Positions 1 through 64,000 of a DNA stretch of 64,000 nt are shown here, piece by piece. Made by a program: the position numbers and the translations under genes. This DNA is from Bradyrhizobium guangdongense. Lineage in GTDB: Bacteria > Pseudomonadota > Alphaproteobacteria > Rhizobiales > Xanthobacteraceae. Numbering within the stretch: position 1 is the first letter of the stretch; each line of letters begins with the position of its first letter. The notes under the pieces were generated by a model. That model ran no database searches and was not told the origin of the DNA. It was given only the letters and a program-made list of their open reading frames with translations. Location: positions 7,095,501 to 7,159,500 of the forward strand of contig NZ_CP030051.1 of NCBI RefSeq assembly GCF_004114975.1, read 5' to 3'.

Positions 1-8
1 TCTTTCTG

Positions 9-35
9 GGGCCGGGTCGACGATCCGGCCCTTTT
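9..35 (+). terminator. Rho-independent terminator
   Basis: A GC-rich stem (GGGCCGG pairing with CCGGCCC, 9-nt loop) is followed directly by a T run. It probably ends a rightward gene lying before the window. Confidence 0.7.
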
Positions 36-210
36 CATTTGCAGCCGGCGGGCGTGAAAGCGAACCCATTTCGCCAGATCATCGTACCTTAGTTAGACTT
101 ATGAACTACTGTTCACCAAATGTAAGCAGTGCTGTCTTGTCACTGCACGCAAAGCGGGCGAGCTTGGTCCAATTGATTGAAGAATTTTGGGGCTCTCATC
201 GGAGTTGAAC

Positions 211-510
211 TTGACGATCGCCATCGTCCTGATCGTTGCAAGCGCGTTGGTGGGCGTAGCGACAGGTTACGTGTTCAGGACCTGGGCGCTGGTCGTGATC
301 TCGCCGCCAATTGCGGTCCTCTCGGCGATCATTCTGCGCGTCTACGAGTTCGGAATGATGGCGGGCGTGATCATCATTGCCGTCTGTCTTGCCGCCACTC
401 AGCTCGCCTATCTTGCGGCATCATATCTGCTGTACGGGCGCGAGGCCTCATCCCATGACGAAGTCGACGGCGAGCCAGGCGAGATAAGCGACCAGAAAAT
501 CCGCCGTTAG
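211..510 (+). CDS. Small three-TM membrane protein, unknown function
   Basis: About 99 aa with three hydrophobic stretches (roughly residues 2-21, 26-46 and 50-78) and a polar, acidic C-terminal tail, so probably an inner-membrane protein. The start chosen is TTG at 211 because GGAG at 201-204 lies 6 nt upstream; an in-frame TTG at 187 would add eight residues. The 3' end overlaps the convergent small ORF ending at 448. I recognise no family. Confidence 0.5.
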   Translation: MTIAIVLIVASALVGVATGYVFRTWALVVISPPIAVLSAIILRVYEFGMMAGVIIIAVCLAATQLAYLAASYLLYGREASSHDEVDGEPGEISDQKIRR

Positions 511-675
511 CACAAGTAGCGCCAGCGCGGTCCAAAGCACCGGCCCCTTGCGGCGCAGCCGTGCGGGCTTCTGTTGCGGCGAGAGTCGGCGAGAGCCCGG
601 CGCAACAGCATATTTCTCGGTGAGATCGCGCGCGAACGCGATCTTCCGCAGCACCAAAGAATTCACCAAGGACAC
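448..675 (-). CDS. Small basic single-TM protein, hypothetical
   Basis: A possible 75-aa protein: a basic N-terminal half rich in Arg and Lys, then one clear membrane helix near residues 47-70. The start would be GTG at 675, with AAGAAG too close to be a good ribosome site, so the start is uncertain. It overlaps the end of the convergent membrane-protein gene. It could be a chance ORF; the hydrophobic helix is the only positive evidence. Confidence 0.35.
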   Translation of the reverse strand: MSLVNSLVLRKIAFARDLTEKYAVAPGSRRLSPQQKPARLRRKGPVLWTALALLVLTADFLVAYLAWLAVDFVMG

Positions 676-915
676 CTTCTTGTTTCGTCTTCAACCTGCC
701 GGTGGATCGGCAGGTGTCCCAACCTGATTTGTGCCCTGACCCGCAGCAAGAGTGGTGCCAAGCCCGAGCAAAAGAACGGCGGCGGTTTGACGCGTCTATG
801 ACAATTGCAGGACGAGCAACAGCGGGACTCTGTCCCGGTTCCTACGCAAATTATCGGACCGGTTCCATCAACGTACATAGATCTGACGCACCCGTGATGA
901 CGTTATCCAAAAGAT

Positions 916-942
916 AAAGGCCGGGTCGATGACCCGGCCTTT
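916..942 (-). terminator. Bidirectional stem-loop terminator after the FadB-like gene
   Basis: A near-perfect inverted repeat AAAGGCCGGGTC/GACCCGGCCTTT starts 27 bp past the stop of the FadB-like gene. Read leftward it ends in a T-rich run. I see no gene in the 676-968 gap apart from this structure. Confidence 0.8.
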
Positions 943-968
943 GCTGTTCTCGCATGAACCTCACGTGA

Positions 969-3179
969 TCAGGCAGCAGCTTTCTTCGGCGCGAAACGGC
1001 CGTAGAAGGTTTCGCCTTTGGCGGCCATCTCTTCCAGCAGCTTCGGCGGCGTGAAGCGCGAGCCGTACTTGGCCTCGAGTTTGTGGCAGAGCTCGACGAA
1101 CTTCTTGGCTCCCATGAAGTCGATGTAGGACAGCGTGCCGCCGGTGAACGGGGCGAAGCCGAAACCGAGGATCGAGCCGACGTCGGCCTCGCGGGGATCG
1201 GTAATGACGTGATCCTCGACAGTGCGCGCGGCTTCCACCGCCTGCACCACCAGGAAGCGCTGCTTCAACTCCTCGACATCGAGCGTATCAGGGTCGAGCT
1301 GCTTCGGCTGCAGCGCGGAGAGCCCCGGCCACAGGCTCTTCTGGCCTTTGCCTTCGGGATAGTCATAGAAGCCCTTCTTGTTTTTCCGGCCGAGGCGTCC
1401 CTGGTTCTCGACCATCTCCACCATTAGCTTCTTCTGGTCGGGATTGATGGCGTTGGGGCCGAGATCGGCTTCCGTCGCCTTCATGATCTTCAGACCGAGA
1501 TCGAGCGCGACTTCGTCCGAGAGCGAAAGCGGGCCGACCGGCATGCCGGCCATCTTGGCGCAGTTCTCGATCATCGCTGGCGGCACGCCTTCGAGGAACA
1601 TCTCGTTGCCTTCGGCGACGTAGCGGCCGACGCAGCGATTGGCGAAGAAGCCTCTGGAGTCGTTGACCACGATCGGGGTCTTGCCGATCTGACGGACGTA
1701 ATCGAGCGCGGTCGCCAGCGCGACATCGCCGGTGTTCTTGCCGAGGATGATCTCGACCAGCATCATCTTCTCGACCGGCGAGAAGAAATGGATGCCGACG
1801 AACTTTCCCTGGTCCTTGAAGCTCTCGGCCAGCGAGGTGATCGGCAGCGTCGAGGTGTTCGAGGCGAAGATCACGTCCGGCTTCAGATATTCCTGCGCCT
1901 TCGCGAAAGTCTCCGCCTTGACCTTGCGGTCCTCGAACACGGCCTCGATGACGAGGTCGACATCCCTGAGCGCGGCATAGTCCGCGGTCGGCGTGATCCG
2001 CGCGAGCAGCTTCTCGGCATCGTCAGGCTTGGCCCGACCCTTCTTGATCTGCTCCTCGATCACCTTCTGCGCGTGGGCCTTGCCCTTGTCGGCGCTCGCC
2101 TGATCGCGGTCGATCAGCACGACGTCGAGACCGGCGCGGGCCGAGACGTAGCCGACGCTCGCGCCCATGAAGCCGGCACCGATCACGGCGATCTTCTTCA
2201 CCTTGGTCGCAGGCACATCCTTCGGACGACGCGCGCCCTTGTTGAGCTCCTGCATCGACAGGAACAGGCTGCGGATCATCGCGGCCGCTTCCTTCGAGCG
2301 CAGCACCGAGGTGAAGTAGCGCGACTCGACGCGCAACGCCGCGTCGATCGGCAACTGCAGGCCTTCATAGACGCAGCTCATGATGGCGCGTGCGGCCGGA
2401 TAATTGTCGTAGGTTTCGCGGCGATAGATGGCATTGCCGGCCGGGAACATCATCATGCCGGCCTTGGAGAACACCGGTCCGCCGGGGAGCTTGAAGCCCT
2501 TCTCGTCCCAGGGCGCGACGGCCTTGCCGCCGCCCTTGATCCAGTCTTTCGCGACCTTGATGAGGTCAGCAGCGGGAACGATGGCGTGAATCAGGTTAAG
2601 CTGCTTCGCCTTGTCGATCGTAACAGGATCGCCCTTGAGAAGGATCGTCATGGCGTCCTGCGGCGGCACCAGGCGCGGCACGCGCTGCGTGCCGCCGGCG
2701 CCGGGGAACAAGCCGACCTTAACCTCGGGCAGACCGAGACGCGTCTTGGGATTTTCCGCCGCGACGCGATAGTGGCAGCACAGCGTGATCTCGAAACCGC
2801 CGCCGAGGGCAAGGCCGTTGATCGCGGCCGCCCACGGCTTGCCCGACGTTTCGATCGAGCGCAGGACCTGCGAGAAGCGGCGGCTCTGCTCGAACAGCAT
2901 CTGGTTCGCCGCGGTCTCGCCCTGCTCCTTGAAGACCTTCGCATAGGCCTGGTTCATGCCTTCGAGCATGGACAGATCTGCGCCGGCGCAGAACGCTTCC
3001 TTGGCGGAGGTGATGACGACGCCCTTCACCGCCGCATCCGCCGTGGTCGCCTTGACGATCGCGTCGAGCTCGTTGGTCGAGGTCTCGTCGAGCACGTTCA
3101 TCGAACGGCCCGGAATGTCCCAGGTGACGAGTGCGATGCCGTCTGCGTCGGTCTCAACCTTGAAGTTCTTGTACGACAT
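969..3179 (-). CDS. fadJ: Bifunctional enoyl-CoA hydratase / 3-hydroxyacyl-CoA dehydrogenase (FadB/FadJ family)
   Basis: A 736-aa multifunctional beta-oxidation enzyme. The N-terminal crotonase domain (about 1-200) has the oxyanion-hole segment GLALGGGFEIT near 122 and the family segment LGLPEVKVGLFPGAGG. The NAD-binding domain has GAGFMGA near residue 335, and the dehydrogenase catalytic-His segment HFFSPVEKM follows. The length fits FadB/FadJ (about 715-740 aa). The ATG is preceded by AGGGAGCAACC. It is the last gene of a leftward operon after a thiolase (19-nt gap) and an acyl-CoA dehydrogenase, so the three encode consecutive steps of fatty acyl-CoA degradation. FadB versus FadJ cannot be decided from sequence alone. 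Confidence 0.95.
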   Translation of the reverse strand: MSYKNFKVETDADGIALVTWDIPGRSMNVLDETSTNELDAIVKATTADAAVKGVVITSAKEAFCAGADLSMLEGMNQAYAKVFKEQGETAANQMLFEQSRRFSQVLRSIETSGKPWAAAINGLALGGGFEITLCCHYRVAAENPKTRLGLPEVKVGLFPGAGGTQRVPRLVPPQDAMTILLKGDPVTIDKAKQLNLIHAIVPAADLIKVAKDWIKGGGKAVAPWDEKGFKLPGGPVFSKAGMMMFPAGNAIYRRETYDNYPAARAIMSCVYEGLQLPIDAALRVESRYFTSVLRSKEAAAMIRSLFLSMQELNKGARRPKDVPATKVKKIAVIGAGFMGASVGYVSARAGLDVVLIDRDQASADKGKAHAQKVIEEQIKKGRAKPDDAEKLLARITPTADYAALRDVDLVIEAVFEDRKVKAETFAKAQEYLKPDVIFASNTSTLPITSLAESFKDQGKFVGIHFFSPVEKMMLVEIILGKNTGDVALATALDYVRQIGKTPIVVNDSRGFFANRCVGRYVAEGNEMFLEGVPPAMIENCAKMAGMPVGPLSLSDEVALDLGLKIMKATEADLGPNAINPDQKKLMVEMVENQGRLGRKNKKGFYDYPEGKGQKSLWPGLSALQPKQLDPDTLDVEELKQRFLVVQAVEAARTVEDHVITDPREADVGSILGFGFAPFTGGTLSYIDFMGAKKFVELCHKLEAKYGSRFTPPKLLEEMAAKGETFYGRFAPKKAAA

Positions 3180-3197
3180 GTTGGTTGCTCCCTACCC

Positions 3198-4406
3198 TTA
3201 GACGCGCTCGATGATGGTCGCGGTGCCCATGCCGCCGCCGATGCACAGCGTGACGAGGGCGGTGGACTTATTGATGCGCTCGAGCTCGTCGAGCACGGTA
3301 CCCAAAATCATCGCGCCCGTGGCGCCGAGCGGATGACCGAGCGCGATGGCGCCGCCATTGACGTTGATCTTGGCGTTGTCGATGTCGAACGCTTGGATGT
3401 AGCGCAGCACGACGGAAGCAAAGGCCTCGTTGAGCTCGAACAGGTCGATGTCCGACTTCTTCATGCCGGAGCGCGCGAACAGCTTTTCGGTGACGTCGAC
3501 CGGACCGGTCAGCATCATCGCCGGCTCGGAGCCGATGTTTGCGAACGCGCGGATCTTTGCCCGCGGCGTCAAGCCGTACTTGCTGCCCGCCTCCTTGCTG
3601 CCGAGCAGCACGGCGCCGGCGCCATCGACGATGCCCGACGAATTGCCGGCGTGGTGCACGTAATTGACGCGCTCGATTTCGGGATGCGACTGGATCGCGA
3701 CGCCATCGAAGCCGCCCATCTGCGCCATCATCGTGAACGACGGCTGCAGCTGCGCCAGCGACTGCATCGTCGTCGACGGACGCATATGCTCGTCCTTGGC
3801 GAGGATGGTGAGGCCATTGATGTCCTTCACCGGCACCACCGATTTGTTGAAACGTCCCTCGTCCCAGGCCTTGGCCGCACGCTGCTGGCTCTGCACAGCA
3901 TAGGCGTCGACGTCGTCGCGCGAGAAGCCGTATTTCGTCGCGATCAGATCGGCCGACACGCCCTGCGGCATGAAGTAAGCGGGGACCGCCATCGACGGAT
4001 CCATCGGCCAGGCGCCGCCGGAAGCGCCGATGCCGACGCGGCTCATGGATTCGGCGCCTCCGCCGATCACCAGCTCATGCTGGCCGCTCATCACCTGCGC
4101 GGCAGCGAAGTTCACGGCATCGAGGCCCGAGGCGCAGAAGCGGCTGATCTGCACGCCAGGCACGGCTTCGCCGAGGCCGGCCTTCAGGGCCGCGAAGCGC
4201 GCGATATCGGAGCCGGCTTCGCCGACCGGATCGACCACGCCGAGGATGACATCGTCGACGGAATCTTCGGGCAGATTGTTGCGGTCCTTCAGCGCGTTCA
4301 GCGGCACGCTCGCGAGCGCGAGCGCGGTGACTTCGTGCAGCGCGCCGTCCGCCTTGCCGCGGCCGCGCGGGGTGCGGACGTGATCGTAGATGAATGCCTC
4401 AGGCAT
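3198..4406 (-). CDS. fadA: Acetyl-CoA C-acyltransferase (thiolase)
   Basis: A 402-aa thiolase that cleaves 3-ketoacyl-CoA to acetyl-CoA and a shortened acyl-CoA. Visible active-site segments are the nucleophilic Cys in [12 protein letters not shown], the His in [15 protein letters not shown], and the C-terminal Cys in CIGGGMG. The start is ATG at 4406 with GGAGG 5 nt upstream; the open frame continues upstream without any better start. It lies between the acyl-CoA dehydrogenase (stop at 4450) and the FadB-like gene, so it is the beta-oxidation thiolase of this operon. Confidence 0.95.
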
Positions 4407-4449
4407 GACGCCCTCCTGATCTGTTGTTCGAGATTTGATGGCGCGGAAA

Positions 4450-6240
4450 TCAGAACGCTTCCGCGGGCAGTTCCATGATGGTGGCGCAGCCGGACTGGAT
4501 GCGCGCCAGATTGGCGGCGGTCTCCGGCAGCATCCGCTCCATGAAGAAACGGCCGGTGACGAGCTTGGTCGAGAGATAGGGCGTCGCGCCGCTGGCGGCA
4601 ATCTTCGCCTGCGTCACCTTGGCCATCTTCGCCCACATGTAGCCGAGCGCGACGAAGCCGAAGAGATGCAGGTAATCGGTTGCGGCCGCTCCCGCGTTAT
4701 CGGGCTTGGCCATCGCGTTCTGCATCAGCCAGGTCGTGGCCTGCTGGAGGTGACCCAGCGAAGTCGAGAGCGGAGTGATGAAGGGCTTCAGTGCATCGTC
4801 GCCGCCGTTCTCCTTGGCGAAGGCCATGACCTCGCCGAAGAAGGCCATGATGGCGCGGCCTCCGTCGCGCGGCAGCTTGCGGCCGACGAGGTCGAGCGCC
4901 TGGATGCCGTTGGCGCCTTCATAGATCATGGCGATGCGCGCATCGCGCACGAACTGCTCCATGCCCTGCTCGGCGATGTAGCCGTGGCCGCCATACATCT
5001 GCTGCGCCTGCACGGCGTTGGCGAAACCGTAGTCGGTGAGGAAGCCCTTCAGCACGGGCGTCATCAGGCCCATGTGATCGTCGGCGGCCTGGCGATCCTT
5101 GGGATCCTCAGATCGGTGGGCGACGTCGCTCTTCAACGCGGTCCACATCACGAAGGCGCGCGCGGCCTCGTTGAAGGCGCGGATCGAGAGCAGCGTGCGG
5201 CGGACGTCGGGATGCACGATGATCGGATCGGCCGGCTTGTCCGGCGCTTTCGCACCTGACAGCGCGCGGCCCTGGATGCGTTCGCGGGCATAGGCGACCG
5301 CGTTCTGATAGGCGACCTCGGACTGCGCGAGGCCCTGCACGGCGACGCCGAGGCGGGCCTCGTTCATCATCACGAACATGCCCTGCATGCCCTTGTTCTC
5401 TTCGCCGATCAGCCAGCCGGTGGCGTTGTCGTAGTTCATCACGCAGGTCGAATTACCGTGGATGCCCATCTTGTGCTCGATCGAGCCGCAGACGACGCCG
5501 TTGCGCTGCCCCACCGAACCGTCGGCATTCACCAGGAATTTCGGCACCACGAACAGCGACACGCCCTTGATGCCGGCGGGCGCGCCCTCGATGCGAGCGA
5601 GCACGAGATGGATGATGTTGTCGGCGAGATCGTGCTCACCGGCCGAGATGAAGATCTTGGTGCCCGTGATCTTGAAGCTGCCGTCGGCCTGGCGCACCGC
5701 CTTGGTGCGGAGCATGCCGAGATCGGTGCCGCAATGCGGCTCGGTCAGGTTCATGGTGCCGGTCCATTCGCCGGCGACCATCTTCGGCACGTAGGTCTGC
5801 TTCTGCTCCGGCGAGCCATGAACAATCAGCGCCGCGGTCGCCCCCATGGTGAGGCCGCCATACATCGAGAACGCCATGTTGGCGGAGATCTGGAATTCGT
5901 TGACCGCCTGAGAGAGTGTCACCGGCAGGCCCTGGCCGCCGAACTCGGTCGGCGCCGACAGCCCGAGCCAGCCGCCTTCGGCGACCTGCTTGAAGGCCTC
6001 CTTGAAACCCTTCGGCGTGGTGACGCTGCCGTCGTCGGCGCGCTTGCAGCCTTCGAGATCGCCGACGCGATTGAGCGGCTGCAGCACCTCTTCGGCGAGC
6101 TTGGCGGCTTCGCCCAGGATGGCCTCCCGCACGTCGCTCGACGCATCCGAGAAGCCGGCGAGATTGTCGTAGCGGTCGATCTGGAAGACGTCGTTGAGCA
6201 GGAAGTTCACGTCTTCGACGGGGGCTTTATAGATCGGCAT
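4450..6240 (-). CDS. Acyl-CoA dehydrogenase (long, FadE-like type)
   Basis: A 596-aa FAD-dependent acyl-CoA dehydrogenase, the first step of beta-oxidation. The N-terminal alpha domain leads to the FAD/substrate loop NLTEPHCGTDLGML, and the C-terminal domain carries YEGANGIQALDL, whose Glu is the usual catalytic base in this subgroup. It is longer than the 380-aa short/medium-chain enzymes because of a C-terminal extension, as in the approximately 600-aa class. It starts the operon core, with thiolase and FadB-like genes downstream. The NTF2-like gene lies 33 nt upstream in the same direction. Confidence 0.93.
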   Translation of the reverse strand: MPIYKAPVEDVNFLLNDVFQIDRYDNLAGFSDASSDVREAILGEAAKLAEEVLQPLNRVGDLEGCKRADDGSVTTPKGFKEAFKQVAEGGWLGLSAPTEFGGQGLPVTLSQAVNEFQISANMAFSMYGGLTMGATAALIVHGSPEQKQTYVPKMVAGEWTGTMNLTEPHCGTDLGMLRTKAVRQADGSFKITGTKIFISAGEHDLADNIIHLVLARIEGAPAGIKGVSLFVVPKFLVNADGSVGQRNGVVCGSIEHKMGIHGNSTCVMNYDNATGWLIGEENKGMQGMFVMMNEARLGVAVQGLAQSEVAYQNAVAYARERIQGRALSGAKAPDKPADPIIVHPDVRRTLLSIRAFNEAARAFVMWTALKSDVAHRSEDPKDRQAADDHMGLMTPVLKGFLTDYGFANAVQAQQMYGGHGYIAEQGMEQFVRDARIAMIYEGANGIQALDLVGRKLPRDGGRAIMAFFGEVMAFAKENGGDDALKPFITPLSTSLGHLQQATTWLMQNAMAKPDNAGAAATDYLHLFGFVALGYMWAKMAKVTQAKIAASGATPYLSTKLVTGRFFMERMLPETAANLARIQSGCATIMELPAEAF

Positions 6241-6273
6241 TGCGGTCTCCCGGCATGGGCTCTGAAGAGGAAA

Positions 6274-6657
6274 CTAGGATTGGGCGGCGAGCTGCTCCGC
6301 CATCAGGCGGTGCAGCATGTTGATGGCCTTGAGCGGACGCACCATCACCTTGAAATGGGTGATGCGCCCGTCGCTATCGAAGGTGATGATGTCGACACCG
6401 TTGACCTCGATGCCGTCGATCATGGTCTTGAATTCAAGCACGGCGCCGTCGGCGCTTTTCCACTCGCCGACATAAGTGAAGCCGGGACCGCCGAGCACCT
6501 TCTCGGCGCTGGCGAGATATTTGAAGGTGATGTCGCGCCCGCGCTGCGGCGAATGCACGACCGGGCTTTCGAACACGGCGTCCGGATGCAGCAGATCCCA
6601 CAGCGCCTTGGTGTCGTGGGACTTCATGTAGGCGTACCAGGAATCGAGGCCGGTCAT
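6274..6657 (-). CDS. NTF2/SnoaL-like protein
   Basis: A 127-aa cone-shaped alpha+beta protein of the SnoaL/NTF2-like type: an N-terminal helix (SWYAYMKSHD), the segment LWDLLHPDAVFESP, and a closing sheet ending in FKVMVRPLKA. Members are small ligand-binding or isomerase proteins, and no specific substrate can be read here. It is the first gene of the leftward beta-oxidation operon and is divergent from the PadR regulator, so it is probably co-regulated with fatty-acid degradation. Confidence 0.8.
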   Translation of the reverse strand: MTGLDSWYAYMKSHDTKALWDLLHPDAVFESPVVHSPQRGRDITFKYLASAEKVLGGPGFTYVGEWKSADGAVLEFKTMIDGIEVNGVDIITFDSDGRITHFKVMVRPLKAINMLHRLMAEQLAAQS

Positions 6658-6780
6658 TCTCGGGTGCCTCCCTCAAGGCCTTAGGCAAAGTTTTTGAAAA
6701 CAACCCCATGCACAGTAGCGAGGGAGTTGATTCGACTGGATTTTCGGTCGGACCTGTCGTCCAACCTCAACCTCACCTCA

Positions 6781-6814
6781 TATGCACATTGACGCATATG
6801 CACGAATGCGCATA
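6781..6814. promoter_or_regulatory. Two overlapping TATGC-N8-GCATA dyads, candidate PadR operator
   Basis: TATGCACATTGACGCATA (6781-6798) and TATGCACGAATGCGCATA (6797-6814) are 18-bp palindromes with the same 5-8-5 layout, sharing two bases. They lie 42 bp before the PadR-family gene in the divergent region upstream of the beta-oxidation operon. PadR proteins commonly bind dyads of this type; the assignment is inferred. Confidence 0.65.
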
Positions 6815-6855
6815 AAGTCAAGCCGGATAGTCGGGACTTCAAGGGAGTTGGTGCC

Positions 6856-7455
6856 ATGGCGCTGGGCGACGCAATCCTCGCATGCCTGACCGAACGTCCG
6901 ATGACGGGCTATGAGCTCGCCAAGACGTTCGATTCCTCGATCGGCTTCTTCTGGAAAGCCGACCACCAGCAGATCTATCGCGAGCTCTCCAAGCTGCGCG
7001 ACCGCGGCTACATCCAGGGCCGTGAGGTCGTCCAGACAGGCAAGCCCAATAAGCTCATCTATACGCTGACTCCCGAGGGCCGAACAGCGCTGCGGCACTG
7101 GGCCGCGCGGCCGAGCACCCCGCCTTCGATCAAGGACGACCTGCTGGTGCGGCTGCATGCGCTCGACAGCGTCGACCTCGAGCCTATCCGCACCGATCTG
7201 ATGGACCGCCTGGAGCACCATCGCGACCGGCACGAAAACTACCAGCGGATCCTGAAGAAGCGATTCCCTGACGGCACGGCGGAGGGCCGGCTCGACCTCG
7301 GTAACCTGCTGCTGCTTCAGCTCGGCGCCCGGCATGAACAGATGGTCGCCGATTTCTGCGAGGAGGCGCTCGAGGCGCTGTCGGCGATGTCAGGCAAGGA
7401 TAAGGGGACCGGCACGGTGGTGCCGATCGAGGATGGCAAGCGGGAGAAGGGCTAG
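6856..7455 (+). CDS. PadR-family transcriptional regulator
   Basis: 199 aa. The N-terminal winged helix-turn-helix of the PadR family is clear: MTGYELAKTF, the DNA-facing segment ADHQQIYRELSKLRDRGYI, and the wing with KLIYTLTPEGR. The C-terminal half is the helical dimerisation domain of the Vir-like PadR subgroup. The ATG at 6856 follows GGGAGTTGGTGCC. It is divergent from the beta-oxidation operon, with two TATGC-N8-GCATA dyads between them, so it probably represses that operon and itself in response to a lipid-derived or aromatic ligand. Confidence 0.9.
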   Translation: MALGDAILACLTERPMTGYELAKTFDSSIGFFWKADHQQIYRELSKLRDRGYIQGREVVQTGKPNKLIYTLTPEGRTALRHWAARPSTPPSIKDDLLVRLHALDSVDLEPIRTDLMDRLEHHRDRHENYQRILKKRFPDGTAEGRLDLGNLLLLQLGARHEQMVADFCEEALEALSAMSGKDKGTGTVVPIEDGKREKG

Positions 7456-7486
7456 GCGGGCGGCGCCGGTTTCGCCCAGCACTCAG

Positions 7487-7592
7487 CTGTCATCGCCCGG
7501 CTTGACCGGGCGATCCAGTACTCCGAGACGACGCGGCTGGAAACGAGCCGCCGCGGCGTACTGGATGCCCCGGTCAAGCCGGGGCATGACAC
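7487..7592. repeat. Bradyrhizobium-type intergenic palindromic repeat
   Basis: An imperfect inverted repeat. The left part contains TCGCCCGGCTTGACCGGGCGA then ATCCAGTACTC; the right part contains GTACTGGAT then CCCCGGTCAAGCCGGGG. A related element sits at 31179-31280. The remainder of the 7456-7816 gap holds no convincing gene. Such elements are numerous in rhizobial genomes and often lie between genes. Confidence 0.75.
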
Positions 7593-7816
7593 CGGTTTAT
7601 TGGCAACCAGACGAGCGCCACGACGAGTCCCCCGTTCCCCGCCGCCCAACTTTAAGACACCGGCGACGCGTTCCTTAACCCGTTATTTACCCTAACAGGA
7701 AAAAGTCGGTCTTCGAGGCAGACGACCCGCGCCAAATCCGATTGTCTTTGCAACCGGCACGCGAGGGGAGACTGGAGGCGTCGGGTGGGGCGCCGGAGTC
7801 GGAACCGGACAGAGTC

Positions 7817-10800
7817 ATGAATTCGCGCGTATCGTGGAGTGTTGACGGCATCGATCCATCCGTCCGGGAACGGGCCGAAGCTGCTGCGCGCCGTGCCGGC
7901 ATGTCGCTCAATGATTGGCTGAACTCCACCCTCGGCGAGACTGCCCCGCCGAACTTTCGCGGGCCTTACGACCAGCGTCAGGAGCAGCGCCCGGATCCGC
8001 ACGCAGCACCGATGCCGAGCCGGGAGAGTCGCGACGTCGCCGACATCCACCAGCGGCTCGACGCGATCACCCAGCAGATCGAACGGATCTCAAAGCCCGC
8101 AGCTCCGCGTCAGGACGTCTCGCGCGAGCAAGGCGTTGCCCGCCAGCTCAACGACGCGATCTCGCGGTTAGACGCCCGTCTGTCGCAGATCTCGCGGCCC
8201 CAGCAGCCGCAGCCTCAAGCCCAGCAGCCTCAGCCGCCCCGAGCGGCCCCGGTCGAGACCCGACAGCGTCACGCCGATGCGGTCGAACGCGCCGCCGCGC
8301 AGGTCTACCGAAATTCACCGCCCCTGAGCCCCGCCTCCTTCGACGTCGCGGTCGCCGAGATCACCGCCCGGCAGAGCGAGCTTGACGGCTTCGCACCGCG
8401 GCAGGTGCCGCCGCGCGCTGCGCCCCCGATCGCGCCCTCAGCCGCTCCCTATGCTCCCCCGATGGCGCCACCCGCGCCGGCCTATGCCCCGCCGCCACCG
8501 CAAGCAGGGCCGGATTTCTCGTCGCTCGAACGCCATCTGCTCAAGATCACGAGCCAGATCGAGTCGCTGCAGCGCCCTGACAACACCGAGCAGGCGATCA
8601 ACGCCTTCCGTTCCGAGCTCGCCGAGATCCGCTCCGCCATCACCGAGGCGATGCCGCGCCGCGCGATCGAATCGATCGAGAACGAGATCCGCTCGCTGCA
8701 TCGTCGCATCGACGAGACCCGCTCCAACGGCACCGACGGCCAGGTGCTGGCAGGCATCGAGCGCGCGCTCTCCGACATCAAGCAGGTGCTGCGCACGCTA
8801 ACCCCGGCCGAGCAGCTCACCGGCTACGACGAGGCGATCCGCAATCTCGGCGCCAAGCTCGACCTGATCCTGCGCGCCAATGACGACCCCTCGACGGTGC
8901 GCCAGCTCGAAGGCGCGATCGCGGCGCTGCGCGGCATCGTCTCGAACGTCGCGTCCAACGAAGCGCTGGCACGCCTGTCCGAGGACGTGCAGCTGCTGTC
9001 GTCCAAGGTCGACCAGATCACCCGCTCGTCCGGCCACAGCGACAGCTTTGCCGTTCTGGAGCAGCGCATTGCCGCGCTCACCGCCGCGCTGGAAACCCGC
9101 GAGCGGCCGGCGCCTGCCGAAAGCACCGAGCATCTGGAAGCCGCGATCCGCGCGCTGTCGGACCGTTTCGACCGCATGCAGGTCGGCAACGATTCGGCCT
9201 CGACCTTCACGCATCTCGAGCAGAGGGTCTCCTATCTGCTGGAGCGGCTGGAGGCCGCCTCGGAGTCGCGCGGCGGCAATTTCAGCCGTGTCGAGGACGG
9301 GCTGCACGATATCCTGCGACACCTGGAGCGCCAGCAGGCAACCTATGCCGCACTGGCCGAGAGCCGCAGCTCCGCGCCGGCTCCCGATTCCGGAATGGTC
9401 GATTTCGTCAAGCGCGAGCTCTCCGACCTCCGATTCAGTCAGGCCGAGACCAACCGCAGCACGCAGGATTCGCTGGAGGCCGTGCACAACACGCTCGGTC
9501 ATGTCGTCGATCGTCTCGCCATGATCGAGGGCGATCTGCGCGCGGTGCGCACCGCGCCGCCGGCGCCGCAGCCGATGGCTGCGCCCATGCCCGCGCAAAT
9601 GCCGATGGCAGCTTCCGTCGAAGCGCCGATGGCGCGCGAGCAACGGCCGCCGCAGCCGCCGAAATACGATCCCAAGCCCGAGCTGCCAAATCCGGCCGCC
9701 GCGCAGCAGCCGCAGCATTCGGCCTTCGTGGCGGCGCCGCGCGAATTTCACGCCGCCGCGCCCGCAGCGCCGCCGCCGGCGCCGATGGCCGCGCAAGCCA
9801 CGCCGCCTGTGCCGCCGCGCGCGATCAGCGAGATTCTCGAACCGCATACGGCGCCGGCGCGCGCCGCGATCGCGCCCGAGCTGCCGCCGGATCATCCGCT
9901 CGAGCCCGGCACGCGTCCGAGCGGCCGTCCCGCCACGCCGTCCGAGCGCATTGCCGCGTCCGAAAGCGCGATCAGCGAAATCCCGACCGCACCGAAGGAG
10001 CCGGTGTCGTCGTCGAGCTTCATCGCGGCCGCGCGCCGCGCCGCGCAAGCTGCCGCCGCGCAACCGCAGGAGAAGCCCGCTCGCGGCGTCAAGGCCGCCA
10101 TGGCGGCGCGCGCCAAGGGCCAAGGACAGGGACAAGGAAAAGCGCCGGAAGGCGGCTCGTCCATCACATCCAAAATCCGCTCGCTTCTGGTCGGCGCGAG
10201 CGTGGTCGTGATCGTGCTCGGCGCCTTCAAGATGGCGATGAACCTGCTCGACGGCGGCAGTCCGCCGCCGGCGCCGCAGGCGATGGAGGACACATCGAGC
10301 CGGCCGGCGCCGCAGGCCCCGCCGCCGGTCGAAAGCAAACCCGCCCCGCCCGACCAGGTCACGCCGTCGATGACCTCGCCGACGCCGATCGGCAAGCAGT
10401 CCCTGAACAATGCCGCGCCGGCAGCGAACGCCGGCAGCACGGCGTCAGTCGAAATTCCGCCCGCGCCCGCCGCAGCAACACCGGCCCCGCCGGCTGCGAA
10501 CAGCGATGTCACAGGCGCGCTCTCGGGCACGAGCCGCGCACGTCTTGGCACGGTCCAGGTGCCGCCGAGCGAGAAGCTGCCTGACGGCATCGGCGGCCCG
10601 GCTCTGCGCACCGCCGCGATGAAGGGCGATGCGACTGCAGCTTTCGAGATCGGCGTGCGTTTTGCCGAGGGCAAGGGCGTGGCTGCGAATTACGACGAGG
10701 CCGCGAAGTGGTACGACCGCGCGTCGCAGGCCGGCGTGGTGCCGGCAACCTTCCGCCTCGGTACGCTCTATGAAAAGGGCCTCGGCGTGAAGAAGGACGC

Positions 10801-11284
10801 AGACATCGCCCGTCGCTACTACACGCAGGCCGCCGAGCGCGGCAACGCCAAGGCCATGCACAATCTCGCGGTGCTCGATGCCGATGGGGGCGGACGCGGC
10901 GCCAACTACAAGAGCGCGGCACAATGGTTCCGGAAAGCGGCCGATCGCGGTGTTGCCGACAGCCAGTTCAACCTCGGCATCCTCTATGCCCGCGGTATCG
11001 GCGTCGAGCAGAACCTGGCTGAATCCTACAAATGGTTCAGCCTCGCTGCGGCCCAGGGCGATGCGGATGCCGCCGGCAAGCGCGACGACGTCGCCAAGCG
11101 CCTCGACCCGCAATCGCTCGCCGCCGCCAAGCTCGCGATCCAGACCTTCAGCGCCGAGCCGCAGCCCGACGACGCCGTCAACGTTCCCTCGCCTGCCGGC
11201 GGCTGGGACAGCGCACCGCAAGCGGCCACCAAGCCCGCGCCAAAGCCGGTCGCGGCGAAGAAGACGGCGTCAGCAGCGCATTGA
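7817..11284 (+). CDS. PodJ-like polar localisation protein with Sel1 repeats
   Basis: 1155 aa. The N-terminus (RVSWSVDGIDPSVRERA...GMSLNDWLNS) matches the segment found at the start of alphaproteobacterial PodJ-type proteins. A long coiled-coil and Pro/Ala-rich region (about 60-770) precedes one membrane helix near 785-805. After a second Pro-rich linker come about four Sel1 repeats (residues 930-1100; FEIGVRFAEGKGVAAN, FRLGTLYEKGLGVKKD and so on). The cytoplasmic coiled coil with periplasmic Sel1 repeats fits a cell-pole organiser. The start is ATG at 7817; the frame opens upstream at 7742 but lacks a better site. The gene is monocistronic. Confidence 0.85.
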   Translation: MNSRVSWSVDGIDPSVRERAEAAARRAGMSLNDWLNSTLGETAPPNFRGPYDQRQEQRPDPHAAPMPSRESRDVADIHQRLDAITQQIERISKPAAPRQDVSREQGVARQLNDAISRLDARLSQISRPQQPQPQAQQPQPPRAAPVETRQRHADAVERAAAQVYRNSPPLSPASFDVAVAEITARQSELDGFAPRQVPPRAAPPIAPSAAPYAPPMAPPAPAYAPPPPQAGPDFSSLERHLLKITSQIESLQRPDNTEQAINAFRSELAEIRSAITEAMPRRAIESIENEIRSLHRRIDETRSNGTDGQVLAGIERALSDIKQVLRTLTPAEQLTGYDEAIRNLGAKLDLILRANDDPSTVRQLEGAIAALRGIVSNVASNEALARLSEDVQLLSSKVDQITRSSGHSDSFAVLEQRIAALTAALETRERPAPAESTEHLEAAIRALSDRFDRMQVGNDSASTFTHLEQRVSYLLERLEAASESRGGNFSRVEDGLHDILRHLERQQATYAALAESRSSAPAPDSGMVDFVKRELSDLRFSQAETNRSTQDSLEAVHNTLGHVVDRLAMIEGDLRAVRTAPPAPQPMAAPMPAQMPMAASVEAPMAREQRPPQPPKYDPKPELPNPAAAQQPQHSAFVAAPREFHAAAPAAPPPAPMAAQATPPVPPRAISEILEPHTAPARAAIAPELPPDHPLEPGTRPSGRPATPSERIAASESAISEIPTAPKEPVSSSSFIAAARRAAQAAAAQPQEKPARGVKAAMAARAKGQGQGQGKAPEGGSSITSKIRSLLVGASVVVIVLGAFKMAMNLLDGGSPPPAPQAMEDTSSRPAPQAPPPVESKPAPPDQVTPSMTSPTPIGKQSLNNAAPAANAGSTASVEIPPAPAAATPAPPAANSDVTGALSGTSRARLGTVQVPPSEKLPDGIGGPALRTAAMKGDATAAFEIGVRFAEGKGVAANYDEAAKWYDRASQAGVVPATFRLGTLYEKGLGVKKDADIARRYYTQAAERGNAKAMHNLAVLDADGGGRGANYKSAAQWFRKAADRGVADSQFNLGILYARGIGVEQNLAESYKWFSLAAAQGDADAAGKRDDVAKRLDPQSLAAAKLAIQTFSAEPQPDDAVNVPSPAGGWDSAPQAATKPAPKPVAAKKTASAAH

Positions 11285-11307
11285 ACTCAACGAGATCGTG
11301 CTCGGTG

Positions 11308-11336
11308 CCCACCTCCCCCCGACGGGGAGAGGTGGG
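11308..11336. repeat. CTCCCC...GGGGAG hairpin
   Basis: A short GC-rich hairpin of the CTCTCCCCGC/GCGGGGAGAG family lies between the convergent PodJ-like and MBL-hydrolase genes. It may serve as a terminator. Confidence 0.5.
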
Positions 11337-11383
11337 CCGAGTACCCCTGGCTTGCATCGATTAAAACAAGGCGACCGTAGGAG

Positions 11384-12157
11384 CTACGGCGCCTCGATCA
11401 CCGTCGGCACGCCGGGCTCAAGCAAGCGCAACCTTGTTCCGAAGCCGAGCGCGTCGAAGGTCTTGCGCAGGTCCTCGCCGTTCTGGCGGAAATGCGCCCA
11501 GCCTTCGGTGTGCACGGGTACGATTATCGCATCGGGGAAGGCACGCGCCGTCTCGATGGTGTCGTTGGTGTCCATGGTGAGATGGAACGGCCCGCGGGTT
11601 TGCGCGGCGCCCGCGAACGGCAGCACCACGCCGCATTTGAAGCGACGTGCGACTTCGGCGACGCCGTCGAACCAGGTGGTGTCGCCGCTGATATAGACCG
11701 GGCGCGTGTCCTTGCGGCTCGACTGCACGACGAAACCGATGACATCGCCCGACAGCGGCTCGATGCCGGCAGGGCCGTGACGCGCCGGCGTGGCGGTGAT
11801 GGTCAGCGTGTTGCCGTCGTCGTCCTTCAGTTGCGCGGTCGCCCAAGGCGCGAGACCTTCGACATGGCCGCCGAGGCGTTTTGCGCCGGCCTCCGTCGTC
11901 AGCGCGCGCGGCGCTTTCAGCACAAAGTCGCGGCCGGAATTGTCGAGATTGTCCGAATGCTGGTCGTGGCTGAGCAGCACGGCGTCAACAGGGCCGATCG
12001 CATCGGCCTTCATCGCCGGGCCAATCGTCTTCTCCAGCTTCACATGCGGCAGCTGGTAGGCGCCGGGCGCATCGAAGGTGGGATCGGTGAGCAGGCGGAA
12101 GCCGTCGATCTCGATCAGCGCGGTCGGGCCGCCGATCAGGGTGATGGAAACAGGCAT
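11384..12157 (-). CDS. MBL-fold metal-dependent hydrolase (UlaG-like)
   Basis: 257 aa. The metallo-beta-lactamase fold is shown by the strand turn GGPTALIEIDGFRLLTDPTFD, the metal motif SHDQHSDNLD (HxHxDx type with a variant first His region), a later His in ATPARHGP, and Asp in ISGDTTWF. The substrate is unknown; relatives act on phosphoesters or lactones. The start chosen is ATG at 12157 with AGGAG 6 nt upstream; an in-frame TTG at 12163 is less likely. It is convergent with the PodJ-like gene and 12 nt downstream of the EamA transporter, probably in one transcript. Confidence 0.85.
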   Translation of the reverse strand: MPVSITLIGGPTALIEIDGFRLLTDPTFDAPGAYQLPHVKLEKTIGPAMKADAIGPVDAVLLSHDQHSDNLDNSGRDFVLKAPRALTTEAGAKRLGGHVEGLAPWATAQLKDDDGNTLTITATPARHGPAGIEPLSGDVIGFVVQSSRKDTRPVYISGDTTWFDGVAEVARRFKCGVVLPFAGAAQTRGPFHLTMDTNDTIETARAFPDAIIVPVHTEGWAHFRQNGEDLRKTFDALGFGTRLRLLEPGVPTVIEAP

Positions 12158-12169
12158 GATCAACTCCTC

Positions 12170-13078
12170 TTACACGACGGGCTTTGCGGGGCGCGTCACC
12201 AGGTAAATGCCGAGCGCGACCGGAATGATCCCGAGAAGGTCACGCGCCTCGACGTGCTCGCCGAGCACCAGGAAGGCGAACAGCATGCCGAGCGGCGGCA
12301 TCAGGAAATGGTAGGCACTGGCTGCGGTCGCGCCACACACTTTGAGGAGATGAAACCACAGCCAGGAGGCGAGGATCGAGCCGCCGAGCACGAGAAAGGC
12401 GAAGGCGCCGATCAGGCCCGGCGTAACGTCGATGGCGTGGACGTCGGCAAACGTGAACGCGACGGGCGTCAGCACGATGCCGGCCGCAAGGTTCTGCACG
12501 CCGTTGCCGATCCACAAGCTCCCCTTGGGCGCGAACAGCTTGAACAGGATGGTGCCTGATACGATCGACGCCAGCGACGCCAGCGTGAAGAAGATGCCGT
12601 GCAGAGAGTCGGTCCCGACCGACAGACGATGCCAGACGATCGCCGTGACGCCGATGGTCCCGAGCAGGAGGCCGCTCGCCTTGCGCCAGGTCATGCCCTC
12701 ACCGAGCAGAAGTGCCGCGAGCGCGGCGGTGAACACCGGATTGGCCGAGACGATCAGACCGCCGAGACCGGCGGAGACCGACTGCAGCCCGGTATAACCG
12801 AGCCCGAGATAGAGTGCGTTGTTGGCGATGCCGAGCGCCGTGAAGATCAGGGCGTCACGCCAAGACAGGGACCAGTCGCCGCGGATCAGCGTGGCGCCGA
12901 GAATCAAAATGCCGGCGAGCGAGAAGCGCGCGGCGAGCAGGATCAACGGCGGGCAATGGGTGACACCGATCTTGCCCGCGATGAAGGCGTAGCTCCAGAG
13001 CAGGCAGAACAGGCCGATGGCAAGCGGAAGCGTGTTGAAGCGGCTGCGCGGCGCCGGGATCGAGGTGGCGAGGGACAT
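12170..13078 (-). CDS. EamA/DMT-family transporter
   Basis: 302 aa with about ten hydrophobic helices forming two EamA repeats, as in drug/metabolite exporters of the RhtA/PecM type. The start is ATG at 13078 with AGGAG 9 nt upstream; the open frame continues to 13123 without a good start. It is divergent from a LysR gene, with a dyad between, an arrangement typical of exporters induced by their own substrate. The substrate cannot be read. Confidence 0.9.
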   Translation of the reverse strand: MSLATSIPAPRSRFNTLPLAIGLFCLLWSYAFIAGKIGVTHCPPLILLAARFSLAGILILGATLIRGDWSLSWRDALIFTALGIANNALYLGLGYTGLQSVSAGLGGLIVSANPVFTAALAALLLGEGMTWRKASGLLLGTIGVTAIVWHRLSVGTDSLHGIFFTLASLASIVSGTILFKLFAPKGSLWIGNGVQNLAAGIVLTPVAFTFADVHAIDVTPGLIGAFAFLVLGGSILASWLWFHLLKVCGATAASAYHFLMPPLGMLFAFLVLGEHVEARDLLGIIPVALGIYLVTRPAKPVV

Positions 13079-13119
13079 GAGGGCATTCTCCTGAGCCCTC
13101 GATCTAGGGACCGGGCTTG

Positions 13120-13138
13120 TCATTTGGAAATTAAATGA
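13120..13138. promoter_or_regulatory. TCATTT-N7-AAATGA dyad, candidate LysR operator
   Basis: A perfect 6-7-6 inverted repeat (TCATTTGGAAATTAAATGA) lies in the 98-bp space between the divergent EamA and LysR genes. It contains the T-N11-A pattern expected for LysR-type regulators. Confidence 0.65.
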
Positions 13139-13176
13139 TTAACTCGTAAGCAGTGGATTTATGAATGGAGATGCCG

Positions 13177-14040
13177 ATGCTCGATCTGGAGCTTTTGCGC
13201 AGCTTCGTCTCGGTGGTCGAGGCCGGCGGCTTCACCCGCGCCGGCGAGCGCGTTCACCGCACCCAATCGACCGTGAGCCAGCAGATCAAGCGCCTGGAGG
13301 AGGATGTCGGCCAGGTGCTGCTGCATCGGGACGGCAAGGACGTGCGTCCCACCGAGGCCGGCGAGCGGCTGCTCTCCTATGCGCGGCGGCTGCTCACATT
13401 GGCGGAAGAGGCGCGCGACGTGCTGCGCGAGCCCGACAGCGAAGGCGCGATCCGGCTCGGCATTCCCGAGGATTTTGCCGCCTATCGGCTGGCGAAACTG
13501 CTGGGCGCGTTCTCCCGCTCGCATCCAACCTTGCGGCTCGACGTTCGCGCCGACCAGAGCAAGCATTTGGCCCGCGATCTCGAACGCGGCGAACTCGATC
13601 TTGCACTCTACAAGCGCGAGGCCGGGGCCAAGGACGCCATCGCGGTGTGGCCGGAGCGGGTGCACTGGGTCACCAGCAAGAGCCATCCGGTCGATGTCGA
13701 CGCGCCCTCGGTGCCGCTGATCGGCTTTCCGCTCGGTTGCATCTACCGCGCCGGCGCCATCCACGCCCTGGAGAGCGCCGGCCGCGCCTGGCACACCGCC
13801 TACACCTCATCGAGTCTCGCCGGCATCCAGGCCGCGGTCGCCGCCGGCATGGGCCTCGCCATCCTGTCGGAGATGTCGATCCAGGCAGATCACCGCGTGC
13901 TCACCGCCAAGGACGGCTTCGCACCGATCAACCGGACGGAAGTCGCGCTGATGGCCGCGCCCGGCGCCAGCCCGGCGACGCTGCGGCTGGCCGACCGGCT
14001 GGCCGAGTTTTGCGAGGACGTGCAGGCGAAGGCGGCGTGA
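13177..14040 (+). CDS. LysR-family transcriptional regulator
   Basis: 287 aa. An N-terminal winged helix (LDLELLRSFVSVVEAGGFTR, then HRTQSTVSQQIKRLEE) and a C-terminal periplasmic-binding-like effector domain. The start is ATG at 13177 with GGAG 6 nt upstream; ATG at 13165 and 13171 are in frame and would add up to four residues. It probably controls the divergent EamA transporter and itself through the dyad at 13120-13138. Confidence 0.92.
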   Translation: MLDLELLRSFVSVVEAGGFTRAGERVHRTQSTVSQQIKRLEEDVGQVLLHRDGKDVRPTEAGERLLSYARRLLTLAEEARDVLREPDSEGAIRLGIPEDFAAYRLAKLLGAFSRSHPTLRLDVRADQSKHLARDLERGELDLALYKREAGAKDAIAVWPERVHWVTSKSHPVDVDAPSVPLIGFPLGCIYRAGAIHALESAGRAWHTAYTSSSLAGIQAAVAAGMGLAILSEMSIQADHRVLTAKDGFAPINRTEVALMAAPGASPATLRLADRLAEFCEDVQAKAA

Positions 14041-14079
14041 GCTTGTGAGATCGTCGCGACCTGCTGCCGCAATACTGGT

Positions 14080-14106
14080 GCATTCCCTCCCCTTGTGGGG
14101 GAGGGA
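14080..14106. repeat. CCTCCCC/GGGGAGG hairpin
   Basis: A short inverted repeat (CCCTCCCCTTGTGGGGGAGG) lies between the convergent LysR and PdeM genes. It belongs to the GC-rich hairpin family seen elsewhere in the window and may act as a terminator. Confidence 0.5.
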
Positions 14107-14156
14107 GCGCAGGCGTGCGTGTGGCGCGATTGGTCAACCCAAATGAAGCGCGGCCT

Positions 14157-14828
14157 TCAATAACACCTTGCCGCGGCGATGGCGTGGACGCGGCGGTCGC
14201 CGAGCAGGTGGGCGACGAAGCCATTCTTCGGAAAGATCTTCGCGAACGCGGCATCGCGGATGCTGAGGCCGCCGGCATAGGCGCCGAAGGCTGGCATCAC
14301 CGCGCGCAGGCCATCGCTGGCGAAACACCTCCGCTCCATGGAGCGGCCGCGCGCAGAGACGCGCGCTTTGGGATGGAGATGGCCGGCGATCTCGCCGGGC
14401 GCGCCTGATGGCTCGTGGCGGAAGGTGATCGGTCCAACAGCGACCTCGTCGGCGACGGTGCCGCCGAGATCGCGCGGCAGCATGGGATCGTGATTGCCCG
14501 AGATCCAGATCCAGTCGCGGCCGCTCTGCAGCGCGGCAACGGAAGCTCGGTCATCCGCGGAGAGGCGCTCATGCGCGGTGCGGTCATGAAAGCTGTCACC
14601 GAGCGCGATCACGATGCGGGGGTTATGGCGGGAGATGACAGCAGCGAGCCGGCCGAGCGTGGCAACGGTATCGAAAGGCGGCAGCAGCACGCCGCGCGTG
14701 GCGAAGCTCGAGCCTTTTTCGAGGTGCAGATCGGAGACGACGAGCAGGCGCTGCTCTTCCCAGAACAGCGCGCCTGAGAGGTCGGCTGCGAAGGTCACAT
14801 CGCTGATGCTGACCCTGGAAACGCGCAT
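14157..14828 (-). CDS. pdeM: Ligase-associated metallophosphoesterase PdeM
   Basis: 223 aa, a calcineurin-like phosphoesterase of the PdeM type: metal motifs VVSDLHLEKGSSF, ALGDSFHD, SGNHDPML and the late GHLHPKA. PdeM-type enzymes are found with bacterial Lhr-like helicases and ATP-dependent ligases, and are predicted to act in DNA repair. The start is ATG at 14828 (GGAGG 11 nt upstream); GTG at 14867 would add 13 unconserved residues. It directly follows the DEXH helicase gene (stop at 14882) and is probably co-transcribed with it. Confidence 0.9.
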   Translation of the reverse strand: MRVSRVSISDVTFAADLSGALFWEEQRLLVVSDLHLEKGSSFATRGVLLPPFDTVATLGRLAAVISRHNPRIVIALGDSFHDRTAHERLSADDRASVAALQSGRDWIWISGNHDPMLPRDLGGTVADEVAVGPITFRHEPSGAPGEIAGHLHPKARVSARGRSMERRCFASDGLRAVMPAFGAYAGGLSIRDAAFAKIFPKNGFVAHLLGDRRVHAIAAARCY

Positions 14829-14881
14829 GTCCTCGCCATCCTCCGAAACCAGCGCGCCCAACCTCACGTCAAAACCTGCTG

Positions 14882-17446
14882 CTATCCCATCGCCTCTTTG
14901 ACCAGCTCGTCAGCGGCTTCCGCCAACAGCTCGTCTGCAGCTTCGCCATAAACTGACTCGCGGCCGATTTCCAGCATCACGGGGACGGCGAGCGGGGAGA
15001 CATGGTCGAGTTCCCGGTGGGTGATGCGGCCCTGGATGCGCATCAGCATGTCGCTGAGGCGGCGCAAATCGAGCAGGCCGGTGGCGGCATCGGCACGCGC
15101 GGCGCGCAGCAGGACGTGGTCGGCCTGGTGCTTGCGCAGCACGTCGTAGACGAGGTCGGTCGAGAACAGCACCTGGCGGCGGCTCTTCTCTTCGCCGGTG
15201 TGGCGGCGCGCGATCAGCCCTGAGATGATCGCGCAATTGCGGAACGTGCGCTTCATCAACGCGGATTCGGCAAGCCAGGCCTCGAGGTCGTCGCCCAGCA
15301 TGTCAGGGTCGAACAGCGCGTCGAGGTCGATCCTGCCATCGCGGATCATGAAGGAGAGATCGCCGAGCGCCCAGATCGCCACCGCATATTCGTTGGCGAC
15401 GAAGCCGAGCGGCCGGGCGCGGGCGCGCTCCAGCCGGCGCGTCAGGAGCATGCCGAGCGTCTGGTGCGCGAGACGGCCCTCGAAGGGATAGCAGACGATG
15501 TAATGCTTGTTGGCGCGCGGAAAGCTCTCGACCAGCAGCTCGCGCACCGCCGGCACACGCGAAGCTTCCTTTTGCAGCGACAGCCAGTCGCGCACCTGTT
15601 CCGGCAAGCCGCCCCAGGCGCTGGAATCATCGAGCAGACGGCGGACACGCTCGGCAAGATAGGTCGAGAGCGGAAACTTGCCGCCCATATAGGACGGCAC
15701 CTTCGGATCCTTGTCATGCGCGCGCGAGACATAGACCTGATCCTCGACCAGCGTCTCGTAGCGCACCACCTCGCCTGAGAACACGAAGGTGTCGCCGGGC
15801 GAGAGACCTTCGATGAAGGCCTCCTCGATCTCGCCGAGCAGGCGGCCGCCGCGCGCGATCACGCCGGTCGAGCCGTGACCTGCGCCGCGCGAACGCACCA
15901 GACGCACCTTCAGCATGTCGTCCTCGACGATGGTGCCGACATTCATCCGGTAGCTCTGCCGCACTTTCGGATTGGCGACGCGCCAGCGGCCCTCCTTGTC
16001 CTGCTTGATGCGGGCAAAGCGCTCATAGGTCTTCAGCGCATAGCCGCCGGAAGCGACGAAATCGACGACATCGTCGAAATCCTGGCGCGTCAGCTCCGCA
16101 TAGGGCGCGGCGGTGCGGACCTCGGCATAGAGCTCATCCGAGAGAAACGGCTCGCCGCAGGCGCAGCCGAGCACATGCTGGGCCAGCACGTCGAGCGCGC
16201 CGGTGCGCAAGGGTGGCGTATCCTGCGCATTCTCGGCGATGGCGTCGATGGCGACGCGGCACTCCAGCACCTCGAAACGATTGGCGGGCACCAGCACGGC
16301 GCGCGAGGCTTCGTCCAGGCGGTGGTTGGCGCGGCCGATGCGCTGCATCAGGCGCGAGGAGCCCTTCGGCGCGCCGATATTGACGACGAGATCGACGTCG
16401 CCCCAATCGACGCCGAGATCGAGCGAGGAGGTGCAGACCACGCCGCGCAATCGCCCTGCCGACATCGCATCCTCGACCTTGCGGCGCTGGGCGACGTCAA
16501 GCGAGCCGTGATGCAGCGCGATGGCAAGGCCGTCGTCGTTCATGCTCCAGAGATTCTGGAACAGCATCTCGGCCTGGCTGCGGGTGTTGACGAACACCAG
16601 CGTGGTCTTGTTCGCCTTGATCAGCTCGTAGATTTCGGGGAGCGCATGCCGCGCGCTGTGGCCGGCCCAGGGCAGCCGCTCGCGGGTGTCGAGCATCTGT
16701 ACCAGCGGCGGCGCGGCGCCGCCGGCGACGACGATGTCGGCAGCCTTTTCCTTGCCCTCCGGCTGCGGCACCAGGAAACGCGCGAGCTGCTCCGGCTCGG
16801 CGACCGTCGCCGATAACCCGATCGCGCGCATCTGCGGCGCCAGGCGCCACAACCGCGCGAGGCCCAGCGAGAGCAGATCGCCGCGCTTCGATGTCACCAG
16901 CGCGTGCAGCTCGTCGAGCACGATGCGCTTGAGCGAGGAAAACAGAAACGGCGCGTCGTCGGAGGACAGCAACAGCGCGAGCTGTTCGGGCGTCGTCAGC
17001 AGAATGTCAGGCGGATAGCGCCGCTGGCGCTGGCGCCGCGACACCGGCGTGTCGCCGGTACGGGTCTCGACCTTGATCGGCAGACCCATCTCGGCGATAG
17101 GACGTTCGAGGTTGCGCGCGATATCGACCGCAAGCGCCTTCAGCGGCGAGATATAGAGCGTGTGCAGGCCGCCGCTGCGCTGCACGGAACGGCCGGTGGA
17201 GACGAGGGATTTCGCAGGTGCCGCAGGTGCGGCACTCAACTCCACCAGCGACGGCAGGAATCCGGCCAGCGTCTTGCCAGCGCCGGTCGGCGCGATCAGG
17301 AGCGCGCTGGCGTCCTCGCGCGCTTTCTCCAGCAGCGCGAGCTGATGCGCGCGCGGCGACCAGCCACGGCTTGCGAACCATTGCTGGAAGCGGTCGGGCA
17401 GCAGCGTCTCGGGCTCTGCCGAAGATTTGCGGATGCGGGGCGGCAC
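14882..17446 (-). CDS. Ligase-associated DEXH-box helicase (Lhr-like)
   Basis: 854 aa, a superfamily 2 helicase: the Q-motif region RSWSPRAHQ, Walker A APTGAGKT, the DEXH box in VLDELHALV, motif III LSATV, and motif VI QRIGRANHR. The long C-terminal region is of the Lhr type. This length and architecture match the ligase-associated damage-response helicases that cluster with pdeM, an MBL exonuclease and an ATP-dependent ligase; all four are in this window. It starts with GTG at 17446. PdeM follows closely downstream. Confidence 0.92.
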   Translation of the reverse strand: MPPRIRKSSAEPETLLPDRFQQWFASRGWSPRAHQLALLEKAREDASALLIAPTGAGKTLAGFLPSLVELSAAPAAPAKSLVSTGRSVQRSGGLHTLYISPLKALAVDIARNLERPIAEMGLPIKVETRTGDTPVSRRQRQRRYPPDILLTTPEQLALLLSSDDAPFLFSSLKRIVLDELHALVTSKRGDLLSLGLARLWRLAPQMRAIGLSATVAEPEQLARFLVPQPEGKEKAADIVVAGGAAPPLVQMLDTRERLPWAGHSARHALPEIYELIKANKTTLVFVNTRSQAEMLFQNLWSMNDDGLAIALHHGSLDVAQRRKVEDAMSAGRLRGVVCTSSLDLGVDWGDVDLVVNIGAPKGSSRLMQRIGRANHRLDEASRAVLVPANRFEVLECRVAIDAIAENAQDTPPLRTGALDVLAQHVLGCACGEPFLSDELYAEVRTAAPYAELTRQDFDDVVDFVASGGYALKTYERFARIKQDKEGRWRVANPKVRQSYRMNVGTIVEDDMLKVRLVRSRGAGHGSTGVIARGGRLLGEIEEAFIEGLSPGDTFVFSGEVVRYETLVEDQVYVSRAHDKDPKVPSYMGGKFPLSTYLAERVRRLLDDSSAWGGLPEQVRDWLSLQKEASRVPAVRELLVESFPRANKHYIVCYPFEGRLAHQTLGMLLTRRLERARARPLGFVANEYAVAIWALGDLSFMIRDGRIDLDALFDPDMLGDDLEAWLAESALMKRTFRNCAIISGLIARRHTGEEKSRRQVLFSTDLVYDVLRKHQADHVLLRAARADAATGLLDLRRLSDMLMRIQGRITHRELDHVSPLAVPVMLEIGRESVYGEAADELLAEAADELVKEAMG

Positions 17447-17497
17447 GGCAGAACAGGTAAGCCGTGAGGATGGGTTCGTCGAGGGGCGGGCGCTTCG

Positions 17498-17632
17498 CCT
17501 CGCCCCGCTTGCGGGGAGAGGCCGGCGCGAAGCGACGGGTGAGGGGGAGTCTCCGCAAGTTCAACTGCCGCCGTCCCCGCGGAGGCTCCCCCTCACCTTC
17601 CCCTCTCCCCACAAGAGCGGGGAGAGGGGAAG
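17498..17632. repeat. Paired GC-rich palindromes (CGCCCCGCTTGCGGGGAGAG family)
   Basis: Two hairpins in opposite orientation, CCCCGC-TT-GCGGGG at 17503 and CTCTCCCC...GGGGAGAG near 17605, with GTGAGGGGGAG and CTCCCCCTCAC between them, form one composite palindrome. Similar composites occur at 22683, 25330 and 34188. It fills the gap between the ABC binding-protein gene and the helicase. Confidence 0.75.
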
Positions 17633-17640
17633 AGAGAGCC

Positions 17641-18870
17641 CTACTCCGACATCGGCTTGTCGGAGATGTCCCAGTCCTTGCCGCTGAATATCGAAATGTA
17701 AAGCGTCTTCATCGGCGTGTAGTCGTCGGGCGTGTAGTCGTAGGTGACGCCGTCGAGGAAATAGGGCGAGTGGAAGCCCTTCAGGTTGGAGGCCTGCTTC
17801 AGCACGTTGGCGCGGGTGAGCTCATCGCCGCAGCGACGCAGGATCTCGCCCATCGTGACCGCCTGACCGTAGCCGGCGAAGGCGATGGTGTTGTCGGGGT
17901 CGATGGTCGGGATGTACTTCTTGCGCAGCTCCTCGAACGCCATCACGTCGGGGTCCTTCTCCCATTTCGGCAGACCGACCTCCTTGTTGTAGCGGATAGC
18001 GACGATGCCGGCGCAATTGTCGAGGCCGGCGGCGTTGAGGATCGAGCGGCCGGTCGAGCCGGCCGACAACAGCTGCAGCGGCTTCCAGCCGAGTTCGGCG
18101 ACTTTGCGGATCGACTGCGACGAGGCCTTGCCGGTGGAGATGTTGTAGAAGACGTCCGCGCCCGACTTCGAGAGATTGATCAATTGGGAATCGACCGTGG
18201 GATCGGTGAGATCGTAGGTCTGCTCCATGATCACCTGCGCGGTGCCGCCGGCATCGGCCAGCACCTTCTTGAAGGGGCCCAGGAAGTCGCGGCCGAAATC
18301 GTCGTTCTGGTAGAGGATGCCAACCTTGGCGTTCGGCTTCACGCTGACGACGTGGCGCGCCAGGATGCGCGCTTCGGTCGGGTAGAGCGGCAGGCCGGCC
18401 ATGGTCCATTTGAACTCTTTCGGGTTATTCCATTTCGACGCGCCGGTGTTGAGCAGCAGCTGCGGCACGCCTTTCGAGTTCAGGTATTTGTGCACGGCGG
18501 TCTGCGGCGCGGTGCCGAGCGAGCCATAGAGCGCCAGCACCTCTTCCTGCTCGACCAGCCGCCGCGTCGCCTCGACGCATTTCGGCGCGCTGTAGGCGTC
18601 GTCCATGGTGAGGAACTTGATCTTGCGTCCGTTGATGCCGCCCTTCTCGTTCAGCATCTGGAAATAGGCTTCGCCGATGCGGCCGAGCACGCCGTAGAGC
18701 GAGCCGGGGCCGGAATGCGGCACGGTCTGGCCGATCTTGATCTCGGTATCGCTGGCGCCCGCATCGTATTTCTTCTCGGCGGCCCAGACGTAAGGCGCAG
18801 GCAGCACGGATGCGGCAATAGTGGCGAATGCGGCGGCGCCGATATCGCGCCGCGATGGATTCTTCGTCAT
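17641..18870 (-). CDS. ABC transporter substrate-binding protein (branched-chain amino acid type)
   Basis: 409 aa, periplasmic-binding family 6 (LivJ/AmiC-like). A twin-arginine-like signal (SRRDIGAAAFATIAASVLPA) ends at AWA-like residues. The mature part has IKIGQTVPHSGPGSLYG, then FLTMDDAYSAPKCVEATRRLVEQEEV and the lobe crossovers typical of the family. The start is ATG at 18870 with AGGGAG 9 nt upstream. No permease or ATPase gene is adjacent, so it is an orphan binding protein whose partners must be elsewhere. It splits the ligase-associated repair genes. Confidence 0.92.
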   Translation of the reverse strand: MTKNPSRRDIGAAAFATIAASVLPAPYVWAAEKKYDAGASDTEIKIGQTVPHSGPGSLYGVLGRIGEAYFQMLNEKGGINGRKIKFLTMDDAYSAPKCVEATRRLVEQEEVLALYGSLGTAPQTAVHKYLNSKGVPQLLLNTGASKWNNPKEFKWTMAGLPLYPTEARILARHVVSVKPNAKVGILYQNDDFGRDFLGPFKKVLADAGGTAQVIMEQTYDLTDPTVDSQLINLSKSGADVFYNISTGKASSQSIRKVAELGWKPLQLLSAGSTGRSILNAAGLDNCAGIVAIRYNKEVGLPKWEKDPDVMAFEELRKKYIPTIDPDNTIAFAGYGQAVTMGEILRRCGDELTRANVLKQASNLKGFHSPYFLDGVTYDYTPDDYTPMKTLYISIFSGKDWDISDKPMSE

Positions 18871-18985
18871 TGTTGTTTTCTCCCTAATGCGCGCATTTTG
18901 CTGGGAACGCAGCACGGCTCGCAAGTAGGAAGGCGCAGCTTTGCGACGCAATGACGCTTAAATCGCTTGGCTCTAGCGCCTAGAC

Positions 18986-19876
18986 TCAAGTTTTCTCGGC
19001 GACCACGACGAGGCCGCGCACCGGCTCGTTGTTCTCGTTGCGCGGCGAGGCCGGCTCCAGCGTGAGCAACTTCAATCCTGCCTTCGCGATCGCGGCGCGC
19101 ACATATTCCGCCGAATGGGCATAGCGCAGGCCTTCGCCGAGCACGATGCCGTCGCCGTCATGCGTCTCCAGCGTGAAGGCAAGCACGCCGCCGGAGACGA
19201 GCACACGTTTGGCCTCGGTGAGCACAGGCGCGAGATCGGAGAGATAGACGAACGCATCCGCGGCGACGACGAGGTTCGCGCTCGCGTCCGCCTTGGTGCG
19301 CAGGCCCTCGATCATGTCGGCGACCTCGAGCTCGGCATAAAGGCCGGTCGCGCGCGCCTCCTTGATCATGCCGGGCGAGAGGTCGATGCCGATGAAATGA
19401 TCGACCTGCTTGGCGAAGGCCGCGGCCGCCAGGCCCGTGCCGCAACCGAGATCGATGCTGCGCTTGAAGAAGGCCGGCTTCTTCGCGGCGACGCGCGCGG
19501 CCAGCACCGCCTTGAAGATCAGCGCGGGAGCGCGATAGCCGAGATCGTTGATCAGCGCGTGCTCGAAGCGCGGCGCATATTGGTCGAACAGCGCCTGCAC
19601 ATAGGCCTTCGGCATCTCCGTCATTTCAGTGTCGCCGAGCCGCATCAGATGCAGGCCGGCACCGTGCTGATCCTCGGGATCGGACTCGCGCGCTTTCCTG
19701 AAGGCTGCGATCGCCTTGTCACGCTCGCCGAGCTGCTGACGGATTTCGCCGAGCGTGAACCAGGCCGAGGTGAAGTTTGGCGCGAGCTCGATCGCCTGCT
19801 CGATCAGGTCGGCGGCGGCGGGCAGATCGCCCTTGAGCTGGAGATCGCGCGCGAACTCGAAACGGCGGTCGGCCAT
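18986..19876 (-). CDS. TPR-containing class I SAM methyltransferase
   Basis: 296 aa. The N-terminal TPR-like helices (about 1-75; GDLPAAADLIEQAIELAPN, then LGERDKAIAAFRKARESDP) precede a Rossmann methyltransferase with motif I IDLGCGTGLAA and motif post-I IGIDLSPGMI. The substrate is unknown. The start is uncertain: ATG at 19876 (chosen, where the conserved-looking ADRRFEFARDLQ begins), or ATG at 19912. It is divergent from the repair exonuclease gene. Confidence 0.85.
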   Translation of the reverse strand: MADRRFEFARDLQLKGDLPAAADLIEQAIELAPNFTSAWFTLGEIRQQLGERDKAIAAFRKARESDPEDQHGAGLHLMRLGDTEMTEMPKAYVQALFDQYAPRFEHALINDLGYRAPALIFKAVLAARVAAKKPAFFKRSIDLGCGTGLAAAAFAKQVDHFIGIDLSPGMIKEARATGLYAELEVADMIEGLRTKADASANLVVAADAFVYLSDLAPVLTEAKRVLVSGGVLAFTLETHDGDGIVLGEGLRYAHSAEYVRAAIAKAGLKLLTLEPASPRNENNEPVRGLVVVAEKT

Positions 19877-19955
19877 CAGATCGCCGGAAGTCAGGAACAA
19901 GCGGAGCGGCATTGGGAACCGAAGGATGACTCGAAGAATTGGCAAGCCAGCCTAT

Positions 19956-20999
19956 ATGACAGAAATGCGCCCGCAAGACATCCTGCTGCCAACTGCTGAC
20001 GGCCTGTGCTGCAGGCCCGGCGGCTTCCACATCGACCCCCTCCGCCCCGTCGCGCGGGCCGTGATCACCCACGGCCATTCCGACCACGCCCGCGCCGGCC
20101 ATGGCGCCGTGCTGGCGACGCAGGAAACGCTCGACATGATGCGGCTGCGTTACGGCGAGGATTTTGCCGGCTCGACGCAAGCGATCGGCTACGGCCAGGA
20201 GCTCAGGCTCGGCGACGTCAAAGTGAAATTCCACCCGGCCGGCCACGTGCTGGGCTCGGCGCAGATCGCGGTCACGTGCAAGGACACCTGCATCGTCGCG
20301 TCCGGCGACTACAAGGATGCGCCCGACCCGACCTGCGTCCCGTTCGAGCTGGTGCCTTGCGACGTCTTCATCACCGAAGCCACGTTCGGCCTGCCGGTGT
20401 TTCGCCACGGCGATGCGAGCGAGGAGGTGAAGAAGCTGCTCGCCTCGGTCGCGCTGTTTCCGGAGCGGGCGCATCTCGTCGGCGCCTACTCGCTCGGCAA
20501 GGCGCAGCGCGTGATCGCGCTGCTCCGCCAGGCCGGCTATGACGCGCCGATCTATCTGCATGGCGCGATGGAGACGATCACGCATTACTACCAGAGCCGC
20601 GGCATCGCGCTCGGCGAGCTCCGGCCGGCGATGGGCATGAAGAAGGCGGCACTCGCCGGTACCATCACGCTGGCGCCGCCGTCGGCGACCGCAGACCTCT
20701 GGACGCGCCGCTTTCCCGATCCCGTCACCGCGTTCGCGTCGGGATGGATGCGGGTGCGCGCCCGCGCCCGACAGCGCGGCATCGAACTGCCGCTTGTGAT
20801 CTCCGACCACGCCGATTGGGACGGCCTCACCGCAACGATCGCGGCGACCGGCGCCGGCGAGATCTGGGTCACCCACGGCCAGGAAGATGCGCTGGTGCAT
20901 TGGTGCAAGACGCAAGGTCTGCGCGCGCGGCCGCTCGATCTCGTCGGCTATGGCGAGGAGGAAGGCGAGACACCGGTTCAAGACGAGGCCGAAGCATGA
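19956..20999 (+). CDS. Ligase-associated MBL-fold exonuclease
   Basis: 347 aa of the MBL/beta-CASP-like nuclease group: metal motif ITHGHSDHARAGH, then HPAGHVLGSAQ, ASGDYKDAPD, and the late ISDHADWDGL. This is the exonuclease family linked to bacterial ATP-dependent ligases. The start is ATG at 19956 (a second ATG is at 19965). The stop overlaps the ligase start (ATGA at 20996-20999), so the two are translationally coupled. Confidence 0.92.
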   Translation: MTEMRPQDILLPTADGLCCRPGGFHIDPLRPVARAVITHGHSDHARAGHGAVLATQETLDMMRLRYGEDFAGSTQAIGYGQELRLGDVKVKFHPAGHVLGSAQIAVTCKDTCIVASGDYKDAPDPTCVPFELVPCDVFITEATFGLPVFRHGDASEEVKKLLASVALFPERAHLVGAYSLGKAQRVIALLRQAGYDAPIYLHGAMETITHYYQSRGIALGELRPAMGMKKAALAGTITLAPPSATADLWTRRFPDPVTAFASGWMRVRARARQRGIELPLVISDHADWDGLTATIAATGAGEIWVTHGQEDALVHWCKTQGLRARPLDLVGYGEEEGETPVQDEAEA

Positions 21000-22657
21000 A
21001 TCGCTTCGCCGAACTGCTCGATCGTCTCGCCTATGAGCCCGGCCGCAACAACAAGCTCCGGCTGCTGTCCGGCTATTTCCGCGAGGTCGGCGATCCCGAC
21101 CGCGGCTATGCGCTCGCGGCACTCACCGGCGCGCTCAGCTTCAAGCACGCCAAGCCCGCGCTGATCCGCGATCTCATCGCCTCGCGCACCGACGAGGTGC
21201 TGTTCGGGCTGAGTTACGACTACGTCGGCGATCTCTCGGAGACGGTGGCGCTGATGTGGCCGAGAGCCGCGATGGCCGCCCACAACAACCCGCCGCCCCC
21301 GACGCTCACCGAAGTCGTCACCACGCTGCGCACGCTCGGCAAGACCGAATTGCCAAGGCAGCTCGAACGCTGGCTCGACGAGCTCGACGAGACCGGCCGC
21401 TGGGCGCTCCTGAAACTCGTCACCGGCGCGATGCGCATCGGCATCTCTGCGCGGCTGGCGAAGACGGCGGCGGCCGCGCTCGGCGACAAGGACCCGCATG
21501 AGGTCGAGCTGATCTGGCCCGGGCTCATCCCGCCCTATCTTGACCTGTTCGCCTGGCTGGAAGGCCGCGCCGAGAAGCCGGTCAATCGTGATCCCGCGCC
21601 GTTCCGCCCGGTGATGCTGGCGCATGCGATCGAGGACAGCGATTTCGCGAGCCTCGATCCTGCCGACTACATCGCCGAATGGAAATGGGACGGCATCCGC
21701 GTGCAGGCCGTCGCCGGCCGCGACGACGGCGGCCAGATCACCGCGCGACTTTACTCACGCACCGGCGAAGACATCACCGGCAGCTTCCCGGACCTCGTGC
21801 CGTCCCTGCGCCTGCCCGGCGCGATCGACGGCGAGCTGTTGATCCTGCGCGAAGGGCGCGTGCAGAGTTTCAACGTGCTTCAGCAGCGGCTCAATCGCAA
21901 GGTCGTTTCGCCAAAGCTGATCAAGGAATTTCCGATTCACCTGCGCGCCTATGATCTGCTCGGCGACGACGAGAACGATCTGCGCGAACTGCCGTTCGCG
22001 GAACGGCGCGAGCATCTCGAGAGGTTCATCGCAAAGCTCGACGATCCCCGTATCGATCTCTCCCCCACCGTTCCCTTCGCGAGCTGGGGCGCACTCACCG
22101 CCGCGCGCGCCGATCCCGCAAGTGCCGGCGCCGGCGAGGACGCCGATGCCGTCGAAGGCGTCATGCTGAAGCGGCGCGATGCGCCCTATCTGCCGGGGCG
22201 GCCGAAAGGGCAATGGTGGAAATGGAAGCGCGATCCGCACATCATCGATGCCGTGCTGATGTATGCGCAACGCGGCCACGGCAAGCGATCGTCCTACTAC
22301 TCGGACTACACCTTCGGCGTCTGGACCGGGACCGAGAATGGCGAGGAGCTCGTCCCGGTCGGAAAAGCCTATTTCGGCTTCACCGACGAGGAGCTGCTGC
22401 AGATCGACCGCTTCGTCCGCCGCAACACCACGGAGAAATTCGGTCCCGTCCGCCACGTCGTGCACGAGGGCGACAAGGGGCTGGTGCTGGAGGTTGCCTT
22501 CGAGGGGCTGCAACGCTCGCCCAGGCACAAATCCGGCGTCGCGATGCGCTTTCCCCGCATCAGCCGCCTGCGCTGGGACAAGCCGCCGCGGGAGGCGGAC
22601 AGGCTGGAGACGCTGGAACGGATGCTGAAGGAAGAGGCGGCGGAGATTGAAGCGTGA
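20996..22657 (+). CDS. ATP-dependent DNA ligase (LigB/LigC-type)
   Basis: 553 aa. An N-terminal ligase-associated helical domain (about 1-200), then the nucleotidyltransferase core with adenylated Lys in EWKWDGIRVQ, motif III-like DGELLILR, motif IV EGVMLKRRDAPY and motif V QWWKWKRDP, and a C-terminal OB domain with the KAYFGFTDEEL region. The length fits the approximately 550-aa ligases that accompany the MBL exonuclease, helicase and PdeM. It overlaps the exonuclease stop by four bases. It probably seals breaks in a dedicated repair pathway. Confidence 0.94.
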   Translation: MNRFAELLDRLAYEPGRNNKLRLLSGYFREVGDPDRGYALAALTGALSFKHAKPALIRDLIASRTDEVLFGLSYDYVGDLSETVALMWPRAAMAAHNNPPPPTLTEVVTTLRTLGKTELPRQLERWLDELDETGRWALLKLVTGAMRIGISARLAKTAAAALGDKDPHEVELIWPGLIPPYLDLFAWLEGRAEKPVNRDPAPFRPVMLAHAIEDSDFASLDPADYIAEWKWDGIRVQAVAGRDDGGQITARLYSRTGEDITGSFPDLVPSLRLPGAIDGELLILREGRVQSFNVLQQRLNRKVVSPKLIKEFPIHLRAYDLLGDDENDLRELPFAERREHLERFIAKLDDPRIDLSPTVPFASWGALTAARADPASAGAGEDADAVEGVMLKRRDAPYLPGRPKGQWWKWKRDPHIIDAVLMYAQRGHGKRSSYYSDYTFGVWTGTENGEELVPVGKAYFGFTDEELLQIDRFVRRNTTEKFGPVRHVVHEGDKGLVLEVAFEGLQRSPRHKSGVAMRFPRISRLRWDKPPREADRLETLERMLKEEAAEIEA

Positions 22658-22682
22658 ATGGTCACCGCGAAGGCGGTGCGCT

Positions 22683-22797
22683 CCACCGCCCGCTTGCGGG
22701 AGACGGCGAGAGGGCTGTCTCCGCCTTGGGATTCCGCCAGCGGACAAAGCCCTCACCCGCGCCTTCGGCGCGACCTCTCTCGCAAGCGGGAGAGGTT
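22683..22797. repeat. Composite GC-rich palindrome
   Basis: CGCCCGCTTGCGGGAGACGG at the left and CTCTCGCAAGCGGGAGAGG at the right frame an inverted-repeat composite like those at 17498 and 25330. The 22658-22943 gap has no other feature visible. Confidence 0.7.
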
Positions 22798-22943
22798 AAG
22801 CGCCCGCGGCCCGACTGAATTGCACCAATCCGTCTTCCCAGCGCGCCTGAATTAAACTCCGGTAAGCCGATTGACGCGCCGTTACGGGTTCCCCATGTCC
22901 CTGGCCGTGCCCTATAATGGGGACGAATCTGAAGGAGTTTGCG

Positions 22944-23246
22944 ATGCGCCCCGACGTCAGAGATTTGCCGGCCGGTCCCAGCGATGGCCTGCACCGCTTT
23001 CTCGGCGGTTCGCCGCTGGCGGTCGCGTTTCGCCTGGTGCTGCTCTCGATCCTGGTCGGCGTCGTGCTGGCGGCGATCGGCTTCGATCCCTGGAATATCC
23101 TCATCAGCATCCGCCTGCTGTTCCAGCGGCTGTGGGATCTCGGCTTCGATGCCGTGAACTGGCTGTGGCGCTACTTCCTGCTCGGCGCTGTCATCGTGAT
23201 CCCGATCTGGTTCTTGTCGCGCCTGTTCGGCTCGCCACGCCGCTGA
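22944..23246 (+). CDS. Small two-TM membrane protein (DUF6460-like)
   Basis: 100 aa with two hydrophobic helices (about 27-47 and 73-92) separated by the amphipathic LISIRLLFQRLWDLGFDA. It resembles a small rhizobial inner-membrane family I believe is named DUF6460; the name is from memory. The start is ATG at 22944 with AAGGAG 6 nt upstream; ATG at 22917 has no ribosome site. Its stop abuts the next gene, suggesting an operon. Confidence 0.75.
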   Translation: MRPDVRDLPAGPSDGLHRFLGGSPLAVAFRLVLLSILVGVVLAAIGFDPWNILISIRLLFQRLWDLGFDAVNWLWRYFLLGAVIVIPIWFLSRLFGSPRR

Positions 23247-23276
23247 ATGGGGTCGGACACAGGGAGCCCGCAGCCG

Positions 23277-24011
23277 ATGCAACTCCGCTTTGTCGGCTGC
23301 GGCGACGCCTTCGGTTCCGGCGGCAGGCTCAACACCTGTTTCCATGTCTCGGGTCGCACCGCGAATTTCCTGATCGATTGCGGCGCGTCGGCGCTGCCGG
23401 CGTTGAAGCGGCTCGAGATCGAGCGGAACGAGATCGATCTCATTCTCATCACGCATTTCCACGGCGACCATTTTGCCGGCCTGCCGTTCTTGCTGCTCGA
23501 CGCCCAATTCGCGCGGCGGACAAAGGAGCTGACGATTGCGGGTCCTGAGGGCATCCAAACACGGCTCAGCCAAGTCATGGAGGTGCTGTTCGAGCACTCC
23601 TCCAAAACCAGGCAGCGGTTCGAACTCGACGTCGTCGAACTGGCGCCGGAGCAGAGCCGCAGCTTCGGCCCGGTGATGGTGACGCCCTACCCGGTCGTGC
23701 ACGGCGAGTCCGGCGGGCCGTTCCTCGCCTACCGCATCGAAGTCGAAGGCCGCACGCTCGCCTACAGCGCCGACACCGAATGGACGGAGGCGCTCATTCC
23801 GCTGGCGCATGGCGCGGACCTTTTCATCGCCGAAGCCTATATGTACGAGAAGGTGGTCAAGAACCATCTCAGCCTGAAGACCTTGGAACAGCATCTGCCA
23901 AAGATCGGCGCAAAGCGCCTCGTCCTCACCCATATGAGCGATGACGTGCTGTCGCGTCTCGACACGATTGAGCATCTCGCGGCCGAAGACGGCATGGTGC
24001 TGGTGCTCTGA
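23277..24011 (+). CDS. MBL-fold hydrolase, RNase Z-like
   Basis: 244 aa. The start segment MQLRFVGCGDAFGSGGR and the metal motif THFHGDHFAGLPF, with YSADTEWTEAL and a final LTHMSDD, place it among RNase Z/ElaC-like MBL proteins. These include tRNA 3'-processing enzymes and phosphodiesterases of unclear substrate. ATG at 23277 is chosen because the family usually begins just there; ATG at 23247, abutting the previous stop, is an alternative. The next gene begins 1 nt after the stop. Confidence 0.88.
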   Translation: MQLRFVGCGDAFGSGGRLNTCFHVSGRTANFLIDCGASALPALKRLEIERNEIDLILITHFHGDHFAGLPFLLLDAQFARRTKELTIAGPEGIQTRLSQVMEVLFEHSSKTRQRFELDVVELAPEQSRSFGPVMVTPYPVVHGESGGPFLAYRIEVEGRTLAYSADTEWTEALIPLAHGADLFIAEAYMYEKVVKNHLSLKTLEQHLPKIGAKRLVLTHMSDDVLSRLDTIEHLAAEDGMVLVL

Positions 24012-24012
24012 G

Positions 24013-25392
24013 ATGAACGCACCGCTTCCTCAAAGGGTCGGCTCGCGCCAGGTGTTCGCCATCGCGGGCCCCGCGATGGTGGCAAACCTGACGACGCCGC
24101 TGATCGGCGTGGTCTCGACCACGGCGATCGGCCGGCTCGACGATGCCGCGCTGCTCGGCGGCGTCGCGATGGCCTCCGTGATCTTCGACTGCCTGTTCTG
24201 GCTGTTCGGCTTCCTGCGCATGAGCACGCTCGCCTTCACCGCGCAGGCGCTCGGCGCCGGCGAGACGCGCGGGCAGACCGTGATCCTGGTGCGCGGCTTC
24301 ATCGTCGCAGGCCTGATCGGCGGCGCTCTAATCTTGCTGCAGATGCCGCTGGCCGGTGCGCTGTTCGACCTGATGGGCGGCAGCGCGGGCGTCACGCACG
24401 CAGCCAAGACCTATTTCATGATCCGGATCTGGTCGTCGCCGTTCGCCTTCGCCAACTACGTCATTCTCGGCTGGCTGGTAGGACAGGCTCGCGCCAATCC
24501 GGCACTCGCGCTCCAGGTCGTCATCAACCTCATCAACATGGCGGCGACGATACTGCTGGTGCTGGTCTACGACACCGGCATCGCGGGCGCGGCGGTCGCC
24601 GCGCTGCTGTCGGAGAGCATCGGCTTCGTGCTCGGCGTCATCGTGTGCCGTCGCCACGCGCATGGCGGCTTTGCCGTGCCGCGCGCGACGCTGTTCGATC
24701 GCGCCAAGCTGATGCGGCTGCTGTCGGTGAACTCCGACATCATGATCCGCACCGCGGCGCTGATCACCGTCTTCCTGTTCTTCACCGCCAAGGGCGCGCG
24801 CGCCGGCGACGTCACGCTGGCGGCGAACTCCGTACTCAACAATTTCCTGCTTGTCAGCGCCTTCTTCCTCGATGGCCTCGCCAACGCCGCCCAGCAGCTC
24901 TGCGGCCGCAGCTTCGGCGCGCGCGATGCAAGGGGGTTTGCCGATTCGACCCGGCTGGTGCTGCTGTGGGGCCTCGGCTTCGCATTGGTGGTCGCGGTGC
25001 TGTTCGCGCTGTTCGGCCCTGACATCATCAACTTCATGACGGCGAGCGAGGACGTCCGCCGCGCCGCGCGCGACTTCCTGCCGTTCATCGTGCTGGCACC
25101 GATTCCCGGCGTGTTCGCGTTCGGCTTCGACGGCATCTATGTCGGCGCCACCTGGGCGCGCGAAATGCGCAATCTGATGCTGGTCTCGCTCGCGATCTTC
25201 ATGGGGGTATGGTGGGCGCTGCAATCTCTCGGCAATGCCGGACTGTGGTGCGCGCTGCTCGCGTTCTACCTGGCGCGTGGCGGGTTGCAGGGCGCGCGGT
25301 ATCCGGCGCTGTATCGGGCGACGTTTTCCTCCCCCTCGCCCCGCTTGCGGGGAGAGGGTCGGGGTGAGGGGGAGTCTCCGCAAGGACGGTGA
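24013..25392 (+). CDS. MATE-family efflux transporter (DinF-like)
   Basis: 459 aa with 12 hydrophobic helices in two six-helix halves. The pattern (N-terminal AGPAMVANLTTPLIGVVSTT, mid-protein GYTTG-like loops replaced by GDVTLAANSVL) fits the DinF subgroup of Na+/H+-coupled MATE exporters. It begins 1 nt after the upstream MBL stop. The last approximately 22 residues (Ser-Pro-Arg-rich, then Gly-Glu-Gly repeats) are encoded by an intergenic palindromic repeat and look like read-through into that repeat rather than native protein. Confidence 0.92.
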   Translation: MNAPLPQRVGSRQVFAIAGPAMVANLTTPLIGVVSTTAIGRLDDAALLGGVAMASVIFDCLFWLFGFLRMSTLAFTAQALGAGETRGQTVILVRGFIVAGLIGGALILLQMPLAGALFDLMGGSAGVTHAAKTYFMIRIWSSPFAFANYVILGWLVGQARANPALALQVVINLINMAATILLVLVYDTGIAGAAVAALLSESIGFVLGVIVCRRHAHGGFAVPRATLFDRAKLMRLLSVNSDIMIRTAALITVFLFFTAKGARAGDVTLAANSVLNNFLLVSAFFLDGLANAAQQLCGRSFGARDARGFADSTRLVLLWGLGFALVVAVLFALFGPDIINFMTASEDVRRAARDFLPFIVLAPIPGVFAFGFDGIYVGATWAREMRNLMLVSLAIFMGVWWALQSLGNAGLWCALLAFYLARGGLQGARYPALYRATFSSPSPRLRGEGRGEGESPQGR

Positions 25393-25474
25393 GAATTGGA
25401 CCCGCGGAGAGTCCCCCTCACCCGGATTGCATCTCCGATGCAATCCGGCCTCTCCCCGCAGGCGGGGAGAGGCG
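25330..25474. repeat. Composite GC-rich palindrome overlapping the MATE gene end
   Basis: CGCCCCGCTTGCGGGGAGAG at the left and CTCTCCCCGCAGGCGGGGAG at the right, with GTGAGGGGGAG/CTCCCCCTCAC between. The left arm lies inside the 3' end of the MATE gene; the right arm ends just before the pyrD stop. Confidence 0.75.
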
Positions 25475-25480
25475 AAAGAA

Positions 25481-26578
25481 CTACATCCCCGGCCAGTCTT
25501 CGGCGGTGAGTGTGGCGGCATCGGCGCCGACGATCTCCGACAACGAATCCCGCCCGGTGCGCAGCAAGGTCGAGGTCAGATCGCGCTTGATCTCGTCGAC
25601 GAGGCCGAGGCCCTTGTAGACCAGCGAGGAATAAAGCTGGATCAGGCTGGCACCGGCGCGGATCTTCGTCAGCGCGGCGCCGCCGGAATCGACGCCGCCG
25701 ACGCCGATCAACGGGAATGCGCCTTCGACGCGCACATAGGTTTCCGCGACCATGCGCGTCGACAGACGGAACAGCGGCCGGCCGGACAGGCCGCCCTGCT
25801 CCTTCGCGCGCATCTCCTCGCGCAGCGTGCTCGGCCGCGCGATCGTCGTGTTCGACACGATCATGCCGTCGACCCGGCGCGAGCGCGCGACCTGAACGAC
25901 ATCGTCGAGCTGGGCGAGGCTGAGGTCGGGCGCGATTTTCAGCAGCACCGGCGTGTCGCCGGCCTTCTGCCTGACGCGCTCGCGGGCATCGATCACATGT
26001 CCGAGCAGATCGTCGAGCAGCGCCCCTTCCTGCAAATTGCGCAGGCCGGGCGTATTGGGCGAGGAGACGTTGACTGTGAAATAGCCCGCGACCGGCGCGA
26101 AGGTCTCGATCAGCTTGACGTAGTCGGCGACACGGTCGGGCGAATCCTTGTTGGCGCCGACATTGACGCCGACGATGCCGCCGTTGGCCGCGCGCGCGGC
26201 AAGCCGGCGCAGCACCGCGTCCGCGCCGTCATTGTTGAAGCCCATGCGATTGATGACGGCCTCGTCGCGCTCGAGCCGAAACAGCCGCGGCCTGGGATTG
26301 CCGGCTTGCGGTTTCGGCGTGACCGAGCCGATCTCGACGAAGCCGAAGCCGAGCCGCAGCAGCGCGTCGGGGACTTCCGCGCTCTTGTCGAAGCCTGCGG
26401 CCATGCCGATCGGGTTGGGGAAGTTGAGCCCGAAAGCGCGCACCGCGAGCTTGGGATCGTCAGGCCGCGGTTTCACCGGCGGCAGGAAGCGCAAGCCCTG
26501 GATCGCGAGCCGATGCGCGTCCTCCGGATCGAGCCAGCGCAGCACCGGCAGCGAGAATGCATCGAAAGCGCGGATCAC
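25481..26578 (-). CDS. pyrD: Dihydroorotate dehydrogenase (quinone), class 2
   Basis: 365 aa. It oxidises dihydroorotate to orotate in pyrimidine synthesis, passing electrons to the quinone pool at the membrane. Class 2 features: an N-terminal amphipathic extension (LPVLRWLDPEDAHRLAIQGL), FMN/substrate segments FGFVEIGSVTPKPQ and NVSSPNTPGLR (catalytic Ser), and IGVGGVDSG near the C-terminus. The ATG overlaps the stop of the DUF952 gene, so the two form an operon. Confidence 0.96.
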   Translation of the reverse strand: MIRAFDAFSLPVLRWLDPEDAHRLAIQGLRFLPPVKPRPDDPKLAVRAFGLNFPNPIGMAAGFDKSAEVPDALLRLGFGFVEIGSVTPKPQAGNPRPRLFRLERDEAVINRMGFNNDGADAVLRRLAARAANGGIVGVNVGANKDSPDRVADYVKLIETFAPVAGYFTVNVSSPNTPGLRNLQEGALLDDLLGHVIDARERVRQKAGDTPVLLKIAPDLSLAQLDDVVQVARSRRVDGMIVSNTTIARPSTLREEMRAKEQGGLSGRPLFRLSTRMVAETYVRVEGAFPLIGVGGVDSGGAALTKIRAGASLIQLYSSLVYKGLGLVDEIKRDLTSTLLRTGRDSLSEIVGADAATLTAEDWPGM

Positions 26579-26919
26579 GGGGCGAGCTCCGGAACGTCGT
26601 GCCCGCCATCCGAGCGCATGTTGAGGTTTATCACCGAGAGCACGGCGCCGAGATCGAGCTCGCCATAGAGATGCGGAAACAGCTCCTCGTTGCGCGAGCG
26701 CTCCCAGCGCAGCGCACTTCCGAGCGCATCGCTGTCGACCTCGACCAGGAACAGCGCGCGCTGGCCGAAATAGTGCTTGCGCAGGGTCTCCGGAACCTGA
26801 GGCGCGGTGGAGAAATGGATGAATCCATCGCGCGAATCATCCGCGCTCCCCCGGTACACGCCCTGCCGTTCCGCCTCGCGCCAGGCCGGGGCCGGACAGA
26901 TTTTGTAGATCTTGACCAC
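26575..26919 (-). CDS. DUF952 family protein
   Basis: 114 aa matching the DUF952 pattern: KIYKICPAPAWREAERQGVYRGS, then DGFIHFSTAPQVPETLRKHY and LFPHLYGELDL. The family is small, cytosolic and of unknown biochemical function. It is translationally coupled to pyrD (overlapping stop and start), an arrangement I believe recurs in rhizobia. Nothing convincing was seen in the 284-bp gap upstream. Confidence 0.88.
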   Translation of the reverse strand: MVKIYKICPAPAWREAERQGVYRGSADDSRDGFIHFSTAPQVPETLRKHYFGQRALFLVEVDSDALGSALRWERSRNEELFPHLYGELDLGAVLSVINLNMRSDGGHDVPELAP

Positions 26920-27203
26920 CTGTTCCGGCGTCCTGCTTGCTCTTTGAGTCTGTTGGGGTTTTCGGACCCTATGGGCGGACCCGGGGCGCGACCGTAAAGG
27001 CCGCCTTCCCTGAACTCAAGAGTTACGGCTGCTCGGATCGGCTGAAATTGGGGCGAGGCTGAAAATTGTTGTTTTGACCCGTTTTCTCAACGCGAACCGG
27101 CATCCATTTCGCTGGCGAACGCCTTGCCGCCCCCTTGCGCGAAAAACGGAAAACCGGTTGATTTGAGGACAGTTTTCCTGAGTTGCGACGGGCTGGACCT
27201 AGC

Positions 27204-27857
27204 ATGGTCAAACAGGCCAAAGCGCAGAGGATGCTGACCCACGACCGGATCTGGGCCGCACTGGATCGTCTGGCCGCGGGCGCCGGGCTGTCGCCGTCCG
27301 GCCTTGCCAAGCGAGCCGGGCTGGACCCGACCACCTTCAACAAGTCCAAACGCGTCACCTCCGACGGGCGCGAACGCTGGCCCTCCACCGAATCGATCGC
27401 CAAGGCGCTGGCAGCAGCGGACTCGTCGATCGACAGTTTTGCCAGGCTGATCGACGAGCATTCCGGCAACGGCCGCACCGTACCGCTGCTCGGCTTCGCG
27501 CTCGCCAGCGCGAATGGTGCGTTCGACGAGCAAGGCTTGCCGTCCGGCAAAGGCTGGAGCGAGATCGCGCTGCCGGTCGCCGAGGACAGCAGCACTTTCG
27601 CGCTGGCAATCTCCGGCGATGCGCTGCTACCTGCCTACCGCGACGGTGACGTCATCCTGGTTTCGCGCGGCGCGCCGATCCGCAAAGGCGACCGTGTCGT
27701 GGTGAAGATTGGGGCGGGCGAGGTGATCGCGGCAACGCTGAAGCGACGCACGGCGAAGGCATTGGAGTTGCTGCCGCTCGGCGCAACGCAGGCCGAGCGC
27801 ACGCTCATGACAAGCGAGGTTGCCTGGATCGCGCGAATCGTATGGGCGAGCCAGTGA
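27204..27857 (+). CDS. S24/LexA-like regulator with HTH domain, catalytic Ser missing
   Basis: 217 aa. An N-terminal lambda-repressor-like helix-turn-helix (LSPSGLAKRAGLDPTTFNKSKR) is joined to an S24 LexA/CI-type domain (ISGDALLPAYRDGDVILVSRG, then RKGDRVVVKI). The usual catalytic Ser-Met of the GDSM motif reads GDAL here, so the self-cleavage serine appears absent. It probably works as a repressor that cannot autoproteolyse. The ATG at 27204 is the first of the frame. It is monocistronic and convergent with the aquaporin gene. Confidence 0.85.
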   Translation: MVKQAKAQRMLTHDRIWAALDRLAAGAGLSPSGLAKRAGLDPTTFNKSKRVTSDGRERWPSTESIAKALAAADSSIDSFARLIDEHSGNGRTVPLLGFALASANGAFDEQGLPSGKGWSEIALPVAEDSSTFALAISGDALLPAYRDGDVILVSRGAPIRKGDRVVVKIGAGEVIAATLKRRTAKALELLPLGATQAERTLMTSEVAWIARIVWASQ

Positions 27858-27869
27858 TCTCGGCCGTCG

Positions 27870-28586
27870 TCAACGCGTGTTCGGCACGAGCCAGCGAAAC
27901 AACAACACAGCAGTCAGAGCGCCGAGCAGCTCCGCCGCGAGGAAGCCCGGCACGTCCATCGGGCGAATTCCGGAGAACGTATCAGTCAATGCGCGCGCGA
28001 GCGCGACGGCCGGATTGGCAAAATCTGTCGCTGTGAACCAGAAGCCGCCGCCGATATAGGCGGCCACCACCCCCGCAAGTGCAGACGGCCGCAGGCGCGA
28101 GCAGGTCCACACCATTCCGATCAGACCGAACGTAATCAGGAACTCGCTCAGCCACTGCGACGGGCCGCTGCGAAGGTGGGACGAAAATGCATAGAGCGGC
28201 ATGTCGAACATCGCATCGGCGATCGCGACACCGGCAACGGCACCGGCCAGTTGGGTCAGCACGTAAAATCCCGCAGATCGCAGCGCGATATCGCCGCGGA
28301 TCGCCATGACCAGCGTGACGAGCGGATTCAAATGCGCGCCCGACAACGGCGCGAGCCATACGATCAGAGCATAGAGCGCAGCGCCTGTCGCTAGCGCATT
28401 GGCGAGCAGCGCCAGCGCGACGTTGCCCGCCGCCAGCCGTTCGCCGAGAATGCCAGAGCCGACGATCGCAATGAGCAGAAATACGGTGCCGAGCGCCTCC
28501 GCGACCAGCGATCGCGGCAGCGAGGCGTTGTCGTCGCGACTGCCGACCTGACGCAGCTCGCTCCACGCATCCACGGCAGGCCTCAC
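27870..28586 (-). CDS. Aquaporin / major intrinsic protein family channel
   Basis: 238 aa with six membrane helices. The two half-helix signatures are present: GAHLNPLVTLV (NPL in place of the common NPA) and FANPAVALAR (canonical NPA). Channels of this group pass water, glycerol or metalloids; the variant first motif makes the substrate uncertain. The start is GTG at 28586, overlapping the stop of the DUF3237 gene by four bases. Confidence 0.9.
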   Translation of the reverse strand: MRPAVDAWSELRQVGSRDDNASLPRSLVAEALGTVFLLIAIVGSGILGERLAAGNVALALLANALATGAALYALIVWLAPLSGAHLNPLVTLVMAIRGDIALRSAGFYVLTQLAGAVAGVAIADAMFDMPLYAFSSHLRSGPSQWLSEFLITFGLIGMVWTCSRLRPSALAGVVAAYIGGGFWFTATDFANPAVALARALTDTFSGIRPMDVPGFLAAELLGALTAVLLFRWLVPNTR

Positions 28587-29074
28587 AGCACTTCGAAGAT
28601 CTTGTAGGCGACGGCACCTTCAACCAGATAGCCCTTGCCGACGCAGACGACGTCATTGACCCAGGAATAGAGTTGAGACCCGGTCTCGAACAGCGGATTG
28701 GTCCGGAAATAATAGCGAGAGGGATCGATTTGGAGGCGCCGAGCAGGATCGGCCATGTCGGCGCGTAAATCCTGCGGCGTCACCCAGCGGCCACCATAGG
28801 TCATGTAGATCAGCTCGCCGTCATGCGTGCGCAGCGACAGGCGCACATCGAGCATCATGGCGCCATCGGCACGAAACAACGCCCAGTCGCCACCGCCCCG
28901 CAGCACCTCGCCACGCAACCGCGGCCCCTCAAACGAGCCCCCGGCTGCACCGAACAGCACGCGCTGCCCTACAGGACCCGCACCGAAATTGAGCCGTGGA
29001 TCGAGATTGACGACGATGTCGAACAGATGCGTGGTCGCGAGGTCGCCGACGGATTTGACGCGGGGATCAGCCAT
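28583..29074 (-). CDS. DUF3237 family protein
   Basis: 163 aa, a beta-barrel-like family protein (DUF3237/UPF0311): FDIVVNLDPRLNFGAGPVGQR, GGSFEGPRLRGEVLRGGGDW, then YMTYGGRW and YYFRTNPLFETGS. The function is unknown; relatives occur beside aromatic or xenobiotic catabolic genes. It is translationally coupled to the aquaporin gene and follows an NTF2-like gene in the same direction. Confidence 0.88.
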   Translation of the reverse strand: MADPRVKSVGDLATTHLFDIVVNLDPRLNFGAGPVGQRVLFGAAGGSFEGPRLRGEVLRGGGDWALFRADGAMMLDVRLSLRTHDGELIYMTYGGRWVTPQDLRADMADPARRLQIDPSRYYFRTNPLFETGSQLYSWVNDVVCVGKGYLVEGAVAYKIFEVL

Positions 29075-29115
29075 GGACCGGCACTCCTTGATGTCCTGTT
29101 GATTGTGCAGGCGGC

Positions 29116-29574
29116 CTACGCTGCCTGCGAGGCTTCGCCGAACAGCTTGCGTCTCGCGGCATCGGTCGAGATGCCGGATTGGGCGCAGAGCTCGGAGAGG
29201 TCGAAAACGAAGCGTTCATGCGCGATCTTGTCGTCGCGAAAGGCGAAGGCGATGAACACGGGCAGCTCCGCGCGGCGCCCGTTCGGCACCTCCCCGAAAC
29301 GGTCCCCCGTCATCGTCATGCGCGCGGTTCCCCAGCAGACCAGCGTCTCGGCGGAACTGGCATGGCCATCCAGCGTAACGTGATAGTCGGGGAAGGATTT
29401 GAAGAAACGCGTCAGGATGCGCGCGTTTTCGGCCAGCCCCTTCACCCTCGTGCCGAAAGCCGGCGTTTCCAGAACCATTTCCGGATGCAGAACCTCCAAT
29501 GCTGCGGCCACGTCCTGCCGGCTCTTGGCGATCGCCAGCTTCTCCGCCAGCTCATACATGCGTCCGCCGTTCAT
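29116..29574 (-). CDS. NTF2/SnoaL-like protein
   Basis: 152 aa of the SnoaL-like fold: ALEVLHPEMVLETPAFGT, SFPDYHVTLDGH, and the closing segment FIAFAFRDDKIAHERFVFDLSEL. The likely role is a small-molecule isomerase or binding protein; the substrate is unknown. The start is ATG at 29574 with GGGGGAG 4 nt upstream; an ATG six codons upstream is less favourable. It is divergent from a TetR gene with a dyad between, so it probably heads a TetR-controlled operon that continues into DUF3237 and the aquaporin. Confidence 0.82.
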   Translation of the reverse strand: MNGGRMYELAEKLAIAKSRQDVAAALEVLHPEMVLETPAFGTRVKGLAENARILTRFFKSFPDYHVTLDGHASSAETLVCWGTARMTMTGDRFGEVPNGRRAELPVFIAFAFRDDKIAHERFVFDLSELCAQSGISTDAARRKLFGEASQAA

Positions 29575-29606
29575 GACTCCCCCGAAATACAATCTACTCG
29601 TTTAAT

Positions 29607-29623
29607 ACATACACCGCGTATGT
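29607..29623. promoter_or_regulatory. ACATAC-N5-GTATGT dyad, candidate TetR operator
   Basis: A perfect 6-5-6 palindrome (ACATACACCGCGTATGT) lies in the 95-bp divergent space between the NTF2-like and TetR genes. Size and position are typical for TetR autoregulation. Confidence 0.7.
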
Positions 29624-29669
29624 TATATGCTGCTTGATACCGGCGCGTCAAGCCTTAGGATTGCACGCC

Positions 29670-30281
29670 ATGCGGGCGAAAGAACCTCCGAAAAGCCGTC
29701 GGGAAGAATACAGCGAGGCCACGCGGCAGGCGCTGCTCGATGCCGGTCGCGCAGCGTTTGCAGCGAACGGATTTCAAGCCGCGGGCATGGAGGCGATTTC
29801 CCGGGCGGCGCGGGTCACGCGAGGCGCGTTCTATCACCACTTCGAGGACAAGAAGGCGCTGTTCGACGCCGTAGTGGTTGCCATGCAGCGCGAAGCAGCG
29901 GCCAGAATCGAGGCGGCGGCGCGAAACGAGCGCAAGATCTGGGATCGCCTCAGCGCCGGGATCGAGGCCTATCTCGATGCCTGTGAAGAGCCGGACTACG
30001 CCCGCATCGTCATTCAGGAAGCGCAGGCCGTGCTCGGCGAGCCGCGTTATCGCGAAATCGAAGAGACCTATCCGACCGCGCTCTTGATCGCCACGCTACG
30101 GGCCCTGAAGCGCGACGGCGAGCTCAACGCGGATGACGTCGATCTGCTCAGCCGGATGATCGATGCCATGATCTGCAAGATCGGATTGCTGCTGCCTCAC
30201 ACAGACGATCCGAGGAAGCTGCGCAAGGACGGACAAAAGATCGTCGCGACCGTTCTGGAGACATTTCGCCGGAAGGTGTGA
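29670..30281 (+). CDS. TetR-family transcriptional regulator
   Basis: 203 aa. The N-terminal helix-turn-helix is canonical: ALLDAGRAAFAANGFQAAGM, RAARVTRGAFYHHFEDKKALFDAV. The C-terminal ligand domain is of the TetR_C type found with efflux or catabolic genes. The start is ATG at 29670 with AGGA about 10 nt upstream. It probably represses the divergent NTF2-DUF3237-aquaporin set through the dyad at 29607. Confidence 0.93.
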   Translation: MRAKEPPKSRREEYSEATRQALLDAGRAAFAANGFQAAGMEAISRAARVTRGAFYHHFEDKKALFDAVVVAMQREAAARIEAAARNERKIWDRLSAGIEAYLDACEEPDYARIVIQEAQAVLGEPRYREIEETYPTALLIATLRALKRDGELNADDVDLLSRMIDAMICKIGLLLPHTDDPRKLRKDGQKIVATVLETFRRKV

Positions 30282-30386
30282 ACCTACCTGCGCTCAAGGC
30301 CGCCGCTCGTTCGCCATTGCGACTCACATCTCCTCTCGCATAGGTTGCGCGCGCATCACCGAGCAAATTCGCTGAGGGGGAATACA

Positions 30387-31139
30387 ATGAATCGTCGTCA
30401 CGCATTGAAGGCGCTTGCAGGTCTCGCGCTTTGTCCGGTGTGCAAGCCGGCCTTCGCCGCCGAGGGCGTGCACTGGGGCTATGAGGGAGCCGGCGCCCCC
30501 GCAAAATGGGGCGATCTCGATGGGGCCAACAAGGCCTGCGCGGTCGGCCTGCAGCAATCGCCGATCGATATCGAGGCGACGGTCAAATCGCAGCTGCCGG
30601 CGCTGAAGCTGAACTGGGGCAAGAGCGCCGACACCATCGTCAACAACGGCCACACCATCCAGCTCAACTTCGCCGAGGGCAGCACGCTTCTTCTCGGCGA
30701 CGTCAAATACAAGCTGGTGCAGGTGCATTTCCACCGCCCGAGCGAGCACATGATCGGCGGCAAGAATTTTCCGATGGAGGCGCATTTCGTCCACCGCAAC
30801 GAGGCCGGCGGGCTCGCCGTGGTCGGCGTGCTGATGGCGGAAGGCAAGCCGAACGCGGCGTTCGGCAAGATCGTCAAGACGATGCCGGCGGCGGAAGGCC
30901 CCGCGGTGAAGGCGGATGCGGGCATCGATCCCCACGCCCTGCTGCCGCACAGGCTCAGCTATTTCCGCTATCCCGGCTCGCTGACGACGCCGCCGTGTTC
31001 GGAAGTGGTGGAATGGCTGCTGCTGACCGACCCGATCCAGGTCTCAGCCGCCGACGTCGCCGCGTTCGCAAAGCTCTATCCGATGAACGCGCGTCCGGTG
31101 CAGAAGGACAACAGGCGTTACGTGCTCAAGTCGATTTGA
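30387..31139 (+). CDS. Alpha-type carbonic anhydrase, periplasmic
   Basis: 250 aa. It interconverts CO2 and bicarbonate. The signal peptide has an Arg pair (NRRHALKALAGLALC) and ends at AFA-A. The mature protein shows the alpha-class marks: HWGYEG, QQSPIDI, zinc ligands in VQVHFHRPSEH and EAHFVHRN, and YPGSLTTPPCSEVVEW. The ATG at 30387 follows GAGGGGG. It is monocistronic and probably works in the periplasm. Confidence 0.95.
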   Translation: MNRRHALKALAGLALCPVCKPAFAAEGVHWGYEGAGAPAKWGDLDGANKACAVGLQQSPIDIEATVKSQLPALKLNWGKSADTIVNNGHTIQLNFAEGSTLLLGDVKYKLVQVHFHRPSEHMIGGKNFPMEAHFVHRNEAGGLAVVGVLMAEGKPNAAFGKIVKTMPAAEGPAVKADAGIDPHALLPHRLSYFRYPGSLTTPPCSEVVEWLLLTDPIQVSAADVAAFAKLYPMNARPVQKDNRRYVLKSI

Positions 31140-31178
31140 GCGGGTGGCGCCACTCCGCGAGTTCGCCGTATTACTCGC

Positions 31179-31280
31179 TGTCATTCCCCGCGAAGGCGGG
31201 AAATCCAGTACGCCGCGGCGTCTCGGCCTCATCACAGCCGTCTCGGACTACTGATCGCCCGGTCAAGCCGGGCGATGACG
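31179..31280. repeat. Bradyrhizobium-type intergenic palindromic repeat
   Basis: TCATTCCCCGCGAAGGCGGG with ATCCAGTACGCCGCGGCGTCT at the left, and CGCCCGGTCAAGCCGGGCGATGA at the right. It is a rearranged relative of 7487-7592 and lies between the convergent carbonic anhydrase and LysRS genes. Confidence 0.7.
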
Positions 31281-31293
31281 CCGAGGGTATACC

Positions 31294-32937
31294 TCACGCG
31301 CTCCGCGCCAGCGCGCCGTCGATCATGTTGACGGCGTTCTGCACGCCATAGACCGCGACGAAGGAGCCGAAGCGCGGGCCCTTCTCCTGGCCGAGCAGCA
31401 CCTGGTACAGCATGTTGAACCAGTCGAGCGTGACGCCGGGGCGGCCGTCCTTGCCCTTCTTGACCTGGTCGAGGAACGGCTCGCGGCGGCCGATCTCGTA
31501 GACCACGTTCTGGATGTCCTCGGCGGAAGCGTCCTGCGGGAGCTGCGACAGCGCATCGCGCAGGTCCTGCAATGCGGCGCGCTCGGTGTCCGTGGGCACG
31601 CGGAACTGCTTCGTCGGCGCGACGAAGTCGCGATAATAGTTGATGGCGTAGCCGACCATCGCATCGAGCTTCGGATGCGTCTGCGGGCTCACGCCGGGGC
31701 GATAGCGGCCGATGAAGCCCCACAGCGTTTCGGCGTTCTCCGCGTTCGACGACGACACCAGCGTGAGCAGCAGCTGGAACGTGACGGGCATGTCGCCCTG
31801 CGGCGGCTTGCCGTTGTGGATGTGCCAGACCGGATTGCCGAGCTGCTGCTTGGCGTCCTGCTTCTGAAAGCCGTCGATGAACTGCTGGTAGTCGTCGACC
31901 TGGCGCGGGATGACGTCGAAGAACAACCGCTTCGCCGCCTTCGGCTCGCGATACATGAACAGCGACAGCGATTCCGGCGAGGCGTAGCGCAGCCATTCGT
32001 CGATGGTGAGGCCGTTGCCCTTGGACTTCGAGATCTTCTGGCCCTTCTCGTCGAGGAAGAGCTCGTAGTTGAAGCCTTCGGGCGGTGTGCCGCCGAGCGC
32101 CCGCGCGATCGCGCCCGAGAGCTTCACCGAGTCGATCAGGTCCTTGCCGGCCATCTCGTAATCGACGCCGAGCGCAACCCAGCGCATCGCCCAATCCGCT
32201 TTCCACTGGCACTTGACGTTGCCGCCGGTAACAGGCGTTTCGACTTCCTGGTTGGTATCGGGGTCGACATAGGTCACCGTGCCGGCCGCGACGTCGCGGC
32301 GGACCATCGGCACCTGGAGCACGACTCCCGTGGTCTTGCTGATCGGCAGGAACGGCGAATAGGTGGCGCGGCGATCGGGACCCAGCGTCGGCAGGATGAT
32401 GTCCATGATCTTGTCGTAGGCGGCGAGCATCTTCAGCAGCGTCGCATCGAAGCGGCCCGACTTGTAATAGACGGTCGAGCTCGCGAACTCGTAGTCGAAG
32501 CCGAAATGGTCCAGGAAGGCGCGCAAGCGCGCGTTGTTGGCGTCGCCAAAGGACGGATGCTCGTTCGAGAACGGGTCGGGCACCGCGGTGAGCGGCCGTC
32601 CGAGATACTGCGCCAGCAACTCCTTGTTCGGCACGTTGTCGGGCACCTTGCGGAAGCCGTCCATGTCGTCGGAGAAGGCGAGCAGGCGCGTCCTGATCTT
32701 GTCCTCGGTCAGCACCCGGAAGGCATGCCGCACCATCGAGGTGCGCGCGACCTCGCCGAACGTGCCGATATGCGGTAGGCCGGAGGGACCGTAACCGGTC
32801 TCGAACAGCACCTCGTCCTTCGGGCTCTTCTTCAGCCGCGCGACAATGGCCTTCGCCTGCTCGAACGGCCAGGCGTTGGATTGTTCGGCGAGCGCACGAA
32901 GATCGCTCGGGCTCATGTTGGGATCGATAACGGACAT
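31294..32937 (-). CDS. lysK: Lysine--tRNA ligase, class I
   Basis: 547 aa. It charges tRNA-Lys. Class I signatures are visible: the HIGH-like PHIGTFGEV near residue 55 and the KMSKS-like KISKSKGNG near 290. A helical anticodon-binding domain follows. Class I LysRS occurs in archaea and in alphaproteobacteria such as Bradyrhizobium, where it can replace the class II enzyme. The ATG at 32937 has no strong Shine-Dalgarno sequence. It is monocistronic. Confidence 0.96.
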
Positions 32938-33015
32938 TCAGAAGGGCCTCCGGGCCGCGGAAAATAGCGATTTCCGGGCAGAATGCAATTTTGTGGGCGG
33001 TATTGCCTCTCGCAC

Positions 33016-33132
33016 CGTCATTGCGAGCGACGCGAAGCAATCCAGAATCTCTCCGCGGAAACAGTCTGGATTGCTTCGTCGCACCAGTGCAAAATTGCTC
33101 CGCAATTTTGTCACGGGCTCCTCGCAATGACG
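33016..33132. repeat. CGTCATTGCGAGCGA-type palindromic element
   Basis: CGTCATTGCGAGCGACGCGA at the left end pairs with CTCGCAATGACG at the right. Inside are AGCAATCCAGA and TCTGGATTGCT, and a second small hairpin (CAAAATTG/CAATTTTG). This is the widespread TCATTGCGAGC repeat found in many proteobacteria. It lies between the lysK and SBP_bac_3 genes. Confidence 0.8.
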
Positions 33133-33152
33133 ATGAGGCAGCAGCGCAGAAG

Positions 33153-34112
33153 CTAGAACGGGCTCACCGAGAAATATCGCAGCCACAGATCGGTGTAGCG
33201 GCCTTTTTCCCAGACGCGGAACAGGGCCCAGTTCAGCGCCTGGCGCAGCACGTCGTTGCCCTTGCGCACGGCGATGCCGACGCCTTCGCCGAAGAAGCGG
33301 CTCTCGACGAAGGGGCCGCCGGAGAAGGCGCAGCAATCGCCGGAGTCCGTGCCGTTGATCCAGAACGCCAGCGAGATGGCGTCGCCGAAGATGAAGTCGA
33401 CCTCGCCCTTGCGCAGCGCGGCGCGCAATGCGTCGTCATTGGGATAGGCGTGCAGCTCGGCGTCGGTGAACATCGCTTTCAGATACGCCTCATGCGCGGA
33501 GCCCGCGATGACGCCGACCTTCTTGCCTTCGAGATATTCGGGGCGGATCTCCGGCATCACCGCATCCTTGCGCGAGGCGAAGCGCGCCGGCACGCGGTAA
33601 TAGGGATCGGTGAAGTCGACGCGCGCGCGCAGCTGCGGGCTCACGGCCATGGATGCGATGATGGCATCGCCCCGGTTGGAGGTGAGCGCATCGACCAGCG
33701 TCTCGAAGCGGCGCATCTGCACCGTGCAGCTGACCTTGATCTCCTCGCACAGGCTGCGGGCGAGATCGACGTTGAAGCCGGCCGGATTACCGTCGGCGCC
33801 GGTGTAGTTGAACGGCGGATAGTCGGTCTCGGTCAGGAAGCGGATCACGGTCAGGCGCGACAGGTCCGGCCGCTCCGGCCGCCGCCTTGGGTCCCAGAAG
33901 CCGGGCACGGCCTGGGGTGCGGCTTGGGGCGCGACCTTAGGCGTGGCTTGAGGGGCCGCCGGCGGCTGCTTGGCCGGGACTTGCGCGCGGACGCCGGACA
34001 GGCCTGCAAGCAGGCACGCCGCGGCGACCAGCCCCGTCAGCAAGCCACGGGCAGATTTGGACGATTTCGCCTGTTGCGATGGAGCCATCGGCCGAAAATG
34101 ACTGAATTTCAT
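33153..34112 (-). CDS. Periplasmic solute-binding protein, amino-acid type (SBP family 3)
   Basis: 319 aa. An N-terminal signal/anchor (LLTGLVAAACLLAGLSGVRA) and a Pro/Ala-rich linker are followed by a family 3 binding domain: FLTETDYPPFNYTGADGNPAGFNVDLARSL is the usual ligand-entry segment, with later RGDAIIASMAVS and VDFTDPYY. No permease or ATPase lies beside it, so it may be an orphan receptor-like binding protein. Cys-Cys in GDCCAF may form a disulfide. Confidence 0.88.
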   Translation of the reverse strand: MKFSHFRPMAPSQQAKSSKSARGLLTGLVAAACLLAGLSGVRAQVPAKQPPAAPQATPKVAPQAAPQAVPGFWDPRRRPERPDLSRLTVIRFLTETDYPPFNYTGADGNPAGFNVDLARSLCEEIKVSCTVQMRRFETLVDALTSNRGDAIIASMAVSPQLRARVDFTDPYYRVPARFASRKDAVMPEIRPEYLEGKKVGVIAGSAHEAYLKAMFTDAELHAYPNDDALRAALRKGEVDFIFGDAISLAFWINGTDSGDCCAFSGGPFVESRFFGEGVGIAVRKGNDVLRQALNWALFRVWEKGRYTDLWLRYFSVSPF

Positions 34113-34187
34113 TGGGATCGGAAGGCCTTATAGACCATCCGGCCGGGAAGGCGAGCGCCGATTGCAGCCAAGGTGAAGGTACGCGCC

Positions 34188-34306
34188 CTCCCCCGCCTGC
34201 GGGGGAGGGTTGGGAGAGGGTGTCTCGGCAACGAAGACTCTCCTAGAGGATAGAGCCCCCATCCGGCGCTTCGCGCCGACCTCCCCCGCAAGCGGGAGAG
34301 GTTGCA
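34188..34306. repeat. Composite GC-rich palindrome
   Basis: CCCTCCCCCGCCTGCGGGGG at the left and CCTCCCCCGCAAGCGGGAGAGG at the right, with GGCGCTTCGCGCCG between, form another member of the hairpin family seen at 17498, 22683 and 25330. Confidence 0.7.
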
Positions 34307-34336
34307 CCAAGGACGCCGCGCGATCGTTGCGCCTTC

Positions 34337-34927
34337 CTAGAGATACTTCTTCAGGTCCGCCGCAGCTTCTTCCGGGGTCCGTTTCAGGTTGAACGGCGAG
34401 ACGAAACGCCCGTCGCGGTCCATCAGATAGATCAGCGCGGTATGGTCCATGGTGTAGTCGCCGTCCTTGGTCGGCACCTTCTTGGCATAGACCCGGTACG
34501 AGGTGATCACCTTGGCGGTCTCGGCGGGATCGCCGGACAGGCCCTCGAGATGCGGATCGAAGCTCGAGAGGTACTCCTTCATGGTCGCGGGCGTGTCGCG
34601 CTCGGGGTCGACCGAGATGAAGACGGCGTTGACCTTGTCGGCATCCTTGCCCATCGCGCGCAGCACTTCCGACATCTCGAACAGCGAGGTCGGGCAGACG
34701 TCGGGGCAATGGGTGTAGCCGAAGAATATCAGGGTCGGCTTGCCCTTGAGGCTCTTGTCGGTGACGGCCTTGCCATTCTGGTCGGTGAGCTGGAACGGAC
34801 CGCCGATCGCGGCCGGCTGCGCCACCTTGCTGACCCCGCCCATCGCCCAGAACAGCACCAGGAGACCGAGGACGAGGCTTGCGGCGAAGGCGGTGGCGAT
34901 CACCAGCGGACGGGCGGTGGAGCTCAT
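34337..34927 (-). CDS. SCO1/SenC-family copper chaperone
   Basis: 196 aa. One N-terminal membrane helix (about 8-30) anchors a thioredoxin-fold domain with the copper-binding pair CPDVCP near residue 74 and the partner His in MDHTALIYLMD. SCO proteins deliver copper to the CuA site of cytochrome c oxidase at the outer face of the inner membrane. A 64-aa membrane protein gene sits just upstream in the same operon. Confidence 0.94.
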   Translation of the reverse strand: MSSTARPLVIATAFAASLVLGLLVLFWAMGGVSKVAQPAAIGGPFQLTDQNGKAVTDKSLKGKPTLIFFGYTHCPDVCPTSLFEMSEVLRAMGKDADKVNAVFISVDPERDTPATMKEYLSSFDPHLEGLSGDPAETAKVITSYRVYAKKVPTKDGDYTMDHTALIYLMDRDGRFVSPFNLKRTPEEAAADLKKYL

Positions 34928-34945
34928 GAGCGAAGACTTTCCGGG

Positions 34946-35140
34946 TCAGAAGCAGGCGGCGAAGCCGGTTCTGATCATTTCGAAGAACACCTGGGTGCCG
35001 TAATGGAACCAGAGCACCAGCGCGCCGATCACAACAAGACCGCCGACGCTTGCGCCCGCCAACAGCAGCACGGCCGGCGTCCGGCCGGTACTGGGCGAAT
35101 TGTCCGATACAGGATTTGCCGGATGCATGGGTTGAGCCAT
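34946..35140 (-). CDS. Small single-TM protein upstream of sco
   Basis: 64 aa: a polar N-terminus (about 1-22), one strong membrane helix (TPAVLLLAGASVGGLVVIGALVLW region), and the tail FEMIRTGFAACF. It ends 18 nt before the SCO gene and is co-oriented, so it may aid the same cytochrome oxidase assembly step. I recognise no named family. The start could be ATG at 35140 or, four codons in, ATG at 35128. Confidence 0.6.
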   Translation of the reverse strand: MAQPMHPANPVSDNSPSTGRTPAVLLLAGASVGGLVVIGALVLWFHYGTQVFFEMIRTGFAACF

Positions 35141-35265
35141 GGCAATGATCGGGGCGAAGGCCCCGGTTCCGGGCTCCAGATAAGCCTTGGCCCGCCTGCG
35201 GGCAAGGCACCGCCAGCAAGCAAGGCGCCGCGGCGGACCAGGACGGTCCGGTCAGGCTGAGAAAG

Positions 35266-35787
35266 TCAGTGCAGTAACTGGCCGCGGGCGGATTCGAGCT
35301 GGTCCGACTGCGGCAGCGGCCGACGCGACGGCTTGATGGTCGAGGCCTGCGCGTCGAGGTAGCAGGGCTTGTACATGGCCTGCAGCTGCTTGCCCCTCAG
35401 GAACAGCATGTGCGGGGTGAGGCCGCCGCGGTCCTTGATCCAGCGCTTCACCTGGGAGGGATACATCGCATAGAGCATCTGGGTCGCTTCGGGATTGGTG
35501 ACGGCGCGGCCGTTGGCGCCGAAATCCCAGGCGGCGTGGAAGCCGAGCGTCGCGCTCGAGGTCACGCAGATCCGGTCGTGGGGAATGGCGCCGAGCACGA
35601 TGGTGCAGGCAGAGGCGCAGAGACCATCGATGATGACGGTGTCGCCTGATTGGCGCAGGTCCTGGTACTTGTCGACGTAGGTTCCGATCCGGCCGCCGCG
35701 GTCATCCGCGATCCGAACCACCGCGTGAGAAGCCCCCATGCAAGCGATCAAGCAAACCGCCGCAAGCAACCCCGTCAGAAACTTCAT
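35266..35787 (-). CDS. Secreted ClpP-like (COG3904-type) protein
   Basis: 173 aa. A clear signal peptide (KFLTGLLAAVCLIACMGASHA) is followed by a crotonase/ClpP-like pattern: YVDKYQDLRQSGDTVIIDGLCASACTIVLGAIP, then SATLGFHAAWD. In this family the Ser-Ala-Cys-Thr segment sits where ClpP-type proteases hold the nucleophile, and the His in FHAAWD is the likely partner; activity is unproven. The start is ATG at 35787 with GGGGAACA just upstream. The 250-bp gap before the divergent dehydrogenase shows no gene. Confidence 0.75.
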   Translation of the reverse strand: MKFLTGLLAAVCLIACMGASHAVVRIADDRGGRIGTYVDKYQDLRQSGDTVIIDGLCASACTIVLGAIPHDRICVTSSATLGFHAAWDFGANGRAVTNPEATQMLYAMYPSQVKRWIKDRGGLTPHMLFLRGKQLQAMYKPCYLDAQASTIKPSRRPLPQSDQLESARGQLLH

Positions 35788-36037
35788 TGTTCCCCGCCCC
35801 AGTCGTTTTCGAATCTGCGTGTCAGGTGGTGATGCGCGCCCAGCGTCCGTCGACTCTGCGGTTTTGTCTAGGCAGCCCGGCTTGCTCAAAACAAATTCAA
35901 ATCCAGTGTTGCGTCCGCGCTGCACTTGGCCGGCCTCGATCCCAAAGTGGAACAAGTTAAGGATGTCTTACGCGACAAGCCCTTGATCTCAGTTGCGCCG
36001 ACTGGCTTCAATCCCGGGCAACTACAGGGGGGAACTC

Positions 36038-37696
36038 ATGGCTGAGCAGGCGGACGTCATTGTCGTCGGCGGAGGACTATCGGGACTGGTGGCGGCGACC
36101 GAGATCGCCGATGCCGGCAAGCGCGTCATCGTCCTCGACCAGGAAGGCGAGCAATCGCTCGGTGGCCAGGCGTTCTGGTCGTTCGGTGGATTGTTTCTGG
36201 TCGATTCGCCGGAGCAGCGCCGGCTCGGCATCAAGGACTCCTTCGAGCTTGCGATGCAGGACTGGCTCGGCACCGCCGGCTTCGACCGCGAGGAGGATGT
36301 CTGGCCGCGCAAATGGGCCGAGGCCTATGTCGCGTTCGCCGCCGGCGAGAAGCGCGACTGGCTGCGTGCGATGGGCCATCGCATCTTCCCGGTGGTCGGC
36401 TGGGCCGAGCGCGGCGGCTATGATGCGATGGGCCACGGCAATTCGGTGCCGCGCTTTCACGTCACCTGGGGCACTGGCCCCGGCATCGTCGAGCCGTTCG
36501 AGCGCCGCGCGCGCGAGGCCGCCAAGAGCGGCCGGTTGACCTTCAAGTTTCGCCATCGTGTCGATGCGCTCTCGATCACTGACGGGACCGTGGACGGCGT
36601 CAGCGGCGCGATCCTCGCACCCGATAATGTCGAGCGCGGCAAGAGTTCGTCGCGCGACGTCGTCGGCGAGTTCGCGCTGAAGGCGCAGGCCGTGATCGTG
36701 GCCTCCGGCGGGATCGGCGGCAACCACGATCTGGTGCGGGCGAACTGGCCGAAGCGGCTGGGCGAGCCGCCGAAATTCATGATCTCCGGCGTGCCCGAGC
36801 ACGTCGACGGCCGCATGATCGGCATCACCGAGACATCAGGCGCGCGGCTGATCAACCGCGACCGCATGTGGCACTATGTCGAGGGCATCAAGAACTGGTC
36901 GCCGATCTGGCCGCGCCACGGCATCCGCATCCTGCCCGGCCCCTCCTCGATGTGGTTCGACGCCACGGGCAAGCGATTGCCGGCTCCGCTCTTCCCGGGA
37001 TCGGACACGCTCGGCCAGCTCAAATACATCATGTCGACAGGCCATGATTATTCCTGGTTCATCCTGACCCAGGCCATCATCAAGAAGGAGTTCGCGCTGT
37101 CGGGCTCCGAGCAGAATCCGGACCTGACAGGGAAAAGCTGGCGCATGACCTTGCGCCGCGCCACCAACAAGGGCGCGCCGGCGCCCGTGGAGGCGTTCAA
37201 GAGCCATGGTGTCGACTTCATCGTGCGCGACAGGATCGAGGACCTCGTCGCGGCCATGAACAAGCTCGCCGGCAACGATCTGCTCAAGCTCGACGAGATC
37301 AAGATGCAGATCGAGGCGCGCGACCGCGAGATCGCCAACCCCTACGTCAAGGATGCGCAGGTGATGAACATCCACAATGCGCGCCGTTACATCGGCGACA
37401 AACTGATCCGCACGGCCGCGCCGCACCGCATTCTCGATCCCGCGCAGGGGCCGCTGATCGCGGTCAAGCTCAACATCCTCACGCGCAAGACGCTCGGCGG
37501 CTTCGAGACCGATCTCGACTCGCGCGTGTTCGGCAGCGAAGGGCAGATCATTCCCGGGCTCTATGCCGTCGGCGAAGCCGCGGGCTTCGGCGGCGGCGGC
37601 ATGCACGGCTATCGCTCGCTGGAGGGCACCTTCCTCGGCGGCTGCCTGTTCTCGGGCCGCAATGCCGGACGCGCTGCGGCGAAAGCGGTGGGGTAG
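36038..37696 (+). CDS. FAD-binding dehydrogenase (fumarate reductase/3-ketosteroid dehydrogenase-like)
   Basis: 552 aa flavoprotein: dinucleotide-binding VIVVGGGLSGLVAATEIADAG at the N-terminus, GQAFWSFGGLF, and the C-terminal FAD-closing segment GLYAVGEAAGFGGGGMHGYRSLEGTFLGGC. The architecture is that of the FAD_binding_2 family used on steroids or unsaturated acids; the true substrate is not visible. The ATG at 36038 follows AGGGGGG. It appears monocistronic. Confidence 0.9.
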   Translation: MAEQADVIVVGGGLSGLVAATEIADAGKRVIVLDQEGEQSLGGQAFWSFGGLFLVDSPEQRRLGIKDSFELAMQDWLGTAGFDREEDVWPRKWAEAYVAFAAGEKRDWLRAMGHRIFPVVGWAERGGYDAMGHGNSVPRFHVTWGTGPGIVEPFERRAREAAKSGRLTFKFRHRVDALSITDGTVDGVSGAILAPDNVERGKSSSRDVVGEFALKAQAVIVASGGIGGNHDLVRANWPKRLGEPPKFMISGVPEHVDGRMIGITETSGARLINRDRMWHYVEGIKNWSPIWPRHGIRILPGPSSMWFDATGKRLPAPLFPGSDTLGQLKYIMSTGHDYSWFILTQAIIKKEFALSGSEQNPDLTGKSWRMTLRRATNKGAPAPVEAFKSHGVDFIVRDRIEDLVAAMNKLAGNDLLKLDEIKMQIEARDREIANPYVKDAQVMNIHNARRYIGDKLIRTAAPHRILDPAQGPLIAVKLNILTRKTLGGFETDLDSRVFGSEGQIIPGLYAVGEAAGFGGGGMHGYRSLEGTFLGGCLFSGRNAGRAAAKAVG

Positions 37697-37858
37697 TGGC
37701 GGGTGAGCACGGAAGACGATTTGGACTTCAGCCGGCCTGGTTGCTCGCATGCATTGTCGTTCATGCATGCGTGGACGGCAAAGCCTGCATGGCCGGGGTG
37801 GCTCGCCGCGGGGGGCTGCGCTAGACAGGGCCGCCATTCCCCGAAGGAGATTCCGTAA

Positions 37859-38209
37859 ATGAGCATTCAGCGTTTTGAGACCGGCCCGCGCATGAGCCAG
37901 GTCGTCGTGCACGGCAACACCGTCTATCTCGCCGGCGTCGTCGCCAGCAACGCGGCCGGCGAAAGCGTGACCAAGCAGACCCAGGACATCCTGAAGACCA
38001 TCGACGGCCACCTCGCCAAGGCCGGCACCGACAAGTCGAAGCTGCTGTCCGCCACCATCTACATCACCGACATGAAGACGTTCCAGGAAATGAACGCCGT
38101 GTGGGACGGCTGGGTCTCGCCCGGCAATACCCCGGCCCGCGCCACCGTCGAAGCCAAGCTGGCGGCGCCGCAATACACCGTCGAGATCATGGTGATCGCG
38201 GCGAAGTAA
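37859..38209 (+). CDS. RidA/YjgF-family protein
   Basis: 116 aa. RidA-type proteins deaminate reactive enamines and imines made by PLP enzymes. The chain length and YLAGVVASNAAGESVTKQTQDILKTID, LLSATIYITDMKTF and NTPARATVEAKLAAP fit, including the Arg that binds the substrate carboxylate. The ATG at 37859 is preceded by AAGGAG. It is monocistronic. Confidence 0.93.
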   Translation: MSIQRFETGPRMSQVVVHGNTVYLAGVVASNAAGESVTKQTQDILKTIDGHLAKAGTDKSKLLSATIYITDMKTFQEMNAVWDGWVSPGNTPARATVEAKLAAPQYTVEIMVIAAK

Positions 38210-38363
38210 TTCGCGCCGTCATTCTGCATGCTGCCGGAGCGCGATGAGACCATCATCGCGCTCCATCTTTTTAGGCAACCATGATCTCCGAGGTAATCGA
38301 TCCTCGCCCGCGAACCTTCGATAGTTGCGACAGCCGACCACGGCGCCATCGAAGGAGAGCACC

Positions 38364-38729
38364 ATGACCGACCATGTCACCATCGCCCGCCGCTATATCG
38401 ATCTCTGGAACGAGCGCGCGCAAAATCGCCGCCGCGAATTTCTCAGCGAGTTCTGGACCACGGATGCGAGCTATGTCGACCCGCTGATGAAGGGCGACGG
38501 CCGAGACGGCATCGATGCCTTGATCGCAGGCGTGCAGAAGCGCTTTCCGGACTTCAGGTTCAGGCTGATCGGTGAGCCCAACGGCTACGGCGACCACGTC
38601 CGCTTCTCGTGGGGCCTTGGCCCCGACGGCATCGACAGCCCGATCAAGGGGACTGATTTCGCCGTGCTGAAGGACGGGCGGATCAGAAGCATCACGGGAT
38701 TTCTGGACCAGGTGCCCGCGGGGGCGTGA
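38364..38729 (+). CDS. NTF2/SnoaL-like protein
   Basis: 121 aa with the SnoaL pattern: IARRYIDLWNERAQNRRREFL, DASYVDPLMKGDGRDGIDALI, FPDFRFRLIGEP, and a closing GTDFAVLKDGRIRSITGFLD. It is probably a small-ligand isomerase or binding protein. The ATG at 38364 has GAAGGAG upstream. Convergent with the sugar operon, it is separated from it by a hairpin. Confidence 0.85.
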   Translation: MTDHVTIARRYIDLWNERAQNRRREFLSEFWTTDASYVDPLMKGDGRDGIDALIAGVQKRFPDFRFRLIGEPNGYGDHVRFSWGLGPDGIDSPIKGTDFAVLKDGRIRSITGFLDQVPAGA

Positions 38730-38756
38730 GGCACGAGGGCGACCACAAACTCGATC

Positions 38757-38782
38757 GTCGTCCCGGCGGAGGCCGGGACGAC
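38757..38782. terminator. Hairpin between convergent genes
   Basis: A perfect 11-bp stem (GTCGTCCCGGC/GCCGGGACGAC, 4-nt loop) lies between the convergent SnoaL-like and amidohydrolase genes. It probably serves as a bidirectional terminator and resembles the rhizobial repeat hairpins. Confidence 0.6.
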
Positions 38783-38799
38783 TACGTGGAGCGCGCAGC

Positions 38800-39645
38800 C
38801 TAACCCGCCAGCCGATACGCGGCCTTCGCGTTCACGCCAAACGCCTTCTCGCGTACGCTCGCGCCCAGCTTCGCCAGACACGTCTCCAGCGCGCTCTTGA
38901 TCTCGCCGTAGCTGCCCGCGAGCAGGCACACCGGCCAGTCGGAGCCGAAGATCAGGCGGTTCTCGCCGAAGCAATTCGCGACATGCCGGACGAAGGGAAA
39001 CAGCCGCTCCGCATCCCAATCGCTCCATTTCGCTTCCGTCGCGAGGCCCGAGACCTTGCACCAGACGTTGCCGCATGCCGCAACCGCCGCGATGCGGTCG
39101 GCCCATTCGGCGCTGCCCCCGTCCGCAATCGGCGGCTTTGCCGAATGGTCGAGCACGAAGCGGGCTTGCGGAAACGCTTTCGCGGTCGCAATCGCCGCTG
39201 GCAGCTCTCGGGTGCGGACGAGGAAGTCGTAGGCGAGATCGCGGGCGAACAACGCCGCAAGCCCGCGCTGGACGTCGGCACGCAGCAGCCAGTCGGGATC
39301 GGCCTCATCGTGAACCTGGTGACGGATACCGACCAGCTTTGCGCCGCCGGGCAGTGCACGCAGGCGATCGAGCGTGTCACCAAGCTTGGCATCGGTCAGG
39401 TCGGCCCAGCCGACGACGCCGATGACGGAGGGCGTAGCATGCGCGACGGCCAAGAATTCCTCGGTCTCCGCGACCGAGGAGCGGCATTGCACCACGATGC
39501 TGGCATCGATGCCGTTCGCCTCCAGCAATGGCGCGAGATCGGCGGGGCCGAAGGGGCGGCGGATCGGCGCGAGCTCGGGGCCGTTCATCCAGGGATAGCA
39601 GGCGTGCGCAGGATCCCAGAAATGCTGGTGGGCGTCGATGATCAC
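38800..39645 (-). CDS. Amidohydrolase family lactonase (L-fuconolactonase-like)
   Basis: 281 aa TIM-barrel hydrolase of the amidohydrolase 2 group: metal motif IIDAHQHFWDP at the N-terminus, FVLDHSAKPP in the middle, and the terminal Asp in LIFGSDWPVCLL. Relatives open sugar lactones such as fuconolactone. The start is GTG at 39645, just after the aldo-keto reductase stop. Being last in an operon with a sugar dehydrogenase, it most likely hydrolyses the lactone that enzyme makes. Confidence 0.88.
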   Translation of the reverse strand: MIIDAHQHFWDPAHACYPWMNGPELAPIRRPFGPADLAPLLEANGIDASIVVQCRSSVAETEEFLAVAHATPSVIGVVGWADLTDAKLGDTLDRLRALPGGAKLVGIRHQVHDEADPDWLLRADVQRGLAALFARDLAYDFLVRTRELPAAIATAKAFPQARFVLDHSAKPPIADGGSAEWADRIAAVAACGNVWCKVSGLATEAKWSDWDAERLFPFVRHVANCFGENRLIFGSDWPVCLLAGSYGEIKSALETCLAKLGASVREKAFGVNAKAAYRLAG

Positions 39646-39648
39646 GGC

Positions 39649-40626
39649 TCACGCTCCGCCGGGCAGCGGCGCCCGCGCGTCGACGAGACCACGCGCGCGC
39701 AGCTCCTGCCAGAAGGCTTGCGGCACCTTGCGCTCCGACATCGCGATGTTGTCGGCGACCTCGGCGGCGTTGCGCGCCCCCATCACCGCGACCGTCACCG
39801 CAGGATGAGCCATGCAGAACTGGAGTGCGGCAGCCTTCAGTTCGGTGCCGTGCTTGCGGCAGAGTTCATCGAGCGCGAGCGCGCGCCCGACCAGCGCCGG
39901 ATCGGCATCCTCATAGTTGAACTTCGCGCCCATATGCGGATTCGCCAGGATGCCGCTGTTGTAGATGCCGCCGAGCAGGATACCGATGTTCTTCGCCGTG
40001 CAGACCGGAAACAGCGCGTCGAGCGCGCCCTGGTCGAGCAGCGTGTAGCGGCCAGCGAGCAGGAAACAGTCGACCGGCACGGCTTCAGCGAAGCGAACCA
40101 GCATCTCCGACTGATTCATGCCGGCACCGATCGCCTTGATCGTGCCGTCGGCGCGCAGCCGCTCCAGCGCGCGGAAGGCGCCACCCACGGCTTCGTCATA
40201 ATGATCATCGGGATCGTGCACGAGCAGGACATCGACGCGGTCGAGCCCGAGCCTGACCAGGCTCTCCTCCACCGACCGCATCACGCCGTCATGGCTGAAA
40301 TCGAAGACCGGCCGCTCACGCGGCGTGCCCTTGTAGTGATCATCCTCCACCGCCGCGCCATCAGGCACGCGCAACAGGCGACCGACCTTGGTCGAGATCG
40401 CATAGGACTCCCGCGGCTGCCGCCGCAGGAAGGCGCCCAGCCGCCGTTCCGCGAGGCCAAAGCCGTAGAGCGGCGCGGTGTCGTAGAAACGGATGCCGGC
40501 CGACCAGCCGGCTGCAAGCGTTGCTTCCGCGTCGGCGTCGCTGACGGGGCTGAACAATCCGCCGAGCGGGGCGGAACCGAGACCGATTGCGGTGACGTCG
40601 AGGGAGCCCAATCGCGTACGTTTCAT
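39649..40626 (-). CDS. Aldo-keto reductase (L-fucose/D-threo-aldose dehydrogenase-like)
   Basis: 325 aa of the AKR fold: LGLGSAPLGG-like start, IRFYDTAPLYGFGLAERRLG (catalytic Asp and Tyr), STKVGR (Lys) and LLVHDPDDH (His). The sequence style is that of D-threo-aldose 1-dehydrogenases, which oxidise sugars to lactones. The ATG at 40626 follows GGAACAAG. Its stop lies 4 nt before the lactonase gene. A stem-loop separates it from the binding-protein gene upstream. Confidence 0.9.
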   Translation of the reverse strand: MKRTRLGSLDVTAIGLGSAPLGGLFSPVSDADAEATLAAGWSAGIRFYDTAPLYGFGLAERRLGAFLRRQPRESYAISTKVGRLLRVPDGAAVEDDHYKGTPRERPVFDFSHDGVMRSVEESLVRLGLDRVDVLLVHDPDDHYDEAVGGAFRALERLRADGTIKAIGAGMNQSEMLVRFAEAVPVDCFLLAGRYTLLDQGALDALFPVCTAKNIGILLGGIYNSGILANPHMGAKFNYEDADPALVGRALALDELCRKHGTELKAAALQFCMAHPAVTVAVMGARNAAEVADNIAMSERKVPQAFWQELRARGLVDARAPLPGGA

Positions 40627-40654
40627 TCTTCTTGTTCCTTCCCAACGCGAGTAT

Positions 40655-40687
40655 CTCTCCCGCTTGCGGAGGCTGCAAGCGGGAGAG
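40655..40687 (-). promoter_or_regulatory. Intercistronic stem-loop after the sugar-binding-protein gene
   Basis: A perfect 13-bp stem (CTCTCCCGCTTGC/GCAAGCGGGAGAG, 7-nt loop) sits between the binding-protein stop and the AKR start. Such structures often protect binding-protein mRNA or attenuate downstream genes; here it also belongs to the window's GC-rich hairpin family. Confidence 0.55.
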
Positions 40688-40732
40688 AGCAACAGGAGTG
40701 CGGGGCTGGCAGCACTCCTGTTGGAGCATCCG

Positions 40733-41665
40733 CTACTTCAACATCTGCGCGACGTTGTCCTTGGTCACGAGATCAAGGCCGGTGTAGACGATTTCCGGCA
40801 CCTTCTCGCCCTTCTTGATGGCGAGCAGCGTATCCATCGCCTTCTCGCCCATCTCGAACGGACGTTGACCGACCAGCGCATTGGCGTAGCCATCGCGCAG
40901 CAGCTCGAGCTGCATCTTCAGCGTATCGGCGACGACGAGGGTGAACTTGCCGCTGTCGATATCCTTCTTGTACCTGCTGGCGAAGGCCTTGAAGCCCTCG
41001 GGCGCGAACATCGGCCAGCCGCCGACGGGAACGATCGCGGCGAGGTCGGGCGTCGCGGTGCGCAGATCGGTCATCTGCTGCACGGCGAGCGCGGGATCGT
41101 CGTTGCAGAAGGTCGGCGAACCCGAGACCTCGGTCCATTTCGAGCCTTTCAGCGCCTCGCGGACGCCATCGACACGCTCGGCGAGGTTCTTGGCGCCGGG
41201 ACCACCGGAAACCATGGCGTATTTGCCTCCGTCGGGACGGAGCTTGAGCAATTGCTTGCCGAGCGCGAGGCCGAATTCCTTGTTGTTGGTGCCGATATAG
41301 GCGATGCGCTTGGAGCCTGGCGCGTCCGCATCGAAGGTGATGACGGGGATGCCGGCGGCTGACGCCGCCTCGATCGACTTGGTCATGGCGGCAACGTCGG
41401 CTACCGAGATCGCAAGTCCGTCGACCTTCTGGGTGACGAAGTCCTGGATGATCTGAGCCTGCGTCGCCGGCTCATGCTCGACCGGACCCTTGTAGATGCA
41501 CTCGATGTTGCCAAGCTCCTTGGCGCGCTTCTCGCAGCCGTCGCGTGCGAAGTCGAAGAACGGATTGTTCATCGCCTTCGGCACGATCACGAAACGGTAG
41601 TTCGCGGCAAGTGCCGGCGTCGCCATCATCGCCACCGCGATGCCGGCAAGAAGAATTTTCCTCAT
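40733..41665 (-). CDS. Sugar ABC transporter substrate-binding protein
   Basis: 310 aa, periplasmic-binding family 4 (RbsB/XylF-like). The signal peptide RKILLAGIAVAMMATPALA-A is followed by YRFVIVPKAMNNPFFDFARDGCEKRA and VDGLAISVADVAAMTKSIEAA, IPVITFDADAPGSKRIAYIGT. The start is ATG at 41665 with GGAGGAG 3-6 nt upstream; ATG four codons earlier is possible. With the permease and ATPase upstream in the operon it forms a complete pentose-type importer. Confidence 0.93.
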   Translation of the reverse strand: MRKILLAGIAVAMMATPALAANYRFVIVPKAMNNPFFDFARDGCEKRAKELGNIECIYKGPVEHEPATQAQIIQDFVTQKVDGLAISVADVAAMTKSIEAASAAGIPVITFDADAPGSKRIAYIGTNNKEFGLALGKQLLKLRPDGGKYAMVSGGPGAKNLAERVDGVREALKGSKWTEVSGSPTFCNDDPALAVQQMTDLRTATPDLAAIVPVGGWPMFAPEGFKAFASRYKKDIDSGKFTLVVADTLKMQLELLRDGYANALVGQRPFEMGEKAMDTLLAIKKGEKVPEIVYTGLDLVTKDNVAQMLK

Positions 41666-41761
41666 GGTCTCCTCCACCCTTGTTTGGCGCCTATCCTCTG
41701 AAAGATTCGTCCGGGAAGCGGACAGGCAGGATTTTCGTTGCCTTCCCGTAACGACGTCACG

Positions 41762-42843
41762 TCAAATCATCCGCGAACGGATACGGTCGACCAGCACGGC
41801 CAGGATGATGATCACGCCCACCAGCGCCTGCTGCCAGTAGGAAGAGACCTGCGCCAGCACGAGGCCGTTGCGGATGACTTCCAGCAGCACGCAGCCCACG
41901 ATGGCCCCGAGCGGACCACCGATGCCGCCGGCGAGGTTCGCGCCGCCGATCACGGCGGCCGCGATCACGTTGAGCTCGTAGGAGGTCGCCATGTTGGCCG
42001 GCGCGGAGCCGAGCCAGCCGGAGATGATGATCCCCTGCAGGCCGGCGGCAAGCGCGCAGATCACATAGACCTCGATCTTCACCCGCACGACCGGAATGCC
42101 GGTGAGTTCCGCTGCCTTCTCGTTGCCGCCGAGCGCGAAGACATGGCGACCGAACGAGGTGTGATGCAGCACCACGGCCATCACCAGCGCGAGGATCACC
42201 AGATAGATGAAGGGAACGGGCACGCCGAGCACGTCGCCCGATGTCAGCGCATAGAAATAGTCGGCATCGGGCCCGCCCGGAAAACTGCCACGGCCGTTGG
42301 TGACGACATAGCAGAGGCCACGCACGATCGAGAGCATGCCGAGCGTGGTGACGAAGGGCGACAGCCCCAGCATTGCGATGCAGAAGCCGTTGACCAGACC
42401 GACGATCAAGGCGACGACAAGTCCCGCCAGCACCGAGACCAGCAGGATCAGGCCCGGAACGTTGGCGAGCACGGTTTTGCCGTCAGCTGCCATATGAACG
42501 AACAACGAGGCGCCGAACCCGCCGGGCGTCGAAAGCTCGGTCATCACCATCGAGGTGATGATCGCGGAGAAACACATCATCGATCCCACGGAGAGATCGA
42601 TCCCGCCGGTGATGATGACGAAGGTGACGCCGAGGGTCGCGATCGCGACGAAGGAAAAGTTCTTCGCCACGTTCTGCATATTGCCTTCGGTGAAGAAATA
42701 GGGGCTCGCGAAGTGCATGACGACGAGCAGCACCGCCAGCGCCAGCAGCACATAGCCGGTCTGGGAGGCGAAGATGCCACGCTGCCACCATTTGCTCTTG
42801 CCGACGTTGGAGAACGTGACGGGAGATTCCATGGGCATGGCCA

Positions 42844-42844
<1 letters not shown>
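41762..42844 (-). CDS. Sugar ABC transporter permease (RbsC/XylH-like)
   Basis: 360 aa with about ten membrane helices. Family segments are FVIITGGIDLSVGSMM and LSPFVTTLGMLSIVRGLCYVV, typical of BPD_transp_2 sugar permeases. The ATG overlaps the ATPase stop (TGATG), so it is translationally coupled. In-frame ATGs two and four codons later are alternatives. Confidence 0.93.
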
Positions 42845-43602
<758 letters not shown>

Positions 43603-43614
43603 CAGCAACCTCGC

Positions 43615-44937
43615 TCAGACGTAGCGATTGACGAGTGATTCCAGATATTCCTGCCGCCCCGAGCGCGGTTGCGGGTCGAAGCCCGGCTCCTGCGCGCGAT
43701 CGGCGAGATCGGCGAGCGAACGCTGGCCGCCGAGGATGGCTCGGCCTTCCGGGCCGGCCCATCCCTCGTAACGCTTGACCAACGGTCCGGTGAGGGCACC
43801 GGCATCGAGGATGTCGGCGGCGGCGAGGAACGCCCGCGCGCAGGCATCCATCGAGCCGACATGGGCATGGAGGAGGTCATCGGGATCGATCGACTGGCGG
43901 CGGATTTTTGCGTCGAAATTGAGCCCGCCCGAGGTGAAGCCGCCGCGGTTCAGGATCTCGTGGAACACCAGCGCCAGCTCGGGAACATTCATCGCAAACT
44001 GGTCGGTGTCCCAGCCGAGCAGATCGTCGCCGCGGTTGATGTCGAGCGAGCCGAACACGCCGAGCGCCTCGGCCAGCGCGACCTCGTGATGGAAGGAGTG
44101 GCCGGCGAGAATGGCGTGGTTCTGCTCGATGTTGAGCTTGACGTCTTTGAGCAAATCGTAGCGCGCCAGGAAGCCGTAGCAGGTGGCGACGTCGAAATCA
44201 TATTGGTGCTTGGTCGGCTCTTTCGGCTTCGGCTCGATCAGGATCGGCCCCTTGAAACCGATCTTGTGCTTGTGCTCGACCACCAGCGACACGAAGCGGC
44301 CGAGCTGATCGAGCTCGCGCTTGAGATCGGTGTTGAGCAGCGTCTCGTAGCCCTCGCGGCCGCCCCAGAGCACGTAGTTCTGGCCGCCAAGCCTATGCGT
44401 CACCTCCAGGGCGGCACGAACCTGTCCGGCAGCATAGGTAAAGATATCGGGGTCCGGATTGGTCGCCGCACCGGCCATGTAGCGGCGGTGCGTGAACAGG
44501 TTCGCGGTGCCCCAGAGCAGACGCACCTTGGCTGAGGCCATCTTCGTTTCGAACAGATCGGCGATCGCGTTGAGATTGGCGACGGATTCGCGGAGCGAAT
44601 TGCCTTCCGGCGCCGCGTCGACGTCGTGGAAGGTGAAGAAGGGCACATCGAGCAGGCGGAACAGCTCGAAGGCGACATCCGCCTTGGCGCGCGCCATCGC
44701 CATCGGATCCGAGCCGTGGTGCCAGGGCCGCAGGAACGTCTCGCCGCCGAACGGGTCGCCGCCCGGCCAGCACAGCGAATGCCAGTAGCAGACCGCGAAG
44801 CGCAGGTGGTCCTCGAGCCTGCGGCCGTGAACCATGCGGTCCTTGTCGTACCAGCGAAAGGCGAGCGCATTTTCCACATCCTGTCCGGCAAAGGCGACAG
44901 GCGTGCTTGCATCGAAGAATTTGGCTGGCGCGTTCAC
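43615..44937 (-). CDS. xylA: Xylose isomerase
   Basis: 440 aa, converting D-xylose to D-xylulose. Characteristic segments are [52 protein letters not shown] and [16 protein letters not shown], holding the catalytic His and metal carboxylates. The length fits the class II enzymes. It starts with GTG at 44937, immediately after the xylB stop, giving tight coupling of the two catabolic steps. Confidence 0.97.
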
Positions 44938-46392
44938 TTAAAGAGTCTCCTTCAATGCGGGATAGAGTTTGCGCCAGCTGCGATAGGCCTCGTCATAGGC
45001 GGACGCAGCGGATGCGCGAGGCGTGAAACTGGCGAGCCGTCGCGGACGGGCGCACACTTGCGCCGGATCTTCGCCCGTGGCGGCAAGCCGGCCGAGTCGC
45101 GCCGCGCCAAGGGCAGCGCCGACCTCGCCCTCCTCGACCCGGTGCACGGTAATGCCGAGCACATCGGCGCAAATTTGCGCCCAGAGCGGCGAGCGCGAGC
45201 CGCCGCCGACGAGATCGACTTCCGTGATCGGCCCGCTCGCCGCGCTCAGCGCCGCCAGATTGTCGCGCGCCGCGAAGGCGACGCCTTCGAGCACGGCCTG
45301 GACGATCTGGCTGCGCCCGTTCGCAGCGCGGAGGCCGACGAAGGCGCCGCTCGCGGCGGCATCGTTATGGGGGGTGCGCTCGCCGTCGAGATAGGGCAGG
45401 AATTTGACGGGGCTCGGCTCGTCGACGCGCTCGCCAAGCGGCGCCAGCAGAGCCGCGGCAGGCACCTCCATCACGCCGGCGAGCCAGGCAAGCGAAGCCG
45501 CCGCCGACAGCATCACACCCATCTGGTGCCAGAGACCCGGCAGAGCGTGGCAGAATGCGTGCACCGCCGCTTCAGGCGCTGGCGCAAAGCGATCGGTGAC
45601 GCGGAACACCACGCCGGAGGTGCCGAGCGACAGGAACGTATCGCCCGGCGCGATGGCGCCGAGGCCGATCGCACTCGCGGCGTTGTCTCCCGCGCCGCCC
45701 GCGACCACGACGTCTTTCGCCATGCCCCAACGCTGCGCGTATTCGGGCGCGAGCACGGCACTCGCGGCACGGCCCTCGACGAGGCGCGGCATGTGGTGCA
45801 GATCGAGGCCCGTGGCGTGCAGCAGCAGCGCCGACCAGCGCCGCAGACCGACATCGAGCCACAGCGTACCCGACGCGTCCGACATGTCCTCGACCATCTC
45901 GCCGGTCAGGCGATAGCGCACATAGGCTTTCGGCAGCAGCACCTTGGCGATGCGCGCGAATATCTTCGGCTCGTGCCGCGCGACCCACAGCAGCTTTGGC
46001 GCGGTGAAGCCGGGCATCGCCAGATTGCCGGCGATGGCGTGCAGCGAGGGGCAGCGGCGCTCGAGCTCGATGCACTCGGCCTGGGAGCGGCCATCGTTCC
46101 AGAGGATGGCGGGACGCAGCGGGCGCCCGTCCGCACCGAGCAGCGTCGCGCCATGCATCTGGCCCGACAGGCCGATGCCCGCCACCCGCGCGGTCTCACG
46201 CGGATGCAGCCGCGCGAGATCGTCGACCGCGCCGATCGCAGCATCGATCCAGGCATCCGGATCCTGCTCGGACCACAGCGGCGCCGGATGCGACAGCGAG
46301 AGCTCGCGCGCCGCCGTCGCGACGACCGCGCCGGCTTCGCTGACGAGCACCGCCTTCACACCTGACGTGCCGATGTCCAGTCCGAGATACAC
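44938..46392 (-). CDS. xylB: Xylulokinase
   Basis: 484 aa FGGY-family kinase that phosphorylates D-xylulose. The phosphate loop LGLDIGTSGVKAVLV is at the N-terminus; GLSGQMHGATLL, LWNDGRSQAECIELE and the C-terminal VDLVGGGSRSPLWAQI follow. The start is GTG at 46392 with AGGGAGGA just upstream; the open frame continues to 46452 without a better site. It opens the catabolic part of the operon, downstream of its LacI-family regulator. Confidence 0.95.
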   Translation of the reverse strand: MYLGLDIGTSGVKAVLVSEAGAVVATAARELSLSHPAPLWSEQDPDAWIDAAIGAVDDLARLHPRETARVAGIGLSGQMHGATLLGADGRPLRPAILWNDGRSQAECIELERRCPSLHAIAGNLAMPGFTAPKLLWVARHEPKIFARIAKVLLPKAYVRYRLTGEMVEDMSDASGTLWLDVGLRRWSALLLHATGLDLHHMPRLVEGRAASAVLAPEYAQRWGMAKDVVVAGGAGDNAASAIGLGAIAPGDTFLSLGTSGVVFRVTDRFAPAPEAAVHAFCHALPGLWHQMGVMLSAAASLAWLAGVMEVPAAALLAPLGERVDEPSPVKFLPYLDGERTPHNDAAASGAFVGLRAANGRSQIVQAVLEGVAFAARDNLAALSAASGPITEVDLVGGGSRSPLWAQICADVLGITVHRVEEGEVGAALGAARLGRLAATGEDPAQVCARPRRLASFTPRASAASAYDEAYRSWRKLYPALKETL

Positions 46393-46465
46393 TTCGTCCT
46401 CCCTTGCTGGCCCGCCCGGCGATCTCCGTCGCCTGTTCCGCGGACCGTCCACTTCCTCGTCGCCG

Positions 46466-47509
46466 CTACGGCAGATTGTCCCGCATCACGATGTCGATCC
46501 TGATCTTGTCCTGCTCGCTCAGGATCGGCTCACCACGGGCGAGCGCGAGCAGCACGCGCACCGCCGCGCGCGCCTCGTGTCCCGGATTCTGCGAGATCGC
46601 CGCATCCATCAAGCCCTGCAGCAACAGCCGGCGCGTCAGCGCGGTCACGTCGTGACCGACGAACACCACGTGCTTCTCGCGACCAGCCCCACTCAACGCG
46701 CTGGCTACGCCTTGCGTGCCCGCGCCGACGTTATAAAGGCCGACAATGTCGGTATGCGTGCCTAACAGCCGCGCCAGCAGCTGCTCGGAACGCGCATCCT
46801 CGTCGCGCCCTTCCAGCACCGGCAACACGCTGAGGTCAGGGAATTCCGATGCCATGACCTGGTTGAAGCCAAAGATGCGCTCGGCGTGATCGCGCAGGCC
46901 CTGCGAACCCGCGACGATCGCGACCTTGCCGGCTTTCTGGCCGACCAGCCGCCCGACCAGCGCGCCGGCGGTACGGCCGGCCGCAATATTGTCGATGCCG
47001 ACATAATGGTGCCGGCGCGAGGACGGCACGTCCGAGACCAGCGTCACCACCTTGGTGCCGGCTTCGACGAGATCGTTGATGGCGGCGCGGACGCCGGGAT
47101 GATCGAGCGCCACCACGGCCACGCCGTCATAGTCACCCGACAGGGTCTCGAGCGATGCCGCGAGCACGGACGGGTCGAACACGTCGGTCGTGACCATCTC
47201 GACGCTGAGACGGCGGGCCGAGAGCCAGGCCGACATCTCGCCGAGATAGGCCTCGATCTGCTGCATGAACGGGTTCGGCCCCGAGGGCATGACGAAGGCG
47301 AAGCGGCGGGCGCGGCCGCGGGCCAGCTCGGCCGCAGCCACATGCGGCTGGAAGGAGTTCCGCGCGATCGTCTCCTGGACGCGCCGGACCGTCTCCGGCC
47401 GTACGCCGGGGCGGTTGTGCAGGACGCGGTCGACAGTGGCGAGGCTGACACCGGCCTCGCGGGCGATGTCCTTCAACGTCAACGCGGCGGAAACGGTCTC
47501 GTCAGCCAT
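46466..47509 (-). CDS. LacI-family regulator of the sugar operon
   Basis: 347 aa. The helix-turn-helix LTLKDIAREAGVSLATVDRVLHNRPGV with hinge helix precedes a periplasmic-binding-like sensor domain (FVMPSGPNPFMQQIEAYL, YVGIDNIAAGRTAGALVG). It is the first gene of the run and co-oriented with xylB, separated from it by 73 nt, so it probably senses xylose or a related sugar and controls the operon. No DNA dyad was firmly identified. Confidence 0.92.
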   Translation of the reverse strand: MADETVSAALTLKDIAREAGVSLATVDRVLHNRPGVRPETVRRVQETIARNSFQPHVAAAELARGRARRFAFVMPSGPNPFMQQIEAYLGEMSAWLSARRLSVEMVTTDVFDPSVLAASLETLSGDYDGVAVVALDHPGVRAAINDLVEAGTKVVTLVSDVPSSRRHHYVGIDNIAAGRTAGALVGRLVGQKAGKVAIVAGSQGLRDHAERIFGFNQVMASEFPDLSVLPVLEGRDEDARSEQLLARLLGTHTDIVGLYNVGAGTQGVASALSGAGREKHVVFVGHDVTALTRRLLLQGLMDAAISQNPGHEARAAVRVLLALARGEPILSEQDKIRIDIVMRDNLP

Positions 47510-47621
47510 GGCTGAAGGCTAGCAGAGGTGTTTTGAGGTGCGCAACTCATTTTGAGGGGTCGCGCGCATTTTTGCTCTCCGGCAGCGAGGAACGGCTCAT
47601 TCGCTGAGCCGTTGCCGCCGC

Positions 47622-48149
47622 GTGCGTAACGACATCACACACGATCCCGGCGAAGGACTGAGCCCGACCCTCGAGCGCAACATCCGGGCCCTGGTCGAGC
47701 GCCGCCGCCGGGAGCAGCGGGCGGCGAGCAGCGAAGACAAGGTCGCAGACGCCATCACGGCCTTCACCGGCAGCATGAGCTTCGTCTACCTGCACCTTGC
47801 CGTGTTCGGCTTCTGGATCATCGCCAATCTGCATTGGCTGCCGGGTATTCCGGCCTGGGACGAGAGCTTCGTGGTGCTGGCGATGGTCGCGTCGGTGGAG
47901 GCGATCTTCCTGTCGACATTCGTGCTGATTTCGCAGAACCGCATGACCGCGGCCGCAGGCAAGCGCGCCGATCTCGACCTCCAGATCAGCCTGCTGGCCG
48001 AGCACGAACTGACCAAGGTCGCCCGCCTTCTGACCCAGATCGCCGAGCGGCTCGACGTCAAGCCGGAGTCCGAGCGCGATCTGAAGGAGGCGTCCCAGGA
48101 CATCGCCCCCGAGCGCGTGCTCGACAAGATCGAGGAGACGCGCCCCTGA
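47622..48149 (+). CDS. DUF1003 membrane protein
   Basis: 175 aa matching DUF1003: a basic N-terminal helix, DAITAFTGSMSFVYLHLAVFGFWIIANL and FVVLAMVASVEAIFLSTFVLISQNRM (two membrane helices), then a conserved amphipathic tail with LDLQISLLAEHELTKVARLL. The family is inner-membrane and of unknown function. The start is probably GTG at 47622. Divergent from the LacI gene and convergent with the acetyltransferase. Confidence 0.9.
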   Translation: MRNDITHDPGEGLSPTLERNIRALVERRRREQRAASSEDKVADAITAFTGSMSFVYLHLAVFGFWIIANLHWLPGIPAWDESFVVLAMVASVEAIFLSTFVLISQNRMTAAAGKRADLDLQISLLAEHELTKVARLLTQIAERLDVKPESERDLKEASQDIAPERVLDKIEETRP

Positions 48150-48150
48150 A

Positions 48151-48624
48151 TTATCGCGTCGCCGGGCCCGTGAGGTCGAGCGTCAGGAACAGACTGTTGC
48201 GGTCCTCGACATAGCCCTGGAACGGGGCGCAGGGCACGAAGCCATGGGCATGATAGAGGGCATGCGCCGGCTTGAAATAGTCCCACGAGCCGGTCTCGAG
48301 GCTCAGCCGCTTGATGTCGCGCCTGCGGGCCTCGGCGATGATGTGACGGAGCATCTGGCCACCAAAGCCGCGGCGGCGCGCGGTCTGGAGCGTGTGCATT
48401 GACTTCACCTCGCCGTGGTCGACCGAGAGCGCCTTCAGCGCGCCGGTCGCCACCAGCGTCTCGCCGTCCCAGCCGGTCCAGAACGCGACGTCGCTGGCGC
48501 GAAGGCCTGCGAGATCGAGCACATGCGCGCTGCCGGGCGCCGTCTGCGCCCGCGCCGCCGTGACATGGTGGTCGAGCAGCGCGACGACGCGCGGATCGAA
48601 AGTATCGCCGGTGCGGATCTGCAT
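48151..48624 (-). CDS. GNAT-family N-acetyltransferase
   Basis: 157 aa. The acetyl-CoA loop RRRGFGGQMLRHIIAEAR and the following LSLETGSWDYFKPAHALYHAHGF are typical of GNAT enzymes. The acceptor is unknown. It starts just after the upstream acetyltransferase stop and is third in an overlapping operon (XRE-cupin, PAT-like, GNAT). Confidence 0.9.
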   Translation of the reverse strand: MQIRTGDTFDPRVVALLDHHVTAARAQTAPGSAHVLDLAGLRASDVAFWTGWDGETLVATGALKALSVDHGEVKSMHTLQTARRRGFGGQMLRHIIAEARRRDIKRLSLETGSWDYFKPAHALYHAHGFVPCAPFQGYVEDRNSLFLTLDLTGPATR

Positions 48625-48626
48625 CG

Positions 48627-49139
48627 TCAGGGCCTCACGTCACTTGCAAGCGTCTTCTGCATGAAGACGAGATCGAGCCAGCGGCCGAACTTGCAGCCGA
48701 CCTCGGGCATGCGGGCGACCTCGACAAAGCCAAGCGATGCATGCAATCCGAGCGAGGCGACATTGGCAGCCTCGATGCCGGCGATCATCGCGTGCTTGTT
48801 CAACGCACTGGCGCGCTCGATCAGCGCGGCGACCAGGCTGCGGCCGATGCCGAGCCGATGATGCCGCTCGTCGACATAGACCGAATTCTCCACGGTGTGG
48901 CGATAGCCGGGAAAGGGGCGGAAGTCGCCGAACGAGGCGAAGCCGACGACGTCGCTGCCCTTCATCGCGACCAGCACGGGATAGCCGGCCTCCCGACGTG
49001 CGCGGATCCATTCGCGCCGCGAGGCGAGATCGGCGGGGCCGTCGGTCCACACCGCGGTGGTGTTGATGGCGGCGAAATTATAGATGGCGAGGATATCCTC
49101 GGCATCCTCGAGCGTGGCGTCACGGACGATCAGCGACAT
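48627..49139 (-). CDS. GNAT acetyltransferase, phosphinothricin-acetyltransferase-like
   Basis: 170 aa: LIVRDATLEDAEDILAIYN, TTAVWTDGPAD, the PAT-type YRHTVENSVYVDERHHRLGIGRSLV, and HAMIAGIEAANVASLGLHASLGF. The subgroup acetylates phosphinothricin, methionine sulfoximine or related amino acids. The ATG overlaps the regulator stop (TGATG), so it is coupled to it. Confidence 0.92.
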   Translation of the reverse strand: MSLIVRDATLEDAEDILAIYNFAAINTTAVWTDGPADLASRREWIRARREAGYPVLVAMKGSDVVGFASFGDFRPFPGYRHTVENSVYVDERHHRLGIGRSLVAALIERASALNKHAMIAGIEAANVASLGLHASLGFVEVARMPEVGCKFGRWLDLVFMQKTLASDVRP

Positions 49140-49720
49140 CACATTCTCCCGTAAGAGGTGCCGCGCCGCGTGATGATGACGTAGCGGGCATCTTGCCTGG
49201 TTTCGTTCTCGAAGGTGATCGCGCGCATGACGTCGAAGTCGAGGCAATCGCCCTCGCGCAGGCGCAGCGTCTTGGCATCGATGTAGACGCAGATCGCGCC
49301 CTCCAGCATCAGAAGCTGCTGGGTGAAGGCACTGCGCCCCCACGGGCTGTAGGCCACGCGCGCGCCTGCCGGCAGGTCGACGACGATGATCTCGATGCCG
49401 CTTGCCGCATCGGCGGGCGAAGCATGACGGCGGCGGTAACCGCTGTCGGGATCGCGCCATTGCGGCTGGTCGGCCAGGCGCACCAGCCGCTCGGGCGGCT
49501 TCTCCGCCAGCGCGACCACATCGCTCAGCGTGACGTCGAGCGCGGCGCAAAGCTTGTTGAGCAGCGCCGCGGTGGCACTGCTCTGCGCCCGCTCCACCCG
49601 CCCGATCATGGCCCGGCTGACACCGGAGCGCGCCGCGAGGTCGTTCAAGGTCATGCCGGCCTGCGTTCTCAGAATCTTCAATCGGCGACCGATCGCCCTG
49701 TCGAGTTTTTGCTGGTCCAT
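49139..49720 (-). CDS. XRE-cupin transcriptional regulator
   Basis: 193 aa. The N-terminal XRE helix-turn-helix (LRTQAGMTLNDLAARSGVSRAMIGRVER) is followed by a cupin-like sensor (GIEIIVVDLPAGARVAYSPWGRSAFTQQLLMLEG). The start is ATG at 49720. It leads an operon with two acetyltransferases, which it probably controls. Confidence 0.9.
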   Translation of the reverse strand: MDQQKLDRAIGRRLKILRTQAGMTLNDLAARSGVSRAMIGRVERAQSSATAALLNKLCAALDVTLSDVVALAEKPPERLVRLADQPQWRDPDSGYRRRHASPADAASGIEIIVVDLPAGARVAYSPWGRSAFTQQLLMLEGAICVYIDAKTLRLREGDCLDFDVMRAITFENETRQDARYVIITRRGTSYGRM

Positions 49721-49931
49721 GGCCTCTGATCCGCAACGCCCCGGCACATGGACCGCATCCGCCGGGCAAGAGGAGATTAGGCCGGAGGAACGGGGTGTGC
49801 GGGGAGCGAGAGGCTAATATATTGGAATCTTTGCGCGCCGGGGAGCAACGATCAGGATGCAGAAGCGAGGAGCGGACAGGCGGAGATGGCGGGCGAACGC
49901 CGCGGACGACCGGGCGGTCAAGCAAGCGGCT

Positions 49932-50381
49932 TTAGCAGGGGCCCAGCTTGTCGATGCGCTTTTGATGGCGGCCGCCCTCGAAGGCCGTGCTCAGGAACGC
50001 CTCGACGCATTCCTTCGCGACCACATCGCCGGTCGTCCGGCCGCCCAGCGCCAGAACGTTGGCATCATTGTGCTGGCGGCACAGCCGTGCACCCGTGACA
50101 TCGTGCACGAGGGCGCAACGGATATGGGCGTGGCGGTTGGCGGCGATGGAGATGCCGATGCCGGACCCGCAGACCAGGATGCCGCGCCCGGCTTTACCGG
50201 CCTTGATCGTCTCGGCCAGCTTGTGGGCGAAATCGGGATAATCGACGGAGGCGGCGCTATCGGTGCCGAGGTCCAGCCAAGTCACGTCGGGCAGCGCGAC
50301 TTTCAGGGCTTCCTTGAGGGCAAAGCCCCCGTGATCACAGGCGATCGCGACCACGCGCGCGCTTTCGTCCTTGTCGGCCAT
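49932..50381 (-). CDS. rpiB: Ribose-5-phosphate isomerase B
   Basis: 149 aa of the RpiB/LacAB family: IACDHGGFALKEAL at the N-terminus, DLGTDSAASVDYPDFAHKLA, the anion-hole GILVCGSGIGISIAANR, and ARLCRQHNDANVLALGGR. It interconverts ribose-5-phosphate and ribulose-5-phosphate. The gene lies 19 bp from the tRNA-Gly gene, in the same direction. It is the last core-type gene before the accessory region. Confidence 0.95.
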   Translation of the reverse strand: MADKDESARVVAIACDHGGFALKEALKVALPDVTWLDLGTDSAASVDYPDFAHKLAETIKAGKAGRGILVCGSGIGISIAANRHAHIRCALVHDVTGARLCRQHNDANVLALGGRTTGDVVAKECVEAFLSTAFEGGRHQKRIDKLGPC

Positions 50382-50400
50382 TGCTCGTCCCAGGAATTGG

Positions 50401-50471
50401 AGCGGGCGAAGGGAATCGAACCCTCGTATGCAGCTTGGGAAGCTGCCGTTCTACCATTGAACTACGCCCGC
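50401..50471 (-). tRNA. tRNA-Gly (anticodon CCC)
   Basis: 71 nt without CCA. On the minus strand the acceptor stem is GCGGGCG/CGCCCGC; the D arm is GTTC-N7-GAAC, the anticodon arm GCAGC-TTCCCAA-GCTGC, and the T arm is GAGGG-TTCGATT-CCCTT. The anticodon reads CCC. The 3' end points toward rpiB, and the accessory region begins beyond the 5' end. Confidence 0.95.
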
Positions 50472-50602
50472 GGAAGGCTATTTTGGTCTCTTAGGCACCG
50501 CCTAGGCACCGACTGCATTGGTCCATTATATAGAGGCATGTCGCGCTCTATATCAAGTCTGCCGATATCCATAAGCCTGAATGGTGATAGTGCGCTACCG
50601 CA

Positions 50603-51898
50603 TCATCCTTCCCTTTCTCGCGCACACGTCGGACAGGAGGGACAAGCGGGTACCCCCGCCCACATCACGTTCGCGAATTGAAGCGGGGTCAAGTAGACCT
50701 GCTGCTCAAGGCCCGCAGAACTGAGCCCACCGCTGCGATGGCGCAGGAAATAGACCGCCGTCAGGAGGCCTGCCCAAAAGGACACGAAAGCCACGGTGGG
50801 AATGGGTGATGCGTCCAGGTCGTCATACGGATGGAGGCATTCAGCACATCCCCCGGAGCCTCGCTCATGATAGGAGGCCATGGCAGACCAATGCGTCGTT
50901 GCCCCGATGCCGAGCCATTGTGGCCCAGTTCGCTGGACGTACCAGCGCGAGGGAATATCGTCTACGCCGACGATCACCAACGGCCGCAGGGTGATATCGC
51001 TGTCGTCCTCGAAACGACGAGGCACCGGTTCGATTGCGATGCCTGTTCCCTCACAGATCTGTTGAAGATCCTTCGCTTTGGAGGCATCTCGGTGAGACCA
51101 GCGCAAGAGCATATAACGGTTGAGGTTCGAGAGGCCGGCGCTCTCGGGCTCGAAGACGCGCGAGCAGGCCTGCACTCCCGGCAGACGCGCCAGGACGTAC
51201 ATCAATGAGTGCGTGATAGCACCACCACTTACGCAATCGAAGTTTCCGAGGTCAGAGATGCAGCTCGTTTGAGGCGGTGCCAGCTGGAAACTCCCATCTT
51301 CGATCGGCGCAAACATCTCCATCATGATACCAGGATTGTGCGCGTGCGCCTTGAGGCTTCGCATGGCAATCTTGAAGGCTTCGGTTGCGGCCATTGCACC
51401 TGCCGCCATGCCGCCGATCGGCCAGGAGGTTCCCTGCCAGGGCGTTGCCCCCGTGTAGCGGGTGATTGTGCCCGTCCAGTCGCTGGCATTCAGACTGATT
51501 ACTTGGCTCGCTTGTACCGAGAGCGACGAATCACCCAACACTATGGCCAGATCGACATGACCATTCGGCACTTGGGTCTCGAAAGCGATCCCCGGAAGCA
51601 TGTCGCGCCCTATCTCGACTAGGCCGGTGACCAATGTCCTGCCGGAGAGCGGCGGCTGGACGCGAGATAACGCAACATCCGGAGCGATAAGGTGCACCCG
51701 GTGCGCAGATCGCGCCATCAAGATGGCCGCGGTGACAAATGCGGTCTGCGCAGAGTGCGTGGCGAGGTTTTCGGCATTTGCAGTGATCACTACTACTGTC
51801 TCGGTCAGCGCCGAGATCAGCATCTCGTCGTCGGCCGTCTGGCCAATGTCGTCGCGCATCAGCCGCAGGGTCCTGTCGAGCGCCTCTCTAAGACTCAT
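50603..51898 (-). CDS. E1/ThiF-like ubiquitin-activating enzyme, two-lobed
   Basis: 431 aa. The C-terminal half (about 205-431) is a ThiF/E1 adenylation domain: nucleotide loop CVSGGAITHS (222-231), the E1 segment GLSNLNRYMLL with Arg261, VGVDDIPSRW, and a zinc site CAEC (351-354) with CPSCPTC (419-425). The N-terminal half (30-182) looks like a degenerate copy of the same Rossmann fold, opening with ITANAENLATHS and closing with GGMAAGAMAATEAFK. E1 enzymes adenylate the C-terminus of a ubiquitin-like protein. The ATG overlaps the JAB stop by four bases. A Cys suited to thioester formation is not obvious, and no E2 gene is adjacent. Confidence 0.88.
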   Translation of the reverse strand: MSLREALDRTLRLMRDDIGQTADDEMLISALTETVVVITANAENLATHSAQTAFVTAAILMARSAHRVHLIAPDVALSRVQPPLSGRTLVTGLVEIGRDMLPGIAFETQVPNGHVDLAIVLGDSSLSVQASQVISLNASDWTGTITRYTGATPWQGTSWPIGGMAAGAMAATEAFKIAMRSLKAHAHNPGIMMEMFAPIEDGSFQLAPPQTSCISDLGNFDCVSGGAITHSLMYVLARLPGVQACSRVFEPESAGLSNLNRYMLLRWSHRDASKAKDLQQICEGTGIAIEPVPRRFEDDSDITLRPLVIVGVDDIPSRWYVQRTGPQWLGIGATTHWSAMASYHERGSGGCAECLHPYDDLDASPIPTVAFVSFWAGLLTAVYFLRHRSGGLSSAGLEQQVYLTPLQFANVMWAGVPACPSCPTCAREREG

Positions 51899-52335
51899 GT
51901 CAGCACCAAACGATCTTCGATCGCGACCTCTCGCCAGCGCCCATCCGTCTGGAGTTCGGTGAGATACGCTTCCTTGAATCCGACGGGACCCAGTGCAAAG
52001 TCAGGGATCACCAGCGATAGGAAGCCCGGCGTGTGGATGATCGGAAAGCTATCGTCGGTCGCAGAATGAAAGGCGTGCCGTGGATGCGTGTGTGCCTGCA
52101 GACGGATGCCCAAGTCGGCGTCGGCCAGCTCGCACCAGAACGCGTTTAACCAAGACTCCTCAACGACGAAACCGCCGAAATGTGCAACATGCTTCGGGTG
52201 GACCACTTGGGTGATAGTCTCGGGCCGTGACCAAGGGCTCAACCAGAGCATCTGGCATTCCTCCTCCCCTCGTCCGCACTGCCGGAAGTGTCGGAAGGTT
52301 TCCTCAACCAATGCATGCGCGATTTGGTAGACCAT
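51895..52335 (-). CDS. JAB/JAMM deubiquitinase-like metallopeptidase
   Basis: 146 aa. The JAMM zinc site is visible: an upstream Glu in RGEEECQML (about 24-26), then His82-x-His84 in AHTHP, and Ser91-x2-Asp94 in HSATDD. JAB proteins cut after the C-terminal glycine of ubiquitin-like proteins. The gene begins 1 nt after the ubiquitin-like stop, and its ribosome site AAGGGAGG lies within the last codons of that gene. It overlaps the E1 gene, so the three are one translational unit. Probable job: trimming the Ala from the Gly-Gly-Ala tail and/or deconjugation. Confidence 0.88.
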   Translation of the reverse strand: MVYQIAHALVEETFRHFRQCGRGEEECQMLWLSPWSRPETITQVVHPKHVAHFGGFVVEESWLNAFWCELADADLGIRLQAHTHPRHAFHSATDDSFPIIHTPGFLSLVIPDFALGPVGFKEAYLTELQTDGRWREVAIEDRLVLT

Positions 52336-52336
52336 C

Positions 52337-52750
52337 TCATGCGCCTCCCTTCACTGCACTCGGCCGCAGGAGCAGCTCATCGTGGGGCTTCACGCCGGCC
52401 TGCTTGAGGGTCTCGCCGTCGGGCAGCTCCTCGCCGTCCTTGTTGTAGAGCGAGAGCATGTGCGGATTGGGAATCGAACCGAAGGCGCCGATCGCCTGGT
52501 TGAGGAGTTGCTTCACGGTTTCCTCCGGCCGGACTTCAAACGGCTTTTTAAGGCCGTTATAGATAACCTTCAGGGGAAACTGCTTCGCGTGAGCGAGCTC
52601 GTGGATCGCCTTTTTCAACTCGTCTTCCGCCTCGCCAACCTCACGGGCCGCTTCACGGCCCTTTTCTAGGGCCAGCTCAAGGTCGTGCTCGGCACGGTGC
52701 AGGTGCTCGACGGCTTCCACCGGGTCACTGCCGGTATTCTCGGTCATCAT
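52337..52750 (-). CDS. Ubiquitin-like beta-grasp protein with Gly-Gly-Ala tail (DUF2604-like)
   Basis: 137 aa from ATG at 52750, chosen because GGAG lies about 6 nt upstream (a second ATG follows at once); the open frame continues upstream through the operators without a better site. Residues 8-56 form a charged helix or coiled coil. Residues 57-131 are beta-grasp-like (FPLKVIYNGLKKPFEV, ETVKQLLNQAIG, LSLYNKDGEELPD, LLLRPSAV). The end is Lys-Gly-Gly-Ala, so cleavage of one residue would expose Gly-Gly. It resembles the DUF2604 ubiquitin-like proteins found with JAB and E1 genes; that name is from memory. First gene of the operon. Confidence 0.85.
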   Translation of the reverse strand: MMTENTGSDPVEAVEHLHRAEHDLELALEKGREAAREVGEAEDELKKAIHELAHAKQFPLKVIYNGLKKPFEVRPEETVKQLLNQAIGAFGSIPNPHMLSLYNKDGEELPDGETLKQAGVKPHDELLLRPSAVKGGA

Positions 52751-52784
52751 TGATCTCCGTTCATTGCGAGTTATGAAACGCGCC

Positions 52785-52800
52785 GCCTGATAAAGTAGGC
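52785..52800. promoter_or_regulatory. Operator-like palindrome copy 1
   Basis: GCCTGATAAAGTAGGC, a 16-bp dyad with outer arms GCCT/AGGC, just downstream of the expected start of ubiquitin-like operon transcription. Confidence 0.65.
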
Positions 52801-52807
52801 AGAGCTT

Positions 52808-52823
52808 GCGTGATATAACAGGC
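52808..52823. promoter_or_regulatory. Operator-like palindrome copy 2, over the -10
   Basis: GCGTGATATAACAGGC, a 16-bp match to copies 1 and 3, spaced 23 bp from copy 1. It covers the -10 hexamer of the leftward promoter, so a bound protein would block transcription of the ubiquitin-like operon. Confidence 0.7.
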
Positions 52824-52840
52824 ATTGCTTGATTAGTCAA
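52812..52840 (-). promoter_or_regulatory. Sigma70-like promoter of the ubiquitin-like operon
   Basis: On the minus strand TTGACT (52840-52835) is followed after exactly 17 bp by TATATC (52817-52812). The first gene starts 62 bp beyond. This is a good match to -35/-10 consensus and spacing. Confidence 0.65.
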
Positions 52841-52855
52841 ATTATTGTGGACGCC

Positions 52856-52871
52856 GCCTGATATTTCAGGC
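52856..52871. promoter_or_regulatory. Operator-like palindrome copy 3
   Basis: GCCTGATATTTCAGGC, a perfect 6-4-6 palindrome 38 bp before the XRE gene start, where its own promoter should lie. It suggests autoregulation by that repressor. Confidence 0.7.
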
Positions 52872-52909
52872 ACACTGCTGAGGAATCAACCGACTACGCC
52901 GGGAAGCCC

Positions 52910-53272
52910 GTGAGCCTGTCCAAGCTACTGAAAAAGATTCGCACCATTCATGGTGCCAGCCTTCGAGCGGTCGAGGATGCGACCGGCATCTCGAACGCCT
53001 ATCTGTCTCAACTCGAGCGAGGCGACGCCGAAAATCCGACGCCCAGAAAGCTAAAGGCGCTCGCTGATTTTTATAACTATCCCTACACCGAACTGATGCG
53101 CGCCGCCGGTTACACCGAAGAAAGCGAGCCGCCGCAGACAGCCAGCAGCACGCGCGGGAACGCGAGGGTAAGCTCGATCCAGGCGGCGCTCATGAGCGCC
53201 AACCTCACGCCCGAAGAGGAGGAAGCAGTCGTGAAGTACATCGAATTCCTTCGCTTCCAGAATAAGAAATGA
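52910..53272 (+). CDS. XRE-family repressor (CapH-like)
   Basis: 120 aa. Helix-turn-helix at 7-62: LKKIRTIHGASLRAVEDATGISNAYLSQLERGDAENPTP (shown by its two halves GASLRAVEDATGISNAYLSQ and the recognition helix SQLERG). A linker (70-85) and a short C-terminal helix LTPEEEEAVVKYIEFLRFQ follow, probably for dimerisation. The start is GTG at 52910. It is 10 nt from the metallopeptidase gene, and divergent from the ubiquitin-like operon. It is most likely the repressor that binds the three palindromes. The pair resembles CapH/CapP regulators beside CBASS operons. Confidence 0.85.
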   Translation: MSLSKLLKKIRTIHGASLRAVEDATGISNAYLSQLERGDAENPTPRKLKALADFYNYPYTELMRAAGYTEESEPPQTASSTRGNARVSSIQAALMSANLTPEEEEAVVKYIEFLRFQNKK

Positions 53273-53282
53273 GGAATGGACC

Positions 53283-54185
53283 ATGGCCTTGCCCAGACAG
53301 AAGATCGCAGCAAGGCCAGAGTCAGAATCAGAACTCTCAGAGCTTTCTCGCAAACTCATCCGAGCCGCCGATGCGGTCAGCGTTTTGCCGACCCCAATCG
53401 ATCGACTCTTCGAGGTTGCGAAGATCACCAACATCGAGGCCCTGCCCGACGAAGCGTTCCTCCGGACCTTATCGGAGAAGGCGCGTAGCTCCTTCGTCAC
53501 CGCCTGGCAGAAACTTCGGGGCGTTGCAGACCTCCGCACCAAGACGGTCTACATTCCGCCGGAGAGGAACACCGGGCGCAAGCTGTTCGTGAAGGCCCAT
53601 GAACTGGGTCACCAAGTCATCCCGTGGCACAAGATCGATCCGGCATACCTCGACGACAACGAGACCCTGGGCCCCCATGCGACCGGCATCTTCGAACACG
53701 AAGCGAACTTCTTCGGGGCGGAAACGATCTTCCAGGGCAAGAACTTTCGCCTTCTCGCCCGCGACTACCAGCCAAGCGTAGGTACGATTTTCAGCCTCGC
53801 CGACAGGCATGGCGCTTCCAAACAAGCGACGGCGTGGCGCTACGTCGAAGAGCAAGACGAGGCGCTCGCACTCCTGCAATACTATCCCGGCAATGCCATC
53901 GATGAGGCCGGCAATCGCGTACTCTACATTTGGCGTAGCGTTGGATCACCCGCATTCAGCGCGAAATTTTCAGCCATCGACGTGCCTGAGGTATTGCGCA
54001 TCGGTCATCCATGGCTGGCCGCGCGAGAGAAGGAGCAGGGCGTCGATGGCAACGACAACTTTTTGGTTGATGGACACCCAGCGGTATTTCAATGGATCGC
54101 GTGGTGGAATTCATACACGCTGTTCGTGCTCTTGCGCCGGAAGCCGATGCTCAGCGTCGTCGGCGGGATTCTACGCCGTTCTTGA
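53283..54185 (+). CDS. ImmA/IrrE-type metallopeptidase (CapP-like)
   Basis: 300 aa. The zinc motif HELGH is at 106-110 (VKAHELGHQVIPWH), with the third ligand probably Glu in FEHEANFFGAETI. This is COG2856, whose members cut a partner XRE repressor: ImmA on ImmR, IrrE on DdrO, CapP on CapH. The residues after about 200 form a possible sensor domain. The ATG at 53283 follows GAGGAATGGACC and lies 10 nt after the repressor gene. Inferred role: activated by damage or infection, it cleaves the XRE repressor and releases the ubiquitin-like operon. Confidence 0.88.
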   Translation: MALPRQKIAARPESESELSELSRKLIRAADAVSVLPTPIDRLFEVAKITNIEALPDEAFLRTLSEKARSSFVTAWQKLRGVADLRTKTVYIPPERNTGRKLFVKAHELGHQVIPWHKIDPAYLDDNETLGPHATGIFEHEANFFGAETIFQGKNFRLLARDYQPSVGTIFSLADRHGASKQATAWRYVEEQDEALALLQYYPGNAIDEAGNRVLYIWRSVGSPAFSAKFSAIDVPEVLRIGHPWLAAREKEQGVDGNDNFLVDGHPAVFQWIAWWNSYTLFVLLRRKPMLSVVGGILRRS

Positions 54186-54225
54186 GCTAGGCTTGAATCT
54201 TTCGATCCTAATTTCAACGCGTCAC

Positions 54226-55788
54226 TCACCACTCATTGTCGTGCATTCGGCTCACATAAATTGGTGAATGGGCCCGCAGACCTACCTTGTGCGACACAAA
54301 GCTTCCTGGCGAGGTCGTAATAGCTATCACGCCCGGCGCACGAAGGCCCGCGACACACTGAACGCCGGTGGTGGCGCTGCCGACCTGCGTTATGATCAAG
54401 ACCTCGCCAAGTTTCGAGCGATTGCCTGTGAAGAGAGCCGGCAAGCTAAATTCGACCATCCAGAACCAATCCGGGAGAGCGTCTGTCAACTTGACTTCTG
54501 CGTCGCTAAGTCGAGATCTGTCATGCCCTTCCGAAGACCGAAGATGCTCCTGATACCCTTTCTTATCCATCAAGATCGGCCGCATTACGAAGGGGTTCGT
54601 CTGCTGTACAAGATATTGGTACCATCTGCCATTGTCGAACGAAGGATTGCCGTACAGAAACCGCTTTATCACCACGGAAGCTAGGCCTTCCGCCCAGTGG
54701 GGTAGAATGTCCGGCTGATGAGGATGGACACCAATAATAAACGAGGCCTTGATCAAAGGATCCACCTCGAATGCACGACTGCTGAGCGTATAGTAGGTGC
54801 CCAGATTGTCATCGTGAATTACGAAGTGATCAACCCACGCGCTGCTACGATAGAACGGCGCCGTCGAGGGACCGCTATAGCCGGGAATCGCTTGCGGATG
54901 CCACTCGTCGGAATTTCTCGTGTACCCGAACGCCGTAACCACATGCTCGATATTGGTCTGGCCCGTCGTGAAAACGAAAAGAACGATAAAGCCCGACTCT
55001 ACGTACGCCGTCAGGAGCGAGAGATACTCCGGCGCAGACAGGGTCGCACAATTGACGACTACTGGCTTAGTCCCTGTTCGCATCGCAATCACGTCTTCTA
55101 CATTGCCGACGGACAGACCGGAGATTGGCGGTGCAAGACCCAGCTGCGAATTTATGTCCGCGCTTGAAAGAAGCGCCTGCGAGCCGTCGATCGAGTTAAG
55201 CGCCATGCGCAAGCATGCATGAGCGCAAACATGGATTACGTTATTCTGCTGACAATAATAGAAACCGGAAACACTGAAATCTCGTCCACGCACTGCTCGC
55301 GTAAACGTAGTGTCTCGACATATGTAGTTGTTCAACAGCCGCTTTGTCGTGCCGTCTTCCGATCGCTGGTGCGGCGCGGCCACGATCGCTTCATAGATGT
55401 ACGAATGCAGGAAATCAGCGTTGGGCGGGGCATAGTTTATGATGGTTGCAGCTGCAATCAGCGCATCGGCATCAACATCGTCGATGTTTTCCGCCGATTT
55501 CTCGCCACGAAAGAAAGATAGCTGGATTGCTGAAGCGCGGCCGCCGCCGCCATAGTGCCTGTCAAGATTATCGATCTCTTGTGCGATCGGCGCCTGACCA
55601 AGAGCACATTCGCGGACGACAAAGCTCGCGCCTTGTTTTCTCGCCAGCGTACAAATGCGATGAAGGGAGAGATTGTTCGACGTCCCTGATCGCGGCGACT
55701 TCCAAGCGCCTTCGATCAAATCAAAGTAGAAAGAAAAAGGGAGATGGCAATCGAGGCAAGTCTCGTCCGTCGTCTCCCCAGTCCACAT
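54226..55788 (-). CDS. Papain/C39-like cysteine protease candidate
   Basis: 520 aa, no family recognised with certainty. An early Cys pair (DETCLDCHLPF, 11-14) may bind zinc. The middle has a papain-like arrangement: Gln180/181 then Cys188 in YCQQNNVIHVCAHACLRMAL, His282 in NIEHVVTAFGYT, and Asp326/327 in FVIHDDNLGTYY. This Gln-Cys-His-Asp order fits peptidase C39-like enzymes. No membrane segment or ABC domain is visible, so it is not a classical exporter. It lies 15 nt after a 60-aa ORF. Ribosome site is weak. Confidence 0.6.
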   Translation of the reverse strand: MWTGETTDETCLDCHLPFSFYFDLIEGAWKSPRSGTSNNLSLHRICTLARKQGASFVVRECALGQAPIAQEIDNLDRHYGGGGRASAIQLSFFRGEKSAENIDDVDADALIAAATIINYAPPNADFLHSYIYEAIVAAPHQRSEDGTTKRLLNNYICRDTTFTRAVRGRDFSVSGFYYCQQNNVIHVCAHACLRMALNSIDGSQALLSSADINSQLGLAPPISGLSVGNVEDVIAMRTGTKPVVVNCATLSAPEYLSLLTAYVESGFIVLFVFTTGQTNIEHVVTAFGYTRNSDEWHPQAIPGYSGPSTAPFYRSSAWVDHFVIHDDNLGTYYTLSSRAFEVDPLIKASFIIGVHPHQPDILPHWAEGLASVVIKRFLYGNPSFDNGRWYQYLVQQTNPFVMRPILMDKKGYQEHLRSSEGHDRSRLSDAEVKLTDALPDWFWMVEFSLPALFTGNRSKLGEVLIITQVGSATTGVQCVAGLRAPGVIAITTSPGSFVSHKVGLRAHSPIYVSRMHDNEW

Positions 55789-55803
55789 GGTAGGACTCAG
55801 CGC

Positions 55804-55986
55804 TCAGCGAGAGCGCGGCCCACCAAGAATTACTTTTCGATCGACACCACTGCCGCTCTTCTCAATCGATTGAAGAAATTTTTCTTCCTCCTCCGTGAGA
55901 GGAGCGAGTCGAACGGTCTGTGGCTGATGCTGCGCGGAGGTCGAGATGGTCTCACGCGCGCGATCTTGCTGCCTGCGATTGTCCAT
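55804..55986 (-). CDS. 60-aa basic small protein upstream of the protease candidate
   Basis: A 60-aa product, Gln/Arg-rich at the start, with an acidic helix (LTEEEEKFLQSIEKSGSG) and a tail GGPRSR. It is co-oriented and 15 nt from the protease-like gene, so the two probably share a transcript. It may be a partner or substrate. No family was recognised, and the ribosome site is weak. Confidence 0.5.
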   Translation of the reverse strand: MDNRRQQDRARETISTSAQHQPQTVRLAPLTEEEEKFLQSIEKSGSGVDRKVILGGPRSR

Positions 55987-56480
55987 CGGAGTTATCCTGT
56001 GCTTCCCTCATACACCAACATGGTTAACGCGGGGTATACTGCCGCCGTTCCGGCAACGTTGGCTTGAGCAGTGCTTAGCCTGTTCGCGCAGGAGTGGCAA
56101 CCGGCTCGATTCCTCGCTCCCATAAGGCTACGCGGTCCCCATCGGCCTTTCCGACCGCAACTAGCCTCGATCGCATTGAAATAGCTAACATTTCCGTTGA
56201 ACGGTTACCGGCAGCTATTTCCCAAGAAAAAGTGCGTCAGGACGCCCTATCCACACGCGTAGTCCTCTGAGCCTCGTAGCGCGTTCCTTCAATTAGTGAG
56301 TCAGACCGGCATACCGACATGGTCAGCCATTCCAAAACGAGCCTGGCACGCCGCCGCCTATCAGCGGATCTGCCTCTGGCTCCGAGGCGCGCCCCTTCAG
56401 ACATACAGTAGCACGCGCTACCTGCGACTCTCACCAATTGAAGCCTACCGACATTCAAGAGAAAATCCCCACTGCATCCC
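55987..56480. other. Intergenic stretch without a convincing gene
   Basis: The 683-bp gap 55987-56669 has only short frames on either strand with no ribosome site or family pattern. The promoter of the 60-aa gene must lie at its left end. Its right part (56481-56636) is the repeat listed separately. Confidence 0.5.
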
Positions 56481-56636
56481 AGCTTGCCACAACCTGCGCT
56501 AGACCGGTCAACGTCGCCTCTTTCCCTACGGTTGACCGTCGCGCTGGCCGCGGCGCCCATATAGCTGTCGGGACGAAGGACGTCAGTAAGCACGCGCCGA
56601 TGCCGCGTTTCGACTCCCCGGCGGGCAAAGGGCTCG
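56481..56636. repeat. Palindromic island element, copy A
   Basis: It shares with 62515-62692 the ordered segments AGCTTGCCACA, GGTCAACGTCGC, GTCGGGACGAAGG-CGTCA and CAAAGGGCT, with divergent sequence between. CGGTCAAC and GTTGACCG form an internal inverted repeat. It lies just after the RelA/SpoT-like gene. Confidence 0.7.
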
Positions 56637-56669
56637 GATAAGACCCCGTTCAGGTATGATGGTCGACGC

Positions 56670-59600
56670 TCATTGATTTCCATCGTTCTTCGACGGATGG
56701 TCGTAGCGCCGCTTCCGCATCTCCAGTTCCTCTTCACTGCGGCGCTGTTCAGCTGCGATTTGGCGATCGAGGCTCGCCAAATACTCGTTGGCGAACGATC
56801 GAACCCGCTCGTCTGGGTCCGAAAGCCAAGGTTCGAGCGCGTCTCGTTTACGCCGGTACGCCTCCACCAATCCGAACTCTCCGCTGACGACCCCCGTCGC
56901 ATCCAGCACCAAAATGACGCTGTTGCGCAGATCGTCGTCCGCCGGAAGGCGTCGGATGATCTCCTTGCACAATGACTCGAGAAACGACTCACCATCATAC
57001 GCGGATAGGATGCTGATCGTGAATTCGAGGTCATCGCGCGTACCGCCGACAACTAGCGACATCAACCTGCGATCGAGTTCCTCTGAGAATGCGGGAAACG
57101 CGGCGGACAGGAGGCGCCCGCCTGTGTACTGAAACATGTAGTCGCCGCTCTTAAAAAGCCGACGAACGGTATCGACCGCGTGATCTACGATCGCCTGAAA
57201 GCTCTTCTTCAATTCATAGAATTCGTAAGGCACCGCCTCATAACCGCGTGCGACATCCTTCGATGCAGACAATGCCAGTCGCTCTTCAAAGAAATCGAAC
57301 ACGCGTGTTGGGTGCTTGTTAGCAATCTGAATCAGAATGAATTCTGCATGCGTGTCGATGCGTGGAGCATGCAAAAGGTTTTGAAGGACCGCCTCCACGC
57401 CCTCACTGGTTAGATCGTGGATGAACGACTGCTCTGGCGAGACAAACCACGCCAAGTTGACCCATCGGGAATCTTTCTTTTGCGTGAAATACTCAATACC
57501 GGGCAACAGGACTTGATCTATCAGAGACTCGGTCCCATCGCTATATCGTCGAAACGCGGTTTCCAGAACCTGCACGATCACTCCTTCTTTGTCGAGCCGG
57601 ATACCCGCTTCGAGCAGCCGCTTCAGCTTCGCGCCATCGAACGCCTGAATAAACTTGAGAGAATGCGCGATCTCTACAAGATACTGATCTTCAGCTAGCC
57701 ACCGCTCTATCCGCTCCTCCAGCGCGGCGGCCTGGCTGCTCTGCGCTAAACCTGACAGCATGATGCCGAGAAACCCCGTCAGCGGTCTTTCTATCTTGTC
57801 AATAAAACCAAGCGTGATTGAAGGCCTTGCTTGGCTAAGCCGCCGGAGAAATTCCCCGAAACTAGGAAACGTCGCTAAATCGTCTGACTTCGTCTGTGCG
57901 CAGCGATTGATGATCTTGAACCAATCATCTGCATTCTTCTCGGTAACCTCAGCCACCAGTTCGTCTATACGCTTACTCCGATACTCTCGCTCTTCCTCAT
58001 AGCGCATGCTGTCCCACTGCCACATCGGTGGGAAGACGCACTCAAAGCCAACCAAGACGTTGTAGATTGCAAATCCTGCATTGGCCTCTGCTCGCGCGCG
58101 GAAAGACTGAATACTCATGTCCAACCGCTCGGCAGCCTTGAGAACCGCAGGACCGATATCTTCGGCGACACCAACGCCCTTGTTTCGGCGGTGCAACCAA
58201 AGCAGTTTGCGCTGGATGCTTTGGATGATCTCATAATCGTCGGTCGCTGCAACATCAGCGAAGAAATCAGCCACGCGAGCGCTGTCGTTGAGTATGTCGG
58301 CAAGGAGTTCGTTTGAATAATTCGAAGAAATCGGCATTGCTGCGGCAGCAAAGAGGACGCGCTTGATCTGCGTTTTTTCATCGATCGAGCCGGCCGCACT
58401 ATAGAATTTGCAGAGGATGTCGATCGCTTCAGCACGCACGCCGCGCAGTGCATCGCTGGCAACGACTGATCCACGATGAAAGGTCATAGTGTTGTAGGTG
58501 CTTGTTGTACCATGCACTTCTGTACCAAGCGCGTCTTCGAGGATCTTGAGAAGCACTGGCAAGACCGGCGCGAGAGCGCCAGCAAAGTCACGAACCTTCC
58601 GCACGAGCGCTATCTGCACTGCAGGCCCAGCCTGCTTCCACACTTGCATTTCTTGGGCCGAGAGACGATGAACAAGATCGAGAAGATGCTTGCGCTCATC
58701 ATCGTCCAAGGCGCCGGGAAACACTTCGCATATCGCATCGAACGTGCCCTCAACCGACACGTATCGGATCTGTCCTAGTATGTCGCAAGCAGCATTCACG
58801 ACACGCGCCGCATTCGCGCCGGCAAATCGGCCGCCCGGTGTCTCGATTTCCCGCGGCTTCGTCAGGCGCGCCGCCTTGATCGCCGCGATGATACCGTCCT
58901 TGATCTCAGGGAAGACGCTTACGTGATCATCGTAATGGGGCAGCACGTAGTCCCGGAACCGCTCAAGAAGTTCTAGCCGCGCGTTATTGTCCGCACAATC
59001 CGCAAGCGCCTTCAGCGCGCCCCGGTCAAAGAGCTCTTTACCGCTCAGCAGACGATCGTAATCGCTGAGCGCCTTCTGAAACTCATAGCCAGCAGGAAGC
59101 AGGTACGTTTTCATAATCGTCTCGAAGCGTTGCTCGATCGCCTCGAAGAGTTTTCCGCCGAAACCTGCCAGTTTAGGTTTCTTATAGAGAATGTCGTGGA
59201 CCATTTCGGACCACGTGTGGTTCAGCGTCGTCTGCACTTGCACTTCGCAAGCAAGTCCCGAAAATCGCGCATACTCCGGGAGCTTTGTTCGGTCGTCCTT
59301 CAGCGAAACAACGAAGTTGTCCGAGATGAAAAGGTTCTTCGGATCGCCCTCGCCCGGCACGGGGTGATGAATCTTCGTCCGCTTCCAATCGACGTCGAAG
59401 TTATCGGTGATAATGCCGCTGCGCTGGAAGCGAGTGACATCTTCATTCGAGTAGAAAATCAGACGGCAGCCAGCCAGGTCTTTTATATCCTGAGCTAACG
59501 TCGTCGTATCTAGCTTGCCACGATCCTCAAGCTTTTTCTTGAGCGACCCTGGGTCCTTCGCCCGCGCCTGCACTAGCTGCAGCCGAAACGGGGCGCCGAT

Positions 59601-59684
59601 CGCCGCCCTAAGGATCGAGGCGACAACATCGGCTAAGGCCGCATAGTCGGCCCGCTTGGAGCTGGTGTAAGTTTGAAAATCCAT
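56670..59684 (-). CDS. RelA/SpoT nucleotidyltransferase-domain protein with long C-terminal region
   Basis: 1004 aa. Residues 38-185 match the (p)ppGpp synthetase fold: RAKDPGSLKKKL (41-52), DIKDLAGCRLIFYSNED (66-82) and EVQVQTTLNHTWSEMVH (147-163) with the catalytic-type Glu147. The segment normally Tyr-x-Ser-x-His reads FISDN (119-123), so substrate use may differ from ppGpp synthesis. The remaining 800 residues look helical and HEAT-like, and are much longer than in small alarmone synthetases or toxSAS toxins. The context suggests a defence effector. No strong ribosome site precedes ATG 59684. Confidence 0.75.
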   Translation of the reverse strand: MDFQTYTSSKRADYAALADVVASILRAAIGAPFRLQLVQARAKDPGSLKKKLEDRGKLDTTTLAQDIKDLAGCRLIFYSNEDVTRFQRSGIITDNFDVDWKRTKIHHPVPGEGDPKNLFISDNFVVSLKDDRTKLPEYARFSGLACEVQVQTTLNHTWSEMVHDILYKKPKLAGFGGKLFEAIEQRFETIMKTYLLPAGYEFQKALSDYDRLLSGKELFDRGALKALADCADNNARLELLERFRDYVLPHYDDHVSVFPEIKDGIIAAIKAARLTKPREIETPGGRFAGANAARVVNAACDILGQIRYVSVEGTFDAICEVFPGALDDDERKHLLDLVHRLSAQEMQVWKQAGPAVQIALVRKVRDFAGALAPVLPVLLKILEDALGTEVHGTTSTYNTMTFHRGSVVASDALRGVRAEAIDILCKFYSAAGSIDEKTQIKRVLFAAAAMPISSNYSNELLADILNDSARVADFFADVAATDDYEIIQSIQRKLLWLHRRNKGVGVAEDIGPAVLKAAERLDMSIQSFRARAEANAGFAIYNVLVGFECVFPPMWQWDSMRYEEEREYRSKRIDELVAEVTEKNADDWFKIINRCAQTKSDDLATFPSFGEFLRRLSQARPSITLGFIDKIERPLTGFLGIMLSGLAQSSQAAALEERIERWLAEDQYLVEIAHSLKFIQAFDGAKLKRLLEAGIRLDKEGVIVQVLETAFRRYSDGTESLIDQVLLPGIEYFTQKKDSRWVNLAWFVSPEQSFIHDLTSEGVEAVLQNLLHAPRIDTHAEFILIQIANKHPTRVFDFFEERLALSASKDVARGYEAVPYEFYELKKSFQAIVDHAVDTVRRLFKSGDYMFQYTGGRLLSAAFPAFSEELDRRLMSLVVGGTRDDLEFTISILSAYDGESFLESLCKEIIRRLPADDDLRNSVILVLDATGVVSGEFGLVEAYRRKRDALEPWLSDPDERVRSFANEYLASLDRQIAAEQRRSEEELEMRKRRYDHPSKNDGNQ

Positions 59685-59804
59685 AGGTGAATGTTAATTC
59701 GAAATGACTCTTCAGAGGCGCACATTGTATCAATGGTCACCCGATTCGTCGTCTCGCACGCGAGGCTTCTTCGGCAAAGCCCCCCCGATTCGCGGCACAA
59801 GAGA

Positions 59805-59832
59805 AGAGGCCCCTTCGGGGACGGCTTCTCCT
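59805..59832 (-). terminator. Possible terminator after the SGNH-hydrolase gene
   Basis: A small CCCC-TTC-GGGG hairpin read leftward is followed by a TCTTCTC run, in the 245-bp gap between the two leftward genes. The rest of the gap is unassigned. Confidence 0.4.
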
Positions 59833-59929
59833 TGCAAGTCTTGACAGAGTCGGCTTGGAAACTCATGTTCAATCTCAAGTGCTATGATCCTGCGAATTGC
59901 TGCTCGCCGGGAGCACTAGGTGATGGATC

Positions 59930-61768
59930 CTAGCCTACATACCGCCACCACTTCGAAGGCTTGGCACCTATCGGCATACCTGAAATCTCAACAAGCCGAG
60001 GCGCCGGCACTCCTTGCAGAAGAAACTTGATATCGTTCAGAATTGACGTCTTACTCGCAAATATTCCATGGTTCGTTCCGAGAATGTCCCGCCCTACATC
60101 TGAAGCGTCTATCGTCTCGACGGGATGAACCACCAGCGGCCCCTCAATCGGAACGTCGCCCGCGCGTACACCCCTGGCTAGCTTCTTAGATACCTTCAAT
60201 GCCTTGTCTCGCGATGATGCGTACATCGTCATGCCGCGAGCCAACGGCCCGATTTTTTCGATCCACCGTTGGTATTGCTCCGCATCCACATCGGGGGCGG
60301 CCATCATAAGATTCTCGAGAGCGAGGCCACTTTGCCGGTTGGCATAGTTTTGTAGGGCGTCTAGGACCAAGAAGTTCCCCATGCTGTGTGCCATAATGTT
60401 GAGCTTGGAGACTCCGGCGGACCGCAGATCGAGCAATAGCTCTACAAAGCGATCTCGAGCAAGGAGCGCCGATTCGCGATCGTACATATAGCCGGTAAGA
60501 CTCAAGCTCGCCGCGGACGCCCACGAAAATAAGATCGGCAATCCTCGATATCTGATATCCCAAGCGACCTGAGAGCACATATACAAACCATCGAGAAAAG
60601 AAACATTGAAGCCATGTACGAATATTAACACTTCGCTACTTGACGATTTCGCGATGAGGTCGAGCCAATGTTCCTTCTCGAGCGCTCTGAAGTCCTCCAA
60701 AACGAAATGATACCTCGGATCAAGCTCCCCCTCATAGAGGGTTACATTGAAAGCCGTCCAACGCGTTGGTCTCCCCGGCTTGCCGGGCAACCTTTCACGA
60801 GGAGCTTTAACGCTTGCTATCCCGTAGGCCGTTCGCTCGGGCTCCCGTTCACTCGAAAACTTGGCTTCATCGTTCGAACGACGCCGGGTTGTCGCGTAGA
60901 GAAGTGTCACCCGGCTTGCCGCTGAGTCATCTACCCAAGGTGGTTCGTATGACCCAGGCTGATCCAGGTAAGTGGCCCCCTCATCATTCTTTCCTGATTT
61001 GGCTACCTGTTCTTGCGCATGACTGTCCGTGGACTTATTCACAGCCTCCCCAGCCTGGGTAGTCGCCCGTGGCACATAGATGTTCTCGACGCCTTTAATC
61101 CCATCGATGATGTAGTCTGTCAGGTCATCCGCAATTTGACCTGTAGCCCAATCGCTAAGGTGCAACTTTTCGAGATCGTTGGGATCCACCATCTGTTCGA
61201 GCGGAATGTAATGGTCGTATTGCCACGAACGCATGATCTCAAATCGATTAAAGACAGTGATGCGCTTCTCACTTGCAATTTGCGAAATGAGAGATTGCAT
61301 CGTTTGTGTTTGACTAATCTTTTCGGAGCTTATTAGTGCCGGGACGTAGGGCGGCCCCATCAAGATGGTATCCAGCGCCCTAGCTTCAATCCATTCGACA
61401 CCCTTCCGAACTGCTGCAATTACTTCATTACTAGAGTGACCTTTAACAATGGCATCAGTGCCGACCTGCCAAATAACCAAGGCCGGCGCGTGGGAAATGA
61501 CATCCCGATCGAACCGTTTTAGCTCCTCAGGAGCCTCTTCTCCTTCCACGCCACTGTTGATTACATCAAACTCGATTTCAGTGAATTCGCGTGAGAGTGC
61601 AACCTGCAACCGCGCAGGGTACGGCAGGACGCCGCCTTGACCTGCCGTGTCGCCCGAACCGATCGCGACAACTTTGACCGATCTACCCGTGAGTATGCTT
61701 TTGGCTAACCCGGCAAGAAAATACTGTCCCTTCAGAGCGGGATCGTTAATCGGGGGCACTTCAGCCAT
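59930..61768 (-). CDS. SGNH-like plus DUF900 alpha/beta-hydrolase fusion
   Basis: 612 aa. N-terminal SGNH-hydrolase-like domain (30-215): VVAIGSGDTAG, VIWQVGTDA, and LHLSDWATG. The nucleophile position of the GDSx motif reads Gly39 (GSGD), and the Asp of the D-x-x-H motif reads Glu200, so this half looks inactive. The C-terminal half (from about 282) is a DUF900/COG4782 alpha/beta hydrolase: LLYATTRRR, oxyanion IFVHGFN, nucleophile elbow AHSMGN, Asp in APDVD and His in GTNHG, all intact. Likely an esterase or lipase; the substrate is unknown. Confidence 0.82.
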   Translation of the reverse strand: MAEVPPINDPALKGQYFLAGLAKSILTGRSVKVVAIGSGDTAGQGGVLPYPARLQVALSREFTEIEFDVINSGVEGEEAPEELKRFDRDVISHAPALVIWQVGTDAIVKGHSSNEVIAAVRKGVEWIEARALDTILMGPPYVPALISSEKISQTQTMQSLISQIASEKRITVFNRFEIMRSWQYDHYIPLEQMVDPNDLEKLHLSDWATGQIADDLTDYIIDGIKGVENIYVPRATTQAGEAVNKSTDSHAQEQVAKSGKNDEGATYLDQPGSYEPPWVDDSAASRVTLLYATTRRRSNDEAKFSSEREPERTAYGIASVKAPRERLPGKPGRPTRWTAFNVTLYEGELDPRYHFVLEDFRALEKEHWLDLIAKSSSSEVLIFVHGFNVSFLDGLYMCSQVAWDIRYRGLPILFSWASAASLSLTGYMYDRESALLARDRFVELLLDLRSAGVSKLNIMAHSMGNFLVLDALQNYANRQSGLALENLMMAAPDVDAEQYQRWIEKIGPLARGMTMYASSRDKALKVSKKLARGVRAGDVPIEGPLVVHPVETIDASDVGRDILGTNHGIFASKTSILNDIKFLLQGVPAPRLVEISGMPIGAKPSKWWRYVG

Positions 61769-62033
61769 TTCTTTGCCCGTTCATAAAGTGGTCAGTGCAA
61801 TCGACATGATCATGCCGGTTCATAGTGCAAATGCAAGGCGAAGATGCGCGCGCACAAGCGTACAGGGTACGAGACGAGATCGGCCCGGGGCCAGCGCAGA
61901 TCCCGCCGCTGACGCGGGTCTGATCCGGTAAATCCAAAAGAGATCGGCACTAGCGCCACCGATTTCCGAATAGATACGAACGGGTAGAGCAACCCTCTCC
62001 ATCAAAACCAGCCGCTAACCCAGCTGAAATGAA
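61769..62033. other. Intergenic stretch, promoter side of the hydrolase gene
   Basis: No gene is convincing in this part of the 322-bp gap. It must hold the promoter of the leftward hydrolase gene; no clear -35/-10 pair was identified. Confidence 0.4.
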
Positions 62034-62062
62034 AGGGCCCCGACTGTCGGGGCCTCTTCTTG
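62034..62062 (-). terminator. Strong stem-loop terminator
   Basis: GGCCCCGA/TCGGGGCC stem with a very short loop, T-rich on both sides (TCTTCTT rightward, CTTTCATTT leftward). It ends the zinc-knuckle transcript and may work in both directions. Confidence 0.7.
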
Positions 62063-62090
62063 AACGGCGCTCGAGCGCATTCGAAGGATG

Positions 62091-62279
62091 TCACGCAGAC
62101 ACGCCACCGCCTTCAGCGTCAGTGCAAGTCCGTGCCGTGTGCCCCTCCTTTCCACATTTCGAGCACTTTTGAGCGGCACGCGCCTTGCTGGCGCCTCCGC
62201 TAAAAATCGCAACTAGCTGCCGATCGATCTCTTCACGCTCCTCGATCAGCCTTTTGGCTTTCTCAACATCATAATCCAT
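62091..62279 (-). CDS. Small CCHC zinc-knuckle protein
   Basis: 62 aa. An N-terminal charged helix (VEKAKRLIEEREEIDRQLVAIF) leads to a zinc knuckle CSKCGKEGHTARTC, an exact C-x2-C-x4-H-x4-C, the motif of retroviral nucleocapsid and other RNA/ssDNA-binding proteins. The start is ATG at 62279 with GGAG about 8 nt upstream; an ORF start at 62327 lacks one. A terminator follows. Likely binds nucleic acid. Confidence 0.75.
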   Translation of the reverse strand: MDYDVEKAKRLIEEREEIDRQLVAIFSGGASKARAAQKCSKCGKEGHTARTCTDAEGGGVSA

Positions 62280-62514
62280 TTGAAGGTCTCCAATGCTTGC
62301 AGAAATCGGACCGTATACATCCGGCAACCAAGCGCATCCGCCGGAGCGACGCAGCCAGATTGGAAACTCCTTTCATCGGAAAAGAAACGGTGCCTGTACG
62401 TCGCGTCGCAACGCTGGGCAGCTCAGCGAAGAGCTATGAACGACAGAACCTTTTTCGGTGACTGCCTTTGCACCAATTAGTGCATAACCCTACATTGTCT
62501 GAATTCTCCAACAT
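62280..62514. other. Intergenic stretch without a convincing gene
   Basis: Upstream of the zinc-knuckle gene; short frames only, with no ribosome site or recognisable protein pattern. The stretch continues into the repeat at 62515. Confidence 0.4.
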
Positions 62515-62692
62515 CGAGCTTGCCACACGGCGCGGCTACTACGGTCAACGTCGCTTCGCGACGTGCTTCGCTTCGCTGCGCCCCTTCGGGTGACCGCGCC
62601 GCTTTGTGTGGCAGTGCTGGAAGTGTCGGGACGAAGGGCGTCATAAAACCGCTTCGCGATCGACGCCCTGCGGGGCGTCGAACAAAGGGCTG
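62515..62692. repeat. Palindromic island element, copy B
   Basis: The bulged palindrome TGCCACAC (62521)...GTGTGGCA (62613) encloses inner arms GGCGC/GCGCC and GGTCA/TGACC. It is followed by GTCGGGACGAAGGGCGTCA and a second hairpin CGACGCCC/GGGCGTCG (about 62659-62680). It shares ordered segments with copy A at 56481-56636. Confidence 0.75.
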
Positions 62693-62849
62693 CAACTTTT
62701 GTACCCAACGTTGAAAAACCGAGAAGGACATCCTCCTCTGGACTCGACAGCTCCGGCAAGACCCAACCTCGGCCAGCACTCCCCCTCCCAAGAATGTTGA
62801 GCGTTCGGCGCGGGGCGCCCGAATTGCAGGCGCCGGCCCACCCCCTCTG

Positions 62850-63074
62850 CTAGCGCCTTGGTCGCGCGCGGCGGCCTTGGCCGATGACGGCGTTGACCGC
62901 CACGGGATAGGAGACGTCTGGCTTGTACCGGAAACACTCACACCCCGGTTTCAGACAACGGCCGCGCATCCTTCGAGAATGACGTTTGTTGCAAAGACAG
63001 GATGGGGCTGAACAGGGTGCGGTGACCCAATCATGGACCGCACCTCGGTGCCTGCAGTTGCTACACATTGGCAT
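62850..63074 (-). CDS. Small Cys-rich zinc-binding protein
   Basis: 74 aa with at least eight cysteines in a regular layout: CSNC at the start, then two C-x4-C-x-C motifs (CSAPSCLC and CLKPGCEC) separated by a basic stretch RHSRRMRGR. A basic tail follows. It is likely to bind zinc and perhaps nucleic acid. No ribosome site is evident before ATG 63074, so the start is uncertain (ATG at 63068 is also in frame). No family name recognised. Confidence 0.6.
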   Translation of the reverse strand: MPMCSNCRHRGAVHDWVTAPCSAPSCLCNKRHSRRMRGRCLKPGCECFRYKPDVSYPVAVNAVIGQGRRARPRR

Positions 63075-63109
63075 AGAAGAAAAAGATTAGCTGATAGTAA
63101 GAAGATGTC

Positions 63110-63137
63110 CTCACCCGGCGCAAAAGCGCCGGGTGAG
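63110..63137 (-). terminator. Terminator after the 123-aa hypothetical gene
   Basis: Perfect 12-bp stem CTCACCCGGCGC/GCGCCGGGTGAG with an AAAA loop, followed leftward by a pyrimidine-rich stretch. It lies 9 bp past the stop of the hypothetical gene. Confidence 0.75.
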
Positions 63138-63145
63138 ATCGCGCT

Positions 63146-63517
63146 CTAATAACTCGCGATAATGAGGCAGGGTTTGCCTGTCTCAGACTCCTTCCGCGCA
63201 CAGAAGGCAACGAAATCACGAAAGCTCTTTAGGACAACCTCAATCTCATCGGCATCCGTAACCTCGTAGATCTCTCGCTCACGTTTCTCAGCCAGCCGAA
63301 GAACCTGAGGAAGGCGATCCCTGAGGGTCGCAGCTGGAATGTAGGCCTGTCCATTAACGAAAGCCTCATTGACCAGCTCGACCGTGGCATAAGGATCGCC
63401 GTGGTATGCTTCCCGTAAGTATCCAACGTGCCCATGTTCGATACTGAAGCCGGTGACTTGAGCAGCTCGATCCGCCTCTGTCATCCCCTCCCACTGCGCA
63501 TAGATATCAATACCCAT
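63146..63517 (-). CDS. Hypothetical protein (MGIDIYA-type family)
   Basis: 123 aa starting MGIDIYAQWEGMTEADRAAQ, then GHVGYLREAYHGDPYAT, IPAATLRDRLPQVLRLAEKRE and a C-terminal helix. I have an impression of similar hypothetical proteins in proteobacterial accessory DNA, but know no function. ATG at 63517 is chosen because the conserved-looking part begins there; ATG at 63559 would add 14 residues, with GGAG 4 nt upstream, but lies inside a large palindrome. A strong terminator follows. Confidence 0.65.
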   Translation of the reverse strand: MGIDIYAQWEGMTEADRAAQVTGFSIEHGHVGYLREAYHGDPYATVELVNEAFVNGQAYIPAATLRDRLPQVLRLAEKREREIYEVTDADEIEVVLKSFRDFVAFCARKESETGKPCLIIASY

Positions 63518-63547
63518 ACGTCTGTAGTGATTAGAACTAATAAGCTC

Positions 63548-63676
63548 GACCTGTCGCATTCGCTCCGCGAACGCTCTCTTGGAGAGGGCGGCCGACCAGG
63601 CGGGCAGTCAAGGGCTCGCCCCTTGACGGTCCGCCGCGGCCGCCACAATGAGGAGAGCGTGCGGAGCGAATAGGTC
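63548..63676. repeat. Large bulged palindrome 1
   Basis: Paired segments from outside in: GACCT/AGGTC, ATTCGCTCCGC/GCGGAGCGAAT, ACGCTCTC/GAGAGCGT, GGCGGCCG/CGGCCGCC and GTCAAGGG/CCCTTGAC, with small bulges and a short loop near 63615. Total 129 bp. It holds no convincing gene. Confidence 0.8.
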
Positions 63677-63730
63677 AATCGAAGTCGCGCTCACAAATGG
63701 GATTCCGCCCCAGAAGCCGGCCAAGGCCAG

Positions 63731-63832
63731 CGACCAACGCATAACGTGACGCCCGGAGGAGGACTATCGGACGGCCCGCCGAGCGGGCTGTCCGATAGCC
63801 CGGACGGAGGGTGTTCGTTATGCGGGTGGTCG
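63731..63832. repeat. Large bulged palindrome 2 (attC-like outline)
   Basis: Paired segments: CGACCA/TGGTCG, CGCATAACG/CGTTATGCG, then unpaired spacers, then CTATCGGAC/GTCCGATAG and GCCCGC/GCGGGC with a 3-nt loop. The 102-bp layout, with outer GCATAAC and GTTATGC boxes, recalls integron attC sites but deviates from the R-box consensus at one base. Confidence 0.75.
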
Positions 63833-63877
63833 GAAGGCGGGGGCGACCGACGTCGGCCGAGGGCCGATTAGGCGGTT

Positions 63878-63923
63878 ACGCCGCAAGCGACCGAGGCGCC
63901 GGCGGTCGCACCCTCCGCGGCGT
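63878..63923. repeat. Large bulged palindrome 3
   Basis: ACGCCGC/GCGGCGT outer arms and GCGACCG/CGGTCGC inner arms, with a 9-nt loop. It is the third stem-loop in a row at the right edge. Bases 63924-64000 show one more short GGCCCG/CGGGCC hairpin and no gene. Confidence 0.65.
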
Positions 63924-64000
63924 TCACTTCTGGCTGCAGATAGCCGGCGCAGGAAGGTTAAACGAGGGCCCGGCCGCAGGCGGGCCTGAGCCGAATCCAG

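What the first reader, a model, noticed from the sequence alone, without database searches (positions are those of the whole stretch)
50603..54185. Ubiquitin-like/JAB/E1 operon without E2, under a CapH/CapP-like repressor-protease pair
Seen: one leftward unit encodes a beta-grasp protein ending Gly-Gly-Ala, a JAMM peptidase and a two-lobed E1-like enzyme, with a 1-nt gap and a 4-nt overlap. A divergent XRE repressor and HELGH metallopeptidase share its control region. Known: bacterial E1/E2/JAB/ubiquitin-like sets (Bil) and CBASS Cap2/Cap3 act in phage defence, and CapH/CapP pairs regulate CBASS. Inference: here the same kind of damage-sensing switch controls a minimal ubiquitin-like conjugation or activation system, in which the E1 works without an E2 or borrows one. 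I know of no functional description of this exact combination.
Basis: partly seen in the sequence, partly recalled or inferred. Interest (0 to 1): 0.9.

Follow-up and report, generated by a model that had tools for sequence, protein, structure and literature searches.

The report
Ubiquitin-like operon lacking E2 and E1 cysteine
A bacterial genomic island carries a stripped-down ubiquitin-like system that has lost both its transfer enzyme and the reactive cysteine of its activating enzyme, and the same stripped-down set turns up in several bacterial phyla and one phage contig, so it may attach or activate its ubiquitin-like protein by a different chemistry.

The parts
50603..51898 (-). E1-like adenylating enzyme, BilD-related, two lobes, no catalytic-cysteine domain
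   Evidence: (BilD 1.6e-17)
50795..50836 (-). short crossover loop of the E1 (residues 355-368, 14 aa) in place of the ~80-aa cysteine domain; His356 and Thr368 are family-specific
   Evidence: coordinates worked out from the ORF
50837..50848 (-). first CxxC (C351, C354) of a predicted zinc site; its partner C422/C425 lies at 50624-50635
   Evidence: invariant in A1; CxxC kept beside a separate catalytic Cys in E2-linked relatives; zinc binding is inferred from ThiF/MoeB
51895..52335 (-). JAB/JAMM metallopeptidase, BilC-like, motif EC...HTHP..HSATDD
   Evidence: (BilC 2.8e-12)
52337..52750 (-). ubiquitin-like protein: N-terminal helix (residues 10-53) plus beta-grasp domain ending VKGGA
   Evidence: (DUF2604 1.5e-4 and ubiquitin 8.1e-4, both under the curated cut-off)
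52785..52800 (.). operator-like repeat GCCTGATAAAGTAGGC
52808..52823 (.). operator-like repeat GCGTGATATAACAGGC
52856..52871 (.). operator-like palindrome GCCTGATATTTCAGGC
52910..53272 (+). XRE-family repressor, CapH-like
   Evidence: HTH_3 1.3e-10; HTH_VI 4e-10, capH 1e-6
53283..54185 (+). M78 (ImmA/IrrE-type) metallopeptidase with HELGH, CapP-like
   Evidence: Peptidase_M78 5.2e-9; capP 1.9e-16

Best explanation
A Bil-related ubiquitin-like system reduced to three genes that activates its Ubl without any thioester relay. Steps: (1) JAB trims the Ubl precursor (...VKGG-A) to Gly-Gly [inferred; natural Ubl-JAB fusions support it]; (2) the E1 adenylates the terminal glycine with ATP [inferred from invariant adenylation residues and fold]; (3) with neither a catalytic cysteine in the E1 nor a Bil-type E2 [both absences shown], the Ubl-adenylate is attacked directly by the acceptor, most likely an amine of a target protein, giving an E2-free conjugate that JAB can remove [inferred]; (4) the XRE protein represses the operon and the M78 peptidase destroys the repressor when DNA damage or phage DNA processing is sensed [inferred from CapH/CapP]. 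Likely role: anti-phage or inter-element conflict, carried on islands, plasmids and at least one phage contig.
For: Co-loss: 24 of 24 E2-less E1s lack the cysteine domain and any loop Cys, 12 of 12 E2-linked E1s have both; one branch at 100/100. The 119 of 120 listed protein hits that cover the site all have the same 14-residue loop without Cys. The lost residue is identified: L060, an NGR234 relative of the solved BilD, has Cys at exactly 417 and its E2 has Cys138/Glu144/His146/His151, the residues named for BilD and BilB in PMC11354881 (passages). Adenylation residues kept: N258, R261, K274, D313, R318 in 120 of 120. Bil E2 families in 0 of 29 genomes, positive controls ring. JAB motif visible in 25 of 31 loci. 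Ubl and JAB are one ORF joined at VKGG in L017, L018, L019. 23 of 69 Ubl homologues end exactly at GG and need no trimming; in six loci of that kind (L004, L005, L006, L009, L010, L061) JAB is still there, which argues for a deconjugating role. M78 peptidase over the Pfam cut-off in 19 of 23 assessable loci.
Against: No enzyme assay and no conjugate. MoeB also works without a thioester, but it feeds sulfur transfer, not conjugation, so adenylation alone does not prove conjugation. An unknown E2 fold, or an unrelated host acyl carrier or sulfur donor, would not be seen by the searches, and many of the genomes are MAGs. UQ_con hits one E2-less genome (G799, E 8e-8) and one more below its cut-off, and Prok-E2_B hits this genome inside an E2-ThiF fusion. 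A Cys does stand just past the loop, at position 371 in the crossover helix, in L003, L004 and at least 22 of the 120 hits, but it is Phe in the others, the window's E1 included. Generic XRE + ImmA/IrrE pairs also serve as plain mobile-element switches.
Confidence: 0.5

Rival explanations
1. Sulfur-carrier system: the E1 adenylates the Ubl only so that a host sulfurtransferase can make a C-terminal thiocarboxylate, as MoeB/MoaD or ThiF/ThiS do; JAB only matures the Ubl.
For: The E1 keeps a CxxC + CxxC pair as in MoeB/ThiF and has no loop Cys; Iyer et al. 2006 describe three-gene ThiS/MoaD + E1-rhodanese + JAB operons without E2 (PMC1779556, passages).
Against: The E1 shows no rhodanese domain; its fold and kinship are Bil-like, with two lobes. 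I noticed no rhodanese, cysteine desulfurase or biosynthetic gene beside the cassettes in the ORF lists, but the list was cut in the output and most of those neighbours were not profiled, so this is weak.
Confidence: 0.2
2. Ordinary Bil-type cascade that borrows an E2 from elsewhere in the cell.
For: This genome holds an E2-ThiF fusion of the CBASS kind on contig 2; one other genome (G799) has a UQ_con match.
Against: Bil E2 families in 0 of 29 genomes; Prok-E2_B in 1 of 30 and UQ_con over its cut-off in 1 of 30 genomes or records; the E1 lacks the cysteine that would hand Ubl to an E2.
Confidence: 0.07
3. Adenylated or otherwise nucleotide-tagged Ubl is itself the product (signal or inhibitor), as MccB makes a stable peptide-nucleotide; JAB turns it over.
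For: MccB structures are among the E1-fold matches and, from general knowledge, MccB has no E2 step.
Against: MccB needs a C-terminal Asn (recalled); here a Gly-Gly is kept.
Confidence: 0.1
4. A family-specific residue of the remodelled loop (His356 or Thr368) replaces the cysteine and carries the Ubl as an acyl intermediate.
For: His356 and Thr368 are 24 of 24 in E2-less and 0 of 12 in E2-linked E1s, 118 and 119 of 120 in the listed homologues.
Against: Threonine and histidine acyl intermediates are unusual in E1s (general knowledge); the residues may only be structural.
Confidence: 0.08
5. Degenerate, non-functional remnant of a Bil operon.
For: Remnants are seen among relatives (L027, L028, L029).
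Against: Intact frames, invariant active-site residues and conserved order in three phyla at long evolutionary distances.
Confidence: 0.03

Closest known systems
Bil (bacterial ISG15-like) BilABCD, solved as 8tyz/8tz0
   Different: No BilB E2; E1 without the ~80-aa cysteine domain and Cys417
Ubl + Metal_CEHH E2 + JAB + E1 operons of Bradyrhizobium and Rhizobium plasmids (L064, L075, L076)
   Same: Similar genes and the same kinds of upstream controllers: XRE+M78 (L064), WYL (L075), RES/Xre (L076)
   Different: They keep the E2 (Metal_CEHH over cut-off in all three) and an E1 loop of 80 residues with a Cys
Three-gene ThiS/MoaD + E1-rhodanese + JAB operons (Iyer et al. 2006, rows 4b, 4c)
   Same: Ubl, E1, JAB, no E2
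   Different: E1 there carries a rhodanese domain; here the E1 is two-lobed, Bil-like, without rhodanese
Archaeal SAMP / UbaA / HvJAMM1
   Same: Ubl system with a JAMM protease (abstracts in the search listing); that it has an E1 but no E2 is recalled
   Different: UbaA is a single-lobed MoeB-like E1 with a catalytic Cys (recalled); not tested here
CapH + CapP controllers of CBASS
   Same: XRE repressor with a neighbouring M78 peptidase beside a Ubl operon; PADLOC capH 1e-6, capP 1.9e-16
   Different: No test of ssDNA-activated cleavage

Membership tests
Bil (BilABCD) | Ubl (BilA), beta-grasp, C-terminal Gly-Gly | tested here: met
Bil (BilABCD) | JAB/JAMM peptidase (BilC) with intact motif | tested here: met
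Bil (BilABCD) | E1 (BilD) with two adenylation lobes | tested here: met
Bil (BilABCD) | E1 catalytic-cysteine domain with Cys417 | tested here: not met
   residue named in PMC11354881 (passage)
Bil (BilABCD) | E2 (BilB) | tested here: not met
   no Metal_CEHH or DUF7665 in the genome, controls ring; none in the operon. PADLOC BilB also found nothing, but rang in no control
Bil (BilABCD) | Protects against phage by conjugating Ubl to phage proteins | not testable with these tools
   no experiment; the role itself is recalled, its paper (Hor 2024) seen only as a reference
CapH/CapP controller | Neighbouring XRE and M78 genes beside an immune-type operon | tested here: met
CapH/CapP controller | ssDNA-activated CapP cleaves CapH | not testable with these tools
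   mechanism stated in PMC13373217 (passage), not assayed here
ThiF/MoeB sulfur-carrier operons | Rhodanese domain on the E1 or sulfur-transfer gene in the operon | tested here: not met
   E1 Pfam scan shows only a weak ThiF match; the operon has three genes only
CBASS Cap2/Cap3 | E1-E2 fusion and a CD-NTase in the operon | tested here: not met
   this genome's CBASS is on contig 2
Bub | Bub-type E1, E2, Ubl, peptidase set | not tested
   defining papers not held; no Bub models at hand

The most novel reading that the evidence does not exclude
A horizontally spreading family of prokaryotic ubiquitin-like systems that conjugates a Gly-Gly Ubl to proteins by direct attack on the E1-bound Ubl-adenylate, with neither an E1 nor an E2 thioester, the acceptor chemistry being run from a remodelled E1 crossover loop (family-specific His356/Thr368), reversed by JAB, and switched on by an M78 peptidase that in some lineages is fused to a UvrD helicase and PD-(D/E)XK nuclease.
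Probability: 0.33. Interest if true: 0.9.

Novelty: new variant of a known kind. Interest (0 to 1): 0.7.

Why it matters
Textbook ubiquitin-type conjugation passes the modifier through thioesters on E1 and E2. A conserved family that has dropped both at once, yet keeps the adenylation site, the diglycine tail and the JAB peptidase, would show a shorter route to protein conjugation, or a new use for an activated Ubl. It makes the question of which thioester steps are dispensable directly testable with three small proteins. It also adds to the catalogue of controllers (M78 pairs, RES/Xre pairs, M78-helicase-nuclease fusions) that sit on ubiquitin-like operons.

Tried and rejected
Hidden E2 as the E1 N-terminal lobe: rejected. 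The whole model aligns to both lobes of BilD (2..431 on 2..500), and the only invariant cysteines in the 24 rows of A1 are C351, C354, C422, C425.

C351/C354 as the catalytic cysteine: unlikely. The same CxxC, and cysteines near the C-terminal end, are kept in E2-linked 8tyz-type relatives that also have the separate Cys417.

BilB search in the own genome with the PADLOC model rang nowhere, controls included, so it is not used as evidence of absence; the Pfam searches with positive controls replaced it.

Site-specific insertion at tRNA-Gly: a script looking for shared words of 14 bases or more between the tRNA neighbourhood and the rest of the window or L079 printed nothing; the island rests on the G+C drop and an integrase only.

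Operator: the three repeats of the window were not found as such in L002, L003 or L064; L002 has an inverted repeat AATATCAAGCG/CGCTTGATATT that shares only the TGATATT core.

JAB motif counts: two stricter patterns of mine were wrongly spaced and found 0 of 31; the looser pattern showed the motif in 25 of 31 loci. The misses are L021, L022 (contig ends), L023 and L027-L029 (remnants); L023 has a JAB by profile whose motif was not matched.

Rows dropped: the tree uses 24 of 31 E2-less loci; L020 (near copy of L019), L021, L024, L025, L027, L028, L029 were left out as near-duplicate, truncated or broken. L022 counts as E2-less by genome search only, since its contig starts at the E1. In the E2-linked set, the E2 of L060, L063, L064, L075, L076 (Metal_CEHH), L066 (through its genome G589) and L030, L031, L032, L033 (DUF7665) is over the Pfam cut-off; in the haloarchaeal L062 and L077 the gene at the E2 position matches DUF7665 only below the cut-off (0.0034 and 0.01), so these two rest on position. 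The tree tool warns of long branches meeting among the E2-linked groups.

Regulator count: 23 of 31 loci were assessable; L012, L020, L021, L022, L024, L027, L028, L029 were dropped (near copy, contig end or remnant). M78 over the Pfam cut-off in 19; not in L005 and L006 (Xre antitoxin pairs; RES by Pfam in L006, while the L005 partner has no Pfam hit and is matched by BLAST to L006), L017 (a 305-aa HTH protein without M78) and L023 (none noticed beside it).

Phage records: 0 of 50,697. Plasmids: 3 of 72,556 records, of which one, L061, is E2-less. Viral contigs: 1 locus. The BilD family search over 385 alphaproteobacterial genomes gave 84 genomes with a hit, most of them weak.

Literature: Gong 2025, Ye 2026 and Chambers 2024 are not held; I read nothing of them. 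PF27312, a Pfam label on the E1 homologues, is not in the library here, so someone has already defined this domain. Burroughs-Aravind surveys after 2006 were not seen. Nine paper searches listed nothing that by title or opening of abstract describes an E2-less, cysteine-less Bil-type E1; that is not proof of absence. Passages sought in two papers for the E2-free SAMP and Urm1 cases gave none or only thiocarboxylate and catalytic-cysteine remarks.
Full report
What is there. On the minus strand of the window, from 52750 down to 50603, lie a 137-aa Ubl, a 146-aa JAB and a 431-aa E1, with a 1-nt gap and a 4-nt overlap. Opposite, from 52910, lie a 120-aa XRE protein and a 300-aa M78 peptidase with HELGH. 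The 160 bp between hold three copies of a GCCTGATA-n4-AGGC-like repeat at 52785, 52808 and 52856; a pattern made from them, with up to 2 mismatches, gives 15 matches in the window against 4.65 expected, 5 of the 15 at these three sites (the pattern is derived from the sites, so this is partly circular). The same repeats were not found in L002, L003 or L064; L002 shares only a TGATATT core within an inverted repeat.

The main result. In the 8tyz-type operon of NGR234 (L060) the E1 has Cys at position 417 and the neighbouring Metal_CEHH protein has Cys138, Glu144, His146, His151. A review gives exactly these as the catalytic Cys417 of BilD, within an approximately 80-aa cysteine domain, and as the CEHH motif of the E2 BilB (PMC11354881, passages read). 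The window's E1 passes from C354 to the crossover helix in 14 residues with no cysteine. In the tree of 36 E1s, 24 of 24 from E2-less loci have 14-15 residues and no Cys there; 12 of 12 from E2-linked loci have 34-94 residues with a Cys; the E2-less set is one side of a branch at 100/100, in 100% of 200 bootstrap trees. The 119 of the 120 listed protein hits that cover the site all show the 14-residue loop without Cys; 120 of 618 hits were listed. Against this: a Cys stands two residues into the crossover helix (position 371) in L003 and L004 and in at least 22 of the 120, where the others have Phe. The residues taken to be needed for adenylation are invariant in the 120 (N258, R261, K274, D313, R318; the assignment to function is from general knowledge of MoeB/ThiF). 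The CxxC...CxxC cysteines are kept. His356 and Thr368 are 24 of 24 in the E2-less and 0 of 12 in the E2-linked set.

Is an E2 elsewhere? Metal_CEHH and DUF7665 were searched in 36 genomes or records: 0 of the 29 genomes of E2-less loci (own genome plus 28) and 0 in the plasmid of L061; the known E2 carriers rang (4 of 4 for Metal_CEHH: records of L060, L063, L064 and genome G589; 2 of 2 for DUF7665: G373, G014). Prok-E2_B rang in 1 of 30, this genome, in a protein that also has a ThiF domain and lies between a DncV-like synthase and a Prok-JAB gene, with a patatin gene alongside: a type II CBASS on contig 2. UQ_con rang over its cut-off in 1 of 30 (G799) and below it in one more (G800). Many of these genomes are MAGs and may be incomplete.

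JAB and Ubl. The JAMM motif is visible in 25 of 31 loci (looser pattern). In L017, L018 and L019 (Acidobacteria) Ubl and JAB are one reading frame, joined just after ...RPNxVKGG (L020 is a near copy of L019). Of 69 Ubl homologues 23 end exactly at GG, 41 carry one further residue, 3 carry more, 2 show no GG near the end. In loci whose Ubl already ends at GG (L004, L005, L006, L009, L010, L061) JAB is kept, which suggests it also removes conjugates.

Spread. One scan of 84,980 species genomes gave 28 loci (pattern-based, a lower bound, three of them E1 remnants), in Alphaproteobacteria, Acidobacteriota and Actinomycetota. Among 397 genomes of the own order, 3 rang: the own one, and two with an E1 of the 8tyz type (E2 confirmed in G589; not checked in G689). 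One plasmid record (L061) and one viral contig (L068) carry the E2-less set; on L068 it sits with XRE and M78 among portal, head-maturation and head-tail genes, so phages or prophages can carry it. In the window the E1 gene ends 131 bp from a tRNA-Gly; G+C falls from 63-71% at 44-50 kb to 53-62% at 50-64 kb; an integrase in two overlapping frames lies some 12 kb beyond the cassette (L079 5666-6774). This fits a genomic island; no att repeat was found.

Control genes. M78 peptidases, over the Pfam cut-off, lie upstream in 19 of 23 assessable E2-less loci, often as a divergent XRE+M78 pair, sometimes fused to the HTH (L016, L025, L026), and in three Sphingomonas, two Brevundimonas and the Rhizobium plasmid (L009, L010, L011, L014, L015, L061) as one 1128-1144-aa protein joining M78 to a UvrD helicase and a PD-(D/E)XK nuclease domain (the nuclease is below its cut-off in L014). 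L005 and L006 have Xre/RES-type pairs instead, as has the E2-linked L076; L075 has a WYL gene. So controllers are swapped across E2-less and E2-linked operons. That CapP is activated by ssDNA and cleaves CapH is stated in PMC13373217 (introduction passage), as is the presence of CapW or CapH+CapP at 219 of 544 Bub operons (section 7).

Mechanism. Shown: gene set, folds, absence of the Bil E2 families, absence of the E1 cysteine domain, retention of adenylation and JAMM motifs, single-branch co-loss. Inferred: maturation at GG, adenylation, direct transfer from the adenylate, removal by JAB, damage-controlled expression, defence. I put direct conjugation first (0.5), the sulfur-carrier reading second (0.2), with nucleotide-tagged Ubl, a substitute residue, a borrowed E2 and decay behind.

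Membership. It is not a full member of Bil: two defining features, the E2 and the E1 cysteine, were tested and not met. It is a relative of Bil-type systems and may work like an E2-free conjugation system. E2-less three-gene ThiS/MoaD, E1-rhodanese, JAB operons were described in 2006 (PMC1779556, passages), but those E1s carry a rhodanese domain.

Novelty. The parts are of known kinds; the joint loss of E2 and of the E1 cysteine domain in a conserved, mobile, multi-phylum clade is what my nine paper searches did not show in print (listed under Tried and rejected). The key primary papers were not readable here, and Pfam has already labelled a domain in these E1s (PF27312), so the claim is provisional.

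Noticed in passing
L009 4260-7694, L010 4305-7691, L011 4259-7693, L014 4370-7759, L015 4371-7760, L061 4299-7718: A 1128-1144-aa protein fusing an M78 peptidase to a UvrD helicase and a PD-(D/E)XK-like nuclease domain stands just before a polyUbl-JAB-E1 set, in several loci after a ~190-aa protein without a solid Pfam match: possibly a peptidase controller wired directly to a DNA-processing motor.
   Followed up: partly
L005 6994-8130, L006 6933-8074, L076 2051-3140: Xre/RES-type toxin-antitoxin pairs lie divergently next to ubiquitin-like operons, both E2-less and E2-linked, where the M78 or WYL controller sits elsewhere.
   Followed up: partly
L061 (Rhizobium beringeri plasmid pRlX1) 1-10287: Two different ubiquitin-like operons back to back: multiubiquitin + ThiF + DUF6527, and sigma-70 factor + 191-aa protein + M78-UvrD protein + multiubiquitin + JAB + E2-less E1.
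   Followed up: no
G000 contig 2, L080 249-4703: The same genome carries a type II CBASS (patatin, DncV-like synthase, E2-ThiF fusion, Prok-JAB), so two ubiquitin-like systems coexist.
   Followed up: partly
window 54226-55788(-): 520-aa protein with a weak Peptidase_C39-like match (E 0.015, below cut-off), convergent with the M78 gene.
   Followed up: no
window 56670-59684(-): 1004-aa protein with an N-terminal RelA/SpoT-type domain (2.2e-9), scoring as PADLOC candidate PDC-S33 (6.8e-8), on the same low-G+C stretch.
   Followed up: no
L079 7723-12245 (beyond the window): A WD40-rich 1104-aa protein followed by a protein with a sub-cut-off NACHT match, beyond the integrase.
   Followed up: no
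L063 5899-7257: TIR-domain and caspase-family genes (as annotated) downstream of an 8tyz-type Ubl/E2/JAB/E1 operon on a Rhizobium plasmid.
   Followed up: no
L062 and L077 (haloarchaeal plasmids): Bil-like Ubl, E2-position gene, JAB, E1 sets with a short cysteine-bearing loop (PACAMAD, PACATLD) in the E1.
   Followed up: partly
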